Program-made: the position numbers and the translations under genes | NCBI GenBank assembly: GCA_013151775.1 | Contig: JAADHO010000256.1 | Span: 1 to 55,206 of the forward strand | Reading direction: 5' to 3' | Source: Deltaproteobacteria bacterium | GTDB taxonomy: Bacteria > Myxococcota_A > Polyangia > Polyangiales > Houyiibacteriaceae | DNA: 55,206 nt | Shown: positions 1-55,206 of the stretch, piece after piece | How positions within the stretch are numbered: position 1 is the first letter of the stretch | Layout: every line of letters begins with the position of its first letter | The notes under the pieces: model-generated | Told to the model about the DNA's origin: nothing | Seen by the model: the letters and a program-made list of their open reading frames with translations, nothing else | Database searches by the model: none

Positions 1-99
1 GACGCTCGCCCCCTCGATGTCCTCGAGGTAGTCGTGGAGCAGCCCCGCGATCATCTGGTCTTCGTCACCGCCATGCTCGCCCACGCTGGCGAACGAGCC
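1..99 (-). pseudogene. HD-domain hydrolase, N-terminal fragment, inverted and cut by the window edge
   Basis: Read on the minus strand, the first 99 bases encode an open fragment with the stretch EHGGDEDQMIAGLLHDYLED. This is the metal-binding HD signature (L-L-H-D) of the small HD-domain, RelA/SpoT-like hydrolase family. The remaining, C-terminal part of the same family lies immediately to the right but on the plus strand (95-382), so the gene is broken by an inversion whose right breakpoint falls near 75-105. In the family the two pieces are normally separated by about 45-60 residues in one frame. Whether this is a genuine small inversion or an assembly artefact cannot be told here, because the left breakpoint is outside the window. 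Identification as an HD fragment is fairly sure; its substrate is unknown. Confidence 0.6.
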
Positions 100-382
100 C
101 GGGGAGCTGAAGCTAGTCAGCGCCGCGGACAAGCTGCACAACGCCAGCTCCATCGTGCGGGATCACCGGCGCGTCGGGGACGACGTGTTCACCCGCTTCA
201 GCTCGAGTCGCGCTCAGACGCTCTGGTACTATCGGGCGGTGCTCTCGGCTCTCGAGCACGGCTTCGAGCACCCGATCGTCGAAGAACTTCGGCGCATGGT
301 GAAGCTGCTCCACCGCTTGGCCGGAGAGCACTTCGAGGTCGAAGCCTGGCCCTGTCCGGAGCCGCCCGCGAACGACGTGTAA
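95..382 (+). pseudogene. HD-domain hydrolase, C-terminal fragment
   Basis: This plus-strand open stretch, ending with TAA at 380-382, encodes LKLVSAADKLHNASSIVRD followed by a helical segment with LWYYRAVLSALEH. That is the conserved second half of the small HD-domain, SpoT-like hydrolase family (the A-A-D-K-L-H-N motif carries a metal/nucleotide-site Asp). Upstream in the same frame the sequence stops making sense and meets a stop at 29-31. The missing first half reads from the opposite strand at 1-99. It therefore has no start codon or HD motif of its own and is unlikely to give a working enzyme as it stands. Confidence 0.65.
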
Positions 383-446
383 GCACCCGCATCGCCCTCA
401 GGTGGGGATGCACTGTACCGTACGGGCGCTCGACCTATTGTCACGT

Positions 447-452
447 TAGGAT
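447..452 (+). promoter_or_regulatory. -10-like hexamer for a probable leaderless start
   Basis: TAGGAT ends exactly 6 nt before the ATG at 459. No Shine-Dalgarno sequence precedes that ATG, and a good -35 is not evident. The same arrangement recurs in front of several other genes in the window. Confidence 0.4.
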
Positions 453-458
453 GCCCGA

Positions 459-3308
459 ATGCGCAGTCTCGCTTTTCGCCACGCCCTCGCCTTGTTGCTC
501 AGCCTGAGCATCAGCGCCTGCGGTGACGACTCCAGTCCACCGGACAGCGGCACGCCCGACGCCGGAGACGCGACGACGCCGAGACCAGTGCTCTGCATCG
601 GCGGGGACGAGAGCGTGCGCCTCGAGACTCTGGACCTCACCTTCCGGCGCACGCAGATCGGCCTGACCGCCGGCGTGACGCGGCACGCAGCGCTGGATCT
701 GAGCAACGACCTCTGCGTCGACCTGCCGATCACCATCACGGCCTCGAGCGACGGCGTCGTGAGCTTCCCGACCGACCTCACGCTCGCCACCGGCCGGAGT
801 CGCATCTTCGTCGATCTCCTGGGTGTGGCCGCAGGTCGCACAACGTTGACGGCGAGCGCGGTCTTGAACGCGGGTGAGGCGGGCGAAGTTCGCTGGGAGT
901 CGAGCGTAGAGGTGCTCGTGTCGGACGGCAGCGTCCCCGGCTGCGAGGGAACCGCGAACGGCATGGTCACTCCCGGCGGTGAGGTGAAGATCACCACCGG
1001 CACGGCGGCTGGGACAGGTGTGGTGCTCAACGCGGGCGCGGCAGCGGACAACCAGTTCCACGTCGATCCCTTCATGGTCGGCGTGGCCTGTGCTCCCGAT
1101 CAGGTGCCGACGGGCTACAGCGCCCTCGGCCCGGCCATCTCCTTCGGGCCGAGCAGCCTGCGCTTCCGTCGTGAGATCGAGCTCGACGTGCCCGTGTCCT
1201 TGGCGCTGCTACCCGAGGACGCCGGTCGCGGCGCCGTGCTCTTCGCGTACACGGGTCCGAGCGCTCCGAGCGCGCGCATCGTGCCCGTGGCGTCGCCGGC
1301 CTTCGAGGGCGACACGGACGCCGGCATGGTGCGCTTCCTCGTGCCTCGCCTCGGCACCTATCAGGCGGTGACGCTCACGGCCGGTCCCACGCGACGCGAC
1401 CGCACCTTCACCTACCGCGGCATCACGGGCGTCTCCATGGGCGCCGGCGGAGCGGCCACCATCGGCTTCGACAACCCCGACCGCTTCGACTTCGTGGCGC
1501 CCCTCGGTGGCCCCGTCGATTGGGTCAGCATGCTCCACTACATCCGCACCTATCACATGGGCGGTTTCTGCACGGACGCCGAGCGCACGGCGGATTCCGC
1601 AGCCTGCGCTGGACCCGCACGCACGGATCGCACGCCCGATCCCACGGGCGTCTACGAGGTGCGGCAGGACTTCGAGCATTGGACCTACGTGGACGAATAC
1701 GGCGGTCAGGGCGGCACCTTCGACCGCCACGAGTACATCCAGATCTTCCGCGATCTCTCGATGATGTATGGCAGCCTGAACAGCAACACGAATCCGCTCT
1801 CGCCCGGTGACGCGGGCTACGACCCGACCATCCCCGACGTCACCCCTCCGGGTGTTCCCGACTCGCGCCGCATGATGAGCGACGCCGACCGCTGCGCGAC
1901 GCCTGTCCGCATCGCTCCGACGGACGGAACACCGGGCACAGGTCTCTACGACGACGAGTTCAACCCGGAGGGCGCCTATCCCGCGATCACCATCTGTGAC
2001 AGCGCCGAGGTCCGGGTAGACGGCGAGCGTGACGTGGGCGTGTGGGATCCCACTGGCGACAACAACTACCCCCTCGAGGTCGCCATGGCCTTCGATCTCA
2101 ACGACAACGGCGTACGCGATCCCGGCGAGCCCTTCGCCAACTGGGGTCGCGAGAACTTCGAAGACTGTGGCAGCGACCGCCTCTGCGACGTGGACGAGCC
2201 GGGCTACAGCACCACCAACCCCGATCCCAACGGCGACGACTACGACCCGCAGTACAACCCCGCGGGCGAAGAGGGCAACTGGATGCGCGACGGTGACCGC
2301 TGCGACCCGAGCAGCGGCGAGGCCTTCTCTGACACCGGCCTCGATGGCGTCATGGGCACGCCGCAGCTCGCAGACGGCGGCTTCGATTCGGGCGAAGGTG
2401 ATGGCTGCTGGAACATGGCGGCGGGTTTTCAGCGCATGTTCGACCACAGCGCGCGCACCCGCATCGCTAGCTTCGACGCCGCGACGCTGGCGGATCTCGA
2501 CATCTTCAGCGACGGAGGCATCCGCGACCTGTTCAACTTCTCGTGGATCCACGAGAACATGATGGGCGGCTTCTCGGCGCGCGGGATGCCCGTGAACTAC
2601 TACGACACACACGCCTCACTGAACTTCGGCGGCGTGGGCACGGACGATGAATTCAGGTTCGCCGAGGTCGACTGGCCCGAGGTCGGCAAGTACGTCCACA
2701 TCCGCTACGGCGACGTGGACGCCAGCGAAGGCCAGCTGGTGCAGGGCGACGGAGGCCACGTGGGAACTCCCGCGCAGATCGTCAACCGCGTGCTCTCGAC
2801 CATCGCCTGGTTCAGCGCCAAGTGGCCCGGCGGCGACCGCACGCGCCTGATCGATCGCATCTGCACGCCCATGAACCCGGGCTGCACCAACCCCAATCAG
2901 TTCACCTTCGACTTTACGGCGCCGAGCACAGGTCGCGTCGGGCCCGTCTCTGTGGTGCTTCCCCCGGGCTACTTCATGGACGAATTCCAGGACCTCACCT
3001 ACCCCGTGGTCTACTTCGGTCACGGCTACGGTCAGGAGCCGAGCGACTTGGTGGCCATCGGCATCATCCTCTGGAACTTCATGACCTCACGTCAGATCCC
3101 CGAAGAGCAGCGCTTGCAGAAGATGATCTTCGTCTTCCCCGACGGTCGCTGTCGAGGTGACGAGTGCATCCGCGGCACCTTCTACACGGACGCGCCCGCG
3201 AGCACACCAAACGGCGCGCAGATGGAGACCTTCATGCTCGACCTGATGACCTACATGGACGAGAACTACCGCACGAAGTCGAGCGAGACCCACCCCGTCA
3301 TCGAGTAG
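459..3308 (+). CDS. Large secreted lipoprotein with a C-terminal esterase-like domain, apparently truncated
   Basis: 949 residues. The N-terminus is a lipoprotein signal with lipobox S-I-S-A-C (Cys about residue 21), followed by an Asp/Ser/Pro-rich linker. The middle is unrecognised and rich in Asp/Asn/Gly loops such as DLNDNGVRDPGEP, which look like calcium-binding turns. The last ~130 residues resemble the start of an alpha/beta-hydrolase putative-esterase (FrmB/feruloyl-esterase-like) domain: PVVYFGHGYGQ, FVFPDG, then LMTYMDENYRT. In that family the GxSxxG nucleophile elbow should follow directly, but the protein stops at THPVIE. It therefore lacks the catalytic Ser and the rest of the triad. 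The last 11 nt overlap the 3' end of a convergent LRR gene, so truncation by insertion or deletion is likely. A naturally short, inactive family member is the alternative. Confidence 0.6.
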   Translation: MRSLAFRHALALLLSLSISACGDDSSPPDSGTPDAGDATTPRPVLCIGGDESVRLETLDLTFRRTQIGLTAGVTRHAALDLSNDLCVDLPITITASSDGVVSFPTDLTLATGRSRIFVDLLGVAAGRTTLTASAVLNAGEAGEVRWESSVEVLVSDGSVPGCEGTANGMVTPGGEVKITTGTAAGTGVVLNAGAAADNQFHVDPFMVGVACAPDQVPTGYSALGPAISFGPSSLRFRREIELDVPVSLALLPEDAGRGAVLFAYTGPSAPSARIVPVASPAFEGDTDAGMVRFLVPRLGTYQAVTLTAGPTRRDRTFTYRGITGVSMGAGGAATIGFDNPDRFDFVAPLGGPVDWVSMLHYIRTYHMGGFCTDAERTADSAACAGPARTDRTPDPTGVYEVRQDFEHWTYVDEYGGQGGTFDRHEYIQIFRDLSMMYGSLNSNTNPLSPGDAGYDPTIPDVTPPGVPDSRRMMSDADRCATPVRIAPTDGTPGTGLYDDEFNPEGAYPAITICDSAEVRVDGERDVGVWDPTGDNNYPLEVAMAFDLNDNGVRDPGEPFANWGRENFEDCGSDRLCDVDEPGYSTTNPDPNGDDYDPQYNPAGEEGNWMRDGDRCDPSSGEAFSDTGLDGVMGTPQLADGGFDSGEGDGCWNMAAGFQRMFDHSARTRIASFDAATLADLDIFSDGGIRDLFNFSWIHENMMGGFSARGMPVNYYDTHASLNFGGVGTDDEFRFAEVDWPEVGKYVHIRYGDVDASEGQLVQGDGGHVGTPAQIVNRVLSTIAWFSAKWPGGDRTRLIDRICTPMNPGCTNPNQFTFDFTAPSTGRVGPVSVVLPPGYFMDEFQDLTYPVVYFGHGYGQEPSDLVAIGIILWNFMTSRQIPEEQRLQKMIFVFPDGRCRGDECIRGTFYTDAPASTPNGAQMETFMLDLMTYMDENYRTKSSETHPVIE

Positions 3309-5040
3309 GGGGAGTGGCCAAGATGTAGGGCTTCTTCAGCGCCCCATGTCTTTCCGACAGCTTCTCTCGTCTAAGTTTGATCTCAGCGCGGGACTGCAGG
3401 GCGATCTCTAGCCAACTTGAAACGGTGGTTGGGCGCCAGCAGTCGAAGTCCGTGTTGACGTCCTGTGCGACAACGACGGTCCAATAGGGTTGTATGCACG
3501 TAGCGAGGAAAGCCCATGTGCTGTAGGTGATCCGCTCGAAGGTGCGGAGTGACCTGTGGAAGTTCAGCTGACCGTGTGGAAATCCGCCAATTTCGTCTAT
3601 TTCGTCGTTATCCATCCAGTCGAACCACACCAGGTCTTTCGTGCTTGACCAAAGGGTCTCTATCGACTCGACGAGGAACACACCATCTTCGTTTTTTTGG
3701 TCCGTCTCCGCGTAGGTCATTGGTGCGACGACACCTTCCACTCCCTCCGCTGCAGCAGCCTTGTCGAGACGCGTCCAACGCAGTTGAATTCCGTTGCATA
3801 CACGATAAAGAGCTTTGATATCCGGATCGATCGTGTGGAAATACTTCTTCAGATCCTCCAGATCCGACTCTGGCGCGGGAGGGTTGACCTCGAAACACAA
3901 CACCTTGATCTCCGGGTCGGATCGCAACTCGTCAACCATAGCCCTGAACCTTCGGAGCCAGTCCTCTGCGTCCATGCCCTCGACCTGATTGCCGGTGATG
4001 ATGACGTGACAACCCTCCTTCCACGGCCCGCCCGTTAGCAGCTCCCGAGCGCAGCCGTCGGTCAGCCCTGTGGTGCTCAAATCGAGCCGCGCGAGGTCGG
4101 GAAGCTCGAGCGCACGGAGAAGCGCAACACCCTCATCTCCGATTGGGCATTCACTCAGGCTGAGCCACTCGAGGCCTGTGGGGGACGTCTCGAGCAACGA
4201 CTTCAGCGCAGAAAGATCAAAGTGCGTGTTCCTGCCGAGGTCCAGACGAGTGAGACGGGAAAACCAGGGACAGGCGGCCACGCTCGCCGCTTGCGAAGGA
4301 AGATCGCCTCGATCGTACTTCAGCGCCTTGATGTCGCGCAGCGGCAATGCCTCGAGAGGCAAGCCTCCATTCACGTCGGGGCTGTACCAAGAACATACCT
4401 CCAGACTGATGAGATTCGGTGTCCATGAAGCTTCAGAGAGGGCGATGGTTGTCAGCGGCAAATCACCCGCTGAGATTCTCAGTTCCGTGAGATTCAAAGA
4501 CGGAGCCGACAGAATGTCCGCTTGACCCGCATCCGTGAAGCTATTCCTCGAAATATCGAGATAGCCGATATTCTGAAGCAGCGGTGACTCGCGGAGAGCA
4601 TGGGCCACCTTGTCATCGAGGTCCTCACCGGCAAGGTCGACCCGGAGGATGTTGGAGAAAAGCGGCTCCTTCGCGATCTTCTTTCCTGCAGTGGACCCTA
4701 GGTTCCGGTAGCCAGACGGGGTCTTCAGGGAGCGGCAAAGGGACAGGGCGGGGTGCCCTCGTTTGCCTCGCTTTTCGATCACTCGCTTGCTTGGACCCTT
4801 CCGGCCAACGAGCAAGCTCAACCAAGAAACGGGGACGATCCGAAGATCATCTGGCCAATCTTCGTCCAGCACTGTCTCTGCCCTCGTGACAGCTTCGCCT
4901 AGACCGTCGGCATCAGGCCAATCATCGAGAAGGTCAGTGATGTGTACCCATGTTCTAGAACTCGGCGGCTGGTTCAGCAGCTCTTCGAGACGACCTTCTC
5001 GCATTTTTTCGTTCTTTCGTTGGTGTGGATTCAGAACCAT
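3298..5040 (-). CDS. Leucine-rich-repeat protein with a C-terminal SUKH (SMI1/KNR4)-like domain
   Basis: 580 residues from the ATG at 5040 (a second Met is at 5004); no clear ribosome site. Residues ~150-390 carry irregular leucine-rich repeats such as LTRLDLGRNTHFDLSALKSL and LARLDLSTTGLTDGCARELL. The C-terminal ~180 residues look SMI1/KNR4-like: DLKKYF..DPDIKALYRVCNG, then a long tail rich in Trp, Phe and Asp. SUKH proteins often serve as immunity proteins against polymorphic toxins. LRR-SUKH proteins are common orphan genes in large soil genomes. There is no signal peptide, so it is probably cytosolic. Its composition is visibly less GC-rich than its neighbours (AT-rich codons are frequent), and it is squeezed between a truncated esterase gene and the stop of the propeller gene 4 nt upstream. 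These point to recent acquisition. No toxin is visible nearby. Confidence 0.55.
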   Translation of the reverse strand: MVLNPHQRKNEKMREGRLEELLNQPPSSRTWVHITDLLDDWPDADGLGEAVTRAETVLDEDWPDDLRIVPVSWLSLLVGRKGPSKRVIEKRGKRGHPALSLCRSLKTPSGYRNLGSTAGKKIAKEPLFSNILRVDLAGEDLDDKVAHALRESPLLQNIGYLDISRNSFTDAGQADILSAPSLNLTELRISAGDLPLTTIALSEASWTPNLISLEVCSWYSPDVNGGLPLEALPLRDIKALKYDRGDLPSQAASVAACPWFSRLTRLDLGRNTHFDLSALKSLLETSPTGLEWLSLSECPIGDEGVALLRALELPDLARLDLSTTGLTDGCARELLTGGPWKEGCHVIITGNQVEGMDAEDWLRRFRAMVDELRSDPEIKVLCFEVNPPAPESDLEDLKKYFHTIDPDIKALYRVCNGIQLRWTRLDKAAAAEGVEGVVAPMTYAETDQKNEDGVFLVESIETLWSSTKDLVWFDWMDNDEIDEIGGFPHGQLNFHRSLRTFERITYSTWAFLATCIQPYWTVVVAQDVNTDFDCWRPTTVSSWLEIALQSRAEIKLRREKLSERHGALKKPYILATPPTR

Positions 5041-5044
5041 CGTG

Positions 5045-7207
5045 TCAGGGCGTTGACGCGCGAGTCTCTTGGCTCTGCCCGAGCATGGCGACGTCGTGCT
5101 CGCCCAGGATCCAGACGTGACCGGCAGCGTCGACCTCGACGTCGCGCAGAGCGCTGAAAGGCAAGCCCTCTGGTTCGCCGTAGACGCGGAAGGCGCTGCC
5201 GTCCCAGAAGACGAGGCCGCCGTGGCCGGCGCCGTAGAGGTGGCCCTCGGCGTCGAGGGCGAGGCGCGCGATGTGCGCCGCCTGCACGACGCCGGGCAGG
5301 CGGAACTCAAATTCGTGATCTTCGAAGTATCCGAGGCCCTCGGCGGCGGCGATCCAGACGCGGCCGGCTGAACCTGCGGCGATGTCGCTGACGACCTCGC
5401 CGCGCACGCCGCGCGCCTCGCCGAAGATCACGGCCTGCGACTCGCCCACGCGGACCGCACCCTCCACGGAGGAGAGCCAGGCCATGCCACGCTCGTTCAG
5501 ATCGATGGTGGTCACCGAGTCGGGCATGGAGAGGGCTCCCGGACCATCCTCGCCATCGCGCGTCGCGCCGCGGTGATGATGCGTCACGACGGGCGCCTCG
5601 CGATGCGCCACCAAGCAACCGACCGCGCGCGTCTGACCCTCGATGCCGAAGCGCGGGCAGACCCACGCGACCTCGTCCTCCGCCACACCGAAGACCGGCA
5701 CGGAGTCCACGACCTCGCCCGGCGGGATCGCGATCTCCACGCGCGTCTCGAAGGCGTCTTGCAGTATTCGGGAGACGATCAGGCGAGTGCCCGCTTGCAC
5801 CACGGGCTCCGCGCTCTCTGGCGCGGTTCCCGTCTCGGGATCCACCGGCGCGGCCGCGACGTGGGGTGCCTCGGTCAACAGGTAGGCTCCACCGGGTCCG
5901 TTGGCCAGAGCCAGGATGCGCTGCCCCACGGGGCCCTCGACAGGCTGGAGGTATCCGCCACGCAGCCGCGCGAGCCGGTGGTCGCGACTCATCACCCAGG
6001 TGCGACCGAGGGAGTCGGACGCGATGGAGAGCTGGATGGGATCCACGAGGTTCTGACTCGAGAGCCTGCGCGTCCCCGCGTCGCTCACCAGCAGCACGCC
6101 GCGGTTGGCGTCCGCGACCGCCACGAATCCGCCGGCGCTGCGCGCCAGATAGAAGTGTCCGCCCAAGACCTCGCCGGGCTGAATCTGAAGCGCAGGCGCG
6201 GCGATGTCGGGGTGGTTCGGCGGAATCGCGGCCAGCGGTCGTGGCTCGCGAAGCACGGGCGTGGGCAGCGGACCGTGCTCCGAGTCGATGCTGCGCAGGC
6301 GAGCGCGATAGCTGAGCGCGCCGAAACGATCCGAGCGCGACAGAGCCACCAACGCCACGCCCTCGCCGCCCACCGACAGAGGCAAGAGCCGCGTCGGCGT
6401 CACCAGGAAGAGCGACGCTCCGCGACGCGCCAGGCCGATCGCCCGGCGCTCGAGGCCGGGCACTGCGTATCCGTACCAGCGCTCGCCGTCGAAGTAACCG
6501 ATGCGGCTCTCGCCAGGGCCTTCGAGCAACGCCAAGGCGCGCCCGGCGCCGAGGGCCAGCACAGAGCGCACGTAGGGCAAAGGCAGACCGTGGCTGTCCG
6601 TGTGCTCGCGCACGATGTCGCCCTCGACGTGCCACAGACCCCGTGAGGTGCCTATCCAGAGATCGCCCTCCGGCGCCTGCGCCATGGTCGTGCACTCGGC
6701 CTCCTCACCGAAGAACTCGAAGACGCCGCCCGCCTGACGCCGCGCCACACCCAGGGAGCCGCAGGCCCAGAGCGTGCCGTCGTCCTGACCGAGCAGCGCC
6801 GCGATCGATCCCACGGGCGAGTCGGCCAGCACGTCGCCCACCTGCGTGCCGGAGAGCTCGACCAGACCACCCTCGGTGGCCGCCACCAGCGTGCCCGGCG
6901 TCAGCTCGGCCAAGGCGAGCACGGACTCCGCGGGCAGCCCTTCGGCTAGACCGAGGCGCACGGGCGCGGCTTGCCCCTCGACGGGGTACACGAGCACACC
7001 ACGGTCGGTCGCGACGTAGATGTGCTCGGCGGAACGGACGACGTCTCGCACCGCGTCGATGTCCTCGAAGCGACGCACGGCTCGGATCGCCTGTGGCAGC
7101 CCGGGCGCGAGCTCGGGCGTGGTCGCGGGCAAGCTCAACGCCCGCGGCGGACAGCCCGTGAGCAGCAACGAGATCGAGAGCGCGAGGATGGGGAGGTGAC
7201 GAAGCAT
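5045..7207 (-). CDS. Outer-membrane-type lipoprotein with two-component-regulator-like beta-propeller repeats
   Basis: 720 residues starting at the ATG at 7207. The signal sequence LPILALSISLLLTGC is a clear lipobox with Cys at about residue 18. The rest is built of blades of the regulator-propeller type, for example GDLWIGTSRGLWHVEGD, GRVWIAAAEGLGYFED, GHLYGAGHGGLVFWDG and GHVWILGEHDVAMLG. Such propellers are sensor or binding scaffolds, and here no kinase or DNA-binding domain is attached. It probably sits in the periplasm or outer membrane as a ligand-binding protein. A promoter with a perfect TTGACA -35 box lies directly in front and would place the transcript start at or next to the ATG. 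Its C-terminus appears complete and is followed after 4 nt by the LRR gene on the same strand. Confidence 0.65.
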   Translation of the reverse strand: MLRHLPILALSISLLLTGCPPRALSLPATTPELAPGLPQAIRAVRRFEDIDAVRDVVRSAEHIYVATDRGVLVYPVEGQAAPVRLGLAEGLPAESVLALAELTPGTLVAATEGGLVELSGTQVGDVLADSPVGSIAALLGQDDGTLWACGSLGVARRQAGGVFEFFGEEAECTTMAQAPEGDLWIGTSRGLWHVEGDIVREHTDSHGLPLPYVRSVLALGAGRALALLEGPGESRIGYFDGERWYGYAVPGLERRAIGLARRGASLFLVTPTRLLPLSVGGEGVALVALSRSDRFGALSYRARLRSIDSEHGPLPTPVLREPRPLAAIPPNHPDIAAPALQIQPGEVLGGHFYLARSAGGFVAVADANRGVLLVSDAGTRRLSSQNLVDPIQLSIASDSLGRTWVMSRDHRLARLRGGYLQPVEGPVGQRILALANGPGGAYLLTEAPHVAAAPVDPETGTAPESAEPVVQAGTRLIVSRILQDAFETRVEIAIPPGEVVDSVPVFGVAEDEVAWVCPRFGIEGQTRAVGCLVAHREAPVVTHHHRGATRDGEDGPGALSMPDSVTTIDLNERGMAWLSSVEGAVRVGESQAVIFGEARGVRGEVVSDIAAGSAGRVWIAAAEGLGYFEDHEFEFRLPGVVQAAHIARLALDAEGHLYGAGHGGLVFWDGSAFRVYGEPEGLPFSALRDVEVDAAGHVWILGEHDVAMLGQSQETRASTP

Positions 7208-7214
7208 CGGCGCG

Positions 7215-7243
7215 ATGAAGCCCCGACACGCGCCGCGTGTCAA
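7215..7243 (-). promoter_or_regulatory. Promoter of the propeller lipoprotein gene
   Basis: On the minus strand TTGACA (7238-7243), 17-nt spacer, CTTCAT (7215-7220), then 7 nt to the ATG at 7207. The -35 is perfect and the -10 weak. The predicted start of transcription is at or beside the start codon. Confidence 0.4.
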
Positions 7244-7289
7244 TGCGGAGTGCGCCACGAGGGAAGTTCCGGCGCTGCGTGGTCAGAGG

Positions 7290-7295
7290 TATGCT
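7290..7295 (+). promoter_or_regulatory. -10-like hexamer for a probable leaderless start
   Basis: TATGCT followed by 6 nt and the ATG at 7302. The same TATGCT-N6-start arrangement is found before the genes starting at 23146 and 49330. Confidence 0.45.
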
Positions 7296-7301
7296 CTCGG
7301 G

Positions 7302-8468
7302 ATGCGCACACTCTTATGCTTGTTGATCCTCGTGACCGCTTGCGGCGACGACGGAGCGTCCAGCGACGCCGGGCGGGACGCCCCCGCCTCCGATGGCGGC
7401 CGTGACACCTCGACCCGCGACTCTGCGATCGACTCCGGGACACGTCCCGACGCAGCGCCTCCGGGCGACGCAGGCGGAAGCGACGCGGGCGGTGGCGACG
7501 CGGGCACGGGCAGCACGCTCTCCGATCGCTACCCCGGCGACGAGGGCATCGACTCGGATCCCTCCGTGCTCTTCCACGACGACTTCGAGGGCGGGTGGGG
7601 CCGCTGGGACGGACCGACCGGAGACACGCGCTACCTCACGATCTTGAACGACGCCGCCACGGCGAACGCAGGCTCCCAATACCTGCAGTCCAAGGTCACC
7701 ACGGCGGATCTCGCGGAGAATATGTACATCTCCGCCTCGCCTCGCGTGACCTTCGACAGGCGCGTGGACGAAATCTGGTGGCGCTTCTACGCACGCTTCC
7801 CCGTGGTGGCGCCGAACCCTCACCACTGGATCCGCATGGCCGCGGGCAACGCCTCGTGGGATCGCAGCGGCCTCGCCAACACCGTCCCCGGCGGCGGCGA
7901 CGGCTTCTGGTTCGACTTCGACGCCAACAACAACGACCAGTTCGATTTCTATGTCTACTGGTACAAGATGCGCTCCGGACGCTGCAACGACGGCAGCGCC
8001 ACTCCCGGCTGCGCCGGCGACCAAGGCACGACCTACTACTACGGCAACGTCTTCCGACCGCCGGAGCAGACGCCCTTCCCGCGTGACGCCTGGTTCTGCG
8101 TGGAGATCCACGCCAAGGCCAACACCGTCGGCAACCAAGACGGCGAGCTCTCCTTCTACATCGACGACGCTCTGGTCGGCGACTACCGCCCCGGCTACCC
8201 CAACGGCACCTGGCTGCGCGCGCAGTTCCACACCGACGGCTGCACCTTCTCCGCCTGCACGGATCCCGTGCCCTTCGAGGGCTTCGACTTCCGCGCGGAC
8301 GCCAGCGTGGGCTTCAAGGCCATCTACCTCGACGCCTACTACGAGCGCGACTCCTCCGCGCGCAAACGTCAGGCGCTCGAAGATCGCGGCCTGACCGTGT
8401 CCGACGAGCAGATCATCTACTACGACGACGTGGTAGCCGCGACCGAGCGCATCGGCTGTCGACGCTGA
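7302..8468 (+). CDS. Secreted lipoprotein with a polysaccharide-lyase-like jelly-roll domain
   Basis: 388 residues from the ATG at 7302; an upstream in-frame Met at 7215 would leave the signal peptide internal. The lipobox is L-V-T-A-C (Cys about residue 14). A ~65-residue Asp/Ser/Gly/Ala linker follows, typical of myxobacterial surface lipoproteins. The folded part starts near FHDDFEGGWGRWDGP and contains many aromatic beta-strand motifs (IWWRFYARFP, DFYVYWYKM, WFCVEIHAKANTVGNQDGEL, IDDALVGDY). This resembles the concanavalin/heparin-lyase type jelly roll of polysaccharide lyases or carbohydrate-binding proteins. I cannot point to catalytic residues with certainty. Four Cys in the second half (RCND..PGCAGD, GCTFSACTD) could form disulfides. 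A glycan-related surface role is inference. Confidence 0.55.
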   Translation: MRTLLCLLILVTACGDDGASSDAGRDAPASDGGRDTSTRDSAIDSGTRPDAAPPGDAGGSDAGGGDAGTGSTLSDRYPGDEGIDSDPSVLFHDDFEGGWGRWDGPTGDTRYLTILNDAATANAGSQYLQSKVTTADLAENMYISASPRVTFDRRVDEIWWRFYARFPVVAPNPHHWIRMAAGNASWDRSGLANTVPGGGDGFWFDFDANNNDQFDFYVYWYKMRSGRCNDGSATPGCAGDQGTTYYYGNVFRPPEQTPFPRDAWFCVEIHAKANTVGNQDGELSFYIDDALVGDYRPGYPNGTWLRAQFHTDGCTFSACTDPVPFEGFDFRADASVGFKAIYLDAYYERDSSARKRQALEDRGLTVSDEQIIYYDDVVAATERIGCRR

Positions 8469-8480
8469 GGAGAGCCTCAG
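8465..8480. terminator. Short hairpin at the end of the jelly-roll lipoprotein gene
   Basis: A 6-bp stem CTGAGG/CCTCAG with a 4-nt loop overlaps the stop codon (8466-8468). No T-run follows, so it is at best a weak or factor-assisted terminator between two convergent genes. A second 6-bp inverted repeat (AGCCGC 8500-8505, GCGGCT 8522-8527) lies just downstream. Confidence 0.3.
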
Positions 8481-8525
8481 TGCACAGGCGTTGAATCCGA
8501 GCCGCATCGCGCCGAGACAAAGCGG

Positions 8526-9005
8526 CTACTGCTCCCGCTCAGCAGCCGAGTCGTCGCGCCCGAGCTTCTTCAAAGCGGCCACGTCCGCCAGATCTTGCGG
8601 TCGGCCTGCCGCAGCCTTGTTCGCCATCAGGTCTGCCAGCGCGACGATGAAGACCGGAAGTTCACCGACATGAACCCGCCGCGCGCGCGACAGGGTCGCA
8701 TCCGTGTCGATCCCGTCTGCCGATGCGAGGATGTCGATTCGCACTGGCGGGACGCCCATATAGAGGATCTCGGAAGGACCCAACGTCAGCGCGGCGCGAG
8801 TCACCTTCGAGGGTGCGCCGAATCGTTGGAGGGCCTCGGCCAGACGCTCGAGGTTGTTCGCGGAACGCGAGACCAGGATGTCGAGGTCCTTGGTGGCACG
8901 AGGCACGGCGTAGTAGCCTACCGCATATCCTCCGAGGAGCGCGTAGTTAACTTCCGAATGGGCGAACTCCGCCAACAGATCTCTGAAGTCGGGGTGTAGG
9001 TCCAT
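8526..9005 (-). CDS. Small nucleotidyltransferase-fold protein (MNT/AbiEii-like)
   Basis: 159 residues from the ATG at 9005. LLGGYAVGYYAVPRATKDLDIL gives the GG...DxD signature of the DNA-polymerase-beta nucleotidyltransferase superfamily, and VRIDILAS supplies the third acidic residue. The family (DUF6036/AbiEii-like) is often found as one half of a two-gene module resembling type IV or MNT-type toxin-antitoxin pairs. The tiny upstream gene overlaps this one by 59 nt in another frame, as expected for such a module. The C-terminal third (DLMANKAAAGRPQDLADVAALKKL) is the usual helical tail. Target and whether it is a toxin are unknown. Confidence 0.65.
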   Translation of the reverse strand: MDLHPDFRDLLAEFAHSEVNYALLGGYAVGYYAVPRATKDLDILVSRSANNLERLAEALQRFGAPSKVTRAALTLGPSEILYMGVPPVRIDILASADGIDTDATLSRARRVHVGELPVFIVALADLMANKAAAGRPQDLADVAALKKLGRDDSAAEREQ

Positions 9006-9081
9006 CTTCGCCTCGCAGCGCTAGAGTGTCTGCTACCAAGGACCAAATCATGCCGAAACGCTCCGCCGCAGTTAGCGACAT
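8947..9081 (-). CDS. Small partner protein of the nucleotidyltransferase
   Basis: 44 residues from the ATG at 9081 (an in-frame ATG at 9198 would give 83). It reads SLTAAERFGMIWSL...LALRGE...PRLQRSVG. This resembles the short proteins encoded immediately upstream of DUF6036-type nucleotidyltransferases, which have an ERxxxxWxL motif and a basic tail. Its 3' end overlaps the nucleotidyltransferase gene by 59 nt, suggesting translational coupling. The sequence upstream of residue 1 is less convincingly coding, and 9082-9244 holds no other gene I can support. A DNA-binding or antitoxin-like role is inference. Confidence 0.4.
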   Translation of the reverse strand: MSLTAAERFGMIWSLVADTLALRGEDGPTPRLQRSVGGVRPFGS

Positions 9082-9244
9082 GCTAGACTGTGCGGGTTCG
9101 AGCTCATCGAAGGAGTGCGCAACACCTCCGGTCCAAGCAGCTCGCCGTAGCTCAGCGCGACGAGCGGCGTCTCCCGCTCCTGGCCGGTCCGGATCCATCC
9201 ACGAATCATAGCATCGAACGCGTTTAGGGGCTCGCGCGTCGAGC

Positions 9245-10198
9245 TCATGCCTCCTCCGATCCGCCGAGCTGACGCTCGATCCAGTCGATCACGGGCGCCT
9301 CGCAGTTCTTGGCGTCGAGGCGAGACATCTGCTGAATGCCCGTCGGGCTGGTGACGTTCACCTCGGTGAGCTTGCCGCCGATCACGTCGAGCCCCACGAA
9401 GACCAAGCCGTCTTCGCGCAGCCTCGGCGTCACGCGCTCGACGATCTGGCGATCGACGTCCGTGATCTCGCCTCGCACGACCTTGCCGCCGACGTGGATG
9501 TTGGAGCGCAGGTCGCCGCCCTGCGGCACGCGCAGGATGGCGCCGAGGATCTCGCCGTCCATCAACAGGATGCGCTTGTCGCCTTCCGTCACCTCGGGGA
9601 TGAAGGCCTGCACCATCGCCAGACGCCGCCCGCTGTGGGTCACGGTCTCGACCAGGGCGTTGTAGTTGGAGTCGTCGACACGAATGGCGAAGATGCCCTC
9701 GCCGCCGTGGCCGTCCACGGGCTTGATCACGGCGCGTCCGCCCACCTCGTCGACGAAGGCGCGGATCGTCTCGGCGTCGGCGGAGACCAAGGTCTCGGGC
9801 ATCAGCTCGGGGAAGTGACAGGCGTAGAGCTTCTCGTTGGCCTCGCGCAGACCGCGCGGATCATTGACCACCAGCGTGCGCCCGCGCAGCTTCTCGAGCA
9901 GCAGAGAGAGCCAGAGGTAGTCGTCGTCGAAGGGTGGATCCTTGCGCACGAAGACGGCGTCCACGTCCGCGAGGGCCACGCTCTCGGAGTCGTCGAGCAA
10001 CACGGGCGGCGTCGCGCCGTCGTCACAGCGCGCTCGACGCACGCGCGCGAAGGGCTCGGCGCCGCGCATGCTCACGTCCCGCGGCAGGCAATGATCGACG
10101 CGATGCCCACGCCTCTCCGCCTCACGCATCAACGCATAGGAGGTGTCCTCGTGCACGAGGACGCTGGAGACGGGATCCATCACGAAGACGATTCGCAT
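9245..10198 (-). CDS. gshB: Glutathione synthetase
   Basis: 317 residues, the normal size of bacterial GshB, which joins gamma-glutamylcysteine and glycine using ATP in the cytosol. The N-terminus MRIVFVMDPVSSVLVHEDTSYALMREAERRGH is the GshB N-domain, including the D-P motif. The ATP-grasp part shows VIKPVDGHGGEGIF, the flexible-loop/ATP-binding region, and LTEVNVTSPTG near the end holds the metal-binding Asn. It is monocistronic in appearance, and gshA is not in this window. A promoter with TTGCCC and TAGCAC boxes places the transcript start at the ATG. Confidence 0.92.
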   Translation of the reverse strand: MRIVFVMDPVSSVLVHEDTSYALMREAERRGHRVDHCLPRDVSMRGAEPFARVRRARCDDGATPPVLLDDSESVALADVDAVFVRKDPPFDDDYLWLSLLLEKLRGRTLVVNDPRGLREANEKLYACHFPELMPETLVSADAETIRAFVDEVGGRAVIKPVDGHGGEGIFAIRVDDSNYNALVETVTHSGRRLAMVQAFIPEVTEGDKRILLMDGEILGAILRVPQGGDLRSNIHVGGKVVRGEITDVDRQIVERVTPRLREDGLVFVGLDVIGGKLTEVNVTSPTGIQQMSRLDAKNCEAPVIDWIERQLGGSEEA

Positions 10199-10204
10199 GC
10201 CGAA

Positions 10205-10232
10205 GTGCTAGCAGCGTCATGCGCTAGGGCAA
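10205..10232 (-). promoter_or_regulatory. gshB promoter, probably leaderless
   Basis: Minus strand TTGCCC (10227-10232), 16-nt spacer, TAGCAC (10205-10210), then 6 nt to the ATG at 10198. Recognised by position and box similarity only. Confidence 0.45.
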
Positions 10233-10270
10233 CGGGAGGACGCCCGACGAAGCGCCTCCGGTCGGCGGAC

Positions 10271-10564
10271 TCAGCGGTCGAATTGAAACACGAGCTCGTC
10301 CTGGCGGATCATGCCGAGTTCGTCGCGCGCCACACGCTCGATGGCCTCGGGATCCGTGCGCAGCGCTCGCACGCGGACCTCGAGCTGCCTCACCTCTTCG
10401 CGGTAGCTGCGGTTCTGCTCCTGAAGCGCCGCCAGCTCGGCGCGCAGCACTCGGTAGCGGGGCATGCCTTGGGGATCGAAGAGGTGCAGAGGCACCGTGA
10501 CCACCGCGGACACGAGCAACCCGAAGGGGAGCAGCCATCCAGCCGTGCGCGAGAATCCGTTCAC
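10271..10564 (-). CDS. FtsB/DivIC-type septum formation protein
   Basis: 97 residues from a GTG at 10564 (another GTG is at 10570). One N-terminal membrane segment (WLLPFGLLVSAVVTVPLHLF) is followed by a predicted coiled coil of about 45 residues (VLRAELAALQEQNRSYREEVRQLEVRVRALR). It closes with the family motif D-P-x-x-I-E-x-x-A-R-x-E-L-G-M-I. This is the architecture of FtsB/DivIC, the bitopic divisome protein that bridges FtsL and FtsQ. It stands alone, divergent from hrcA. Eno or IspD, its frequent neighbours in other bacteria, are absent here. Confidence 0.8.
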   Translation of the reverse strand: MNGFSRTAGWLLPFGLLVSAVVTVPLHLFDPQGMPRYRVLRAELAALQEQNRSYREEVRQLEVRVRALRTDPEAIERVARDELGMIRQDELVFQFDR

Positions 10565-10636
10565 GCCCACATGATGCTTCGGACGGGGGCGTGAGCCAAC
10601 TTCGTGACGGATGATCGAGCAGGCAGGCCCGCCGCT

Positions 10637-10665
10637 TGACGGAGAGGCACTCGACACATAGCTTT
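10637..10665 (+). promoter_or_regulatory. Candidate hrcA promoter
   Basis: TTGACG (10637-10642), 17-nt spacer, TAGCTT (10660-10665), 28 nt before the hrcA TTG. The sequence also loosely resembles a heat-shock sigma-32 promoter (CTTGAC ... ACAT). No CIRCE inverted repeat is present. Confidence 0.3.
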
Positions 10666-10693
10666 TTTCAGGGACATTCCGACAAGGAGCCTT

Positions 10694-11746
10694 TTGTCCG
10701 GCGAACTCAGCTTTCGAAAGCGACGCATCCTGTATGCGGCCTTGACCGAATACATCGCGACGGGCGAACCCGTGGGCTCGCGGCGCCTCGCAAAACGCTA
10801 CGGGATCAACCTGTCGCCGGCGACGATCCGCAACGTGCTCTCGGATCTCGAAGACGCGGGCTACCTGCAGCAGCCCCACACCAGCGCCGGGCGAGTCCCC
10901 ACGGACGCAGGCTTCCGGGTGTTCATCGACGCCTTGGTGCAGATGCGCGAGGTGCCGGACACGGACAAGACGTTGATCCTCGCGCGCCTCCGCGACCTGC
11001 GGCCGGGCCAAGACGACGTGATGCGCGAGGCGGGCAAGCTGCTCGCGTCCATGACCGACGCGGCGGCCGTGCTGACGGCGCCGAGGCCTGACCAAGAGCA
11101 CCTCGATCAGCTGCACTTCATGCCGCTGCGAGCCGGACGACTGCTGGCCGTGATGGTCACGCGCAGCGGCGCCATCCAGAACCGCGTCGTGCCCTACCCC
11201 GAGGTCGAGCGCGCGGAACTCGACCGCCTGAACAACCTGCTCGACGAGCTCGTCCCCGGGGCGACGCTGCTGGAATTGCGCGATCGCCTCTCGGTGGAGA
11301 TGGAGACCGAGCGCGGACGCTACGACAGCCTGCGACGCAGCGCCTCGAAGATGGTCGAGGCCATCCCCGACGCGACGACCGCCACGGAGGTCGTGATCGA
11401 AGGTCAGGGCAAACTCTTCGAGCGACCCGAGTTCGGTGATGTGGGAAAGATTCGCACCTATATGCGCGCCTTCGAGGAGCGGGAACGCATCCTCGAGCTG
11501 ATCGAACAGACCGTGGGCTCCGCGGGCGTGCAGGTGTTGGTGGGCACGGAGGCGAGCCTCGGAGACATCACGGACGTGTCGGTGATCACGTCGCACTACG
11601 GCGAAGGCAGCTCTCCGGGGACGCTCGGCGTGATCGGCCCCGCCCGCATGGACTACGCCAAGGTCGTCCCCTTGGTGGACTTCACGGCGCGCGTGGTCGG
11701 CGAGCTCTACACCGCGGCGGACGACCCCGACGATGAGCGGCGCTGA
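10694..11746 (+). CDS. hrcA: Heat-inducible transcription repressor HrcA
   Basis: 350 residues starting at TTG (10694), chosen because AAGGAG sits 5 nt upstream and the protein then begins exactly at the conserved LSFRKRRILYAALTEYIATGEPVGS. The winged-helix N-terminus shows PATIRNVLSDLEDAGYLQQPHTSAGRVPTDAGFR, the signature of HrcA. The C-terminal GAF-like and dimerisation part ends with SVITSHYG..LGVIGPARMDYAKVVPLVD. HrcA represses chaperone genes by binding CIRCE elements, with GroE as its folding cofactor. Here it heads an hrcA-grpE-dnaK cluster, the standard order, yet no CIRCE sequence is visible in front of any of the three genes. Confidence 0.95.
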   Translation: MSGELSFRKRRILYAALTEYIATGEPVGSRRLAKRYGINLSPATIRNVLSDLEDAGYLQQPHTSAGRVPTDAGFRVFIDALVQMREVPDTDKTLILARLRDLRPGQDDVMREAGKLLASMTDAAAVLTAPRPDQEHLDQLHFMPLRAGRLLAVMVTRSGAIQNRVVPYPEVERAELDRLNNLLDELVPGATLLELRDRLSVEMETERGRYDSLRRSASKMVEAIPDATTATEVVIEGQGKLFERPEFGDVGKIRTYMRAFEERERILELIEQTVGSAGVQVLVGTEASLGDITDVSVITSHYGEGSSPGTLGVIGPARMDYAKVVPLVDFTARVVGELYTAADDPDDERR

Positions 11747-11787
11747 AGACGCCCGATGGTGAGCAGGCAAAGAATCGAGCCGTTCAT

Positions 11788-11816
11788 TTGTCTAGCCCTG
11801 CTCGCGTGACTATGTT
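11788..11816 (+). promoter_or_regulatory. grpE promoter, housekeeping type
   Basis: TTGTCT (11788-11793), 17-nt spacer, TATGTT (11811-11816). The predicted start near 11823 leaves a leader of ~29 nt with a GGAGAG ribosome site before the GTG at 11852. Confidence 0.5.
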
Positions 11817-11851
11817 CGCCTGCGCCAGACACTCGTCCCCTGGAGAGACCC

Positions 11852-12445
11852 GTGGAAGATCACCAAGAGACCGAAACGCCTAGCGATGCTCCCGAGGAGA
11901 CGCCCTCGGGAGAGCACTCCGTAGAAGCCGCCGAGGCCGAGGTGGCCCTCGATCCGTTGGCGCAGGCCCGCGCCGAGCGGGATCGCCTGCGCGACAAGCT
12001 CCTGCGTGCGGCCGCCGACCACGACAACTTCCGCAAGCGCACGCTGCGCGAGATGCGCGACAAGGTCCAACGCGCCCGCGAAGACACGCTGCGCGAGATT
12101 CTGCCCGTGATCGACAACCTCGAACGAGCGGTCACGACCTCCGGAGACGCCAAGGACGTGAAGACCGTGGTGGACGGCGTGCGCATGGTGTTGAAGCTCT
12201 TCGACGACGTGGGCGAGCGCATGGGCCTGACGCGAATCGCCACCGCAGGCGAGCGCTTCGACCCGAACGTGCACGACGCTCTGCAGCAGCTCGAGACGGA
12301 CGACGTCGAGCCCGGCACCATCGTCGCGGAGCTCGTACCGGGCTACCGCGTCGGGGAACGCCTGCTGCGACCCGCCATGGTAGTCGTCGCGCGGGAGCCA
12401 AGCGGCGAGCCCGCGTCCGACGCGCCCGACCAGCGCGACGATTGA
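11852..12445 (+). CDS. grpE: Nucleotide exchange factor GrpE
   Basis: 197 residues from a GTG preceded by GGAGAG. An acidic, disordered N-terminus is followed by the long GrpE coiled coil (RAERDRLRDKLLRAAADHDNFRKRTLREMRDKVQRAREDTL). The globular beta domain holds FDPNVHDALQQLE and PGTIVAELVPGYRVGERLLRPAMVVVA. GrpE releases ADP from DnaK and can act as a thermosensor. It lies between hrcA and dnaK but has its own recognisable promoter and a 105-nt gap to hrcA. Confidence 0.95.
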   Translation: MEDHQETETPSDAPEETPSGEHSVEAAEAEVALDPLAQARAERDRLRDKLLRAAADHDNFRKRTLREMRDKVQRAREDTLREILPVIDNLERAVTTSGDAKDVKTVVDGVRMVLKLFDDVGERMGLTRIATAGERFDPNVHDALQQLETDDVEPGTIVAELVPGYRVGERLLRPAMVVVAREPSGEPASDAPDQRDD

Positions 12446-12548
12446 TGGGCATGGTGAGTTCGCTCGATCTGGGCTAGTTTCGTCGTCTTCCTAGTCTTGG
12501 TGCGAGATTGGTGGTGTACGAGCGTGCTTTTGTTATCGTCGGGTGGGT

Positions 12549-14417
12549 ATGGGTAAGGTCATAGGGATCGACCTGGGCACCACGAACTCGTGCGTGTCCT
12601 TCGTGGACAACGGGGAGCCGGTGGTGATTCCCAACGCCGAGGGGAGTCGTACGACCCCCTCCGTCGTTTCGTTCACCAAGGATGGCGACAGGCGCATCGG
12701 CACGGTCGCCAAGCGCCAAGCCGTCACCAACCCCGAGAGCACGGTCTTCGCGATCAAGCGCCTGATGGGCCGCGAGTTCGAGTCGGACGACGTCACGCGC
12801 CAAGCCAAGCTCGTGCCCTACCGCATCATCCAAAACACCAACGGTGACGCCTGGATCTCCGTGGCCGGCAAGGAATACTCGCCGCCCGAGATCAGCGCCA
12901 TGATCCTCACGGCGATGAAGGATGTGGCCGAGTCGTATCTCGGCGAGACCGTCGAAGAGGCCGTGGTCACTGTGCCCGCCTACTTCGACGACGCGCAGCG
13001 GCAGGCGACCAAAGCCGCGGGCGAGATCGCCGGGCTGACGATTCGACGCATCATCAACGAGCCCACGGCAGCGGCGCTGGCCTACGGCTTCTCCGAGAAG
13101 GAGGGTCAGCGCATCGTCGTCTACGACCTCGGCGGCGGCACCTTCGACGTCTCCATCCTCGAGATCAGCGAGGGCGTCTTCAGCGTCAAGTCCACCTCGG
13201 GCGACACCCACCTCGGCGGCGAGGACATCGACAACCTGATCGTAGAGGAGCTCGCGCGTCGCTTCCAAGAAGAGACGGGCATCGACCTCAGCGAAGATCG
13301 CATCGCCTTGCAGCGTCTGCGGGAGCAAGCCGAGAAGGCCAAGCACGAGCTCTCGAGCGCCTTGGACACGGAGATCAACCTGCCCTTCATCGCGTCGAAC
13401 GCGAGCGGGCCGAAGCACCTCGAGACCACATTCAAGCGCAGCGAGCTCGAGATCTTGGTGAAGCCGCTAATCGACCGCACGCTCGAGCCCTGCAAGCAGG
13501 CGCTCGCGGACGCGAAGCTGGAGCCGAAGGATATCGATCAGGTCCTGCTCGTCGGTGGCCAGACGCGCATGCCGCTGGTGTTGAAGACGGTCACCGACTT
13601 CTTCGGCAAGGAGCCCTACAAGGGCGTCAACCCCGACGAAGTAGTGGCCACCGGCGCGGCGCTTCAGGGCGCGGCCTTGAGCGGAGAGATGGACGAGGTC
13701 CTGCTGCTCGACGTCACGCCCTTGAGTTTGGGCGTGGAGACGGGAGGTGGTGTCTTCACTCCGCTGATCGGGCGCAACACGACCATCCCGACACGCCAGA
13801 GCGAGATCTTCACCACCAGCATCGACAATCAGCCCTTCGTGCCTGTGCACGTGCTGCAGGGCGAGCGCGAGATGGCCGCAGACAACAAATCCCTCGCGCG
13901 CTTCGAACTCGCGGGCATCCCGCCTGCACCGCGAGGAGTGCCGGAGATCGAGGTCAGCTTCGAGATCGACGCCAACGGCATCGTCCACGTCGCCGCCAAG
14001 GATCTCGGCACGGGGCTCGAGCAGAGCGTCCGCGTGGTCGCCTCGAGCGGACTCGACGAAGCGCAGATCGAGGCGCTGGTCGAAGAGGCGAGCGAATACA
14101 AAGAGAGCGACGCCAAGCGTCGAGAGCTGGCAGAGCTGCGCAACAGCGCCGAGGCGTTGCTCTACACCTCGGAGCGCGCCGTGGACGAGTGCGTCGAGAT
14201 CGTCGCAGAGGAGATCCTGGTCGAGGTGCAGCACGACGTGGACGCCCTGCGCGGGCTGCTCGAGGCCGAGGGCGACGCCATCTCCATTCGCGAGGCTCTG
14301 CAGACGCTCGAGCTGAGCGCCTACAAGATCGCCGAGGCGATGTACGGGGACGGTGACGGTGACGATGATGAGGAAGCCGCCGCAGCAGAAGAAGCGGCTC
14401 CCGCCGAAGACGTCTGA
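12549..14417 (+). CDS. dnaK: Chaperone DnaK (Hsp70)
   Basis: 622 residues from the ATG at 12549 (a GTG two codons upstream is also in frame). The nucleotide-binding domain has [43 protein letters not shown] and [11 protein letters not shown], all Hsp70 signatures. The linker/substrate domain begins at [17 protein letters not shown], and the lid ends in an acidic Ala/Glu/Asp-rich tail without the EEVD-like ending. The length is typical. It is the last gene of the hrcA-grpE-dnaK group, and a dnaJ does not follow. The 103-nt gap after grpE shows no convincing ribosome site or CIRCE. Confidence 0.95.
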
Positions 14418-14430
14418 GGACTGAGAGCCG

Positions 14431-15510
14431 GTGGACGCCCTCCCGGAGATCGTGCGCGGCGTCTCGCTATCGGAGCACACGAGCTTGGGGCTCGGTGGCG
14501 AGGCGGAGGCGTACATCACGGTGCGCGAAGTCGCGGAGCTGAAGGCTGCGCTGCGCTACGCGGAGCGACGCGGGATGCCCGTGCTCTTGCTCGGCGGAGG
14601 CTCCAACCTGGTGGTGGCTGACGGGGGCTTCGCGGGGCTGGTGATCGCCCTGGGCATGCGTGGCGTCGAGCTTCAGCGCGAGGGCGATGTCGCCCTGCTC
14701 ACTGCGCGCGCGGGCGAGAGCTGGGACGCGGTGGTGGAGTACAGCGTGGGCGAGGGGCTCGCCGGGCTCGAGTGTCTGTCGGGGATCCCCGGTCTCGCGG
14801 GCGCCACGCCGGTGCAGAACGTGGGCGCCTATGGGCAAGAGGTCTCGCAGCGTCTGAGGCAGGTCGATGTGCTCGATCGCGCGAACCTCGAGCGGCGCTG
14901 CATGACACCCGAGGCGTGTGAATTCGGCTATCGAGACAGCCTCTTCAAGCGGGAGCCAGAGCGCTTCGTCGTGCTCAGTGTGACCTTCGCGCTGACGCCG
15001 GGAGGCGCCCCGAGCCTGCGCTATGCTCCGCTCCGGGACGCTTTCACCGACCAGACGCCGAGCCTGAGCCGCGTGCGTGAGCAGGTGCTGCGTCTGAGGC
15101 GCGCCAAGTCCATGCTGCTCGACCCGTCGGATCCCAACAGCCGCAGCGCCGGCTCCTTCTTCACCAACCCGATCGTGGACCGGACCACGCTAAACGAAGT
15201 GCTCCGGCGCGCCGTCGAGGCGGGCGTAATCGAGAGCGTCGACGAGATGCCCCACTACGCGCTCGACGACGGACGCATCAAGCTCGCCGCGGGTTGGCTG
15301 ATCGAGCGCGCGGGCGTCGCCAAGGGAACTCGCCGCGGCGCCGTGGGCGTCTCGGCTCATCACGCCTTGGCTCTGGTGCACCACGGAGGTGGACGCACCG
15401 CGGATCTGCTCGCCTTGGCGCGAGACGTCCGGGCCAAGGTGCGCGAGCGCTTCGGCGTCGAGTTGCTGCCCGAGCCGGTCATGGTGGGCTTCGAGCGGGC
15501 GCCCCTCTGA
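14431..15510 (+). CDS. murB: UDP-N-acetylenolpyruvoylglucosamine reductase MurB
   Basis: 359 residues from a GTG 13 nt after dnaK. This is the FAD enzyme that reduces UDP-GlcNAc-enolpyruvate to UDP-MurNAc with NADPH. The FAD-binding part shows LLLGGGSNLVVADGGFAGLVI and GLAGLECLSGIPGLAGATPVQNVGAYGQEV. The active-site Arg is in GYRDSLFK, the proton-donating Ser in NSRSAGSFFTNPIV and the final Glu in LPEPVMVGF. The extra loop and the YRDS form match the E. coli-like type I MurB. The tight spacing suggests cotranscription with dnaK, although MurB usually lies in the dcw cluster. Confidence 0.93.
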   Translation: MDALPEIVRGVSLSEHTSLGLGGEAEAYITVREVAELKAALRYAERRGMPVLLLGGGSNLVVADGGFAGLVIALGMRGVELQREGDVALLTARAGESWDAVVEYSVGEGLAGLECLSGIPGLAGATPVQNVGAYGQEVSQRLRQVDVLDRANLERRCMTPEACEFGYRDSLFKREPERFVVLSVTFALTPGGAPSLRYAPLRDAFTDQTPSLSRVREQVLRLRRAKSMLLDPSDPNSRSAGSFFTNPIVDRTTLNEVLRRAVEAGVIESVDEMPHYALDDGRIKLAAGWLIERAGVAKGTRRGAVGVSAHHALALVHHGGGRTADLLALARDVRAKVRERFGVELLPEPVMVGFERAPL

Positions 15511-15574
15511 GTGTAGGCGGCCTGCGGCATCAGCGCGCACGTGGACCGAAACGTGTATCGTGCGCGCGTTGAGC

Positions 15575-16342
15575 ATGATGGCTGCGCGTGAACAGGATCT
15601 CGCCGACTCCCTCTGGCTGCGTGTGTCGCTCGCCTTCGTGTGGCTCTCGACCGCGGTGCATGTGCTGCACCCCTACTACCGCGCCATCGGTGGACACGCC
15701 CTCGACGAGCTAGGCGCGCCCCACTGGCTGATGTGGGCTGCCTGCGGCTTCGAGCTCTTGCTCGGGCTCTTCGTGCTGCTGCGCCCACCCGGACGAGCCG
15801 TGACCGCACTCCAGATCGCGCTCGTCCTCTTCTTCACGCTGGCGCTCGCCGTGGTCGAGCCGCGCCTGCTGGTGCACCCGCTCGGAGTGCTGACCAAGAA
15901 CATCCCCTTCGTCGCGGTCGCTCTGGGCGCGTATCTGCTCTACCGTGGCAGCCCCGCGGCCGCTGAACACGCGCTGCGCCTCGGCGTCGCGAGCGTGTGG
16001 ATCACGGAGGGCGTCTTCCCGAAGATCCTCTTCCAGAGCAGCTGGGAGCGACACTTCGTCGCCGCGCACGGCTCCGGTGGCGTGGATCCAGGCTTGGTGC
16101 TCGTGATCGTAGGCGTCCTCGAGGCCGCATCGGGGGTGCTCTCGTTGCTCTTACCCAAGGGGCCTCGGCGCGTCCTGCTGCTGCTCCAGGCGGCGGCGCT
16201 CGTGCTGTTGCCCGCCTGGGTGATCATGAACGAGCCCCTGCTCTGGCTGCATCCCTTTGGACCGCTGCAAAAGAACGTGCCCATCCTCGTCGCGACGCTG
16301 ATCGTGGCCCGTCGCTGCTGCACGAAGGAGCACTCGAGATGA
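15575..16342 (+). CDS. DoxX-like multi-pass membrane protein
   Basis: 255 residues from the ATG at 15575 (15578 is equally possible). About seven to eight hydrophobic segments are visible (LWLRVSLAFVWLSTAVHVL, LMWAACGFELLLGLFVLL, LQIALVLFFTLALAVV, and so on). The pattern, with ITEGVFPKILFQ near the middle, an internal duplication of a four-helix unit and repeated L-H-P-x-G-x-L-x-K-N motifs, matches the DoxX-like/DUF4267-type membrane family. No enzymatic residues can be assigned. Its stop overlaps the start of the next small membrane gene (ATGA), so the two are cotranslated. Confidence 0.6.
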   Translation: MMAAREQDLADSLWLRVSLAFVWLSTAVHVLHPYYRAIGGHALDELGAPHWLMWAACGFELLLGLFVLLRPPGRAVTALQIALVLFFTLALAVVEPRLLVHPLGVLTKNIPFVAVALGAYLLYRGSPAAAEHALRLGVASVWITEGVFPKILFQSSWERHFVAAHGSGGVDPGLVLVIVGVLEAASGVLSLLLPKGPRRVLLLLQAAALVLLPAWVIMNEPLLWLHPFGPLQKNVPILVATLIVARRCCTKEHSR

Positions 16343-16659
16343 CGCCTCGACAGCGAACGCTCTTCTTCGCCGCGCACATCCTCTGCTTCGTGCTCGCCGC
16401 CTGCCTAGTCGGCCTCGGCGCCAATGGCAGCGGCTGGGCCTTCCTGGCGGCTGCCGCCTCTCTGCTGCTCTCCGGCGTCTTCGCGCTGATCGGCGGGCGC
16501 ACCTTCTTGACCGCCCAAACGACTCGCCTCTCCATCGCCAAGCGCGCAGACGATCCCGCGGAGTTGGCCGCTGCGGAGCGCGCCGCCGCCACCTGGACGG
16601 GAGTCGTGCTCGTCGCCTTGGGCGGGCTCTTGCTCTACCTAGCCGCGACCGCCGGTTGA
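16339..16659 (+). CDS. Small membrane protein, function unknown
   Basis: 106 residues beginning at the ATG that overlaps the previous stop. Three hydrophobic segments are visible: residues ~9-28 (FAAHILCFVLAACLVGLGA), ~33-52 and ~85-104. A short basic/acidic loop lies between the second and third (RLSIAKRADDPAELAAAERAA). No family recognised. The overlap with the DoxX-like gene argues for a shared membrane role. Confidence 0.6.
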   Translation: MTPRQRTLFFAAHILCFVLAACLVGLGANGSGWAFLAAAASLLLSGVFALIGGRTFLTAQTTRLSIAKRADDPAELAAAERAAATWTGVVLVALGGLLLYLAATAG

Positions 16660-16662
16660 GGT

Positions 16663-18693
<2,031 letters not shown>

Positions 18694-18699
18694 TGGTGG

Positions 18700-18705
18700 A
18701 TAGTA
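18700..18705 (-). promoter_or_regulatory. -10-like hexamer before the hybrid kinase gene
   Basis: Minus-strand TACTAT followed by 6 nt and the GTG at 18693; no Shine-Dalgarno in between. Suggests a leaderless transcript and supports the GTG start. Confidence 0.4.
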
Positions 18706-18718
18706 TCAGTTCGGGAAT

Positions 18719-20038
18719 TCAGTCGCGAGTAATGCGATCTCGTCCGCCCATATAGGGCCTCAACGCTTCCGGCACGCCGACGCTCCCGTCCGCCTCTTGG
18801 TACTGTTCGAGGATCGCCACGAGGGTTCGGCCGATGGCCAAGCCCGAACCGTTGATGGTGTGAAGCAGACGCGGCTTCTCCTTCGGGCTCGGGCGGTAAC
18901 GCGCGTTCATGCGGCGCGCTTGGAAGTCGCCGAACCACGAGCAGCTCGAGATCTCGCGGTAGGCGTTCTGCCCGGGCAGCCACACCTCGAGGTCGTAGCA
19001 ACGCTTGGCGGCGAAGCCCATGTCGCCCGCGCAGAGCTTCACCACGCGGTAGGCGAGGCCGAGCTTCTGAAGGATCGCCTCTGCGTGCGACGTCAGGAGC
19101 TCGTGTTGGGCTTCGGCGTCTTCGGGCGCACAGAAGCGCACCATCTCGACCTTGTCGAACTGATGCTGCCGAATCATGCCGCGCGTGTCCTTGCCATAGC
19201 TGCCCGCTTCGCTGCGGAAACAAGCGGTGTAGGCCGCGTAGGCGATGGGCAGCTGCTCACGCTCGAGGATCTCGTCTGCGTGCAAGTTGGTGACAGGCAC
19301 TTCGGCAGTGGGGATGAGGTAGAGGTCGTGGCCTGCTGCCTCGTTCTCCTTCTCCCACTCCGCGTCCTTGGCGATGCGGAAGGCGTCCTTGGCGAACTTC
19401 GGCAGCTGACTCGTCCCGCGCATGGCGTCGTCCTTGACGATCGCGGGCGGCCAGATCTCCGTGTAGCCGTGCTCGTCCACGTGCGTGTCGAGCATGAACT
19501 GCATCAGGCCGCGCTCTAGACGCGAGCCGAGCCCCTTGAGCACGACGAAACGAGCACCGCTGATCTTGGTCGCGCGCTCGAAGTCGAGGATGTCGAGATC
19601 CACACCGAGCTCCACGTGATCCTTGGGCTTGAAGTCGAAGCTCGGGCGCTCACCCCACACGCGCTGAACCACGTTGGAGCGCTCGTCGAGTCCGTCGGGG
19701 GCATCGTCGGCGGGCAGATTCGGCAGATGCAGCATCAGCTCCGAGAGCTCCGCCTCGACCGCGGAGCGCGCCGCCTCGAGGGCCTTCACCTCGGCCGCAA
19801 CGACGCGCAGTGCTTCGCGACGCTCGGTGAACTCCGGTGAACTCTTGTCGGCCTTAGCCATCTCCTGGCCGGCCTTCTTCTGCTCCGCGCGCCGTGTCTC
19901 CGCCGTGACGATCGCCTCGCGCCGCCTCTGGGCGAGAGCGGAGAGCTTATCGAGCAGCGCCTCGTCGACGAATCCGCGCCGCGCAAAACCCGCGCGAACC
20001 TCTTCGAGGTGCTCCGTGACGAATCTCAAGTCCAACAT
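18719..20038 (-). CDS. serS: Seryl-tRNA synthetase
   Basis: 439 residues, normal size. The N-terminal tRNA-binding arm is a long antiparallel coiled coil (about 30-105). Class II motifs are plain: motif 2 region [30 protein letters not shown] and motif 3 [42 protein letters not shown] is the Ser/ATP pocket element. The enzyme charges tRNA-Ser (and tRNA-Sec where present). It is a single-copy housekeeping gene with no partner here. The downstream 25 nt to the kinase gene hold that gene's promoter. Confidence 0.96.
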
Positions 20039-20107
20039 GCCGCTAGCTTTACCGCAGCGCCAAGATGAACGCTACCGCGCCCAGAGATGCGCTGACGCTC
20101 GAATATC

Positions 20108-20182
20108 TGGGGACGGTCCTAAGCAATTCACTTATTGTGAAACAATGTTTCACAATAAGTGAATTGCTTAGGACCGTCCCCA
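20108..20182. repeat. 75-nt near-perfect hairpin, REP/MITE-like element
   Basis: Two 37-nt arms (20108-20144 and 20146-20182) are perfect reverse complements around a single unpaired A at 20145. The tips read TGGGGACGGTCC / GGACCGTCCCCA; the inner part is AT-rich (ATTCACTTATTGTG...). It lies in the divergent gap between serS and the metallophosphoesterase gene, so it is not a terminator of either. The TGGGGACgGTCC-type tip resembles palindromes mobilised by RAYT/IS200-like transposases. It is sharply different in base content from its surroundings. A mobile, non-autonomous hairpin is the likeliest reading. Confidence 0.75.
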
Positions 20183-20189
20183 ATGTGAG

Positions 20190-20218
20190 TTGGGAGGTTG
20201 ACGCTCGACTGGTAGCCT
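20190..20218 (+). promoter_or_regulatory. Promoter of the metallophosphoesterase gene, probably leaderless
   Basis: TTGGGA (20190-20195), 17-nt spacer, TAGCCT (20213-20218), 6 nt to the ATG at 20225. It starts 8 nt after the hairpin element ends. Confidence 0.4.
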
Positions 20219-20224
20219 CGGGCG

Positions 20225-20893
20225 ATGAACGGTGCGCCCCTTCGGAGGCTCGGGCTGATCGGCGATGTCCACACGGAGGACGCGCTGTTGGAGTCCACAT
20301 TGAGATTTCTCGAGGGCGAGTCGCTCGACGCCGTCGCCTGCACGGGCGACATCTCTGACGGGGGCGGAGACATCGACCGCAGCTGTGCGCTCTTGCGCGA
20401 GCACGAGGTGCTGACGGTGAGCGGCAACCACGACCGCTGGCTGCTGACTGGCGAACAAGCGTCGCTCCGAGATGCGACCCGCGACGAGGGGCCCGAAGCG
20501 CGCGCTTTCCTCGCGAGCTTGCCGGAGACCATCCTGCTGCCAACTCCGCGAGGAGGTGCCCTGCTCTGCCACGGGGTAGGCGAGGACGACATGGCGGTGC
20601 TGCGTCCTGACACTCGCGGCTACGCGTTGGGTGCGATCCCCGAGCTACGCGAGCTGATGCTCGACCCGGACGTGAGCTACATGCTCGGTGGCCACACGCA
20701 TCAGAGCATGGTGAGAAAATTCGTGGGCGTCACCGTCGTGAACGCCGGCACCCTGCACCGCCGCTACGCTCCAGGCTTCTGCGTCGTCGACTTCGTCGCC
20801 GAGGAGGTCGCCCACTACCTGTGTAGCGGCGGCCGCCTGCGGCTCGCTCACACAGAGCCTCTGCCGCGCCCCGCGGAAGCGCCTCCAGACTGA
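20225..20893 (+). CDS. Calcineurin-like metallophosphoesterase
   Basis: 222 residues. The five metal-site motifs of the family are present in order: GDVHTED (D-x-H), GDISDGG, GNHDRW, LLCHGVGEDD and GGHTHQSM, followed by VVNAGTL. This is the YfcE/MJ0936-like compact type that hydrolyses phosphodiesters with a two-metal centre. The substrate cannot be read from sequence. It is cytosolic (no signal) and monocistronic, and its 3' end is convergent with the ABC permease gene 25 nt away. Confidence 0.85.
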   Translation: MNGAPLRRLGLIGDVHTEDALLESTLRFLEGESLDAVACTGDISDGGGDIDRSCALLREHEVLTVSGNHDRWLLTGEQASLRDATRDEGPEARAFLASLPETILLPTPRGGALLCHGVGEDDMAVLRPDTRGYALGAIPELRELMLDPDVSYMLGGHTHQSMVRKFVGVTVVNAGTLHRRYAPGFCVVDFVAEEVAHYLCSGGRLRLAHTEPLPRPAEAPPD

Positions 20894-20918
20894 GCTGAGG
20901 CCGCACCGACGAGGAGTG

Positions 20919-22256
20919 TCAGCGCATCAGGCGAGCCTGCCGGAGGATCTCGCGCAGGCTCGGACGCGAGCCACCGAGCAGCAGGCCCACACGGAAGAGG
21001 CGCGCACCGAGGCGAATGGCGAGCCAAGTGGAGGCGAGCAGGATGGACATGGAGAGCGCGATCTCCCAGCCCGCGACTCCGGCGGGGTCGACGCTGAGGC
21101 GCACGATCATGGTCAGCGGTGCGCTAAAGGGGATCAACGAGAGCAGCTGTCCCCAGGCACCGTTGGGTTCTTCGAGCAGCACGACTATCAGCATCAGCGG
21201 CAAGACCGAGAGCATGGCCCAGCCGATGGTCATCTTCTGCGCCTCGGGCGCTGAGGTGCCTAGGGATCCAGTCGCCAACATCAGGCTGCCGATGAAGAGG
21301 TAGCCGAGCACGAAGAAGATGGGCGCGTAGCCGAGCGCCTCCCAAGGCACGGAGATGGAGAAGTGACTCAAGACGGATGCCGCCATCAGCGCGCCCGAGA
21401 CGACCATGGCTGACCAGACCGCGAACTGCAGCAGCCCAGCGGCACCGAGGCCGAGCAGCTTGCCGGTCAACAGCTCGTCCGGATCCGCACAGGAGAGCAG
21501 CACCTCCACCACCTTGTTCTCCTTGTCGTTGACGATCGTCTGCACGAGATAGGCGGAGGAGCTGAGCAGCGCCGTCAACAGCAGCACACCCAGCAGAAAA
21601 GGCAGCGCCGCGCGCACGAGCTGCTCGACCATGCGATTCTTCGACGCGTGAATGGCGGCGTCCTGCGTCACCGCGATTCGGTCGATGGTCATGGGTTCGC
21701 GCACCCGATCGATGATCTCCGGCGGGACGCGCCCTGACAGCAGGCGCTGCACCAAGAGTTGACGCAGCACGGGCTCCACCGTGGACGCTCGGACGCTCAG
21801 CACGGGACCGCCGTGACGGATCAGAGCCCTCACGTGACCACGCTCGAGATAGTCTCGAGGGAGCACATAGGCGGCGCCTATCTCACCGCGAGCGACCGCT
21901 CGAGCCGCCTCGTGTTCGCTGTCGTAGCGACGCAGCAAGAGCGAGTCGAGATCGAGGTAGAGCCCATCCCTCAAGCCCAAGGTGTCCAGGGTCTGACGGG
22001 ACGCCGGGGAGAGGTCGGCTTCAGAATGAAAGAGCCCGGCGGAGCGTGGCAGCAGCCCCGCGTGGTCGACGATCCCGAAGACCGCGGTGCCGCTGATGCG
22101 CTCCGACAGGAAGCTTCCCTGAATCGAGACCATCGTGCCCGAGAGGGTGACGAAGAAGAGCGGCAGCCCGAAGGTGCTGAGCACCCAGCTCCAGCGCTGC
22201 ACCACGTTTCGGAATTCGAAGCGAGCCACGGCCCGCACCTTGGCGACTCGGATCAC
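20919..22256 (-). CDS. ABC-2 type exporter permease (NatB-like)
   Basis: 445 residues. One N-terminal membrane helix (WVLSTFGLPLFFVTLSG) is followed by a ~150-residue extracytoplasmic domain and five C-terminal helices starting at LPFLLGVLLLTALLSSSAYLVQTIV. The motif NDKENKVVEVLLSCADPDELLTGKLLG is diagnostic of the NatB/ABC-2 family. With the ATPase encoded just upstream (4-nt ATGA overlap) it should form an exporter. NatAB of Bacillus extrudes sodium, but family members have other substrates, so the cargo is uncertain. Confidence 0.85.
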   Translation of the reverse strand: MIRVAKVRAVARFEFRNVVQRWSWVLSTFGLPLFFVTLSGTMVSIQGSFLSERISGTAVFGIVDHAGLLPRSAGLFHSEADLSPASRQTLDTLGLRDGLYLDLDSLLLRRYDSEHEAARAVARGEIGAAYVLPRDYLERGHVRALIRHGGPVLSVRASTVEPVLRQLLVQRLLSGRVPPEIIDRVREPMTIDRIAVTQDAAIHASKNRMVEQLVRAALPFLLGVLLLTALLSSSAYLVQTIVNDKENKVVEVLLSCADPDELLTGKLLGLGAAGLLQFAVWSAMVVSGALMAASVLSHFSISVPWEALGYAPIFFVLGYLFIGSLMLATGSLGTSAPEAQKMTIGWAMLSVLPLMLIVVLLEEPNGAWGQLLSLIPFSAPLTMIVRLSVDPAGVAGWEIALSMSILLASTWLAIRLGARLFRVGLLLGGSRPSLREILRQARLMR

Positions 22257-23146
22257 GCCGCCTCCCGAACCACGCGCAGGAAGATCTCCTCCATGCTCGC
22301 GCGATGTGGTTCGACACGGCGGACTCGGACTCCAGCCTCTACCAGACGCGCGACCGCGTCGGCGGGCTCGAGACCGTTCAGTAGCTCGAGCGTCGACTCG
22401 TCTCCTTCCGAAGAGAGCAGACGCGCGCCCTCGATCTCGGGCAGAGCCGCGTCTGCCACGATCACGAGCTCAGGCACGGAGTAGCGCTGGCGCACCTCCT
22501 CGAGCGCACCGTCGAGTACGAGGTGGCCATCGTGCACCATGGCCACACGATCGCAGAGGACCTCCACCTGATCCATCATATGCGTCGAGAGCACGGTGGT
22601 GTGGCCCGCCTCCCGCCGATCTTGGATCAGACCCTTCACCAGCTCGATGTTCACGGGATCGAGACCACTGAAGGGCTCGTCCAAGATCGCCAAGCGCGGC
22701 TCCGTCATCAGAGTAACGGCGAGCTGCACCTTCTGGCTCATGCCCTTCGAGAGCGCGTCGATGCGTTGCTTCGCGACATCGGGCAGACCGACGCGTGCGA
22801 GCCAATCCAGGCCACGCGCGCGGGCGTCGGCGCGCCTCAAGCCCTTGAGCTCACCGAAGTAGGTCAACAGATCGATCACGCGCACCTTCCGGTAGAGACC
22901 GCGCTCTTCGGGCAGATAGCCGATGCGATCGAGCTCTTCGCGCGCCAAGGCTGACCCGAAGAGGCGCACACGCCCCGCATCAGGACGGATGATGTCCATG
23001 CCGATGCGGATCAACGTGGTCTTGCCGGCGCCATTCGGGCCGAGCAACCCGGTGACCAGCCCCTCTTGAATCTCCAGGCTGACGCCCACCAGCGAGCGCG
23101 TCGTGCCGAAGCTCTTGTCTACCGCCTCGAACGCCAATGCGACCAC
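22253..23146 (-). CDS. ABC exporter ATP-binding protein (NatA-like)
   Basis: 297 residues from a GTG at 23146, chosen because TATGCT lies 6 nt upstream as in other genes here; a longer in-frame start exists at 23188. Walker A is GPNGAGKTT, the signature SKGMSQKVQLAVTL, Walker B LAILDEPFSGLD and the switch His is in LSTHMM. The C-terminal ~80 residues form the regulatory extension typical of DRR/NatA-type exporters and end in SMEEIFLRVV. It energises the adjacent permease at the inner membrane. The substrate is not deducible. Confidence 0.88.
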   Translation of the reverse strand: MVALAFEAVDKSFGTTRSLVGVSLEIQEGLVTGLLGPNGAGKTTLIRIGMDIIRPDAGRVRLFGSALAREELDRIGYLPEERGLYRKVRVIDLLTYFGELKGLRRADARARGLDWLARVGLPDVAKQRIDALSKGMSQKVQLAVTLMTEPRLAILDEPFSGLDPVNIELVKGLIQDRREAGHTTVLSTHMMDQVEVLCDRVAMVHDGHLVLDGALEEVRQRYSVPELVIVADAALPEIEGARLLSSEGDESTLELLNGLEPADAVARLVEAGVRVRRVEPHRASMEEIFLRVVREAA

Positions 23147-23152
23147 GAGCGG

Positions 23153-23158
23153 AGCATA
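23153..23158 (-). promoter_or_regulatory. -10-like hexamer before the ABC exporter operon
   Basis: Minus-strand TATGCT, 6 nt before the GTG at 23146; a weak CTGGCC (23176-23181) lies 17 nt further upstream. It decides the start codon chosen for the ATPase gene. Confidence 0.4.
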
Positions 23159-23209
23159 GTCCGCTGCCTGGGCATGGCCAGCGCTCACGCGATGGGTTAG
23201 ACGAGGCCC

Positions 23210-23653
23210 GTGGACGAACGCCCGACATCACGCTGGTTTCTACGGCTGGGCGCGTTGGTCCTGTTGGTTGGGTTGGCCGCAGGCGCAATGGAGCTGACCG
23301 CGAGTCAGGCGCCCTACACGCCGCTGCATTTTGGGGTGCTCGCCGCGCCCTTCGCCCAGCTGAGACGCTCGGCCCTGTGGCTCAGCGTCTTCGCCTGCGT
23401 CTTGGCGTGGTTGGGACCGAGGCTGTCGAGCGAACGCGAGCGCTGGATCCTCTTCGGGCTCTTCGCCTCGGGCAGCCTGCTCAGCCTCGGCGCCATGGCG
23501 TGGGCCGCAGCACAGGGCCGGATGGCGATGCAGGTCTTCGATCCCAGCCCAGGCGCCGGTTGGCTCGCCGTCGTGCGGCTAGCGGGGCAGGCGCTGATCC
23601 TGCTCTGCGCCCTCGGGGTCGTGCACAGGCTGCTACGACGACGACGCGGCTGA
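23210..23653 (+). CDS. Small membrane protein, function unknown
   Basis: 147 residues from a GTG. Four hydrophobic segments are visible (about 10-28, 50-68, 78-97, 118-138), with a short basic C-terminus (RLLRRRRG). No family recognised. It is divergent from the ABC exporter operon and convergent with the YbjQ-repeat gene (4 nt apart). The reading frame and codon use look genuine. Confidence 0.55.
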   Translation: MDERPTSRWFLRLGALVLLVGLAAGAMELTASQAPYTPLHFGVLAAPFAQLRRSALWLSVFACVLAWLGPRLSSERERWILFGLFASGSLLSLGAMAWAAAQGRMAMQVFDPSPGAGWLAVVRLAGQALILLCALGVVHRLLRRRRG

Positions 23654-23657
23654 CGAC

Positions 23658-24908
23658 TCAGATGTTCTTCAGCAGCGCGGGGATCGCCCCGAGACAGCAC
23701 ATGAAGATGAGTATGAACAGGGTGATGGCGACGCCCACGAGCCTCGAGCCTGCACCCGCACGCGCGCGCGCCATGGGACCCGCCCCACCGACGTTGAGTC
23801 CGGTCACGCCCGAGCTGTTCGCCCGCGAGGCCTTGTCGACGATCACAGCCTGGGGGATCAGCGCTGGCGTAGCAGGCTCCATGCCCTGAGGCGCGCGGCG
23901 CATGGAGGTGCCGATGGCGATCACCTCGACCATGCCCGAGCCCATCTCACGGATCTGCAGGCGATTGCCGATCACCCGCTCGGCGCCGAGCTGCTCGGCC
24001 TCCTTGCGGATCAGCTCGAGGCAGTTCTCCCGCGCTTGGTAGATCAGCTTGGTGACCTCGGGCAGCTCACCGCGCTGAATGCCGCGGAACAAGGCGCCGA
24101 TGCCTGCCGCCACACCCAAGGAGTAGACGCTGGTGGCCATCACCAGCTGATGCGGGACGAGGCCGATCTTCGCGAGGTTCCACAGCTCCTCACCGCTGAG
24201 CTCGGAGGTGACGACCTGATCCGCAGACACCGGCCCCTGGGAGAGCACCGGGTGATGCGACGCCGTGCCCGTGAGCAAGAACTCCACAGTGCCCGGACCG
24301 TAAGGCAGCATCTGGACCTTCACGTCGACGACGGCGTTGGCACCGACCGCCGCGGCCTCTTCGCGCAGACGCCTCAGCGCCGTGTGGCGGATCTCGTTGT
24401 ACATCGAGCTGAACTCGTGGACCTCTCCCTTGGCGAGCGTGCGGAAGGATCCGACGAGACCGCGCCCGACGCCCATGGCATACGCCACGTTGCCCATCAC
24501 GAAGTGCACAGGTGTGTAGCCCGCGTCGAGGTGGCAATAGAGTTCGATGCCGCTCGCCGCGCTCGAGAAGAAGCTGCCGGTGGGCTGCTGCGCGTGTACG
24601 GCGGTGCCTTGGGCGAGGAATTCGGTGAAACCCGCGAGCGTGCCGAGGCTGGTGGTGACGCCCGTGATGCCCGTCGCCTGATGCGCCTTGGCCTCCTCCT
24701 CCATGCGCTTGATCGCGGCGTGTCTGCCGTCGCTGATCAGCTGCGTGATCTGCGTGATCTCGCCGCCCGAGATGGAGCGCCCAAGTGCGCCGAGGGATCC
24801 CCCCACGCCCATCGAGTAGACGCTGTTGCCCAGCGTGATCTCGCCCGGGTACAGCCCCTTCTGCGCGAGACAGTAGATCTCGTTACCGCTCATCCCGGAA
24901 ATGAACAT
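23658..24908 (-). CDS. Three tandem YbjQ-type domains with a C-terminal membrane anchor
   Basis: 416 residues from the ATG at 24908, which follows a strong GAGGAGG ribosome site at good spacing. Residues ~1-105, ~115-225 and ~235-335 are three copies of the YbjQ/DUF74 heavy-metal-binding-like domain. Each begins S-G-x-E-[IL]-[YW], has a GNSVYSMGVGG- or TSVYSLGVAAG-like core and ends with a helix rich in Arg/Glu (ARENCLELIRKEAEQLGA). A Pro/Ala linker leads to one hydrophobic C-terminal helix (LVGVAITLFILIFMCCLGAIPAL). YbjQ proteins normally have one domain and form pentamers. The fusion of three with a tail anchor is unusual. Function unknown. Confidence 0.65.
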   Translation of the reverse strand: MFISGMSGNEIYCLAQKGLYPGEITLGNSVYSMGVGGSLGALGRSISGGEITQITQLISDGRHAAIKRMEEEAKAHQATGITGVTTSLGTLAGFTEFLAQGTAVHAQQPTGSFFSSAASGIELYCHLDAGYTPVHFVMGNVAYAMGVGRGLVGSFRTLAKGEVHEFSSMYNEIRHTALRRLREEAAAVGANAVVDVKVQMLPYGPGTVEFLLTGTASHHPVLSQGPVSADQVVTSELSGEELWNLAKIGLVPHQLVMATSVYSLGVAAGIGALFRGIQRGELPEVTKLIYQARENCLELIRKEAEQLGAERVIGNRLQIREMGSGMVEVIAIGTSMRRAPQGMEPATPALIPQAVIVDKASRANSSGVTGLNVGGAGPMARARAGAGSRLVGVAITLFILIFMCCLGAIPALLKNI

Positions 24909-24989
24909 GGTGCCTCCTCGCGCCTCGGGCGCAGCGCGTCGAGTGGTACCGGAAGACTGCGCGCATGACCATGGCAACCCGCGAGGTGC

Positions 24990-24995
24990 TACGCT
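24990..24995 (+). promoter_or_regulatory. -10-like hexamer before the Uma2 gene
   Basis: TACGCT followed by 6 nt and the GTG at 25002. Same spacing as at other genes in the window. Confidence 0.4.
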
Positions 24996-25001
24996 GAGAA
25001 C

Positions 25002-25562
25002 GTGCCCTCCACTGCCAAGAAGCTCGCAACCTATGACGACGTGCGCCGCGCCCCCGAGCATTTGGTGGCGCAGCTGATCGATGGCGAACTCATCACGCAA
25101 CCGCGTCCTGCCCTACGGCACGCGCGCTCGGGCTCTGCCCTCCACTACGGCCTCTTCGGACCCTTCGACGGCGGCGTCGACGGGCCCGGCGGATGGATCA
25201 TTCTCTTCGAGCCGGAGCTGCACTTGGGGCCCCACGTCCTCGTGCCCGATATCGCGGGCTGGCGTCGGGAGCGCATGAGCGAGCTGCCCGACGAGCCCTA
25301 CACCTCCGTCGCCCCTGACTTCTGCTGCGAGATCCTCTCGCCCTCCACAGCGAAGCTCGACCGCGGGAAGAAAGTACCCATCTACGCGGAACACGGCGTG
25401 GGCCACGTCTGGTTGATCGATCCGGCGATGCGAACTCTCGAGCTGCTCAGCCTCGATGGCGAGAGCTACCGACTGCTCGCGACCTACGGTGGGGACGACG
25501 TGATCGAGGCGCCACCCTTCGACGCCATCCGCCTAGCGCTCACACCGCTCTGGAGCCGATAG
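25002..25562 (+). CDS. Uma2-family (DUF820) restriction-fold nuclease-like protein
   Basis: 186 residues from a GTG. The PD-(D/E)xK-like core is visible: ELITQPRPALRHA at the start, LVPDIAGWRRER (catalytic Asp), DFCCEILSPSTAKLDRGKKVPIYAEHGVGHVWLIDP (Glu and the following Lys), as in the Uma2 family. These genes are multiplied in Cyanobacteria, Planctomycetes and Myxococcota. Their biological role is not established, and nuclease activity is inferred from fold. It stands alone, divergent from the YbjQ gene. Confidence 0.8.
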   Translation: MPSTAKKLATYDDVRRAPEHLVAQLIDGELITQPRPALRHARSGSALHYGLFGPFDGGVDGPGGWIILFEPELHLGPHVLVPDIAGWRRERMSELPDEPYTSVAPDFCCEILSPSTAKLDRGKKVPIYAEHGVGHVWLIDPAMRTLELLSLDGESYRLLATYGGDDVIEAPPFDAIRLALTPLWSR

Positions 25563-25750
25563 GGGTTCGGAGCGCCAATTCGCTTGCGCCGCCTACGTCT
25601 ACTGACGCGCTGGGTGCCTCCTCGGCGACGTAACCATGGAGCCGCTCACGCCATCACAGTGGCCCGAGTGGATTCGCGCTCCCGTGCTAGGACCCCTGTA
25701 CGTGGAGGGCCTCCTCGGTGCATGATTCGGCCGTGCGAGACGACAAGACG

Positions 25751-27484
25751 ATGGAGATCGACGAGCGTGAGCTCGTTCCGACCGTGGACGACGAGCACGC
25801 CATGGCCTTCGCGCCCGGTAGCTATCGGCTCTGCTTCGAGATCGCCTCGGGCGGCATGGCCACGGTCTACCTCGCGCTCTACGAGGGGCCGGCGAACTTC
25901 GAGAAGGTGGTGGCGGTCAAGACCATCCACGAGCACCTCGCCAAGGAGCAGCGCTTCCTCGACATGTTCCTCGACGAGGCGCGGATCGCCGCCAACATCG
26001 AGCACCCCTACGTGGCGCGCGTGCTCGACTTCGGTCAGGCGCAGGAGAGCTGGTATCTCGCCATGGAGTACGTGGACGGCGAGGCGCTGAGCGAGGTCTT
26101 CGATCGCCTGGTGGAGGATCCGGAGCTCGCGGGCTCTCTGAGCCGAGCGCGGCTCGTGGCCCGCGTGATCGCCGACTTGGCGGAGGGTCTGCACGGCGCC
26201 CACAGCATGACCATCGACGGCGAGCCCATGGGCATCGTGCATCGCGACGTGTCTCCGTCGAACCTCTTCGTCTGCTACGACGGCACCGTGCGCGTGGTCG
26301 ACTTCGGCATCGCCACAGCCGAGGACAGGCTGCACCACACGGCGACGGGCATGCTCAAGGGCAAGTTCGCCTACATGTCACCCGAGCAGCTCGCCATGCA
26401 GGATCTGGACGCGCGCAGCGACGTCTTCGCCTTGGGGACGGTCTTCTGGGAGCTCTTGACCGGTCAGCGCCTGTTCCGACGCGAGGCGCCCATGGACACC
26501 ATGAAGGCGGTGAGCGAGGCGCCCATTCGCCCGGCCTCCGAGCTGAACGACGCCGTGCCGCCCGGACTCGACGCCATCGTCGACAAGGCCCTCGAGCGCG
26601 ACCCGAACCTGCGCTATCAGAGCGCCCGCGAGCTGAGCTTGGCGATCGAGCGCTACCTCAGCAGTGAGCGCCGCAGCGTCCCCAAGGCGGAGGTCGCCGA
26701 GTGGATGGCCCAGCTCTTCCCCACGGGAGCCGAGAAGCGCCGCAAGCTCATCGACCTCACCCGCAAGGGTGAAGCTGCGATCCAGTTGGCCGAAGAGGCT
26801 GGCATCGACTACGAGCCCACCAGCCTCTACCTCGTGCCCGACCCTACACAGGTCAGGCCGCGTGAGCGCGGGCGTGAGTCGACCGAGCCGGGGGCGCGTC
26901 CACCCGAACAGGCTGCCTCCGCACAGGCCTCGCGACCGGAAGCGGACTCCAAGCCCACTGGCGTGGGCCGCGCCATCGTCACGGCGGCGTTCATCCTCGC
27001 CCTGGGCGGACTAGGCGTAGCAGCGATGATGCTGCGACCCTGGGAGCCACGACCCGTCGCCGCGAGCGCGACGGCAGCGACTCCCACGAACGCCCACGAC
27101 GCGAGCGCGCCCAGCGACGACGCCGCGATCGGCGCAGGTAGCGCACAGGCTGCGCCCCACGGCGAGCTGCCGGCGGATGCGACCACGGGCTTCGCGCGCT
27201 GGCCAGAGGCGAACCGAGCACAGACGACGGCGCCACCCGAGACGGGCGGGCCGCCTGGAATCCTCGACCTACGCACCCGCTCGGGCACCGCCACGGTGTA
27301 CGAAGGCGAGCGACGCCTGGGCACCACACCGCTGCAGGTCGAGCTCCCCTCGGGGCGCCACGTGCTCAGCCTGCGCCCCGCACGCGGCGGACCTCCGCAG
27401 GAGCTGACCGTGGACATTCGCTCGGAGCACACGTCATTCCACAACGTGGCTCTGCTGCGTAGACCGAGCTCTGCGGCGCCCTGA
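25751..27484 (+). CDS. Membrane Ser/Thr protein kinase with C-terminal PEGA domain
   Basis: 577 residues from the ATG at 25751 (in-frame GTGs at 25718 and 25733 are possible). The kinase domain spans ~23-300: glycine loop FEIASGGMATVYLAL, Lys in VAVKTI, catalytic IVHRDVSPSN (~163), VDFGIA (~182), YMSPEQL (~207). A Pro/Ala-rich juxtamembrane part, one membrane helix (~405-427, VTAAFILALGGLGVAAMML) and a second linker follow. The end is a PEGA domain (~502-573; GTATVYEGERRLGTTPLQVELPSGRHVLSLRP), probably outside the cytosol and able to bind the envelope. This is the standard myxobacterial STPK layout. The ~150-nt gap before it holds only a doubtful 29-codon frame. Confidence 0.88.
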   Translation: MEIDERELVPTVDDEHAMAFAPGSYRLCFEIASGGMATVYLALYEGPANFEKVVAVKTIHEHLAKEQRFLDMFLDEARIAANIEHPYVARVLDFGQAQESWYLAMEYVDGEALSEVFDRLVEDPELAGSLSRARLVARVIADLAEGLHGAHSMTIDGEPMGIVHRDVSPSNLFVCYDGTVRVVDFGIATAEDRLHHTATGMLKGKFAYMSPEQLAMQDLDARSDVFALGTVFWELLTGQRLFRREAPMDTMKAVSEAPIRPASELNDAVPPGLDAIVDKALERDPNLRYQSARELSLAIERYLSSERRSVPKAEVAEWMAQLFPTGAEKRRKLIDLTRKGEAAIQLAEEAGIDYEPTSLYLVPDPTQVRPRERGRESTEPGARPPEQAASAQASRPEADSKPTGVGRAIVTAAFILALGGLGVAAMMLRPWEPRPVAASATAATPTNAHDASAPSDDAAIGAGSAQAAPHGELPADATTGFARWPEANRAQTTAPPETGGPPGILDLRTRSGTATVYEGERRLGTTPLQVELPSGRHVLSLRPARGGPPQELTVDIRSEHTSFHNVALLRRPSSAAP

Positions 27485-27493
27485 CACGGAGAC

Positions 27494-27512
27494 CTCAACC
27501 AAAGGGGTTGAG
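27494..27512. terminator. Bidirectional hairpin between convergent genes
   Basis: A 7-bp stem CTCAACC/GGTTGAG with a 5-nt loop sits between the kinase gene (ends 27484) and the propeller gene on the other strand, covering the latter's stop codon. There is no clear T-run on either side. Confidence 0.35.
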
Positions 27513-28928
27513 CACCCGAGGGTTATCGTCGCGTGGTGCCGGCGGCGGCGCCGGGGGATATGGATCGGAGGGCACGTTCGGCAGCGAAGGCACCGGCCGG
27601 AAATTCGCGTCTGGCACGAAGATCACCGTGTCTCCGGGCACGCCTCGATCCTGCGTGCCGGGCTCGAGCAGCGCGGACGGACTGTGGAAGAGCACGCCAC
27701 CGGGCAGGCTCTGGCCACCGAAGCGCACTGCATCGACCACCGAGGTGAAGCGTGTGTTGGGCACCGCGATGCGGGCTCGCGTCGGCGGTTGCGTGGGGTC
27801 GGTGAAGGTGAGCACCTCGACCTCGTCGGTGACGATGCGCGAGCTACCTCCGACGGACACGCGGCGCAGAGCGGTAGGCCCAATGACCCGCAGGGGTGCG
27901 CCCGGTGTCGGGTGCGCGAGCACGGACCAAGCGGGTACGGCGTGGGTGGCGACGCGATTTCCGCGAGCATCGTAGACATAGACGATGCCCTCCGTGAGGC
28001 AGCGACCGGCGGCGTCCTGACGCCGACAGGTCTCGGTCACAACGGCGAACCCACCGCCGGGCAGAGGCGCGGCACCTGCTCTGGGGGCCGAGGCGCCCGG
28101 GATGCGATCACGCGACCGACCCAGCCTGCGTCCAGAGACGTCGTAGCGCCACACACGCAGGGTGGAGAATGCCGGCGCGCGGTCTCCATGTCGCGTCCTG
28201 GGCACATCCGAGCTGATCAATTGCAGGACGCCGCCCTGCACCACGAGGTAGCCGTCGCGAGGCGTGCGCTTCGCCCAGATCACGCGCCCGGTGTCGAGGT
28301 CGACGCGCGCGATGAAGGGGTTGTTCTGTCGTCGCGGTCGCCACATGGGAGCGCCTGGTAGGCCGAAGGAACCTTCCGTGAACATGCCGGCGATGAACAG
28401 CTCGCCCTGATCTCCCAAGGTGATCCCGAAGCCGGCGAAGAAGCGACGCGGGTCGGCAGTGGAGCGGCCGGTCAGACGCCACAGGGCCCGGCCGGATCGG
28501 TCGATGCGGAACACGAAGGGCAGGACGATCTCGTCGGTCTCGAGCACGGTCCCGGACATGCCCGCCACGAGCGCGCTGCCGTCCGGAAGCGCGACGACCT
28601 GGCCGAGCTGTTCCCCGACGACGAAGGGCGCGCTGCCGCGAGCGCTCTCGGGGGCCGCCTCGATGCGGCTGATCTCACGACCGTCAGCCCCGTAGCGAAC
28701 CAGAGAGACTCGGTGGCGACCCGGAGCGATGGCGACCTGGGTCGTCAAGACCTCGCCGTTCGGGAAGCGCGCGGCGCGGAGCCTGCTGCGACCGTCGTAG
28801 AGCGGCTCGCTGTCGTGCCGGACCTGCACCAAGAGCGTGGGCTGCGCCGAAACGGAGAGTGGCGCCGAGGACAGGAGGATGGAAGCTGCCAGCAGCAGCG
28901 ATGTGGAGGATCGTTTCATCCAGGTCAT
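27495..28928 (-). CDS. Secreted beta-propeller-like protein
   Basis: 477 residues (a second Met gives 474). A Sec signal peptide of ~29 residues ends SVSAQP, with no lipobox. The mature part has repeated strand motifs with D-x-x-G turns (VALPDGSALVAGMSG, GDQGELFIAGMFTEGSFG, ARVDLDTGRVIWAKRTPRDG, AAPLPGGGFAVVTETCRRQ). This is like the PQQ/YVTN-type or quinoprotein-like propellers that Myxococcota secrete in large numbers. The C-terminus is a Pro-rich tail. No catalytic residues are recognised. Convergent with the kinase gene. Confidence 0.55.
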   Translation of the reverse strand: MTWMKRSSTSLLLAASILLSSAPLSVSAQPTLLVQVRHDSEPLYDGRSRLRAARFPNGEVLTTQVAIAPGRHRVSLVRYGADGREISRIEAAPESARGSAPFVVGEQLGQVVALPDGSALVAGMSGTVLETDEIVLPFVFRIDRSGRALWRLTGRSTADPRRFFAGFGITLGDQGELFIAGMFTEGSFGLPGAPMWRPRRQNNPFIARVDLDTGRVIWAKRTPRDGYLVVQGGVLQLISSDVPRTRHGDRAPAFSTLRVWRYDVSGRRLGRSRDRIPGASAPRAGAAPLPGGGFAVVTETCRRQDAAGRCLTEGIVYVYDARGNRVATHAVPAWSVLAHPTPGAPLRVIGPTALRRVSVGGSSRIVTDEVEVLTFTDPTQPPTRARIAVPNTRFTSVVDAVRFGGQSLPGGVLFHSPSALLEPGTQDRGVPGDTVIFVPDANFRPVPSLPNVPSDPYPPAPPPAPRDDNPRVLNPFG

Positions 28929-28967
28929 GCCCGTCAGACGCAGCCCAACGTTGATGATTCAGGTGCC

Positions 28968-29375
28968 TCAGCCTTGGTGGCCGAAGTGGTGGCGGATGTA
29001 GGAGAGGGCGTCCTTGCGCTCCTGCTCCGTGAGGGTGTCCTTCCAGGCGGGCATCACCTTGCCGTTGCGGTTGATGCCGTTGGCGATCTCGCCCAAGAGC
29101 ACGTCGTTGCCCTTCTGCAAGCGCTCGGGCTCACCGATGAAGTTACCGCCGGTCATGCCGCCGTTGCCCGTGCCGTCGGCGCCGTGGCAGGCCAAGCAGT
29201 TGGCCGTGTAGATGGCCTCACCGGCGGCCGCGTCGCCGGGCAAGGAGATGTCGGCAGCTGGCGCTTCGGGCGCTTCGGTCGCGCTTCCGCCGGCGGCGTT
29301 GCCACCCGAGGCTTCTTCGCCTCCACAGGCGAGAGCGAGGGTGCTGAAGAGAGCGAGGGTGAGTAGTGTACGCAT
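28968..29375 (-). CDS. Lipid-anchored mono-heme cytochrome c, last gene of the nos operon
   Basis: 135 residues from the ATG at 29375. The lipobox is A-L-A-C (Cys about 17), followed by a Gly/Ala/Glu linker. The heme site is NCLACHGADGTGNGG, and a distal Met follows in NGKVMPAW. The C-terminal helix ERKDALSYIRHHFG is typical of class I c-type cytochromes. It follows nosL by 56 nt on the same strand. A role as periplasmic electron donor to NosZ or NosR is inference from context; such cytochromes accompany nos clusters in several phyla. Confidence 0.8.
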   Translation of the reverse strand: MRTLLTLALFSTLALACGGEEASGGNAAGGSATEAPEAPAADISLPGDAAAGEAIYTANCLACHGADGTGNGGMTGGNFIGEPERLQKGNDVLLGEIANGINRNGKVMPAWKDTLTEQERKDALSYIRHHFGHQG

Positions 29376-29431
29376 GTTGTTGTCCTGTGGTCGGTTCGGG
29401 GCAGCGGGTTGTGGGTTCAGGGCCGAGCGTG

Positions 29432-29947
29432 TCACTCGGCGCGGGAGAGGGCGGCTTTGACACCCTCGAAATCTGTGACTTGGGCGTGAAGACGTTCGGC
29501 TGCGCGCTGCGCGGCGGCGCCTGTGGCGAAGGTGAGCACGGGCTCTCCCATCACCGGTCGATGCAGCTCGCCATATACGAAGCTGACCTGATCGGCAGGA
29601 CGCATGGGCTTGGCGTCAGTGCTGAGATCGTCCGGCGTGGCGTCGTCTGCCATCACCTCCACATAGATGGCGACGGGATGCCCATGTGGGCTGGGCGCCT
29701 CGAGGTAGGTGACGAGATCCGCGATGGAGCAGAAGAACGCGCGCTCTCCGTCGCGATGCACGAGCTCGGCGCGGGGCGCGGGCTGCTCGCGCAAGATCAT
29801 GCCGCAGGTCGAACACTCGTGCTCAGCGATGGGCACGCTCTCGGTGTTCACGGGCGCCTGATCAGCCTGCTTCGAGCCACACGCAGCGATCAGAAAGAGC
29901 GCCGAGCACGCCGCGACTCGCTGGAAGTCTCGCATGCCTCGCGTCAT
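29432..29947 (-). CDS. nosL: NosL, copper chaperone lipoprotein for N2O reductase
   Basis: 171 residues. A lipoprotein signal ends L-I-A-A-C (about residue 23). The Cu(I)-binding motif ECSTCGMIL is followed by aromatic and acidic strands (RAFFCSIADLVTYLE) and the C-terminal NosL repeat (VLTFATGAAAQRAAERL). NosL holds Cu(I) in the outer membrane or periplasm and delivers it to NosZ with NosDFY. The start at 29947 overlaps the nosY stop by 4 nt (ATGA), which fixes both genes in one operon. Confidence 0.9.
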   Translation of the reverse strand: MTRGMRDFQRVAACSALFLIAACGSKQADQAPVNTESVPIAEHECSTCGMILREQPAPRAELVHRDGERAFFCSIADLVTYLEAPSPHGHPVAIYVEVMADDATPDDLSTDAKPMRPADQVSFVYGELHRPVMGEPVLTFATGAAAQRAAERLHAQVTDFEGVKAALSRAE

Positions 29948-30753
29948 CGCAGGACTCGTTTCCTGGCCAAGATCAGCGCGCTCAGAAGCGTCGGCCCAAT
30001 GACCCAGGCGGCCCAGATCAAGGCGCGCTGCGCGACGCTCGGTAGCTCGACGGATAGGCCCAAATCGGAGAGCGCTTGACCGCCGAGCAGGGACTGCATC
30101 ATGGCCACACGATAGAGCCCCGCGGGGTTCGCGACCACCAGATGGGCGATGGTGTTCTCGGAGACGCCGCCATCGCTGGCGACCAGCAGCCCGAGCAAGC
30201 CTAGGTCATAGAAAAACACCAGGCCGAACCAGACCACGACCACCATGCTCGCGGCCACGGATTGACGCGGCGCCAGGGTCGAGAGCAGCAGCCCGATGGC
30301 GAGGAAGGCGAGCCCGAGGAGCAGCGTGGGCAGCATCAGAGAGATCAGCACGCTGCGCTGAGCACTGCCCGCGAAGGCGATGGCGGTGCCCATGCCCAAG
30401 GCCACCGAGAGCGCCAAGGCGGCGCCTCGTCCGATGAACTTGGCGAACACGACCTCGGTGCGGCTCACGGGCATGGAGAGCAGCAGCCCCAAGGTGTTGC
30501 GCTCGCGCTCGCCGACGATGGCGTCGTGACTGAGCACCAAGGCGACCAGCGGAACGAAGAGGCTGGCGAGGGTGACCAGGCTCGGTCCCGTCAGCGCAGC
30601 TCCGGCCGCTGCCTCCCCGTGACCTCCAGCGCTTCCGTAGGCGGAGACCGCCGAGGCCATGGCCGCGAAGAGCACGCTGACGACCAACACCCAGCGGTCG
30701 CGGGTGCGCTCGAGCAGCTCATGCCACATCAAGGCGCGGGCGACCCGGCTCAC
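29944..30753 (-). CDS. nosY: NosY, ABC permease of the N2O-reductase maturation complex
   Basis: 269 residues from a GTG at 30753 that overlaps the nosF stop (GTGA). Six membrane helices are visible. The cytosolic loop HDAIVGERERNTLGLLLSMPVSRTEVVFAKFIGR is the NosY/ABC-2 signature. With NosF it uses ATP to drive conformational change in periplasmic NosD, needed for assembling the CuZ cluster of NosZ. The length is as in Pseudomonas stutzeri NosY. Confidence 0.92.
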   Translation of the reverse strand: MSRVARALMWHELLERTRDRWVLVVSVLFAAMASAVSAYGSAGGHGEAAAGAALTGPSLVTLASLFVPLVALVLSHDAIVGERERNTLGLLLSMPVSRTEVVFAKFIGRGAALALSVALGMGTAIAFAGSAQRSVLISLMLPTLLLGLAFLAIGLLLSTLAPRQSVAASMVVVVWFGLVFFYDLGLLGLLVASDGGVSENTIAHLVVANPAGLYRVAMMQSLLGGQALSDLGLSVELPSVAQRALIWAAWVIGPTLLSALILARKRVLR

Positions 30754-31661
30754 GCTGCGCCTCGCTGCAAGAGCGCCTCGTAGACCTCGTCCATGCCGGG
30801 CTCCTCCACGCGCAAGGAGCGCACGGCGCCGGGCAAGTTGGCGCGCAAATCCATCAGATCGAGCAGGTCCTCGGTGGAGACCGAGACGCGCACGATGCCG
30901 TCCTCGCGGTCGAGCTCTGCGCGTCCCCAGCGCTCGATGCGCTCGGCCACCTCGTCGATGCGATCGTCGACCACCTCGAAGGTGACCGTCAGCGGCAGGC
31001 CCACCTTGCGACGCAGCCCCGAGGGCGAGTCGAAGGCGACGCGTCGGCCGGCGTCCAGCACACACACGCAGTCGACGCGGCGCTCCACCAAGGTGAGATC
31101 ATGGGTCGCCATGATCACGACCCGTTCGGACTCGCGCCACTCGCTCAACACGCTCCAGAGCAGCTCCAGACCCTCTTGATCGAGTCCACCGGTGGGCTCG
31201 TCGAGGACCAAGAGCGCGGGCTCGGTCAGGATCGCTACGGCGATGCCGAGACGCTGGCGCATGCCGCGCGAGTAGCCTCGCACACGGCGGCGGGATGCCT
31301 GGGTCAAGCCCACGCGCTCGAGCACGGCGTCCACGCGCTTGCGATCGACGCCACGCGCTTGGGCAAAGAAGCGCAGCACCTGAGAGCCGGTGAGGTTCTC
31401 GCTGAAGGCCACCGCCTCGGGCAGATAGCCGAGCTGAGCCTTGAAGCGGTGATTGACCTGCGTGGCCACGTCGTCGACCAAGAGCTGCCCCGAGCTCGGG
31501 CGCACGAGGCCCAAGAGCACGCGCATGAGCGTGGACTTCCCGGCGCCGTTCGGCCCGGCGAGCATCAGCACCTCGCCAGCGCTGGCACGAATCGAGACGT
31601 CGATCAGCGCCTTCAGCTTCCCGAAGCTCACGCCGACCTCTTCGAGCACGACCGACTTCAC
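30750..31661 (-). CDS. nosF: NosF, ATPase of the N2O-reductase maturation complex
   Basis: 303 residues. Walker A GPNGAGKST, Q-loop LGYLPEAVAFSENLTG, signature YSRGMRQRLGIAVA, Walker B LLVLDEPTGGLD, switch His in ATHDLTLVE. A ~85-residue C-terminal extension follows, as in NosF. It overlaps nosD by 4 nt at its start and nosY by 4 nt at its end. Confidence 0.93.
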   Translation of the reverse strand: MKSVVLEEVGVSFGKLKALIDVSIRASAGEVLMLAGPNGAGKSTLMRVLLGLVRPSSGQLLVDDVATQVNHRFKAQLGYLPEAVAFSENLTGSQVLRFFAQARGVDRKRVDAVLERVGLTQASRRRVRGYSRGMRQRLGIAVAILTEPALLVLDEPTGGLDQEGLELLWSVLSEWRESERVVIMATHDLTLVERRVDCVCVLDAGRRVAFDSPSGLRRKVGLPLTVTFEVVDDRIDEVAERIERWGRAELDREDGIVRVSVSTEDLLDLMDLRANLPGAVRSLRVEEPGMDEVYEALLQRGAA

Positions 31662-32890
31662 GACGCACCCGCGACGTCGCCGACGAGAGGAGCGCGATCC
31701 TCGACCGTGGGAACCCGCAGGATCGGCATGCGAGCCGAGAGCCGTGAGAGCAGCTCGAGCACCGGGCTACGCATCAGCAGCACAGCGGCGGGAAAGCGAT
31801 GCATCAGGTTCGCGGTGAAGCTGTCGACGCGGTAGGGCCTGTCGCCGACACCGTCGCCATCCTGATCCCAGCCGATGTAGTCGCTGTAGTAGTTGCCGCG
31901 CCCCGCCTCGCCCCACACGAGGTCGTGGTTGCCGACGTAGAAGACCTGCTGTCGGTTGCCGACGAAGCGGTTGCCGCGCACGAGGTTGTCGACGCTACCC
32001 GCCCAGATCTTCGCGCCGACGCCGTTGTGGAGCATCAGGTTGTCTTCGATAGTGTTGTGCACGGAGGAGAAGAAGAACATGCCCTGGCCGTTGCGCGCGA
32101 GGTGGTTGTCGCGGATCTGACAATGCTCGGCGTCACGGAAGAGCAGGCCGACGTTCTGGTTGTCGTCCGCCGTGTTGTCCTCGACCACCAGGTCGTGGCT
32201 CTCCATCAGCGCGAAGCCGCCGCCATTGCCATTCGCGACGTTGCCCCGGATGGTGTTGCGATAGGAGTACATGTAGTGGACGCCGTAACGCATCCCGTGC
32301 ATGCGGTTGCCTTCGATCAGGCTGTCCTCCGTGGCCGAGACGTAGAGGCCGTCGCGCGCGCCCTCGATCCGGTTGCCTCGAATGACCAGATGGCTGGCGT
32401 CGAAGAGCTGAATGCCGTTGCCGCGATCCGCGACTCGCACGTCGGCGCGTCCGATGATGTGGTTGTCGAGAAGCTCCACGCGTGGCGTCGTGTGCACCCA
32501 GATACCGAAGGCGCAGTCGCGAACCAGGTTGCCGCGCACCACGGCGCCCACCGCGCTTGGCTCGATGTAGATGCAGGCGTCGGGCCCGCTGATGTTCGAG
32601 CCGCTGCCCTCGATCGTCAGCCCTTCGACCACCACGCCGGGCGCGATGATCTCGATCACCCGCCCCTCGCCACCTCCGTCGATGGTGCCTTCGCCGCGCA
32701 GGGTGATGCGCTTCTCGATGCGGATGCGGCCCGGCCACTCGCCGGCGGGCACCTCCACCACGTCGCCGTCGTTGGCCAGGGCGATGGTGTCTGCGAGGCT
32801 GCGCCCGCCGTCGCCCACCCGTAGGGTCTCCGCTCGAGCGGAAGAAGCTGCGAGCAACAGGACACAGGCGCTGGCGAGGACGGTCTTCAT
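31658..32890 (-). CDS. nosD: NosD, periplasmic beta-helix protein for CuZ assembly
   Basis: 410 residues with a Sec signal peptide (MKTVLASACVLLLAASSARA). The mature protein is a right-handed parallel beta-helix made of ~20-24-residue rungs with N-x-I-x-G-N/D patterns (LVIRGNRIEGARDGLYVSATEDSLIEGN). It ends with the NosD tail YYSDYIGWDQDGDGVGDRPYRV. NosD receives copper (and sulfur) handed over from NosL and works with NosFY. It overlaps nosR and nosF by 4 nt each. Confidence 0.93.
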   Translation of the reverse strand: MKTVLASACVLLLAASSARAETLRVGDGGRSLADTIALANDGDVVEVPAGEWPGRIRIEKRITLRGEGTIDGGGEGRVIEIIAPGVVVEGLTIEGSGSNISGPDACIYIEPSAVGAVVRGNLVRDCAFGIWVHTTPRVELLDNHIIGRADVRVADRGNGIQLFDASHLVIRGNRIEGARDGLYVSATEDSLIEGNRMHGMRYGVHYMYSYRNTIRGNVANGNGGGFALMESHDLVVEDNTADDNQNVGLLFRDAEHCQIRDNHLARNGQGMFFFSSVHNTIEDNLMLHNGVGAKIWAGSVDNLVRGNRFVGNRQQVFYVGNHDLVWGEAGRGNYYSDYIGWDQDGDGVGDRPYRVDSFTANLMHRFPAAVLLMRSPVLELLSRLSARMPILRVPTVEDRAPLVGDVAGAS

Positions 32891-34992
32891 CTGGGCTTCG
32901 CGTCGTCTCGCAGCTGCAGGAGACGCTCTTCATCATGCGTCGAGAGCTTGGCCGTGGCCTGCTTGGTGAGCAAGCGCTCGATACCGATCAGCGGAGGGCA
33001 CTGCTGCTCGTTTCGGTAGCTGGCCTCGCAGTCCATGCACGAGAGACACTCGCGTGGATCGATGGTGCCGTCGGGCCGAATGGCCTTGGGCTCGCAGTTC
33101 CGAGTGCAGATCGTGCAGCTCTCGCAGAAATTCCTGCGCCGTGGCCCTGAAAAACGAAAGCTGTTGAAGATGGCAAGGCCCGCACCGAGTGGACAGATGT
33201 AGCGACAGAACGGCCGGAAGGTGAAGATCGACCAGACGAAGAGCAGGATCCACCACCCGGCGAGGTACCACTGCCGCGTCCAGAAGGGCACGAGGAAGGT
33301 CGACTTGAAGGGCTCGATCTCCGCGAGCTTCTCGCCCAAGACGGAGTCCCAGAGGAAGATGGGGATGAGCGCGAGCAGGATGAAGTAGCGCAGGAATCGC
33401 GCCTTCTCGTGGATGCGCTCCGGAAACTCGAACTCGGGGATATGCAGCTTGATCGCCACGAGTCGCAGCAGGTCGGTCATGGTCCCGTAGGGGCAGACCC
33501 AACCGCAGAACAAGCCACGGCCCCAGATCAGCGAGGCGATGAAGGTGAAGATCCACAGGAGAAAGATCAGGGGCTCGCTCGCGAACAGCTCCCATCTCCA
33601 CTCGTGGAGCAACGAGTCCACGAGCGTGAGCAACTGCGTGACGGAAGGCTGCGCCTTCATCGCGAAGCCGACCCCGAAGACACCGATCAACATCGAGATG
33701 GTGTGCAGTCGCTTGATGCGCTTCGGATCCGCCGTGGTCCAACTGCGCCCGATGAAGACGCTCACGACGAAGAGCAAGTAGAGGCCGAGGGCGAGGGCTC
33801 CGTAGCGATGGTTCAGCCACGCCTGCTGCCAGATGGAGAGCTCGGGGCGATCGAGCACGTAGACCGAGGTGGGCATGACGTGCTCGGCGTGGAACTCGTG
33901 GAAGTCGCGCGTGAATCCGCCCTGACCGTTGTACCGGCTGCCCAAGAAGACGAGCTCGAAGGGGTGTCCCGGATCGAGCGGCCCACCACGCGTGATGAAC
34001 ACACCACCCTCGCGAAAACGTGGTGCATCGGGGGCCGCGAGTCGACCGAGGTTGTGGTAGTCGAGATCGCGAAACACGACATCGTTGAAACCTTGTTCCA
34101 TGTGAACACGGTCGAAGATTCCGCCTCGAACGAAGGCGGATCCCTTGTAGGAGCTCGAGCCGTTGCCGAGGATCACGACCAGATGCTGCCCAGGCTCGAG
34201 CAGGCCCATCTCGAAGGCGTAGTCGTTGTCGCCGAGCAAGGCGCGACCGACCTGCGGTGCGTCGGCGATGGTGAACCAGAGGTCGACGAAGTTGCCGCGA
34301 GGGTTGGGCACCTCCATCTGGGCCTGGGTCACGGTCAGTCGGCCGAAGACGCCCTCCTCGATCATTCGTGCCCAGCTCCAGGCTGTCGGCTCGTTGATGA
34401 AGTGTCCGGGAGAGACGACGGAAGCGTCGATCACACCCACGGCGACTCCGAGCGCGCGGCTGGCGTCGAGGATGGTCTTGTTTTGCGCCAAGGCCGTGAC
34501 CGTGGCGCCGCTGATCACATCGAGGGAGACGTCGTCGGGATCAGAGGACTCGCCGACCACGATGGTGTCGATCGCACGATGCCCAGGGTATTGCGCCACG
34601 AACTCGTGCAGCTTGCGCTCCGGGATGCCGACCAAGAGCACAGGCTCGCTGTGGTGGATCACGCGTGCGCCTGCGATCACGCCGTCCGGCGTCAGGCCGA
34701 TCACGGTGGCCAGAGGCTTGCCCGAGTAGGCCTTGACGTCGACCACGGTGTTGGAGAGCACCACCCAACCGACCGCGGCACCTGTGGCGTCGAAGCCCTG
34801 CACGAAGGGCGCGCCTTCCACCGGCTCGAAGCGAGTCGCGCCTGGCAGCACCTCGGTGCAGGGCATGGTCTCGCAGTCGAGCGCCGTCGGAGCTGCGTCG
34901 TGTCGGTACTGGGCCGCCGCCGGAGCGACGACCCAGCACATGATCACGAAGGTAGAGAGGGCGAGAAACGCCGAACTTCTAGTCGAACTCAA
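32887..34992 (-). CDS. nosR: NosR, membrane flavin/iron-sulfur protein for N2O respiration
   Basis: 701 residues from a TTG at 34992, which places the signal peptide (ending PAAAQ) at the true N-terminus. The periplasmic FMN-binding domain has ISGATVT near residue 163 for covalent flavin attachment. Six membrane helices follow, with CGWVCPYG and CRYICPLG (C-x3-C-P motifs) between them. The C-terminal cytosolic ferredoxin-like part has CESCTICTRNCEP and CLSCMDCEAS...CPP for two 4Fe-4S clusters. NosR feeds electrons to NosZ and is needed for its expression and maturation in clade-I systems. An ApbE-type flavin transferase (NosX) is not in this window. It starts 55 nt after nosZ, an unusual order. 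Confidence 0.94.
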   Translation of the reverse strand: MSSTRSSAFLALSTFVIMCWVVAPAAAQYRHDAAPTALDCETMPCTEVLPGATRFEPVEGAPFVQGFDATGAAVGWVVLSNTVVDVKAYSGKPLATVIGLTPDGVIAGARVIHHSEPVLLVGIPERKLHEFVAQYPGHRAIDTIVVGESSDPDDVSLDVISGATVTALAQNKTILDASRALGVAVGVIDASVVSPGHFINEPTAWSWARMIEEGVFGRLTVTQAQMEVPNPRGNFVDLWFTIADAPQVGRALLGDNDYAFEMGLLEPGQHLVVILGNGSSSYKGSAFVRGGIFDRVHMEQGFNDVVFRDLDYHNLGRLAAPDAPRFREGGVFITRGGPLDPGHPFELVFLGSRYNGQGGFTRDFHEFHAEHVMPTSVYVLDRPELSIWQQAWLNHRYGALALGLYLLFVVSVFIGRSWTTADPKRIKRLHTISMLIGVFGVGFAMKAQPSVTQLLTLVDSLLHEWRWELFASEPLIFLLWIFTFIASLIWGRGLFCGWVCPYGTMTDLLRLVAIKLHIPEFEFPERIHEKARFLRYFILLALIPIFLWDSVLGEKLAEIEPFKSTFLVPFWTRQWYLAGWWILLFVWSIFTFRPFCRYICPLGAGLAIFNSFRFSGPRRRNFCESCTICTRNCEPKAIRPDGTIDPRECLSCMDCEASYRNEQQCPPLIGIERLLTKQATAKLSTHDEERLLQLRDDAKPR

Positions 34993-35047
34993 AGGATGCT
35001 ATCGATCTCCCCCACCACTATCATGTTGATTGGAAACTGGTAATCGA

Positions 35048-36985
35048 TCAGCGTGGTTCGACGATCATACGGCCACGCATCTCGAGGTGCAGTGCGTGAC
35101 AGAACCACGGACAGTAGTACCAGAACAGCCCCACCTTATCGGCGGTGAAGGTCATGCTCTGTGTGCCCTGAGGGTTGATGCCGAAGTTGACGTCGTGGTT
35201 CGTCACGCAGACGCCGTGGGAGAGGTCTTCGACATCGTCTTGGTTGGTGTCGATGATGGTGACGATGTCGCCCTGCTTGACGCGGAACTCCGTCATGCCG
35301 TAGGCGGGCGCGCGGCTGGTCATGTAGACGCGCACGTGGTTGTCGTCCTTGCGCACGACCCGGTTGTCCTGCATCAGGTTGATGCCATCTTCCTCCGCCC
35401 AGGCGTTGATCTGCGTGTAGCGAGGCAGATCGCGCGGATCGACGTTGACGGGGTGGATCAGCGACTTGTCGACGATCAGGGCGTCGTGCGGCTCGGAGTA
35501 GGTCGCGCCGTCATGAGCCAGGCGCATGCGCTCACCGCTGATGTCGATCAGCTGATCGTTCTCGGGATGGAGCGGACCCACGGGCAGGAAGCGATCCTTC
35601 GAGAACTTACACAGCGCGACGCACCACTTTCCGTCTGCGTTCTTCGTCTCGCTCATGGAGGCGTTGACGTGGCCGATCTGATAGTTGACATCGAGCTTTT
35701 GGATGATCGGATCGACGTCCTGTCCGCCGAACTTCTGGATCGCCTTCTCGATGTTCCACTTGGTCACGACCGAGTCGATGAAGATCGAGGTGTAGGCGTT
35801 TCCTCGACCGTCGAAGGCGGTGTGAAGCGGACCGAGTCCGACCTCGGGCTCTGCCACGACGCAGTCGCGCGGCTCGATGTCGCCAGCGAAGGCCTGGGCG
35901 ATCTTCTGGATGTCGACCACGGTGCAGGTGGGCGAGAGCTTGCCGGAGCAGATGGCGTAGCGGCCATCCGGCGAGATGTTCACGCCGTGGGGGCTCTTGG
36001 GCACGGGAATGCGCAGTACGAAGGGTCCGTTGTCACCGCGCGCGTCGACCACGGGCACGGGCGAGTCGCCGATGGTGGTGGTGTTGCCACCGGACACGGC
36101 GTTCTCGATGTTCTCGAGGTTGAAGACGTAGAGGTAGTCGCGGTCCGCGGCCATCATCTCCTCGAGCGTGACGCCGCCCTCGGAGTTGTAGCAACACGCG
36201 AAGGAGTACTTGCCCTCGTAGTCGGCGGCCGCGAGGTCGAGGTTGCCCTCGATCTGCACCTGCCACTTCACCTCCATGGACTCTCCGTCGATGGCCGTGT
36301 GAAGCGCGGAGTACTTGGTCTTGTCGTCCATGTCCGTGCCGTTGTTCGGCAAGGGCGCGCGGAACTCGCTGTTGCAGAAGACCAGCCCCGTGCGATGACG
36401 CTGGGGGAAGATGCCGTGGGTGCCGAAGCTGTTGGGGATGTCGACGATGGAGTCGACCTCCATCAGGTCGAGACGGATGCGCGCCAAGCGGCCCTGGGCC
36501 TTGTCGTTCACGTAGGCGTAGCGACCGTCGTAGGTGCCGTCCGTGTAGGAGAGGTGAACGTGGTGCGTGTCGCCGCTGGAGCGACCCTTGAGCAGCTCCT
36601 TGGACCAGTCGGTCGCGCCCCAGCCCGTGGCCGCGTCGCGGTTGAAGACGGGGATGCGCTTCAGCTCACGCATGGAGGGGACGCCCAGGATGCGGACCTC
36701 GCCGGACTGACCGCCGCTCCAGATGCCGTAGTAGTCGTCGAGCTGTCCCGGCTCGACATCGGTGGAGAGGTGTCCCTCTCCCTCGGCGCCGGGGGTCTCG
36801 TCGGAGCCAGCGCCAGGCGTGGCCGCCTGGTTGGTGTCCGTGGCCGGACTCTCGTTGCCGCAGCCGATCATCTGCGCGGCGACCACGCCACCGCCGATAG
36901 CCAGGCCTGTCTTGGCAATGAAGCCCCGGCGACCAGGCTTGCTGGGCGCCTCGGGAGTCGTCTCGTCGTGGTTCTCGTCGCTCAT
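35048..36985 (-). CDS. nosZ: Nitrous oxide reductase NosZ
   Basis: 645 residues, preceded by AGAGGA. It reduces N2O to N2 in the periplasm. The N-terminus has a twin-arginine motif (GRRGFIAKTG, residues 18-27) and a hydrophobic stretch ending in M-I-G-C, so Cys42 could be lipidated. An acidic linker follows. CuZ ligands are visible as His141/His142 (GDTHHVH) and the His of GTHGIF, SPHGVN, PLHTAF, IGHVNA and EPHDAL. The CuA site is complete: His590 (SHGV), Cys625, Trp627, Cys629, His633 and Met636 in YYCPWFCHALHLEM. Tat export and a nosR partner suggest the clade-I type, but a tree is needed. It is the first gene of the operon and lies behind a sigma-54 promoter, divergent from a NorR-type gene. 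Confidence 0.96.
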   Translation of the reverse strand: MSDENHDETTPEAPSKPGRRGFIAKTGLAIGGGVVAAQMIGCGNESPATDTNQAATPGAGSDETPGAEGEGHLSTDVEPGQLDDYYGIWSGGQSGEVRILGVPSMRELKRIPVFNRDAATGWGATDWSKELLKGRSSGDTHHVHLSYTDGTYDGRYAYVNDKAQGRLARIRLDLMEVDSIVDIPNSFGTHGIFPQRHRTGLVFCNSEFRAPLPNNGTDMDDKTKYSALHTAIDGESMEVKWQVQIEGNLDLAAADYEGKYSFACCYNSEGGVTLEEMMAADRDYLYVFNLENIENAVSGGNTTTIGDSPVPVVDARGDNGPFVLRIPVPKSPHGVNISPDGRYAICSGKLSPTCTVVDIQKIAQAFAGDIEPRDCVVAEPEVGLGPLHTAFDGRGNAYTSIFIDSVVTKWNIEKAIQKFGGQDVDPIIQKLDVNYQIGHVNASMSETKNADGKWCVALCKFSKDRFLPVGPLHPENDQLIDISGERMRLAHDGATYSEPHDALIVDKSLIHPVNVDPRDLPRYTQINAWAEEDGINLMQDNRVVRKDDNHVRVYMTSRAPAYGMTEFRVKQGDIVTIIDTNQDDVEDLSHGVCVTNHDVNFGINPQGTQSMTFTADKVGLFWYYCPWFCHALHLEMRGRMIVEPR

Positions 36986-37014
36986 GGATTAGCCGTCCTC
37001 TCGGTAATGCAGAT

Positions 37015-37023
37015 GGGGGGGGG
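37015..37023. repeat. Nine-base homopolymer in the nosZ leader
   Basis: Nine Gs on the plus strand (nine Cs in the nosZ transcript), starting 29 nt before the nosZ ATG and inside the predicted 5' untranslated region. Tracts of this length can slip during replication or sequencing. Its effect on expression is unknown. Confidence 0.6.
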
Positions 37024-37025
37024 TC

Positions 37026-37042
37026 CGCCCACTCGGGGGGCG
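37026..37042 (-). other. Small hairpin at the predicted 5' end of the nos transcript
   Basis: A 5-bp GC stem (CGCCC/GGGCG) with a 7-nt loop sits at the start of the predicted nosZ leader, between the sigma-54 promoter and the C9 tract. It could stabilise the message; no known riboswitch is recognised. Confidence 0.25.
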
Positions 37043-37047
37043 CTGTA

Positions 37048-37062
37048 GCAAAGAGCGAGCCA
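37048..37062 (-). promoter_or_regulatory. Sigma-54 (-24/-12) promoter of the nos operon
   Basis: Read on the minus strand TGGCTCG-CTCT-TTGCT, against the consensus TGGCACG-N4-TTGCW: only one mismatch, with the GG and GC elements at exact spacing. It would start transcription near 37036, ~50 nt before nosZ. Sigma-54 promoters need an AAA+ activator, and one of the NorR type is encoded divergently next door. Confidence 0.75.
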
Positions 37063-37092
37063 TAAGCCAATCTCTGTGACCACGGGGGTTAC

Positions 37093-37109
37093 GTTGTGCC
37101 CGACACAAC
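37093..37109. promoter_or_regulatory. Probable NorR enhancer site
   Basis: Perfect inverted repeat GTTGTG-CCCGA-CACAAC whose centre contains GT-N7-AC (37096-37106), the core recognised by E. coli NorR. It lies about 30 bp upstream of the -24 element of the nos promoter and 49 bp upstream of the regulator's own ATG, so it could serve both genes. Confidence 0.55.
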
Positions 37110-37136
37110 CCGCCCTGTTGTCGTTTGCATATCCGC

Positions 37137-37147
37137 GTTGTAGGTAC
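37137..37147. promoter_or_regulatory. Possible second GT-N7-AC site
   Basis: GTTGTAGGTAC fits GT-N7-AC, 41 bp from the first site (centre to centre), close to the start of the NorR-type gene. It lacks the flanking symmetry of the first site and could be chance. E. coli NorR uses three such sites upstream of norVW. Confidence 0.25.
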
Positions 37148-37157
37148 GGCAACGCCC

Positions 37158-38669
37158 ATGCGAACGCTGCTCGACCTGACGGCCAGCCTGGCCAGCGCAC
37201 CCTCGACGGGTGCACCTCTCACGGAATTCGTTCGCGAGGTCGCTCGAGCCGTGGGCGCGGACGCCGTCGCCCTGCTGCGCTTGCTCGACGACGTGCTCTT
37301 CCCGGTGGCGACCTACGGCCTGGCGCCAGACTGCATGGGGCGCAGCTTTCCCCTCGCGGAGCACCCTCGCCTCGCCCATGGCATGAGCGATGGCGAGCCG
37401 TCTGTGCGCACGGACGACGACCCGGACCCCTTCGACGGCTTGCTCGAGCGGGATCCGGGCGCGGAGCTGCCGATTCACGCCTGCGTGGTCTGTCCGCTGA
37501 TCGTGGGGGGACGACCTGTGGGCGCGTTGACCTTGGACGCCCTAGATCCCGAGGCACTCGACTCCTTGGATGAGGCGAGCCTGTCGTTGGTCACCTCGCT
37601 GGCGGCCATGGCGCTCGAGACCCACGACCTGCGTCAGTCGTTGAACCGATGCTTCGAACGGCCGCCGACGCTGATCGAGGCGGCCTCCGATCAGCCCCTT
37701 GAGAGCGGGCGACTGCACGGCAACGGTCCCGCCATGCAGCGCGTACGGGCGGAGATCGAGCTGGTGGCGCGCTCCGACTACACCGTGATCGTCACGGGCG
37801 AGACAGGGGTCGGCAAGGAGTTGGTCTGCCGCAGCCTGCACCGCAAGTCCAAACGCGCGGCGGGGCCTCTCGTCTACGTCAACTGCGCAGCCCTGCCTCT
37901 GCATCTCGCCGAGAGCGAGCTCTTCGGACATGTTCGAGGCGCGTTCACAGGCGCCGAGGTGGATCGACGAGGGAAGTTCGAGCTGGCCCACGGCGGGACT
38001 CTCTTCCTCGACGAGATCTGCGAGCTCCCGCTCTTGGTGCAGCCGAAACTTCTCCGAGCGCTGCAGTCCGGAGAAATCCAGCGCGTCGGATCGGACGAGA
38101 TGCATGAGGTCGACGTGCGCGTGATCGCCGCCACGAACCGCGACGTCGAGAAGGAGGTCGAGGAGGGTCGCTTCCGAGCGGACCTCTTCCACCGGCTGAC
38201 GGAGTACCGCATCTTCGTGCCGCCTCTGCGCGAGCGCCGCGAAGACGTGCCTGTCTTGATGGGTCTCTTCGCCGAGCGTCACCAGCGCCGACTGGGCATC
38301 GGCCCCGTGCGTTTCGCCGAGAGCGCGAGGGAGCTGCTGACGTCGCTGGAGTGGAAGGGCAACGTGCGCGAGCTGGACCACACGCTGGGTCAGGCGATCT
38401 TGCGCTCGAGCGCGCGCTCCACTCCACGAGCGCCCGTGGTCGTCGACGCCACCGATTGTCGGCCGGGTTCACCCCTCACGACGGAGGACACGGGCTCACC
38501 AGCTTCCTTCAGGCCGCTGCGCGAGGCGGTGGAGGAGTTCAAGCGAGACCAGATCCGGCGCGCCGTGTCTGCACACGACGGCAACTGGGCCGCCGCCGCG
38601 CGGGCGCTGGGCATGCACCGCAGCAACCTGCACCATCTGGCCGAGCGTCTGGGACTCCGGGGCGGCTGA
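37158..38669 (+). CDS. norR: NorR-type nitric-oxide-sensing sigma-54 activator
   Basis: 503 residues from the ATG at 37158. The N-terminal GAF domain keeps all five residues that hold the mononuclear iron in E. coli NorR: Arg71 (HPRL), Asp90 and Asp93 (DPDPFDG), Cys109 (HACV) and Asp127 (TLDAL). The Cys-to-last-Asp spacing (18) is identical. The AAA+ domain (~190-420) has Walker A GETGVGKE and the sigma-54 contact loop GAFTGA. The Fis-type HTH ends the protein (NWAAAARALGMHRSNLHHLAERLGL). NO binding relieves GAF repression and allows ATP hydrolysis. No NO reductase or flavorubredoxin gene is adjacent; it is divergent from nosZ. The ligand set makes NO sensing likely, while control of nos is inference. 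Confidence 0.88.
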   Translation: MRTLLDLTASLASAPSTGAPLTEFVREVARAVGADAVALLRLLDDVLFPVATYGLAPDCMGRSFPLAEHPRLAHGMSDGEPSVRTDDDPDPFDGLLERDPGAELPIHACVVCPLIVGGRPVGALTLDALDPEALDSLDEASLSLVTSLAAMALETHDLRQSLNRCFERPPTLIEAASDQPLESGRLHGNGPAMQRVRAEIELVARSDYTVIVTGETGVGKELVCRSLHRKSKRAAGPLVYVNCAALPLHLAESELFGHVRGAFTGAEVDRRGKFELAHGGTLFLDEICELPLLVQPKLLRALQSGEIQRVGSDEMHEVDVRVIAATNRDVEKEVEEGRFRADLFHRLTEYRIFVPPLRERREDVPVLMGLFAERHQRRLGIGPVRFAESARELLTSLEWKGNVRELDHTLGQAILRSSARSTPRAPVVVDATDCRPGSPLTTEDTGSPASFRPLREAVEEFKRDQIRRAVSAHDGNWAAAARALGMHRSNLHHLAERLGLRGG

Positions 38670-38678
38670 CTCGCCAGA

Positions 38679-39734
38679 TCAGATCAGCTGCAGCGCCTCG
38701 AGGGAGCGTCGAGTCAAGCTGGAGACGCCGACGTCCGCGAGCTCCTTCAGGGCGAAGAGCCGCAGATCTCCCGTCGCCTCGGCGCTAGCCCCGGTCGCCG
38801 TGGCGAGCTGCAGCCGCAGCTTTCGGTGGCTGAGCAGATGCGTGAGCTTCGCCCGTCGTGGGCCCAGACGCGCCGAGATGCCCGCCAGCTTCAGCGCGCA
38901 CCGAGCGTCGTCGCGAAGGTCGCCCGCGGCGTCGAGGGTCGGCAAACCGAAGAGGCCACCGAAGAGAGCCTGCTGACTCTTCACCAGCCAGATGCACCTC
39001 TGCGCACCACGCCCCGAGGTCGCCGCGACGGCCACGAGGTGCTGCTCGCGCGGCGCCTTCTTGGCGCGAGGCACGGGCAGCTCCTCCACGCGGCCTTCGG
39101 CGTGCGCACCGCAGACCTGGCGCAGAGGGCACTCGTCACAGCGCGCTGATTTGGGCGTGCAGACCGTGGCTCCATGCTCCATCAGCGCTTGGTTCAGGTC
39201 TCCCGGACGCTCACCTCGCACGAGCTGCTCTGCCTTCGCCCACAGCGCGCGCTGCGTGTCCGCGCGCCCGAGGGGTGAGTCGATCAGGAAGATCCGCGAG
39301 AGCACGCGCGCGACGTTTCCATCGACCAAGGGCTCTTGCTTGCCGAAGGCGATGGAGCCGATGGCGCCTGCCGTGTAGCGGCCGATCCCGGGCAAGGCGA
39401 GACGCGCCTCCGCGTCCTCCGGGACGCTCCCGCCATAGCTCGCTACGACCTCGCGCACGCCCGCGTGAAGCAGCCGAGCGCGCCGGTAGTAGCCCAGCCC
39501 ACTCCAGGCCGCGAGCACCTCGTCTTCGTGCGCTTCGGCCAAGGCCTGCGGCGTGGGGAAGCGCTCGATGAAACGCTCGTAGTAGGGGATCACGGTCTCG
39601 ACGCGGGTCTGCTGCAGCATGATCTCCGACACCCAGATGGCGTAGGCGTCGCGCGTCCTGCGCCAAGGCATGTCGCGCGCGTGGGCGTCGAAGTGAGCAA
39701 GGAGCAGCCGGCGCAGCTGCTGCGTGTCAGCCAC
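38679..39734 (-). CDS. mutY: A/G-specific adenine glycosylase MutY
   Basis: 351 residues from a GTG that overlaps the end of the upstream patatin gene by 8 nt. MutY removes adenine mispaired with 8-oxoguanine. The catalytic Glu is in SEIMLQQTRV, the helix-hairpin-helix and catalytic Asp in LPGIGRYTAGAIGSIAFGKQEPLVDGNV. The 4Fe-4S cluster Cys follow the rule C-x6-C-x2-C-x5-C (CTPKSARCDECPLRQVC). The C-terminal third is the NUDIX-like 8-oxoG recognition domain. It is the last gene of a CPBP-patatin-mutY operon and convergent with norR (9 nt apart). Confidence 0.94.
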   Translation of the reverse strand: MADTQQLRRLLLAHFDAHARDMPWRRTRDAYAIWVSEIMLQQTRVETVIPYYERFIERFPTPQALAEAHEDEVLAAWSGLGYYRRARLLHAGVREVVASYGGSVPEDAEARLALPGIGRYTAGAIGSIAFGKQEPLVDGNVARVLSRIFLIDSPLGRADTQRALWAKAEQLVRGERPGDLNQALMEHGATVCTPKSARCDECPLRQVCGAHAEGRVEELPVPRAKKAPREQHLVAVAATSGRGAQRCIWLVKSQQALFGGLFGLPTLDAAGDLRDDARCALKLAGISARLGPRRAKLTHLLSHRKLRLQLATATGASAEATGDLRLFALKELADVGVSSLTRRSLEALQLI

Positions 39735-40830
39735 GCTCGAGCAGCTCTGCGTGCATGTGCAGGCCGCGCGCCTCGAAGGCCTCGCGAATCGGCGCGCGCT
39801 CTAGTCGCAGACGCTTCATGGTCGAGGTGTAGCCGTACTCGAGGATCGTCCTGCGCACGGCGAAGTTCATCGGCGAATGCATGAACATCGTAGCGTCGTC
39901 GGGCGCCGGCTCGAGCAGCAGCACGCTCGCGTCCGGGTGGTCGGCGCGATAGGCGGCGAGGCCGTGGGTGAGACGCGCCTGACTGACCATGCGCGTGCTC
40001 TGGTTGTAGACCCAGAGCAGCCCCTTGTCGCGAACGCGACGCCTCGGCCCGTGACCCGTGGGCACATCCCGCGCGCCCGTGTCGACCCGCACCGGCACCA
40101 TGGCGTTGAGCATGAGCACGAGGTCGCATCCCAACTCCACCGCCACGTCCACGTGACCGGTCTCGCCGAGACCACCCGCCACGAAGTCGCGATCGCCGAT
40201 GCGCACGGGCGCGTAGAGCAACGGCACGGCGCAGGAGGCGGCGAGGGCGCGCGCGATGGGCACGTCATCGATCGCGCCGATACCGAAGATGGCGCGCTGA
40301 CCTCGATCGAGATCGTTCGCCACCAGCATCAGGCGAGGGCGCAGCTCCGCGAAGGTCTTGGGTAGACCGCGGCGCGTGAGGATCGAATCGAGGAAGCGCT
40401 CGAGGGCGTCGACGGTGAAGAGCCCCGCGGGCAGGGAGTCGGTGAAGCGCTCGAGCTCGTGCCACACGTCGAGGTCGAGCGGGCGCGTGGTGACGGAACC
40501 CACGAGCCGCCGCAGCGCGCCCAAAGCCGAACCCCAGACACGCCTCAGCTCACGTCCGTCGAAACGCAAGAGATGCTGTCGCTGCAGAGGAAAGAAGTCG
40601 TCCGCGGGATCGAGCAGCGCGCGGTAGAGGCGCTGAGCCGGCAGGCCGCCCGCCAGCGCCGTCGCGACCACGGATCCCGTGGAGGCGCCCACGTAGACGT
40701 CGAAGTCCGTGGCTCGGAAGCCGTCGAAGGCGTCCTCCAGAGCGGCCAAGCAGCCGACCTCGTACATCGCGCCCGTGATGCCACCGCCTCCGAGGCAGAG
40801 CCCCATGCGAGGTGCGCTCGCTTCACTCAT
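39727..40830 (-). CDS. Patatin-like phospholipase family protein with an altered catalytic Asp motif
   Basis: 367 residues from the ATG at 40830. The oxyanion loop LGGGGITGAMYEVG and nucleophile VGASTGS (G-x-S-x-G) are intact. The second catalytic element, normally D-G-[GA], reads FVAGGLGETG, with Ala where the catalytic Asp is expected. A later Asp (GHVDVAVELG) may or may not substitute. Patatins are Ser-Asp dyad lipid acyl hydrolases; this one may be inactive or rearranged. No signal or membrane helix. Its start overlaps the CPBP stop (ATGA), so the two are cotranslated. Confidence 0.75.
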   Translation of the reverse strand: MSEASAPRMGLCLGGGGITGAMYEVGCLAALEDAFDGFRATDFDVYVGASTGSVVATALAGGLPAQRLYRALLDPADDFFPLQRQHLLRFDGRELRRVWGSALGALRRLVGSVTTRPLDLDVWHELERFTDSLPAGLFTVDALERFLDSILTRRGLPKTFAELRPRLMLVANDLDRGQRAIFGIGAIDDVPIARALAASCAVPLLYAPVRIGDRDFVAGGLGETGHVDVAVELGCDLVLMLNAMVPVRVDTGARDVPTGHGPRRRVRDKGLLWVYNQSTRMVSQARLTHGLAAYRADHPDASVLLLEPAPDDATMFMHSPMNFAVRRTILEYGYTSTMKRLRLERAPIREAFEARGLHMHAELLERG

Positions 40831-41675
40831 AGGTCCTCCGAATCCGACATGCGAAAGAGTAGATAGAACGCAGCCGATGCCAGCAGCGTCGCGCCCACGA
40901 ACAGGGCGACGGGCAGATGGTACACCTGCGTGCCGACCACGTTGAAGCCGCGCAGAGCGTAGACGCGCTCCGGGAGCAAGACGGGCATGGCGTTCACGCC
41001 CGCGTGCACGACGACGCTCGCGAGGGTCGAGCCCGTCCGCAGCACGACGAGACCCAAGATGAGGCCAGCGATCGTGGCCGGGAACATGCTCGTACCGTGA
41101 TGCAGCGCGCCGAAGAGCAGAGCGCTGAAGAAGAGCCCCGCCAAGGGTCCATGACGCGCCGTCAGGCCGCGCAAGATCAAGCCGCGAAAGAGCAGCTCCT
41201 CGCTGAGCGGCGCCACCAAGACCAAGGCGAAGATCAAGGCTGCGCCGCCGAGGTATCCGTGGGGATTCAGCAGATCGCGCTGTGCGACCTGCTCCGCGAG
41301 AGGCGTCGGCCAGAACTCCGAGAGCAGGTTCCCGAGCTCGGTCAACGGGAACTGCAGAGCGGCTCCGGCGAGCAGCAGCAGCGCGACGGCGGGCAGCGGA
41401 ACGGCGACCACAGCCAGATCCTCGCGCGCAGAACCCGAACCTTTGGCGACGCTCAGGCCGAGCATCAGCACGAGCCCGAACCCAGCCGCCTGGGCGAGAC
41501 CGAGATTGAAGGGATCTGCGCTGACCCGAGCGAGCGTGTCTTGAAAATCGGCGCCGCTGGCGTGCGATCGCAGCAGCGCGGCCAGGAACACCACGGCCCC
41601 GAGGGCGAGACGCGCACCGAAGGTGAGGGCCACGGCCAAGAGGAGCCCAACTCGTCGTGATCCGGTGGACGGCAC
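40827..41675 (-). CDS. CPBP-family intramembrane glutamic protease
   Basis: 282 residues from a GTG. Seven to eight membrane helices. Motif 1 is SEELLFRG (E-E-x-x-x-R), motif 2 FGALHHG (F-x-x-x-H), and a third His/Asn motif is VVHAGVNAMP, all needed by the Abi/CPBP (Rce1-like) proteases. Bacterial members mature peptides or act in immunity and envelope stress; the substrate here is unknown. First gene of the CPBP-patatin-mutY operon, divergent from bioA. TAACGC (41682-41687, minus strand) lies 6 nt before the GTG and may be a leaderless -10. Confidence 0.82.
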   Translation of the reverse strand: MPSTGSRRVGLLLAVALTFGARLALGAVVFLAALLRSHASGADFQDTLARVSADPFNLGLAQAAGFGLVLMLGLSVAKGSGSAREDLAVVAVPLPAVALLLLAGAALQFPLTELGNLLSEFWPTPLAEQVAQRDLLNPHGYLGGAALIFALVLVAPLSEELLFRGLILRGLTARHGPLAGLFFSALLFGALHHGTSMFPATIAGLILGLVVLRTGSTLASVVVHAGVNAMPVLLPERVYALRGFNVVGTQVYHLPVALFVGATLLASAAFYLLFRMSDSEDL

Positions 41676-41762
41676 GGCGATGCGTTAGCACGCCACGCGC
41701 CTCGGCACAGCACACGCCTCTGCCAGCCTCGGCGCGAATCGTCCGCGGCCCTCAGCTTCGGC

Positions 41763-41768
41763 TATCCT
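41763..41768 (+). promoter_or_regulatory. -10-like hexamer before bioA
   Basis: TATCCT, 8 nt before the bioA ATG at 41777. No Shine-Dalgarno sequence in between, consistent with a very short or absent leader. Confidence 0.3.
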
Positions 41769-41776
41769 CCGCCGCC

Positions 41777-43084
41777 ATGCATGCCAGCGAACGCGAAGCC
41801 TTGCTCGCCGCGGACAGGCGACACCTGTGGCGGCCCTACACCTCGAGCGACGATCACGAGTCCATGGAGCCGCTGACCGTGGTGCGCGCCGAGGGCCCCT
41901 ACCTGATCACCGACACGGGCGAGCGCGTACTCGACGGCAGCGGCGCCTGGTGGTGCAACAACCTCGGCCACGGTCACCCTCGCCTGCGGCGCGCGCTGGT
42001 GCAGCAGGCCGAGACCTTGATGCACTGCTCCATGGCGGGCACGCTGCACGAGGCCGCGACGCGCTTGGCGCAGGAGCTCTCCGAGGTCGCGCCGGCGGGT
42101 CTGACGCGGGTCTTCTACTCGGACGACGGATCCACCTCGGTGGAGGTCGGCCTGAAGATGGCCTTCCAGTACTGGCAGCAGAACGGGCGACCCGAGCGCA
42201 AGCGTTTTCTGGCGCTGCCCGCCGCCTACCATGGGGACACCTTCGGAGCGATGAGCGTCGGCGGCGTGGAGGCCTTTCACGGCGTCTTCGAGTCGCTCTT
42301 CTTCGAGGTCTTCCGGCCGCCATCACCCGCACCGGGCGAGAGCTTCGAGCCGGTCATCGACGCCCTCTGCCGAGAGCTCGAGCGCGCCGAAGGAGAGATC
42401 GCCGGCGTGATCGTGGAGCCGATGATTCAGGGCGCCGCGGGCATGCGCGTGTGGCCGGCCGAGCTGCTGCGCCGTCTGTACGAGGCGACACGAAGAGCCG
42501 ACACCTTCTTGATCGCGGACGAGGTCTTCACGGGCTTCGGCCGCACGGGTCCGATGTGGGCCTCGGACCACGCGAACGTCGCGCCCGACATCCTGTGCAG
42601 CGCCAAGGGCCTCTCCGGCGGGGTCCTGCCCTTCGCGGCGACGTTGGCCACCGAGCGTGTGTTCGACGGCTTCCGCGGAGGCAAGCAGCGCGCGCTGATG
42701 CATGGACACACCTTCTTCGGCAACCCCCTCGGCGCCGCCATCGCACGCGAGGTGCTCGCCATCTATCGCGAGGAGAAGATCCTGGAGCACGCCGCCGAGC
42801 GCGCCCGAGAACTCGCCGCCGGTTTCGCCGAGATGGCCGAGATCCCCGGCGTGCGACGCGCCCGCAGCCTCGGCATGGTCGCGGCGCTAGATTTGGGCGA
42901 AGACGGCTACCTCGGAGAGGCGGGCTGGCGTGTGCAGCGTGAGGCGCGCGCCCGCGGCGTTCAGCTGCGACCTCTGGGGGACACGGTGTATGTCGTGCCA
43001 CCCTTGAACATCCAACGCGGCGAGCTCGCGTCGCTCCTTCGAGCCACGCACGATTCCGTCGCTTCCGCGTTGTCCCAAGCCTGA
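41777..43084 (+). CDS. bioA: Adenosylmethionine-8-amino-7-oxononanoate aminotransferase BioA
   Basis: 435 residues from the ATG at 41777. This PLP enzyme of biotin synthesis makes 7,8-diaminopelargonate, using S-adenosylmethionine as amino donor. The N-terminal HLWRPYTS and DGSGAWWCNNLGHGHP are the BioA substrate-pocket motifs. DDGSTSVEVGLKMAFQYW, the PLP-phosphate His in AAYHGDTFGAMS, Asp in LIADEVFTGFGRTG and the Schiff-base Lys in CSAKGLSGG complete the fold-type-I aminotransferase. No other bio genes are near. Together with the receiver gene and lnt it may form a three-gene operon. Confidence 0.92.
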   Translation: MHASEREALLAADRRHLWRPYTSSDDHESMEPLTVVRAEGPYLITDTGERVLDGSGAWWCNNLGHGHPRLRRALVQQAETLMHCSMAGTLHEAATRLAQELSEVAPAGLTRVFYSDDGSTSVEVGLKMAFQYWQQNGRPERKRFLALPAAYHGDTFGAMSVGGVEAFHGVFESLFFEVFRPPSPAPGESFEPVIDALCRELERAEGEIAGVIVEPMIQGAAGMRVWPAELLRRLYEATRRADTFLIADEVFTGFGRTGPMWASDHANVAPDILCSAKGLSGGVLPFAATLATERVFDGFRGGKQRALMHGHTFFGNPLGAAIAREVLAIYREEKILEHAAERARELAAGFAEMAEIPGVRRARSLGMVAALDLGEDGYLGEAGWRVQREARARGVQLRPLGDTVYVVPPLNIQRGELASLLRATHDSVASALSQA

Positions 43085-43109
43085 AGCGGGCCTAGGATTC
43101 AGCCGACCG

Positions 43110-43493
43110 ATGACCGAAAGCCACACCCATCGCATCCTGATCGCCGAAGACGACGCGGACCTCGCGCGTATGCTCAAGATGCTGCTCAAGTCCATGGGCG
43201 ACGTGCGCACGGCGGAAGACGGCATGGACGCCTACGGACAGATGCGCGGTGGTTTCCTGCCCGATCTGCTGATCACGGACGTGATGATGCCTCGCATGGA
43301 CGGAATCTCGCTCGTGCGGCGCATGAAACAAGACAAGGATCTCGCGCGCATCCCCGTCCTCATACTCACGGCCAAGCATCAGCCACGCGACGTCATCGCG
43401 GGTATCAACGCCGGCGCCAAGCACTACCTGACCAAGCCGTTCAAGCAGCACGAGCTGCTCGAGAAGGTCCGTCACGCCCTCGGGATCTGCTAG
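43110..43493 (+). CDS. Single-domain response regulator (CheY-like receiver)
   Basis: 127 residues, one receiver domain and nothing else. Acidic pocket EDDAD, phosphorylation-site Asp in DLLITDVMMPRMDG, Thr in LILTAKH and Lys in YLTKPF. No output domain, so it should act by protein contact with a kinase or motor partner. No cognate kinase gene is adjacent; it lies between bioA (25 nt) and lnt (4 nt). Confidence 0.9.
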   Translation: MTESHTHRILIAEDDADLARMLKMLLKSMGDVRTAEDGMDAYGQMRGGFLPDLLITDVMMPRMDGISLVRRMKQDKDLARIPVLILTAKHQPRDVIAGINAGAKHYLTKPFKQHELLEKVRHALGIC

Positions 43494-43497
43494 CCCC

Positions 43498-45138
43498 ATG
43501 GGCAAGAAGCGTCGCTCCAAGAAGCCCGCGGCGGGCCGCGTCAAGGCACGCTCGGGCAAGAGCTCCGGCGAGCACGAGCGTCCGGCGGCCGAGCCACGCG
43601 CATCGCTGCCCCGACGCCTGCTGCCCTGGCTGCTCGCCGCCCTCGGTGGAGGGCTGTACTTTCTGGGCTTCGTCGGCTTCGGCGTCTGGCCCTTGGCCTT
43701 CGTCTGCTTCATCCCGCTCTTCTTCGCGCTGGACATGGAGCCCGCGCCGAGCGCCCGCCGCGCCCTGTTGCTCGGGCTGCTCTTCGGCTACGTGCAGCAG
43801 GCGGGCGGCTACCACTGGCTGGTGCCCATGCTCGAGCGCTTCTCGGGCTACGGCTTCTTCGCCAACGTCTTCTTCGCCTCGGCCTTGTGGATCTTCCAAG
43901 CCCTCGAGGCCGCCCTCTTCGCGCTCTTCTACGTGCTGCTCCGGCGCCGAAAATTCTCGCGTATGGTCGCCGCCTCGGCCGCCCTCGCGCCTCTGGAGCT
44001 GCTCTTCCCCGCGCTCTTCCCGACCTTCCTCGCCAACTCCTTCGTCGACCAGACGTGGCTGCTCCAGATCATCGATCTCGGCGGCCCGATCCTGCTCAGC
44101 CTGCTCGCGCTCAGCGTCAATGTGGTGCTCTACGAGCTGTGGGTGAGCGTGCGCACGCATGGCCCGAAACCGACGCGGAGCCTGGCTGTCGTCGCCGGGC
44201 TCGTGGCTCTGACGCTCGTGTATGGCGTCTACCGCGTGAACGAGGTCGAGACCCGCGCCGCGGCCTCGGAGCATATGAGGGTCGCGACCGTGCAGGCGAA
44301 TATGGGCCTGATGGACAAGCGCGAGAACCCCATGGAGGGCCTGCGTCGACATCTCGACGCCAGCCTCGAGCTCGAGCGCACGCAGCACCCCGATCTGATC
44401 GTCTGGCCCGAGTCGGCCGTGGCGTCCTTCCTACCTGAGGGCGTGACGGAGCTCGGCCCCTACATCACGGGCTCGCTGCGCACTCCGATCCTCTTCGGCG
44501 GTCTCTCACGACGCGACGGGCACAGCTACAACACGGCGTTCCTGTTGGATGATCACGGCGCGATCCTCAGCACCTACGACAAGATCCACCTGCTCGCCTT
44601 CGGAGAGTATCTGCCCATGGGCCAGACCTTCCCCTGGCTGTACGAGCTGTCGCCCAACAGCGGGCACTTCACGCCCGGGGAGCATCAGCGCGCGCTCGTG
44701 CTCGGAGCCTGGAAGATGGCCACGCTGATCTGCTACGAGGACGTGATCCCGGGGTTCACCCGCAACGCGGTGCGCGAGGGAGACGCCAATCTGCTGGTGA
44801 ACATCACCAACGACGCCTGGTTCGGGCGCTCGCAGGAGCCGTGGATTCACCTCTCCTTGGCGCGCTTTCGCGCCGTCGAGCAGCACCGTTACTTGGTGCG
44901 TGCGACCAACAGCGGCATCAGCGCCATCATCGATCCCGTGGGCCACATCATGACGCGCTCGGGCATCTTCACGCAGGAGACGCTGGTCGCAGACGTGGCT
45001 CGCCTCGAGGGCCGCACGCTCTTCGAGCGCCTCGGGAGTTGGCCCGGCTACCTCGGGCTCTTGGCGCTGCCTGCGCTACTCTTCTGGAGACGTCGCTCGA
45101 GGGGTCAGCGCAAGGACGAGGGCAAGAGCAGCTCATAG
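43498..45138 (+). CDS. lnt: Apolipoprotein N-acyltransferase Lnt
   Basis: 546 residues. A very basic N-terminal tail (KKRRSKKPAAGRVKARSGK) precedes about six membrane helices. A periplasmic nitrilase-like domain then holds the triad: Glu in VWPESAVASFL, Lys in YDKIHLLAFGEYLP, Cys in TLICYEDVIPG. An eighth C-terminal helix ends it. Lnt adds the third acyl chain to lipoproteins at the inner membrane, relevant here because the window encodes at least seven lipoproteins. The last 34 nt overlap the 3' end of a convergent lipoprotein gene. Confidence 0.94.
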   Translation: MGKKRRSKKPAAGRVKARSGKSSGEHERPAAEPRASLPRRLLPWLLAALGGGLYFLGFVGFGVWPLAFVCFIPLFFALDMEPAPSARRALLLGLLFGYVQQAGGYHWLVPMLERFSGYGFFANVFFASALWIFQALEAALFALFYVLLRRRKFSRMVAASAALAPLELLFPALFPTFLANSFVDQTWLLQIIDLGGPILLSLLALSVNVVLYELWVSVRTHGPKPTRSLAVVAGLVALTLVYGVYRVNEVETRAAASEHMRVATVQANMGLMDKRENPMEGLRRHLDASLELERTQHPDLIVWPESAVASFLPEGVTELGPYITGSLRTPILFGGLSRRDGHSYNTAFLLDDHGAILSTYDKIHLLAFGEYLPMGQTFPWLYELSPNSGHFTPGEHQRALVLGAWKMATLICYEDVIPGFTRNAVREGDANLLVNITNDAWFGRSQEPWIHLSLARFRAVEQHRYLVRATNSGISAIIDPVGHIMTRSGIFTQETLVADVARLEGRTLFERLGSWPGYLGLLALPALLFWRRRSRGQRKDEGKSSS

Positions 45139-46850
45139 CGTCCGTCCGCGTCTGTGGTGGCTTCACCCACGGCTACGGTGCGCTCTCGGCCGTCTGCGTC
45201 GGGGAGCACAGCGATGGCCGTGACGCGTGCGTCCACCATGGCGGCGCCGTCGGCCGACCGCACCACGCCGACGACCGGCACGGGCGCCGAGACGCGCAGA
45301 TCCTCCGAGAACACTTCGCCCGTGGCGCGGAGCTCGAAGCTGCTGCGGAAGACCCACGGGAAGTGGGTCTCCCTCGGAGGCTTGGCGACGAAGTCGTAGA
45401 CGCCCACGTCGAGGGAGAGTGCGAATTGGCCGAGGCCGTCGGTCAGAGTGTCGTTGGAGCGATTGTAGGCGGCCGCGGGATCCGCCGTGACCCGACCACG
45501 AGCGACTGCGCTCAAAGAGACACCGGACATGGGCTCACCCGTGTCTGTGAGCAGCAAGCCACCGACCTGCGCGCGGTCGGGGACGTTGAAGACCTGACCC
45601 ATGATCGCGCTGCCATCGGGTCGAGGCATGATCCTCAGCTCGCGCACCAGGACGCCAAGGCGATCGTCACCTTGTGGGGTGACCGCCACCTGATACGTTC
45701 CGGGGAGCAGATCTACCTCGAAGCGACCCGCACGGCTGACGTCCCCGTCGGGGCCCACCATCTCGCTGCTGACGGTCGTCCGAAACGAGCCCAAGAGCTG
45801 CGTGGCGCTGTCGAAGACGTCCACCGCGCGGAACGTCACGCTGGCGTTGCCGAGCCGTCGCCCCGCGCTCGACTCGATGAAGCCCACGTAGTGCACGCTC
45901 CTCAGGCGCGGCACCAAGACCCGAGGGCGGGCCGTTCCCGGGAAGAAGAGCGCGGGATCCGCGATCACCGTGGGGAAGAGCGCGCGCTCCTCGCCGCCGG
46001 TGATCTTCAACACCCAGCTCCCTGCGCCGGGAGCGATGCGCAAGGTGAACACTCCGGGCTCACCGGGCGCATCTGGGTTGGCTGGATCGGCGCCGCTCGA
46101 AGCCACCGAGGAGACCACCTCACCCGTCTCCGGGTTGATGGCGCGCACCAAGAGGCCGTCCTCGGGGAGCGCCGCGTCGGCGCCTAGGCCATACACCTCA
46201 CCAGTGAAAGAGCAGCCCTCGAAGCGCGCCTCGCCGCAGGGCTCGAGCAGAGCGTCGGGGTAGACGAAGTCCGCGCGGCCCAAGTCCGCCTGAGGCGTGG
46301 TCACCGTGAAGCGCATGGGCGGCAGCGCTCGCGTGGCCTGACCCGTGGGCCGCACTACGACCTCGTAGGACTCACCGCCGGCCACACGCAGAGAGTAGTC
46401 GGCGAGCTCCCCGTCGGGGGCCGTGGAGGGGTCGGCCAAGGTCTGCGTCGCCACCGTGAGCGCGCTCGCGCCGGGGATCGGGCTCGGGCGCGAGAAGCTC
46501 ACCTCGGCGAGCACGGGTTGACCTTGAAAGCGCACCTCTCCCACGACCGTCATGCGCGGCGAGAGGGTCAGGTCGCGGGCGGCGGTCGTGGTGATCGGCC
46601 CCGGCGCGAACACGGATTGGATCGGGGCGCCACCGAGGGGATCCTCCGCCGGCAGCACGCTGAAGCCGATCAACAACGATGACGCGGGCGTGCCAACGCA
46701 GAAGTTGCGATCCGAATCGCAGCTCGCCCCAGGGCAGTCCGCGTCCGATCCGCAGCGGTTCTCGGGCGTCGAGGCCTGCTGAAGCGCCAGGCCGCAGCCT
46801 GCGAACAGAATCAGCGAGGCGAGCCCCATGAACGTGCGTGCCGGGCTCAT
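45105..46850 (-). CDS. Large lipoprotein with carboxypeptidase-regulatory-like (Ig-type) domains
   Basis: 581 residues from the ATG at 46850, overlapping the previous stop by 4 nt. Lipobox L-F-A-G-C (about residue 19). A short Cys-rich stretch follows (RCGSDADCPGASCDSDRNFC), like the small disulfide motifs seen in other myxobacterial lipoproteins. The rest consists of several carboxypeptidase-regulatory/transthyretin-like sandwiches with the ending D-G-x-F/Y-x-L (TDGLGQFALSLDVGVYDF, TTDADGRYELLLPS). Probably surface-exposed. No enzyme motif is seen. Operon with the smaller lipoprotein upstream. Confidence 0.65.
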   Translation of the reverse strand: MSPARTFMGLASLILFAGCGLALQQASTPENRCGSDADCPGASCDSDRNFCVGTPASSLLIGFSVLPAEDPLGGAPIQSVFAPGPITTTAARDLTLSPRMTVVGEVRFQGQPVLAEVSFSRPSPIPGASALTVATQTLADPSTAPDGELADYSLRVAGGESYEVVVRPTGQATRALPPMRFTVTTPQADLGRADFVYPDALLEPCGEARFEGCSFTGEVYGLGADAALPEDGLLVRAINPETGEVVSSVASSGADPANPDAPGEPGVFTLRIAPGAGSWVLKITGGEERALFPTVIADPALFFPGTARPRVLVPRLRSVHYVGFIESSAGRRLGNASVTFRAVDVFDSATQLLGSFRTTVSSEMVGPDGDVSRAGRFEVDLLPGTYQVAVTPQGDDRLGVLVRELRIMPRPDGSAIMGQVFNVPDRAQVGGLLLTDTGEPMSGVSLSAVARGRVTADPAAAYNRSNDTLTDGLGQFALSLDVGVYDFVAKPPRETHFPWVFRSSFELRATGEVFSEDLRVSAPVPVVGVVRSADGAAMVDARVTAIAVLPDADGRERTVAVGEATTDADGRYELLLPSSLR

Positions 46851-47425
46851 GGGCAGGTGCTCAGGTCGACGGTGGGACGCACTTCGTCCGTCAGACGGAT
46901 CCACCAGATGGCCACCGCGAGATCCTGTGGATCCACCGCATCGTATTGGGGGAACGAATCTACGAAGGCGGAGGAGACCCGCAGCTCGAGCTTGTGGCAG
47001 CGGCCCGTCGCGCCGAGGGCGGTGAAGGGGACGGTGAGGTCGAGCTCACGCGTCAACCCAGAATTCGGTTCGATGCGGTTGTTGTCGATCGCCGGCGAGC
47101 GGTTCAGCTCGGGATCGAAGTCGACGAAGAGCCGATAGAAGAGCGCTTGGTCCAGGTTGGGATCGCGAACCTCCACCGGGAAGAGCGCCTCACCGGGCCC
47201 GTCCACGGGCGTGTCCCGATCGAGATCGATGGAGACGATGGAGCCGAGATCCGTGGGAATCGTGAGCGTCGCGGCCGAAGGCGCCGAGACGATCGACGGC
47301 GGCAGGTTCTCCTCACGCGGGACGTCGATGGGCTCGGTGACGAGGCAGCCCGAGAGCGTGGATGTGGAGACGAGCATGGAGGCGAGCATGAGGATGAGCT
47401 GGCGCGCGGAACGGTCACGAGCCAT
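46847..47425 (-). CDS. Small lipoprotein, function unknown
   Basis: 192 residues from the ATG at 47425; Mets at 47431 and 47476 are alternatives. The signal ends STLSGC, giving a lipidated Cys near residue 27. The mature part looks all-beta, with acidic, Pro-rich loops, and carries one late Cys pair (GRCHKLEL, DLSTCP). No family recognised. Its stop overlaps the start of the larger carboxypeptidase-regulatory lipoprotein (ATGA), so the two are translated together and probably work together at the surface. Confidence 0.6.
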   Translation of the reverse strand: MARDRSARQLILMLASMLVSTSTLSGCLVTEPIDVPREENLPPSIVSAPSAATLTIPTDLGSIVSIDLDRDTPVDGPGEALFPVEVRDPNLDQALFYRLFVDFDPELNRSPAIDNNRIEPNSGLTRELDLTVPFTALGATGRCHKLELRVSSAFVDSFPQYDAVDPQDLAVAIWWIRLTDEVRPTVDLSTCP

Positions 47426-47539
47426 GACCATGCTCTGAGCAAGCGTCGTTCCAACCTTCTTTTTGGCTGAAATCATTGTGAATTCACCCTGGCCATGACC
47501 GACGATCGCGACACGAATGTCCGGCCACGGCGCTCGCTC

Positions 47540-49330
47540 CTACGCATCCGGCTCACGCTCGAGGTAGCGGAAGATGGTGCGTGGATCGACCCCGAGGTCG
47601 CGCGCCGTCTTCGTGCGGTTGCCGCCGTTACGATCGAGGATCTCCAGGATGTACTTGCGTGTGAAATCTTCGCGCGCCTCCGTGAGCGGCACGATGGACT
47701 CGAAGGCTCCCTCGGCCAGCTCGAGATCCTCGGCGCCGACCATGGTCTTGTCGGCGAGCACCAGGGCCTTCTTGATCCTGTTCTGCAGCTGCCGCACGTT
47801 GCCCGGCCACGAGTAGCGGCGCAGGCCCGCGAGCGCCCCGGGCGTGAACCCCTTCACCTTCACGCCGAACTCGGCGGCGTAGTTCTTGAGCAGGAAGCGC
47901 GCGAGCACGAGCACGTCGTCGCCTCGATCGCGCAGGGGCGGCAGGTGCAGGTTGATCACGTTGAGGCGGTAGAAGAGATCCTCGCGGAAGCGACCCTCCT
48001 TGACCTCCAACTCGAGGTCGCGGTTGGTCGCCGCCACGACGCGAATGTCGACCTTCTCGGGCTTGGCGTCGCCCACCTTCATCACCTCGCGCTCCTGCAG
48101 CGCGCGCAGCAGCTTCACCTGCAGCGTGAGGGGCATCTCGCCGATCTCGTCGAGAAATAGCGTGCCCGTGTCGGCGAGCTGAAAGCGTCCGGGGCGCGTC
48201 GCGACGGCTCCGGTGAAGGCGCCGCGCACGTGACCGAAGAGCTCCGACTCCATCAGGTTCTCGGGGATCGCTCCGCAATTCACCACTATGAAGGGCTTCT
48301 TCGCGCGCGACGATCGACGATGGACCTCACGGGCGATCAGCTCCTTGCCCGTGCCCGTCTCACCCGTGATCAAGACGCCGATATCCGTCGCGGCAACCTT
48401 CTCCACCTTGCGGAAGACCTCGAGCAAGCTCGGACAGCTTCCGATGATGTCGCCGAAGCGCTGCTCCTCGAGTTGATCCGCGAGCCGATCGCGGTCACTC
48501 CGAAGCTCATCGAGCAGGATGGCGTTCTGCAGGATCAACGACGCCTGCCCCGCGAAGATCGTGAGCACGTCGAGGCTCGACTCTTCGAACAGGCTGACCA
48601 CGTTGTCGTTGCCCACGTAGATCAGCCCGAGCAGCTGACCCTGCGCCATCAGAGGTGCGCACATCACGCTGCAGAGCTTCAGATCCATCACGCTCTCGGC
48701 GGTGCTGAACTGCGTGTCGTTCAGAGCGTCCGACACGATCACGGGCTTCTTCGTCTCGACCACTCGGCTCAGGATCGAGTCCGACAGCGAGTGCACACTG
48801 GTGGGCAGGCTCTGGCCATCCATTCCACGCGCCACCGTGACTCTGGGCTCGTCGCCATCGAGCATCAGCACGAAGCCCTTGGACGCCTGCGTGAGCTCGA
48901 TGACCGCGTCGAGCAACGCCTCGAGCTGCTTCGGGATGCGACGGATCTCGAGCAGGTGGCGGTTGAACTCGCTGAGCTTGTGCATGCCCGCGAGTTCGGC
49001 GGAGACGTCGGGGTGCTCGCCCTCCATGCCCGGACCGACCTCGTCGTAGACGGAGAAGACGAGCTCCGCCTCGCCCAGCTCGAGGCGATCGTTGTGGTAG
49101 ATCTTCGAGCGGCGTCGCTTCTTGCCGTTGACCACGACGTTGGCGCCCTTGGCGCCCTCGGCGAGGTTGAAGTCTCGTCCGTCGAACACGATCTGCGCGT
49201 GGAAATCGGCGACCGAGGCGTCCTCGATGCGCACATCGTTGCTGGCCCCGCGTCCGACGGTGGTGATCTTCTTGTAGATCGGGAAGACTCGGGGGCGACC
49301 CTGCTTCACGACCCATTTCAGGCTCGGCAT
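47540..49330 (-). CDS. Sigma-54-dependent activator with FHA and GAF sensory domains
   Basis: 596 residues. FHA domain ~1-100 ([24 protein letters not shown], a phosphothreonine reader), GAF ~130-285, AAA+ ~310-540 with GETGTGKE, the sigma-54 contact loop GAFTGA and [11 protein letters not shown], and a Fis-type HTH at the end ([23 protein letters not shown]). FHA-type activators are characteristic of Myxococcota and link Ser/Thr kinases to sigma-54 genes. Its targets are unknown. The two lipoprotein genes on the same strand are upstream of it in position but not clearly in the same transcript. A strong leaderless-type promoter precedes it. Confidence 0.9.
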
Positions 49331-49336
49331 AGCGGG

Positions 49337-49364
49337 AGCATACTCGCTGTCGCCTCGCTGTCAG
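49337..49364 (-). promoter_or_regulatory. Promoter of the FHA activator gene, leaderless type
   Basis: Minus strand CTGACA (49359-49364), 16-nt spacer, TATGCT (49337-49342), then 6 nt to the ATG at 49330. Good match to both boxes; the best example of the window-wide arrangement. Confidence 0.55.
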
Positions 49365-49400
49365 CCCATGCGTGTGTCGGACGCAGCCCGAGGCGCCAAT

Positions 49401-49865
49401 TCAGTCCACGCGGCGCAGGCGCTGGGTGGTGGGCCTGCGACCTCCGAAGCCGCTGCCCGGCAACGGGCTGAGCAGCGCGACCGCGTTGCCCGCCGGGTCG
49501 AGGGAGACGTAGACGAAGGTCCCCGTGTCACCCAAGAGCGGCCCTCGCACCTCGGCGAGGCGCTCGCGATCGCGCTCCCACACGGCCTCCATCACGGCCA
49601 TGGGCACGAGGATCGACAGCTCCGCGTCGTCCGCCGAGGGCGGCGCACCACGTTGCGCGCCGGGGCCCGGCGAGAAGACCAGCTGAAAGCCGTAGCCCTC
49701 GAGCACCACTTCGTCGTCGAGCTCGTGGTGCATGGAGAAGCCCAAGGAGGCGATGTAGTACTCGGCCGTCTCCCGTGGATCCGGAGCGCGGAGCATGACC
49801 ATCTGTACGGAATGACTTGGCAATCGCGAAACCAGCGGACGCTCTCGGTAGAGCCTCGAGTGCAT
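49401..49865 (-). CDS. VOC-superfamily (glyoxalase/dioxygenase fold) protein
   Basis: 154 residues from the ATG at 49865; GTG (49832) or ATG (49802) starts are possible. The beta-alpha-beta-beta-beta unit is visible twice: VQMVMLRAPDPRETAEYYIASLGFSM...VVLEGYGFQLVFS, then a helix and FVYVSLDPAGNAVALLSPL. The metal ligands expected in glyoxalase I (His/Glu) are not all evident, so the activity is open. Divergent from the AhpD-like gene, 54 nt apart. Confidence 0.65.
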   Translation of the reverse strand: MHSRLYRERPLVSRLPSHSVQMVMLRAPDPRETAEYYIASLGFSMHHELDDEVVLEGYGFQLVFSPGPGAQRGAPPSADDAELSILVPMAVMEAVWERDRERLAEVRGPLLGDTGTFVYVSLDPAGNAVALLSPLPGSGFGGRRPTTQRLRRVD

Positions 49866-49906
49866 ATCCCAAGATACGGCTAGCTGAAGAAAATTCGAAG
49901 AGGTGG

Positions 49907-49912
49907 TAGAGC
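49907..49912 (+). promoter_or_regulatory. -10-like hexamer before the AhpD-like gene
   Basis: TAGAGC, 7 nt before the ATG at 49920. An AGAGGTGG stretch lies just upstream but too far to be an ideal ribosome site. Confidence 0.25.
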
Positions 49913-49919
49913 TTTCTTC

Positions 49920-50477
49920 ATGTCCTGGATCAAGAAGATCACCCCTGAGGGGGCTGATGGTGAGCTAGCCGACTTCTACCGCGCGATCGGCGGCAGCCGC
50001 GGCGGCGTCGCAGAGGTTCACCAAGTGCAGTCTCTCAACCCGCGCGCCATGAAGGCCCACCTCGAGCTGTACAAGTCCGTGGTCTTCGCGCGCTCTTCGC
50101 TGTCGCGTATTCAACGCGAGCGCATCGCCGTGACCGTCTCCGCGGCCAACGCCTGTCGCTACTGCGTGAATCACCACGGCCAAGCGCTGCGCAACCTTCA
50201 CGACGAACCCGAGGTGGTCGAAGCGCTGAGTCGCGGCGAATTTCCGGCCGCGCTCTCGGAAGCCGACGCGACGCTGCTGCGTTGGGCGCGAGACATGACG
50301 CTGCGCCCAGCGGACGCCGAGGAGGCGCACGTCGCGCGCTTGCGCGAGCTCGGCTTCGACGATCGCGCGATCCTCGATGGGACGCTGACCATCGGCTACT
50401 TCAACTTCGTGAACCGACTCGTGCTCTTGCTCGGCTGCGATCTCGAGCAGGGTTACGAAGACACCTGCGGCGTGTAG
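49920..50477 (+). CDS. AhpD/carboxymuconolactone-decarboxylase-like peroxidase-related protein
   Basis: 185 residues. The all-helical AhpD fold has its redox motif in SAANACRYCVNHHGQAL (C-x-x-C followed by His at +3/+4). LSRIQRERIAVTVS before it and the second conserved helix (DRAILDGTLTIGYFNFVNRLVLLLG) match the uncharacterised peroxidase-related family. Proposed role: thiol-dependent reduction of organic peroxides in the cytosol. It lies before an unknown gene on the same strand. Confidence 0.82.
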   Translation: MSWIKKITPEGADGELADFYRAIGGSRGGVAEVHQVQSLNPRAMKAHLELYKSVVFARSSLSRIQRERIAVTVSAANACRYCVNHHGQALRNLHDEPEVVEALSRGEFPAALSEADATLLRWARDMTLRPADAEEAHVARLRELGFDDRAILDGTLTIGYFNFVNRLVLLLGCDLEQGYEDTCGV

Positions 50478-50600
50478 AGCATGATCCAGGTGGGGCGCGA
50501 TGCGATGGCGCCTCTCCTGAATCACGCTGTAGACACTTCGTACGCAACCGAGGACGCTTCGAGCCGATACCCGGGCCAGAGGTACAACTTGGAGGTACTC

Positions 50601-51074
50601 GTGCAAAAGCGAAGTGAAGATTGGTGTCTTGGTCCGAGAAACCCGTACACGCCCGAGGAGGCCGAGTGGTGGGCGCGCCACACGCCCACGGTCGACCGCT
50701 GGCTCACGGAGATGGAAGAGGCCGGCGACGAGTGGTGGCCCTCGGCCGCGCACGCCGCCTTCTGCCTGCTGAGCTGCCGCACCGACGACGATCTCGGCGA
50801 GAGCTGGGACTACTTCGACGTCGACCGCTTCCTGTTTCAGGAGCTGTGGAGCGGAGGCACGGTCGGAATCCACGGCTCCGTGCCGATCTTCTTCGAGCAC
50901 CTGGTCGAGGCGCTGCGCCGCTTCATCGCCGACGGTCTCGTGGACGCCGAGCGCGGTGAGCCATGGCTCGCCCGTATGCAGGCCGCGGGCGACGACTTCA
51001 TGCGCTGCTACAGCGAGGAGACGAGCGAGCGCGACGCCATGGAGATCGCTAAGGGCTATCTGAAGGCGAGCTGA
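50601..51074 (+). CDS. Hypothetical protein rich in Trp and acidic residues
   Basis: 157 residues from a GTG at 50601, chosen because GGAGG lies 5-6 nt upstream; an in-frame ATG at 50481 adds 40 residues that look less convincing. The protein is acidic and helical, with clustered aromatics (EEAEWWARHTP, DEWWPSAAHAAFCLLSC, LGESWDYFDVDRFLFQELW). No family recognised, no signal peptide. The 3' end overlaps the convergent GMC oxidoreductase gene by 26 nt. Confidence 0.6.
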   Translation: MQKRSEDWCLGPRNPYTPEEAEWWARHTPTVDRWLTEMEEAGDEWWPSAAHAAFCLLSCRTDDDLGESWDYFDVDRFLFQELWSGGTVGIHGSVPIFFEHLVEALRRFIADGLVDAERGEPWLARMQAAGDDFMRCYSEETSERDAMEIAKGYLKAS

Positions 51075-53547
51075 GGCTCTGGATCGCAGCCGGCTTTCGC
51101 CGCAGCCGAAAGGTCGCGAGCCAGGGCAGGACGTCTGCGAGGTCGAAGCGCAGGATGCCGCGGGCGAAGGGCTGCTCGTCGTCGGTGCGGCTCAGCTCGC
51201 TGTGCAGAGTGGTCATGCCGCCGAGGATCGTGCTCAGCCCGACGTGCTTCTGCCCGTAGAGGCGCAGATCTCTTCCGTCTTCACCCCTGAAGGTGAGGTC
51301 GTAGATCAAGCTGCCGCGCCTCGCCTTGGGTCGCATGGTGAGCGTGCCCGTCGTGGGCATGGACTCGCCGACGCCCTCGAGGGTCGCCTCACCGCGCAGC
51401 TCGAAGACGCCGCCCTCGCCTCGCATGGCGCGCGTGGCTTCGATCAAATCCGGCGTGAAAACGCGCACTGTGAAGCTCGCGCTGATCGGACGACCGCCAT
51501 CGACCGGGCGCAGCTCGCCGGCCATCGTCTCGGTGAACTCGAGCTGCGCAGGCTGCTCGCGCAGATCACCCGCCCCGAGGCCGCCCGTCGTGTGCGTCGC
51601 CCGCGTGCTGCTCTCGACGCGCTGCTCCACGAAGGCGCTCGCGCGCTCCGACAAGCTCATGATGGTGATCTGAGGGTTCACACCCAGGGGCCCGTTCACC
51701 ACCGAGCCATCCGCGATGAAGAGGTTTCGGAGCTCGTGTGCTTCCTGCGTAGGACCCACGACCGAGCGGCGCGGATCGGCGCCCATGCGGCAGGTGCCGA
51801 GGGGATGGTAGGCCGTGAGGTCGAGGTGGCGCGCCGCGAGCGTGCGCGGGCCTTCGCGCTCCAAGCGCTCGACGTCCGCCTGATCGCGGATGACGTCGTA
51901 TTTCATCAGGCCCGGATACACAGCGCGTGCACCCGCGGCGAGGAAGAGGCGCGCGAGCAGCCCGTGGCCGCGAATGGTCTTGCGCCGATCCGTGTCGTCG
52001 AGGACGTAGTGCATGCGCGGCGTGCCGTCCTTCGCGAGCGTGATGTGACCGCGAGAGGTGTCCGCGATCATGAAGCCGAAGCAGGCCATCTCGTCGAAGT
52101 GATCCATGATTTGCGTCCACGACGGGCCCACTCGCGCCAGCGCCGCCGCGGCCAGCTCCAGGGGCACGAAGGCGCCCTCGAAGCGGATGCCTTCGTCCAC
52201 GAATTGGTCCACGCCGTAGCCCTGCGGGATGGCGTTGTAGCCTTCGATGCGCTCGTCGAAGCGCGCCCAGGCGTGGCTCGCGGGGTGCAGCGTGAGGTTC
52301 CGCCCGAGCTGACCCGAACCGCCGAGCAGATCGTTCTTCATCAGCAGCGCAGGCGTGTGCAGAGTGCCGCAGGAGAGCACCACCGCCTTGGCGCGCACGC
52401 GCAGGCGAGCGTCGCCTCCGTCCCGCGGACGCGCCACGACGCCCACGGCGCGACCGCCCTCCACCAACACCTCTTCGACGTGCACGCCCGTATAGAGGAA
52501 GGCGCCATGCTCGAGGGCTGCGGGCACGTAGGAGACGTTGGTGGAGCGCTTGGCGTCCGTGGGACAGCCGAAGCAGCACACGCCCTGTCCGTCGCAGTCG
52601 GGCGCGTTGCGCGGCAGCGGACCGTGGGCCCACCCGAGGCGCTCGGCGCCGCGCGCGACCACGCGACCGCAACCTCCGAGCACATCGTCTTGGGCCGGCG
52701 CCACCTGCAGCATGGCCTCGACCTTCTCCATGTAGGGCGCGAAGCTCTCGGGATCGAGATCCACCAAGCCGTGCTCGAAGCGCCAGCGCCGAAAGAGCTC
52801 CGGCGTGGGCCGGTAGCATGTGCCCGAGTTGATCGTCGTCGTGCCGCCCACGGTCATGCCGATGGGCACGGGGATGGCGCCCACGCCAGAGAGCGCCGCT
52901 CCCCAGGCGATGGTCAGCTCCGGGCGGAAGAGCTTCAGCTGCATCTCGATGGCGCGACCCGTGAAGTCCTGACGACCGAAGTAGTCACCCTCCTCGAGCA
53001 TCAGCACGGCGTGCCCACGCGCCGCCAAGGCGTTGGCCATGGGCGCGCCTCCTGCGCCCGTGCCCACGACGACGACATCTACCTCGATCTCCTCCTGACC
53101 CGAGAGATCGTCCGCGCTCATCACGCGTTCGTACCAGCGAGGCTGGGCCTCAGCGCGCGGAAGTTTCACCCCGTGGGGTGCATGGAGTTTCTCATGAACA
53201 CCCGGACGTCTCACCTGCGCCACCTTGATCGGCGCGGTCGCCGCGCGCATCGCCCAATGGGTCGGCGGCGCGGAGATCAAGCGCATGATCAGCGCCTGAC
53301 GCCGCTCGAGGCTGAGCTTGCTGAGACGCCTGCCTGTCAAGGGCAGGGCCGCGAGATCCACCGCGCGCAAGGCGTGACCGTAGGCGCGCACGGCCTTGGG
53401 GCTGAGGCTCGCGAGCAGCGCCTCCACCCGCGCGACGGTCTCGCCGTCGGGGCTCGGCACGACCTGCCCCGCGGGCGTGGCGGCCTCGGCGAGCGCGAGC
53501 AGAAGTCGCCGCTCGCCGGCGCTGAGCTTCGAAGACGATGAATCCAT
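51049..53547 (-). CDS. GMC oxidoreductase with N- and C-terminal extension domains (sterol/long-chain alcohol oxidase-like)
   Basis: 832 residues from an ATG preceded by AGGAGGG. Residues ~1-140 are a helical extension resembling a gluconate-dehydrogenase gamma-like module. The FAD domain begins VDVVVVGTGAGGAPMANALAARGH. GGTTTINSGTCYRPT and the Cys-rich VCCFGCPTDAKRST are as in long-chain alcohol oxidases. The catalytic His is in YHPLGTCRMG and the Asn in PLGVNPQITIMS. The last ~150 residues (FTETMAGEL ... LTMRP..RGSLIYDLTF) resemble the C-terminal module of actinobacterial cholesterol oxidase-type proteins. A hydrophobic alcohol or sterol substrate is inference. Divergent from a CrtC/AttH-like gene with shared operators. 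Confidence 0.82.
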   Translation of the reverse strand: MDSSSSKLSAGERRLLLALAEAATPAGQVVPSPDGETVARVEALLASLSPKAVRAYGHALRAVDLAALPLTGRRLSKLSLERRQALIMRLISAPPTHWAMRAATAPIKVAQVRRPGVHEKLHAPHGVKLPRAEAQPRWYERVMSADDLSGQEEIEVDVVVVGTGAGGAPMANALAARGHAVLMLEEGDYFGRQDFTGRAIEMQLKLFRPELTIAWGAALSGVGAIPVPIGMTVGGTTTINSGTCYRPTPELFRRWRFEHGLVDLDPESFAPYMEKVEAMLQVAPAQDDVLGGCGRVVARGAERLGWAHGPLPRNAPDCDGQGVCCFGCPTDAKRSTNVSYVPAALEHGAFLYTGVHVEEVLVEGGRAVGVVARPRDGGDARLRVRAKAVVLSCGTLHTPALLMKNDLLGGSGQLGRNLTLHPASHAWARFDERIEGYNAIPQGYGVDQFVDEGIRFEGAFVPLELAAAALARVGPSWTQIMDHFDEMACFGFMIADTSRGHITLAKDGTPRMHYVLDDTDRRKTIRGHGLLARLFLAAGARAVYPGLMKYDVIRDQADVERLEREGPRTLAARHLDLTAYHPLGTCRMGADPRRSVVGPTQEAHELRNLFIADGSVVNGPLGVNPQITIMSLSERASAFVEQRVESSTRATHTTGGLGAGDLREQPAQLEFTETMAGELRPVDGGRPISASFTVRVFTPDLIEATRAMRGEGGVFELRGEATLEGVGESMPTTGTLTMRPKARRGSLIYDLTFRGEDGRDLRLYGQKHVGLSTILGGMTTLHSELSRTDDEQPFARGILRFDLADVLPWLATFRLRRKPAAIQSLSSPSDSP

Positions 53548-53575
53548 GTGCCCTCCTGAGTGGGCTCTAGAAAAG

Positions 53576-53589
53576 TGACTGCTTGGTCA
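53576..53589. promoter_or_regulatory. Operator 1 in the GMC/CrtC-like divergent region
   Basis: Palindrome TGAC-N6-GTCA. It covers the region from the -10 end to the predicted transcript start of the GMC gene promoter. A second copy lies 51 bp away (centre to centre). Confidence 0.5.
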
Positions 53590-53617
53590 TTCTTTGTGAT
53601 CCGGAGGTCCGGGTCAA
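53589..53617 (-). promoter_or_regulatory. GMC oxidoreductase promoter
   Basis: Minus strand TTGACC (53612-53617), 17-nt spacer, AAGAAT (53589-53594); predicted start near 53582. A further small palindrome CCGGA-GG-TCCGG (53601-53612) lies in the spacer. Confidence 0.45.
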
Positions 53618-53625
53618 GGGTGATC

Positions 53626-53641
53626 ATGACCGCGACGTCAT
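53626..53641. promoter_or_regulatory. Operator 2 in the GMC/CrtC-like divergent region
   Basis: Palindrome ATGAC-N6-GTCAT, one bp longer on each side than operator 1. It overlaps the position expected for the -35 of the plus-strand gene (53637-53642), whose -10-like TAGCTT is at 53660-53665. Confidence 0.5.
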
Positions 53642-53659
53642 TTTATCGAACCAGCGTGG

Positions 53660-53665
53660 TAGCTT
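53660..53665 (+). promoter_or_regulatory. -10-like hexamer before the CrtC/AttH-like gene
   Basis: TAGCTT, 7 nt before the ATG at 53673. The -35 position falls in operator 2, where only a weak box (GTCATT) is seen. Confidence 0.35.
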
Positions 53666-53672
53666 GGCGCCG

Positions 53673-54683
53673 ATGTTGACCCAAGCTGCCAACGCCTTTC
53701 GCTGGGATAAATCGGCGCGAGGCCACTACGAGAGCTACTTTCAGCGCGCGAATCACCCGACGCGAGCGCTGGCGTTTTGGATTCGCTACACGCTCTTCGC
53801 GCCCAAAGGTCGGCCCCAAGACGCCGTGGGCGAGCTGTGGGCGATCTACTTCGACGGCGAATCGGGGCGCATCGCGGCCATCCATCGGCAGCACGCCCTC
53901 AACACCTGCCGCTTCTCACGCGCGGGCCTCGACGTGGAGATCGGCGAGAGCGTGCTGAGCGATGGGGTGTTGCGCGGCAGCGCCGAATCCTCGAGTCACG
54001 CGATCTCGTGGGATCTGCGCTACGCCAGCAGCGAGCAGCCGCTCTTGCTGCTGCCCGAGAAGCTCTACGACGCGCCCTTCCCCAAGGCCAAGGCGCTGGT
54101 CGCTGCGCCCCTCGCGCACTTCGACGGCTCGCTCGTGGTGGACGGTGAGCCGATCGAGATCGCGGATTGGGTCGGCAGCCAGAACCACAATTGGGGCGTG
54201 AAGCACACGGATCGCTACGCCTGGGGTCAGGTGGCGGGCTTTGACGACGCGCCCGACTCCTTCCTCGAATTGTCCACGGCGCAGGTCGACCTCGGCCCGC
54301 TGAAGACGCCCTGGATGACGCCCATCGTGCTGCGCCACGAAGGCCACGAATACCGCCTGAACGCCATCGGGCGCACGCTTCGCGCCCACGCCCACTACAC
54401 CAAGCGCCCGGAGAACGGGCTCTACCGCTGGCACTTCTCCTCGCAGCTTCCCGACGTCGGCGTCAAGGGCGTGATCGAGGCACCCGAAGAGGCGTTCGTC
54501 TCCCTGCCCTACGCGAACCCGCCGGGCGGCATGAAGACCTGCCTCAACTCCAAGCTCGCGCGCGCCCGCATCAGCCTCAGGCGACGCGGGCTGCCGAGCG
54601 TCGTCCTCACCACGACACATCGGGCGGCCTTCGAGATCTTGACCGAAAGCGCGGTCGCAGGCGGGTCGACGCTCTCGACCTGA
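53673..54683 (+). CDS. CrtC/AttH/tocopherol-cyclase-like lipocalin-fold protein
   Basis: 336 residues from the ATG at 53673. The core motif WVGSQNHNWGVKHTDRYAWGQ is typical of the CrtC/AttH-like two-lipocalin family (hydroxyneurosporene-synthase and tocopherol-cyclase relatives), which act on hydrophobic isoprenoid or lipid substrates. SYFQRANHPTRALAFWIRYTLFAP at the start is the first conserved strand region. No signal peptide. Its divergent pairing with a GMC oxidoreductase of the sterol/alcohol type, with shared operators, suggests a common lipid or isoprenoid pathway (inference). Specific activity unknown. Confidence 0.65.
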   Translation: MLTQAANAFRWDKSARGHYESYFQRANHPTRALAFWIRYTLFAPKGRPQDAVGELWAIYFDGESGRIAAIHRQHALNTCRFSRAGLDVEIGESVLSDGVLRGSAESSSHAISWDLRYASSEQPLLLLPEKLYDAPFPKAKALVAAPLAHFDGSLVVDGEPIEIADWVGSQNHNWGVKHTDRYAWGQVAGFDDAPDSFLELSTAQVDLGPLKTPWMTPIVLRHEGHEYRLNAIGRTLRAHAHYTKRPENGLYRWHFSSQLPDVGVKGVIEAPEEAFVSLPYANPPGGMKTCLNSKLARARISLRRRGLPSVVLTTTHRAAFEILTESAVAGGSTLST

Positions 54684-54790
54684 GGCGTCGACGGCGAATG
54701 CGGGCACGAGTCAGGATCCAGCTTGGCGCGCCCCGAGTCCGCGCGTAAGGTGCGGGTCCGCGCGAGCGCGCGAGACAAGGAGCGGCGGAC

Positions 54791-55206
54791 ATGGCGGAAG
54801 GGCTCAACAAGGTCATCCTGATCGGCAACCTGGGACAAGATCCCGAGTTGAAGTACACGAACGGAGGGCAGCGCCCCTTCTTGAAGCTTCGTCTGGCGAC
54901 GACCGAGCGCTACATGAACCGCTCGGGAGAGCGTCAAGAGCGCACGGAATGGCACTCCGTGATCATCTGGGGAAAGCGCGCTGAGGCCCTGAACAAGATC
55001 CTCGGCAAGGGCCGCTCGATCTGCGTCGAGGGGCGCATCGAGTACAACTCGTGGGAGGACAAGAACGGCAGCAAGCGCATCTCCACCAGCATCAACGCCA
55101 TGAACGTGATCCTGCTCGGTGGTCGACGTGACGGCGGCGGCGGCGGTGAGTACGGCGGCGGCGGCGGCGGCGGCGGTGAGTACGGCGGCGGCGGCAGTGC
55201 CGGTGG
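54791..55206 (+). CDS. ssb: Single-stranded DNA-binding protein, 3' end outside the window
   Basis: 138 residues visible. The start ATG follows AAGGAG by 9 nt. The OB-fold opens with LNKVILIGNLGQDPELKYT, continues with ATTERYMNRSGERQERTEWHSVIIWGKRAEAL and ICVEGRIEYNSWEDKNGSKR, all SSB hallmarks. A Gly-rich linker with Glu-Tyr insertions (GGEYGGGG, two copies 28 nt apart at DNA level) starts at about residue 114 and runs off the window. The acidic tip that recruits partner proteins is not reached. Essential replication and repair protein. The 107 nt before it contain a possible TTGGCG-N17-TAAGGT promoter. Confidence 0.95.
   Translation, partial: MAEGLNKVILIGNLGQDPELKYTNGGQRPFLKLRLATTERYMNRSGERQERTEWHSVIIWGKRAEALNKILGKGRSICVEGRIEYNSWEDKNGSKRISTSINAMNVILLGGRRDGGGGGEYGGGGGGGGEYGGGGSAG

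Follow-up and report, generated by a model that had tools for sequence, protein, structure and literature searches.

What turns on nitrous oxide respiration in a bacterium whose nosZ gene stands back to back with a gene for a sigma-54 activator? The 55,206-nucleotide stretch of a deltaproteobacterial genome analysed here (the window) has this arrangement, and a first-pass annotation had pointed to a promoter and an inverted repeat between the two genes. The published nos controls in the open-access literature that we searched are of the CRP/FNR type, RegR or NsrR. No link between NorR and nosZ was found in that open-access literature.

A clade I nos operon divergent from norR

The minus strand of the window carries a nos operon of the clade I (TAT-dependent) type. 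Its first gene, nosZ (35048-36985), encodes a nitrous-oxide reductase that scores 898 bits against TIGR04244 (cut-off 625), and maturation genes follow. About 55 bp behind nosZ lies the gene for a NosR/NirI-like FMN and 4Fe-4S membrane protein (32887-34992) with Fer4_5 and FMN_bind domains, whose TransRegNosR score of 539 bits is under the 1000-bit cut-off. Next comes nosD (31658-32890; TIGR04247 392 bits, cut-off 300), which overlaps its neighbours by 4 bp. A nosF-like ABC ATPase gene (30750-31661) was assigned from ABC ATPase families and gene order, and genes for a nosY-like permease (29944-30753, start codon inferred) and a nosL-like protein (29432-29947) from open reading frame and gene order only. 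The last gene (28968-29435), a CxxCH open reading frame that overlaps nosL by 4 bp, was assigned by position and motif to a small c-type cytochrome (CLACH). Because the genes after the NosR/NirI-like gene have overlapping or nearly overlapping ends, one promoter could serve the whole set.

On the plus strand, norR (37158-38669) begins at ATG 37158 or TTG 37125 and encodes a sigma-54 activator with GAF, AAA+ and Fis-type helix-turn-helix domains (GAF, Sigma54_activat and HTH_8 in Pfam). The activator gene that the first-pass annotation had placed beside the promoter proved to be that of NorR itself, with a score of 588 bits against the NorR equivalog model of NCBIfam (cut-off 476). The six residues of the non-haem iron ligand set of E. 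coli NorR (R75, D96, D99, H111, C113 and D131) are all identical in the window protein, which is established as a NorR orthologue with conserved ligands, and the GAFTGA loop that contacts sigma-54 is exact. E. coli Y98 is a Phe in the window protein. R81, which in E. coli NorR is required for repression without NO, is a Ser, and off-state control may therefore differ; many different residues occupy this position among homologues, so it is not a conserved family feature. In a NorR tree the branch of the window protein is long and its partner uncertain, and for this reason we make no claim about the time or source of its arrival. The presence of rpoN was inferred from the roughly 40 full-length sigma-54 activators encoded in the genome. 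The window encodes one more sigma-54 activator domain, at 47948-48448 on the minus strand, within a 606-codon open frame.

A promoter element and a three-site array in the norR-nosZ gap

The gap between norR and nosZ spans 172 bp (36986-37157). A sigma-54 (-24/-12) element, TGGCTCGCTCTTTGCT, occupies minus-strand positions 37062-37047 (TGGCTCG-CTCT-TTGCT) and points to nosZ. It matches 11 of 12 consensus bases, the single departure from TGGCACG-N4-TTGCW being a T for A, and both the GG and the GC are intact. The near-consensus site one base off consensus that the first-pass annotation had described is thus present, placed one base from its original coordinate. Transcription is predicted to start at about 37036, some 50 nt ahead of the nosZ start codon. 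The pattern TGGCNCGN4TTGCW has 15 matches genome-wide versus 8 for the reversed control pattern, so the promoter match alone is weak evidence. Within the gap a promoter this good appeared in 13 of 20,000 dinucleotide shuffles.

Upstream of this element lie three dyads of 17 bp each, all predicted NorR sites on the minus strand. Toward nosZ their order is GTTGCCGTACCTACAAC (distal, 37137-37153; GTTGC-CGTACCT-ACAAC, 9/10), GATATGCAAACGACAAC (middle, 37117-37133; GATAT-GCAAACG-ACAAC, 8/10) and GTTGTGTCGGGCACAAC (near, 37093-37109; GTTGT-GTCGGGC-ACAAC, 10/10), followed by the promoter. The steps are 20 bp (distal to middle) and 24 bp (middle to near), and the near site lies 54 bp from the GC element of the promoter; these sites and their spacing are established. 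The left half of the middle site (GATAT) is weak, and the distal site adjoins the norR start. The near site contains the perfect 6-5-6 inverted repeat with GT-N7-AC that the earlier annotation had noticed (GTTGTG-TCGGG-CACAAC, 37109-37093), and the 6.05 Mb genome has a single exact copy of GTTGTGN5CACAAC. The palindrome is therefore real, although it is not the lone site it had been taken for: it is one of three, those at 37117-37133 and 37137-37153 having been missed. No further dyad of similar strength was detected between the two genes, and searches of the gap for a sigma-70-type promoter, a terminator, a relaxed FNR box and a RegR box found none of these.

Might these matches have arisen by chance? 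The motifs are short and degenerate, as the reversed-pattern matches illustrate. When one mismatch is allowed, GTTGTN7ACAAC has 31 matches in the genome and its reversed control 23. Two of the 31 fall in the norR-nosZ gap, 44 bp apart, and no second array pair was found elsewhere in the genome. Within 500 bp of the single perfect sites at C274:10264 and C77:3256 there is neither a second site nor a sigma-54 site. When the gap was shuffled 20,000 times with its dinucleotides preserved, a palindrome this good was seen twice, the three-site array score at the allowed spacings was never reached, and palindrome and promoter never appeared together; the first-pass judgement that the pair had a low chance of coinciding was borne out. 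As the arrangement also agrees with that at orthologous loci, chance is extremely unlikely as an explanation.

The gap thus has the architecture of a NorR-controlled sigma-54 promoter, in which three tandem dyads precede a -24/-12 element that points away from norR. We assign a probability of roughly 0.85 to the reading that the gap is a complete NorR cassette directing NO-dependent sigma-54 transcription of the clade I nos operon.

The array and its targets in relatives and in known NorR systems

NorR orthologues were collected from 183 genomes of the order at a match threshold of E 1e-90. Matches were obtained in 21 other genomes, mostly at 51-57% identity. Among 20 neighbourhoods fetched, the gene divergent from norR was of the ytfE type with a CCGG motif in 9 and a quinol NO reductase (qNOR) gene in 4; the remaining neighbourhoods were cut off or not resolved. 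The same GTTGT-N7-ACAAC array, stepped by 19-21 and 24-26 bp, is present at about 10 of the orthologue loci together with a divergent sigma-54 site, and most NorR orthologues have an equivalent divergent site beside them. In its helix-turn-helix, window NorR shares the helix MHRSNLHHLA with orthologues that have GTTGT-N7-ACAAC sites, L171 and L175 among them. The distance between near site and GC element is mostly 60-66 bp in the orthologues; at 54 bp, the window gap falls short of this by about one helical turn. The cassettes of the order also differ from the window in their target, which is ytfE (iron-sulfur repair) or the quinol NO reductase and, in the loci examined, never nosZ. No other genome examined keeps norR beside nosZ, so the gap itself has no phylogenetic footprint; the window represents one genome in 460 contigs, and the relatives all come from one phylum.

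NorR systems outside the phylum share much of this design. The E. coli norR-norVW locus, like the window, has a divergent norR, a sigma-54 promoter (TGGCACGCAATCTGCA), the GAF iron ligands and a three-site enhancer (PMC2941729), but its target is the flavorubredoxin NO reductase and its half-sites are unlike GTTGT. On Cupriavidus necator plasmid pHG1 the ytfE-norR gap holds three GGT-N7-ACC sites at steps of 19 and 26 bp, then a -24/-12 site, and the norAB promoter of this species is a known NorR target (PMC1274295). Here norR adjoins nosL, beside the nos cluster, yet faces ytfE-norB; nosZ is at the opposite end of the cluster and has no NorR or sigma-54 site upstream. Of four plasmid norR neighbourhoods examined, two have hmp opposite norR, one has ytfE, and pHG1 has ytfE-norB. 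The NorR sites of P. stutzeri hmp, at -192, -173 and -148, are likewise spaced by 19 and 25 (PMC1274295).

In a comparative study the NorR targets were norVW, norB, hmp, hcp, dnrN and nnrS, and nos genes were under DNR or NnrR, with NsrR in one case (PMC1274295). The usual target, an NO-removing or NO-defence gene, is replaced by nosZ in the window; targets of the usual kind characterise the known regulons (PMC1274295) and lie outside the NorR mechanism itself. The DNR, NnrR and FixK2 nos operons of Proteobacteria share with our reading the control of clade I nos by NO or low oxygen (PMC1274295, PMC5582078), but they use CRP/FNR-family regulators and FNR-type boxes. For B. diazoefficiens nosR, neither a -24/-12 nor a -35/-10 element was recognised.

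The sites might instead mainly autoregulate norR, with nosZ driven by another, unrecognised promoter. The distal site does touch the norR start, and in Vibrionales a lone NorR site without a sigma-54 promoter precedes norR2, for which negative autoregulation has been proposed (PMC1274295). In the window, however, the -24/-12 element faces nosZ, the near site stands at a distance from it much like that in relatives, and the gap yielded no sigma-70-like promoter. We regard autoregulation as the main role of the sites as unlikely.

NO-related genes elsewhere in the genome

Searches of the window genome for ScdA/YtfE, NirK and qNOR found none, which leaves nosZ as the only recognisable NorR target found. 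Given that orthologues normally face ytfE or qNOR, the array could be a relic that once served such an adjacent gene, nosZ having arrived by rearrangement and the link being unused. The state of the locus argues otherwise: the elements are as intact as in relatives (sites 10, 8 and 9; promoter 11/12), the NorR reading frame and ligands are intact, nosZ begins about 50 nt from the predicted transcription start, and a genome-wide search found no other array pair. A relic is quite unlikely.

The genome has one cNOR operon, on contig C309 (locus L196, 3271-9310), with norC, norB and norQ-like and norD-like genes. Divergent from norCB is the gene for a sigma-54 activator that has no GAF domain and whose N-terminus is Cys-rich (MECGSCEQACRVCGL). 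A sigma-54 site, TGGCACGGCGAGTGCT, faces norC, with TGTTCC/GGAACA half-sites alongside. The nearest orthologue of this activator (72%), in genome G131 (L271), is encoded beside a ytfE-like gene that has a 10/12 sigma-54 site and half-sites resembling those on C309. The Cys-rich protein is possibly a second type of NO-linked activator.

A dominant activator other than NorR, acting at a promoter that is indeed sigma-54-dependent and leaving NorR an auxiliary role, would be in keeping with this second, Cys-rich activator and with the sigma-54-like nosZ promoters of genomes that have no close NorR match. Against it, NorR is encoded adjacent to its full array, and the gap yielded no other dyad as strong as those of the array. 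We consider such an activator very unlikely at this locus.

Control of nosZ across the phylum

A sample of 377 genomes of the phylum contained 27 with clade I nosZ, and four more came from the search of the order. With window NorR as the tblastn query, no NorR-like gene was found in the flank of any of the phylum's 30 other clade I nosZ loci, and in 13 larger nosZ neighbourhoods nothing was found outside the window itself. Some loci were uninformative, either because the contig ends within 500 bp of nosZ (L202, L203) or because the nosZ start is missing (L017, L222).

A -24/-12 site with 11/12 or 12/12 matches lies within 250 bp of the nosZ start in 6 of 26 loci, window included. Shuffles predict 0.022 such sites, and the reverse strand and 332 coding pieces gave none. 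The view that a sigma-54-driven nos operon is unusual accordingly holds for the literature examined and holds less well for the phylum, where strong sites recur. In this sample the window stands alone in having NorR as the neighbouring activator, not in having a sigma-54 nosZ promoter. The other strong sites stand 46-113 bp before clade I nosZ at L209, L210, L211, L213 and L215, with no NorR nearby, and 10/12 sites occur upstream of nosZ at L205, L208 and L214.

Most genomes with a sigma-54-type nosZ promoter have no close NorR, so other activators must act there. Two candidate explanations were rejected. One is that NorR drives these promoters too: among their genomes it was found only in G392 and G396, at about 50% identity and facing ytfE. 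The other is that a different activator is encoded beside these nosZ genes: no GAFTGA-type motif was detected in 13 neighbourhoods.

Other motifs mark the nosZ upstream regions. An FNR-like TGACGTRGATCA box was found at L011, L014 and L015. The dyad TGCGRCR-N3-YGYCGCA, at 13/14 or better, precedes nosZ in 10 of 26 loci (0.07 expected), namely L011, L012, L013, L016, L202, L203, L204, L213, L215 and L216; it resembles a RegR/RegA box. A further dyad, CTGTGYC-N4-GRCACAG, lies upstream of nosZ at L211, L215 and L216, with a second, weaker copy in the last two, and is a candidate regulator site at these three promoters. Different lineages thus appear to have different nosZ regulators, the one in the window genome apparently being NorR.

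A probable NO switch for N2O respiration

Denitrification forms N2O from NO, and NO therefore makes biological sense as a cue for nosZ. We read the locus as one where a NorR cassette appears to have taken over a clade I nos operon. NorR would sit on the three tandem GTTGT-N7-ACAAC enhancer sites, and NO would bind the non-haem iron of the GAF domain and release the AAA+ ring. At the TGGCTCG-N4-TTGCT promoter the GAFTGA loop would then contact sigma-54 RNA polymerase, and transcription would start at about 37036 and continue along nosZ into the tightly spaced genes downstream. The known NorR mechanism (PMC2941729) is the model here for binding, the response to NO and the transcription start, and read-through along the operon is a prediction as well. 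On this comparison of sequences, a known NorR switch would have acquired a new target, nosZ, with NO as the inducing signal for N2O respiration.

More tentatively, and at slightly less than even odds, sigma-54 control of nosZ may be recurrent in the phylum by way of varied NO- or redox-linked activators. In the window genome NorR would have been reassigned from defence against NO to the respiration of N2O, with NO as an advance signal of N2O, and norCB would be under the separate, possibly NO-sensing, Cys-rich activator.

NosZ removes the greenhouse gas N2O, and the timing of its expression decides whether bacteria of soil and sludge are a source or a sink of this gas. If the nos operon is indeed driven by NorR, the removal of N2O would be coupled directly to NO by way of an ATP-driven promoter that is normally tightly shut. 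The recurrence of sigma-54-type nosZ promoters in the phylum makes nos regulation beyond the model proteobacteria testable by simple reporter assays.
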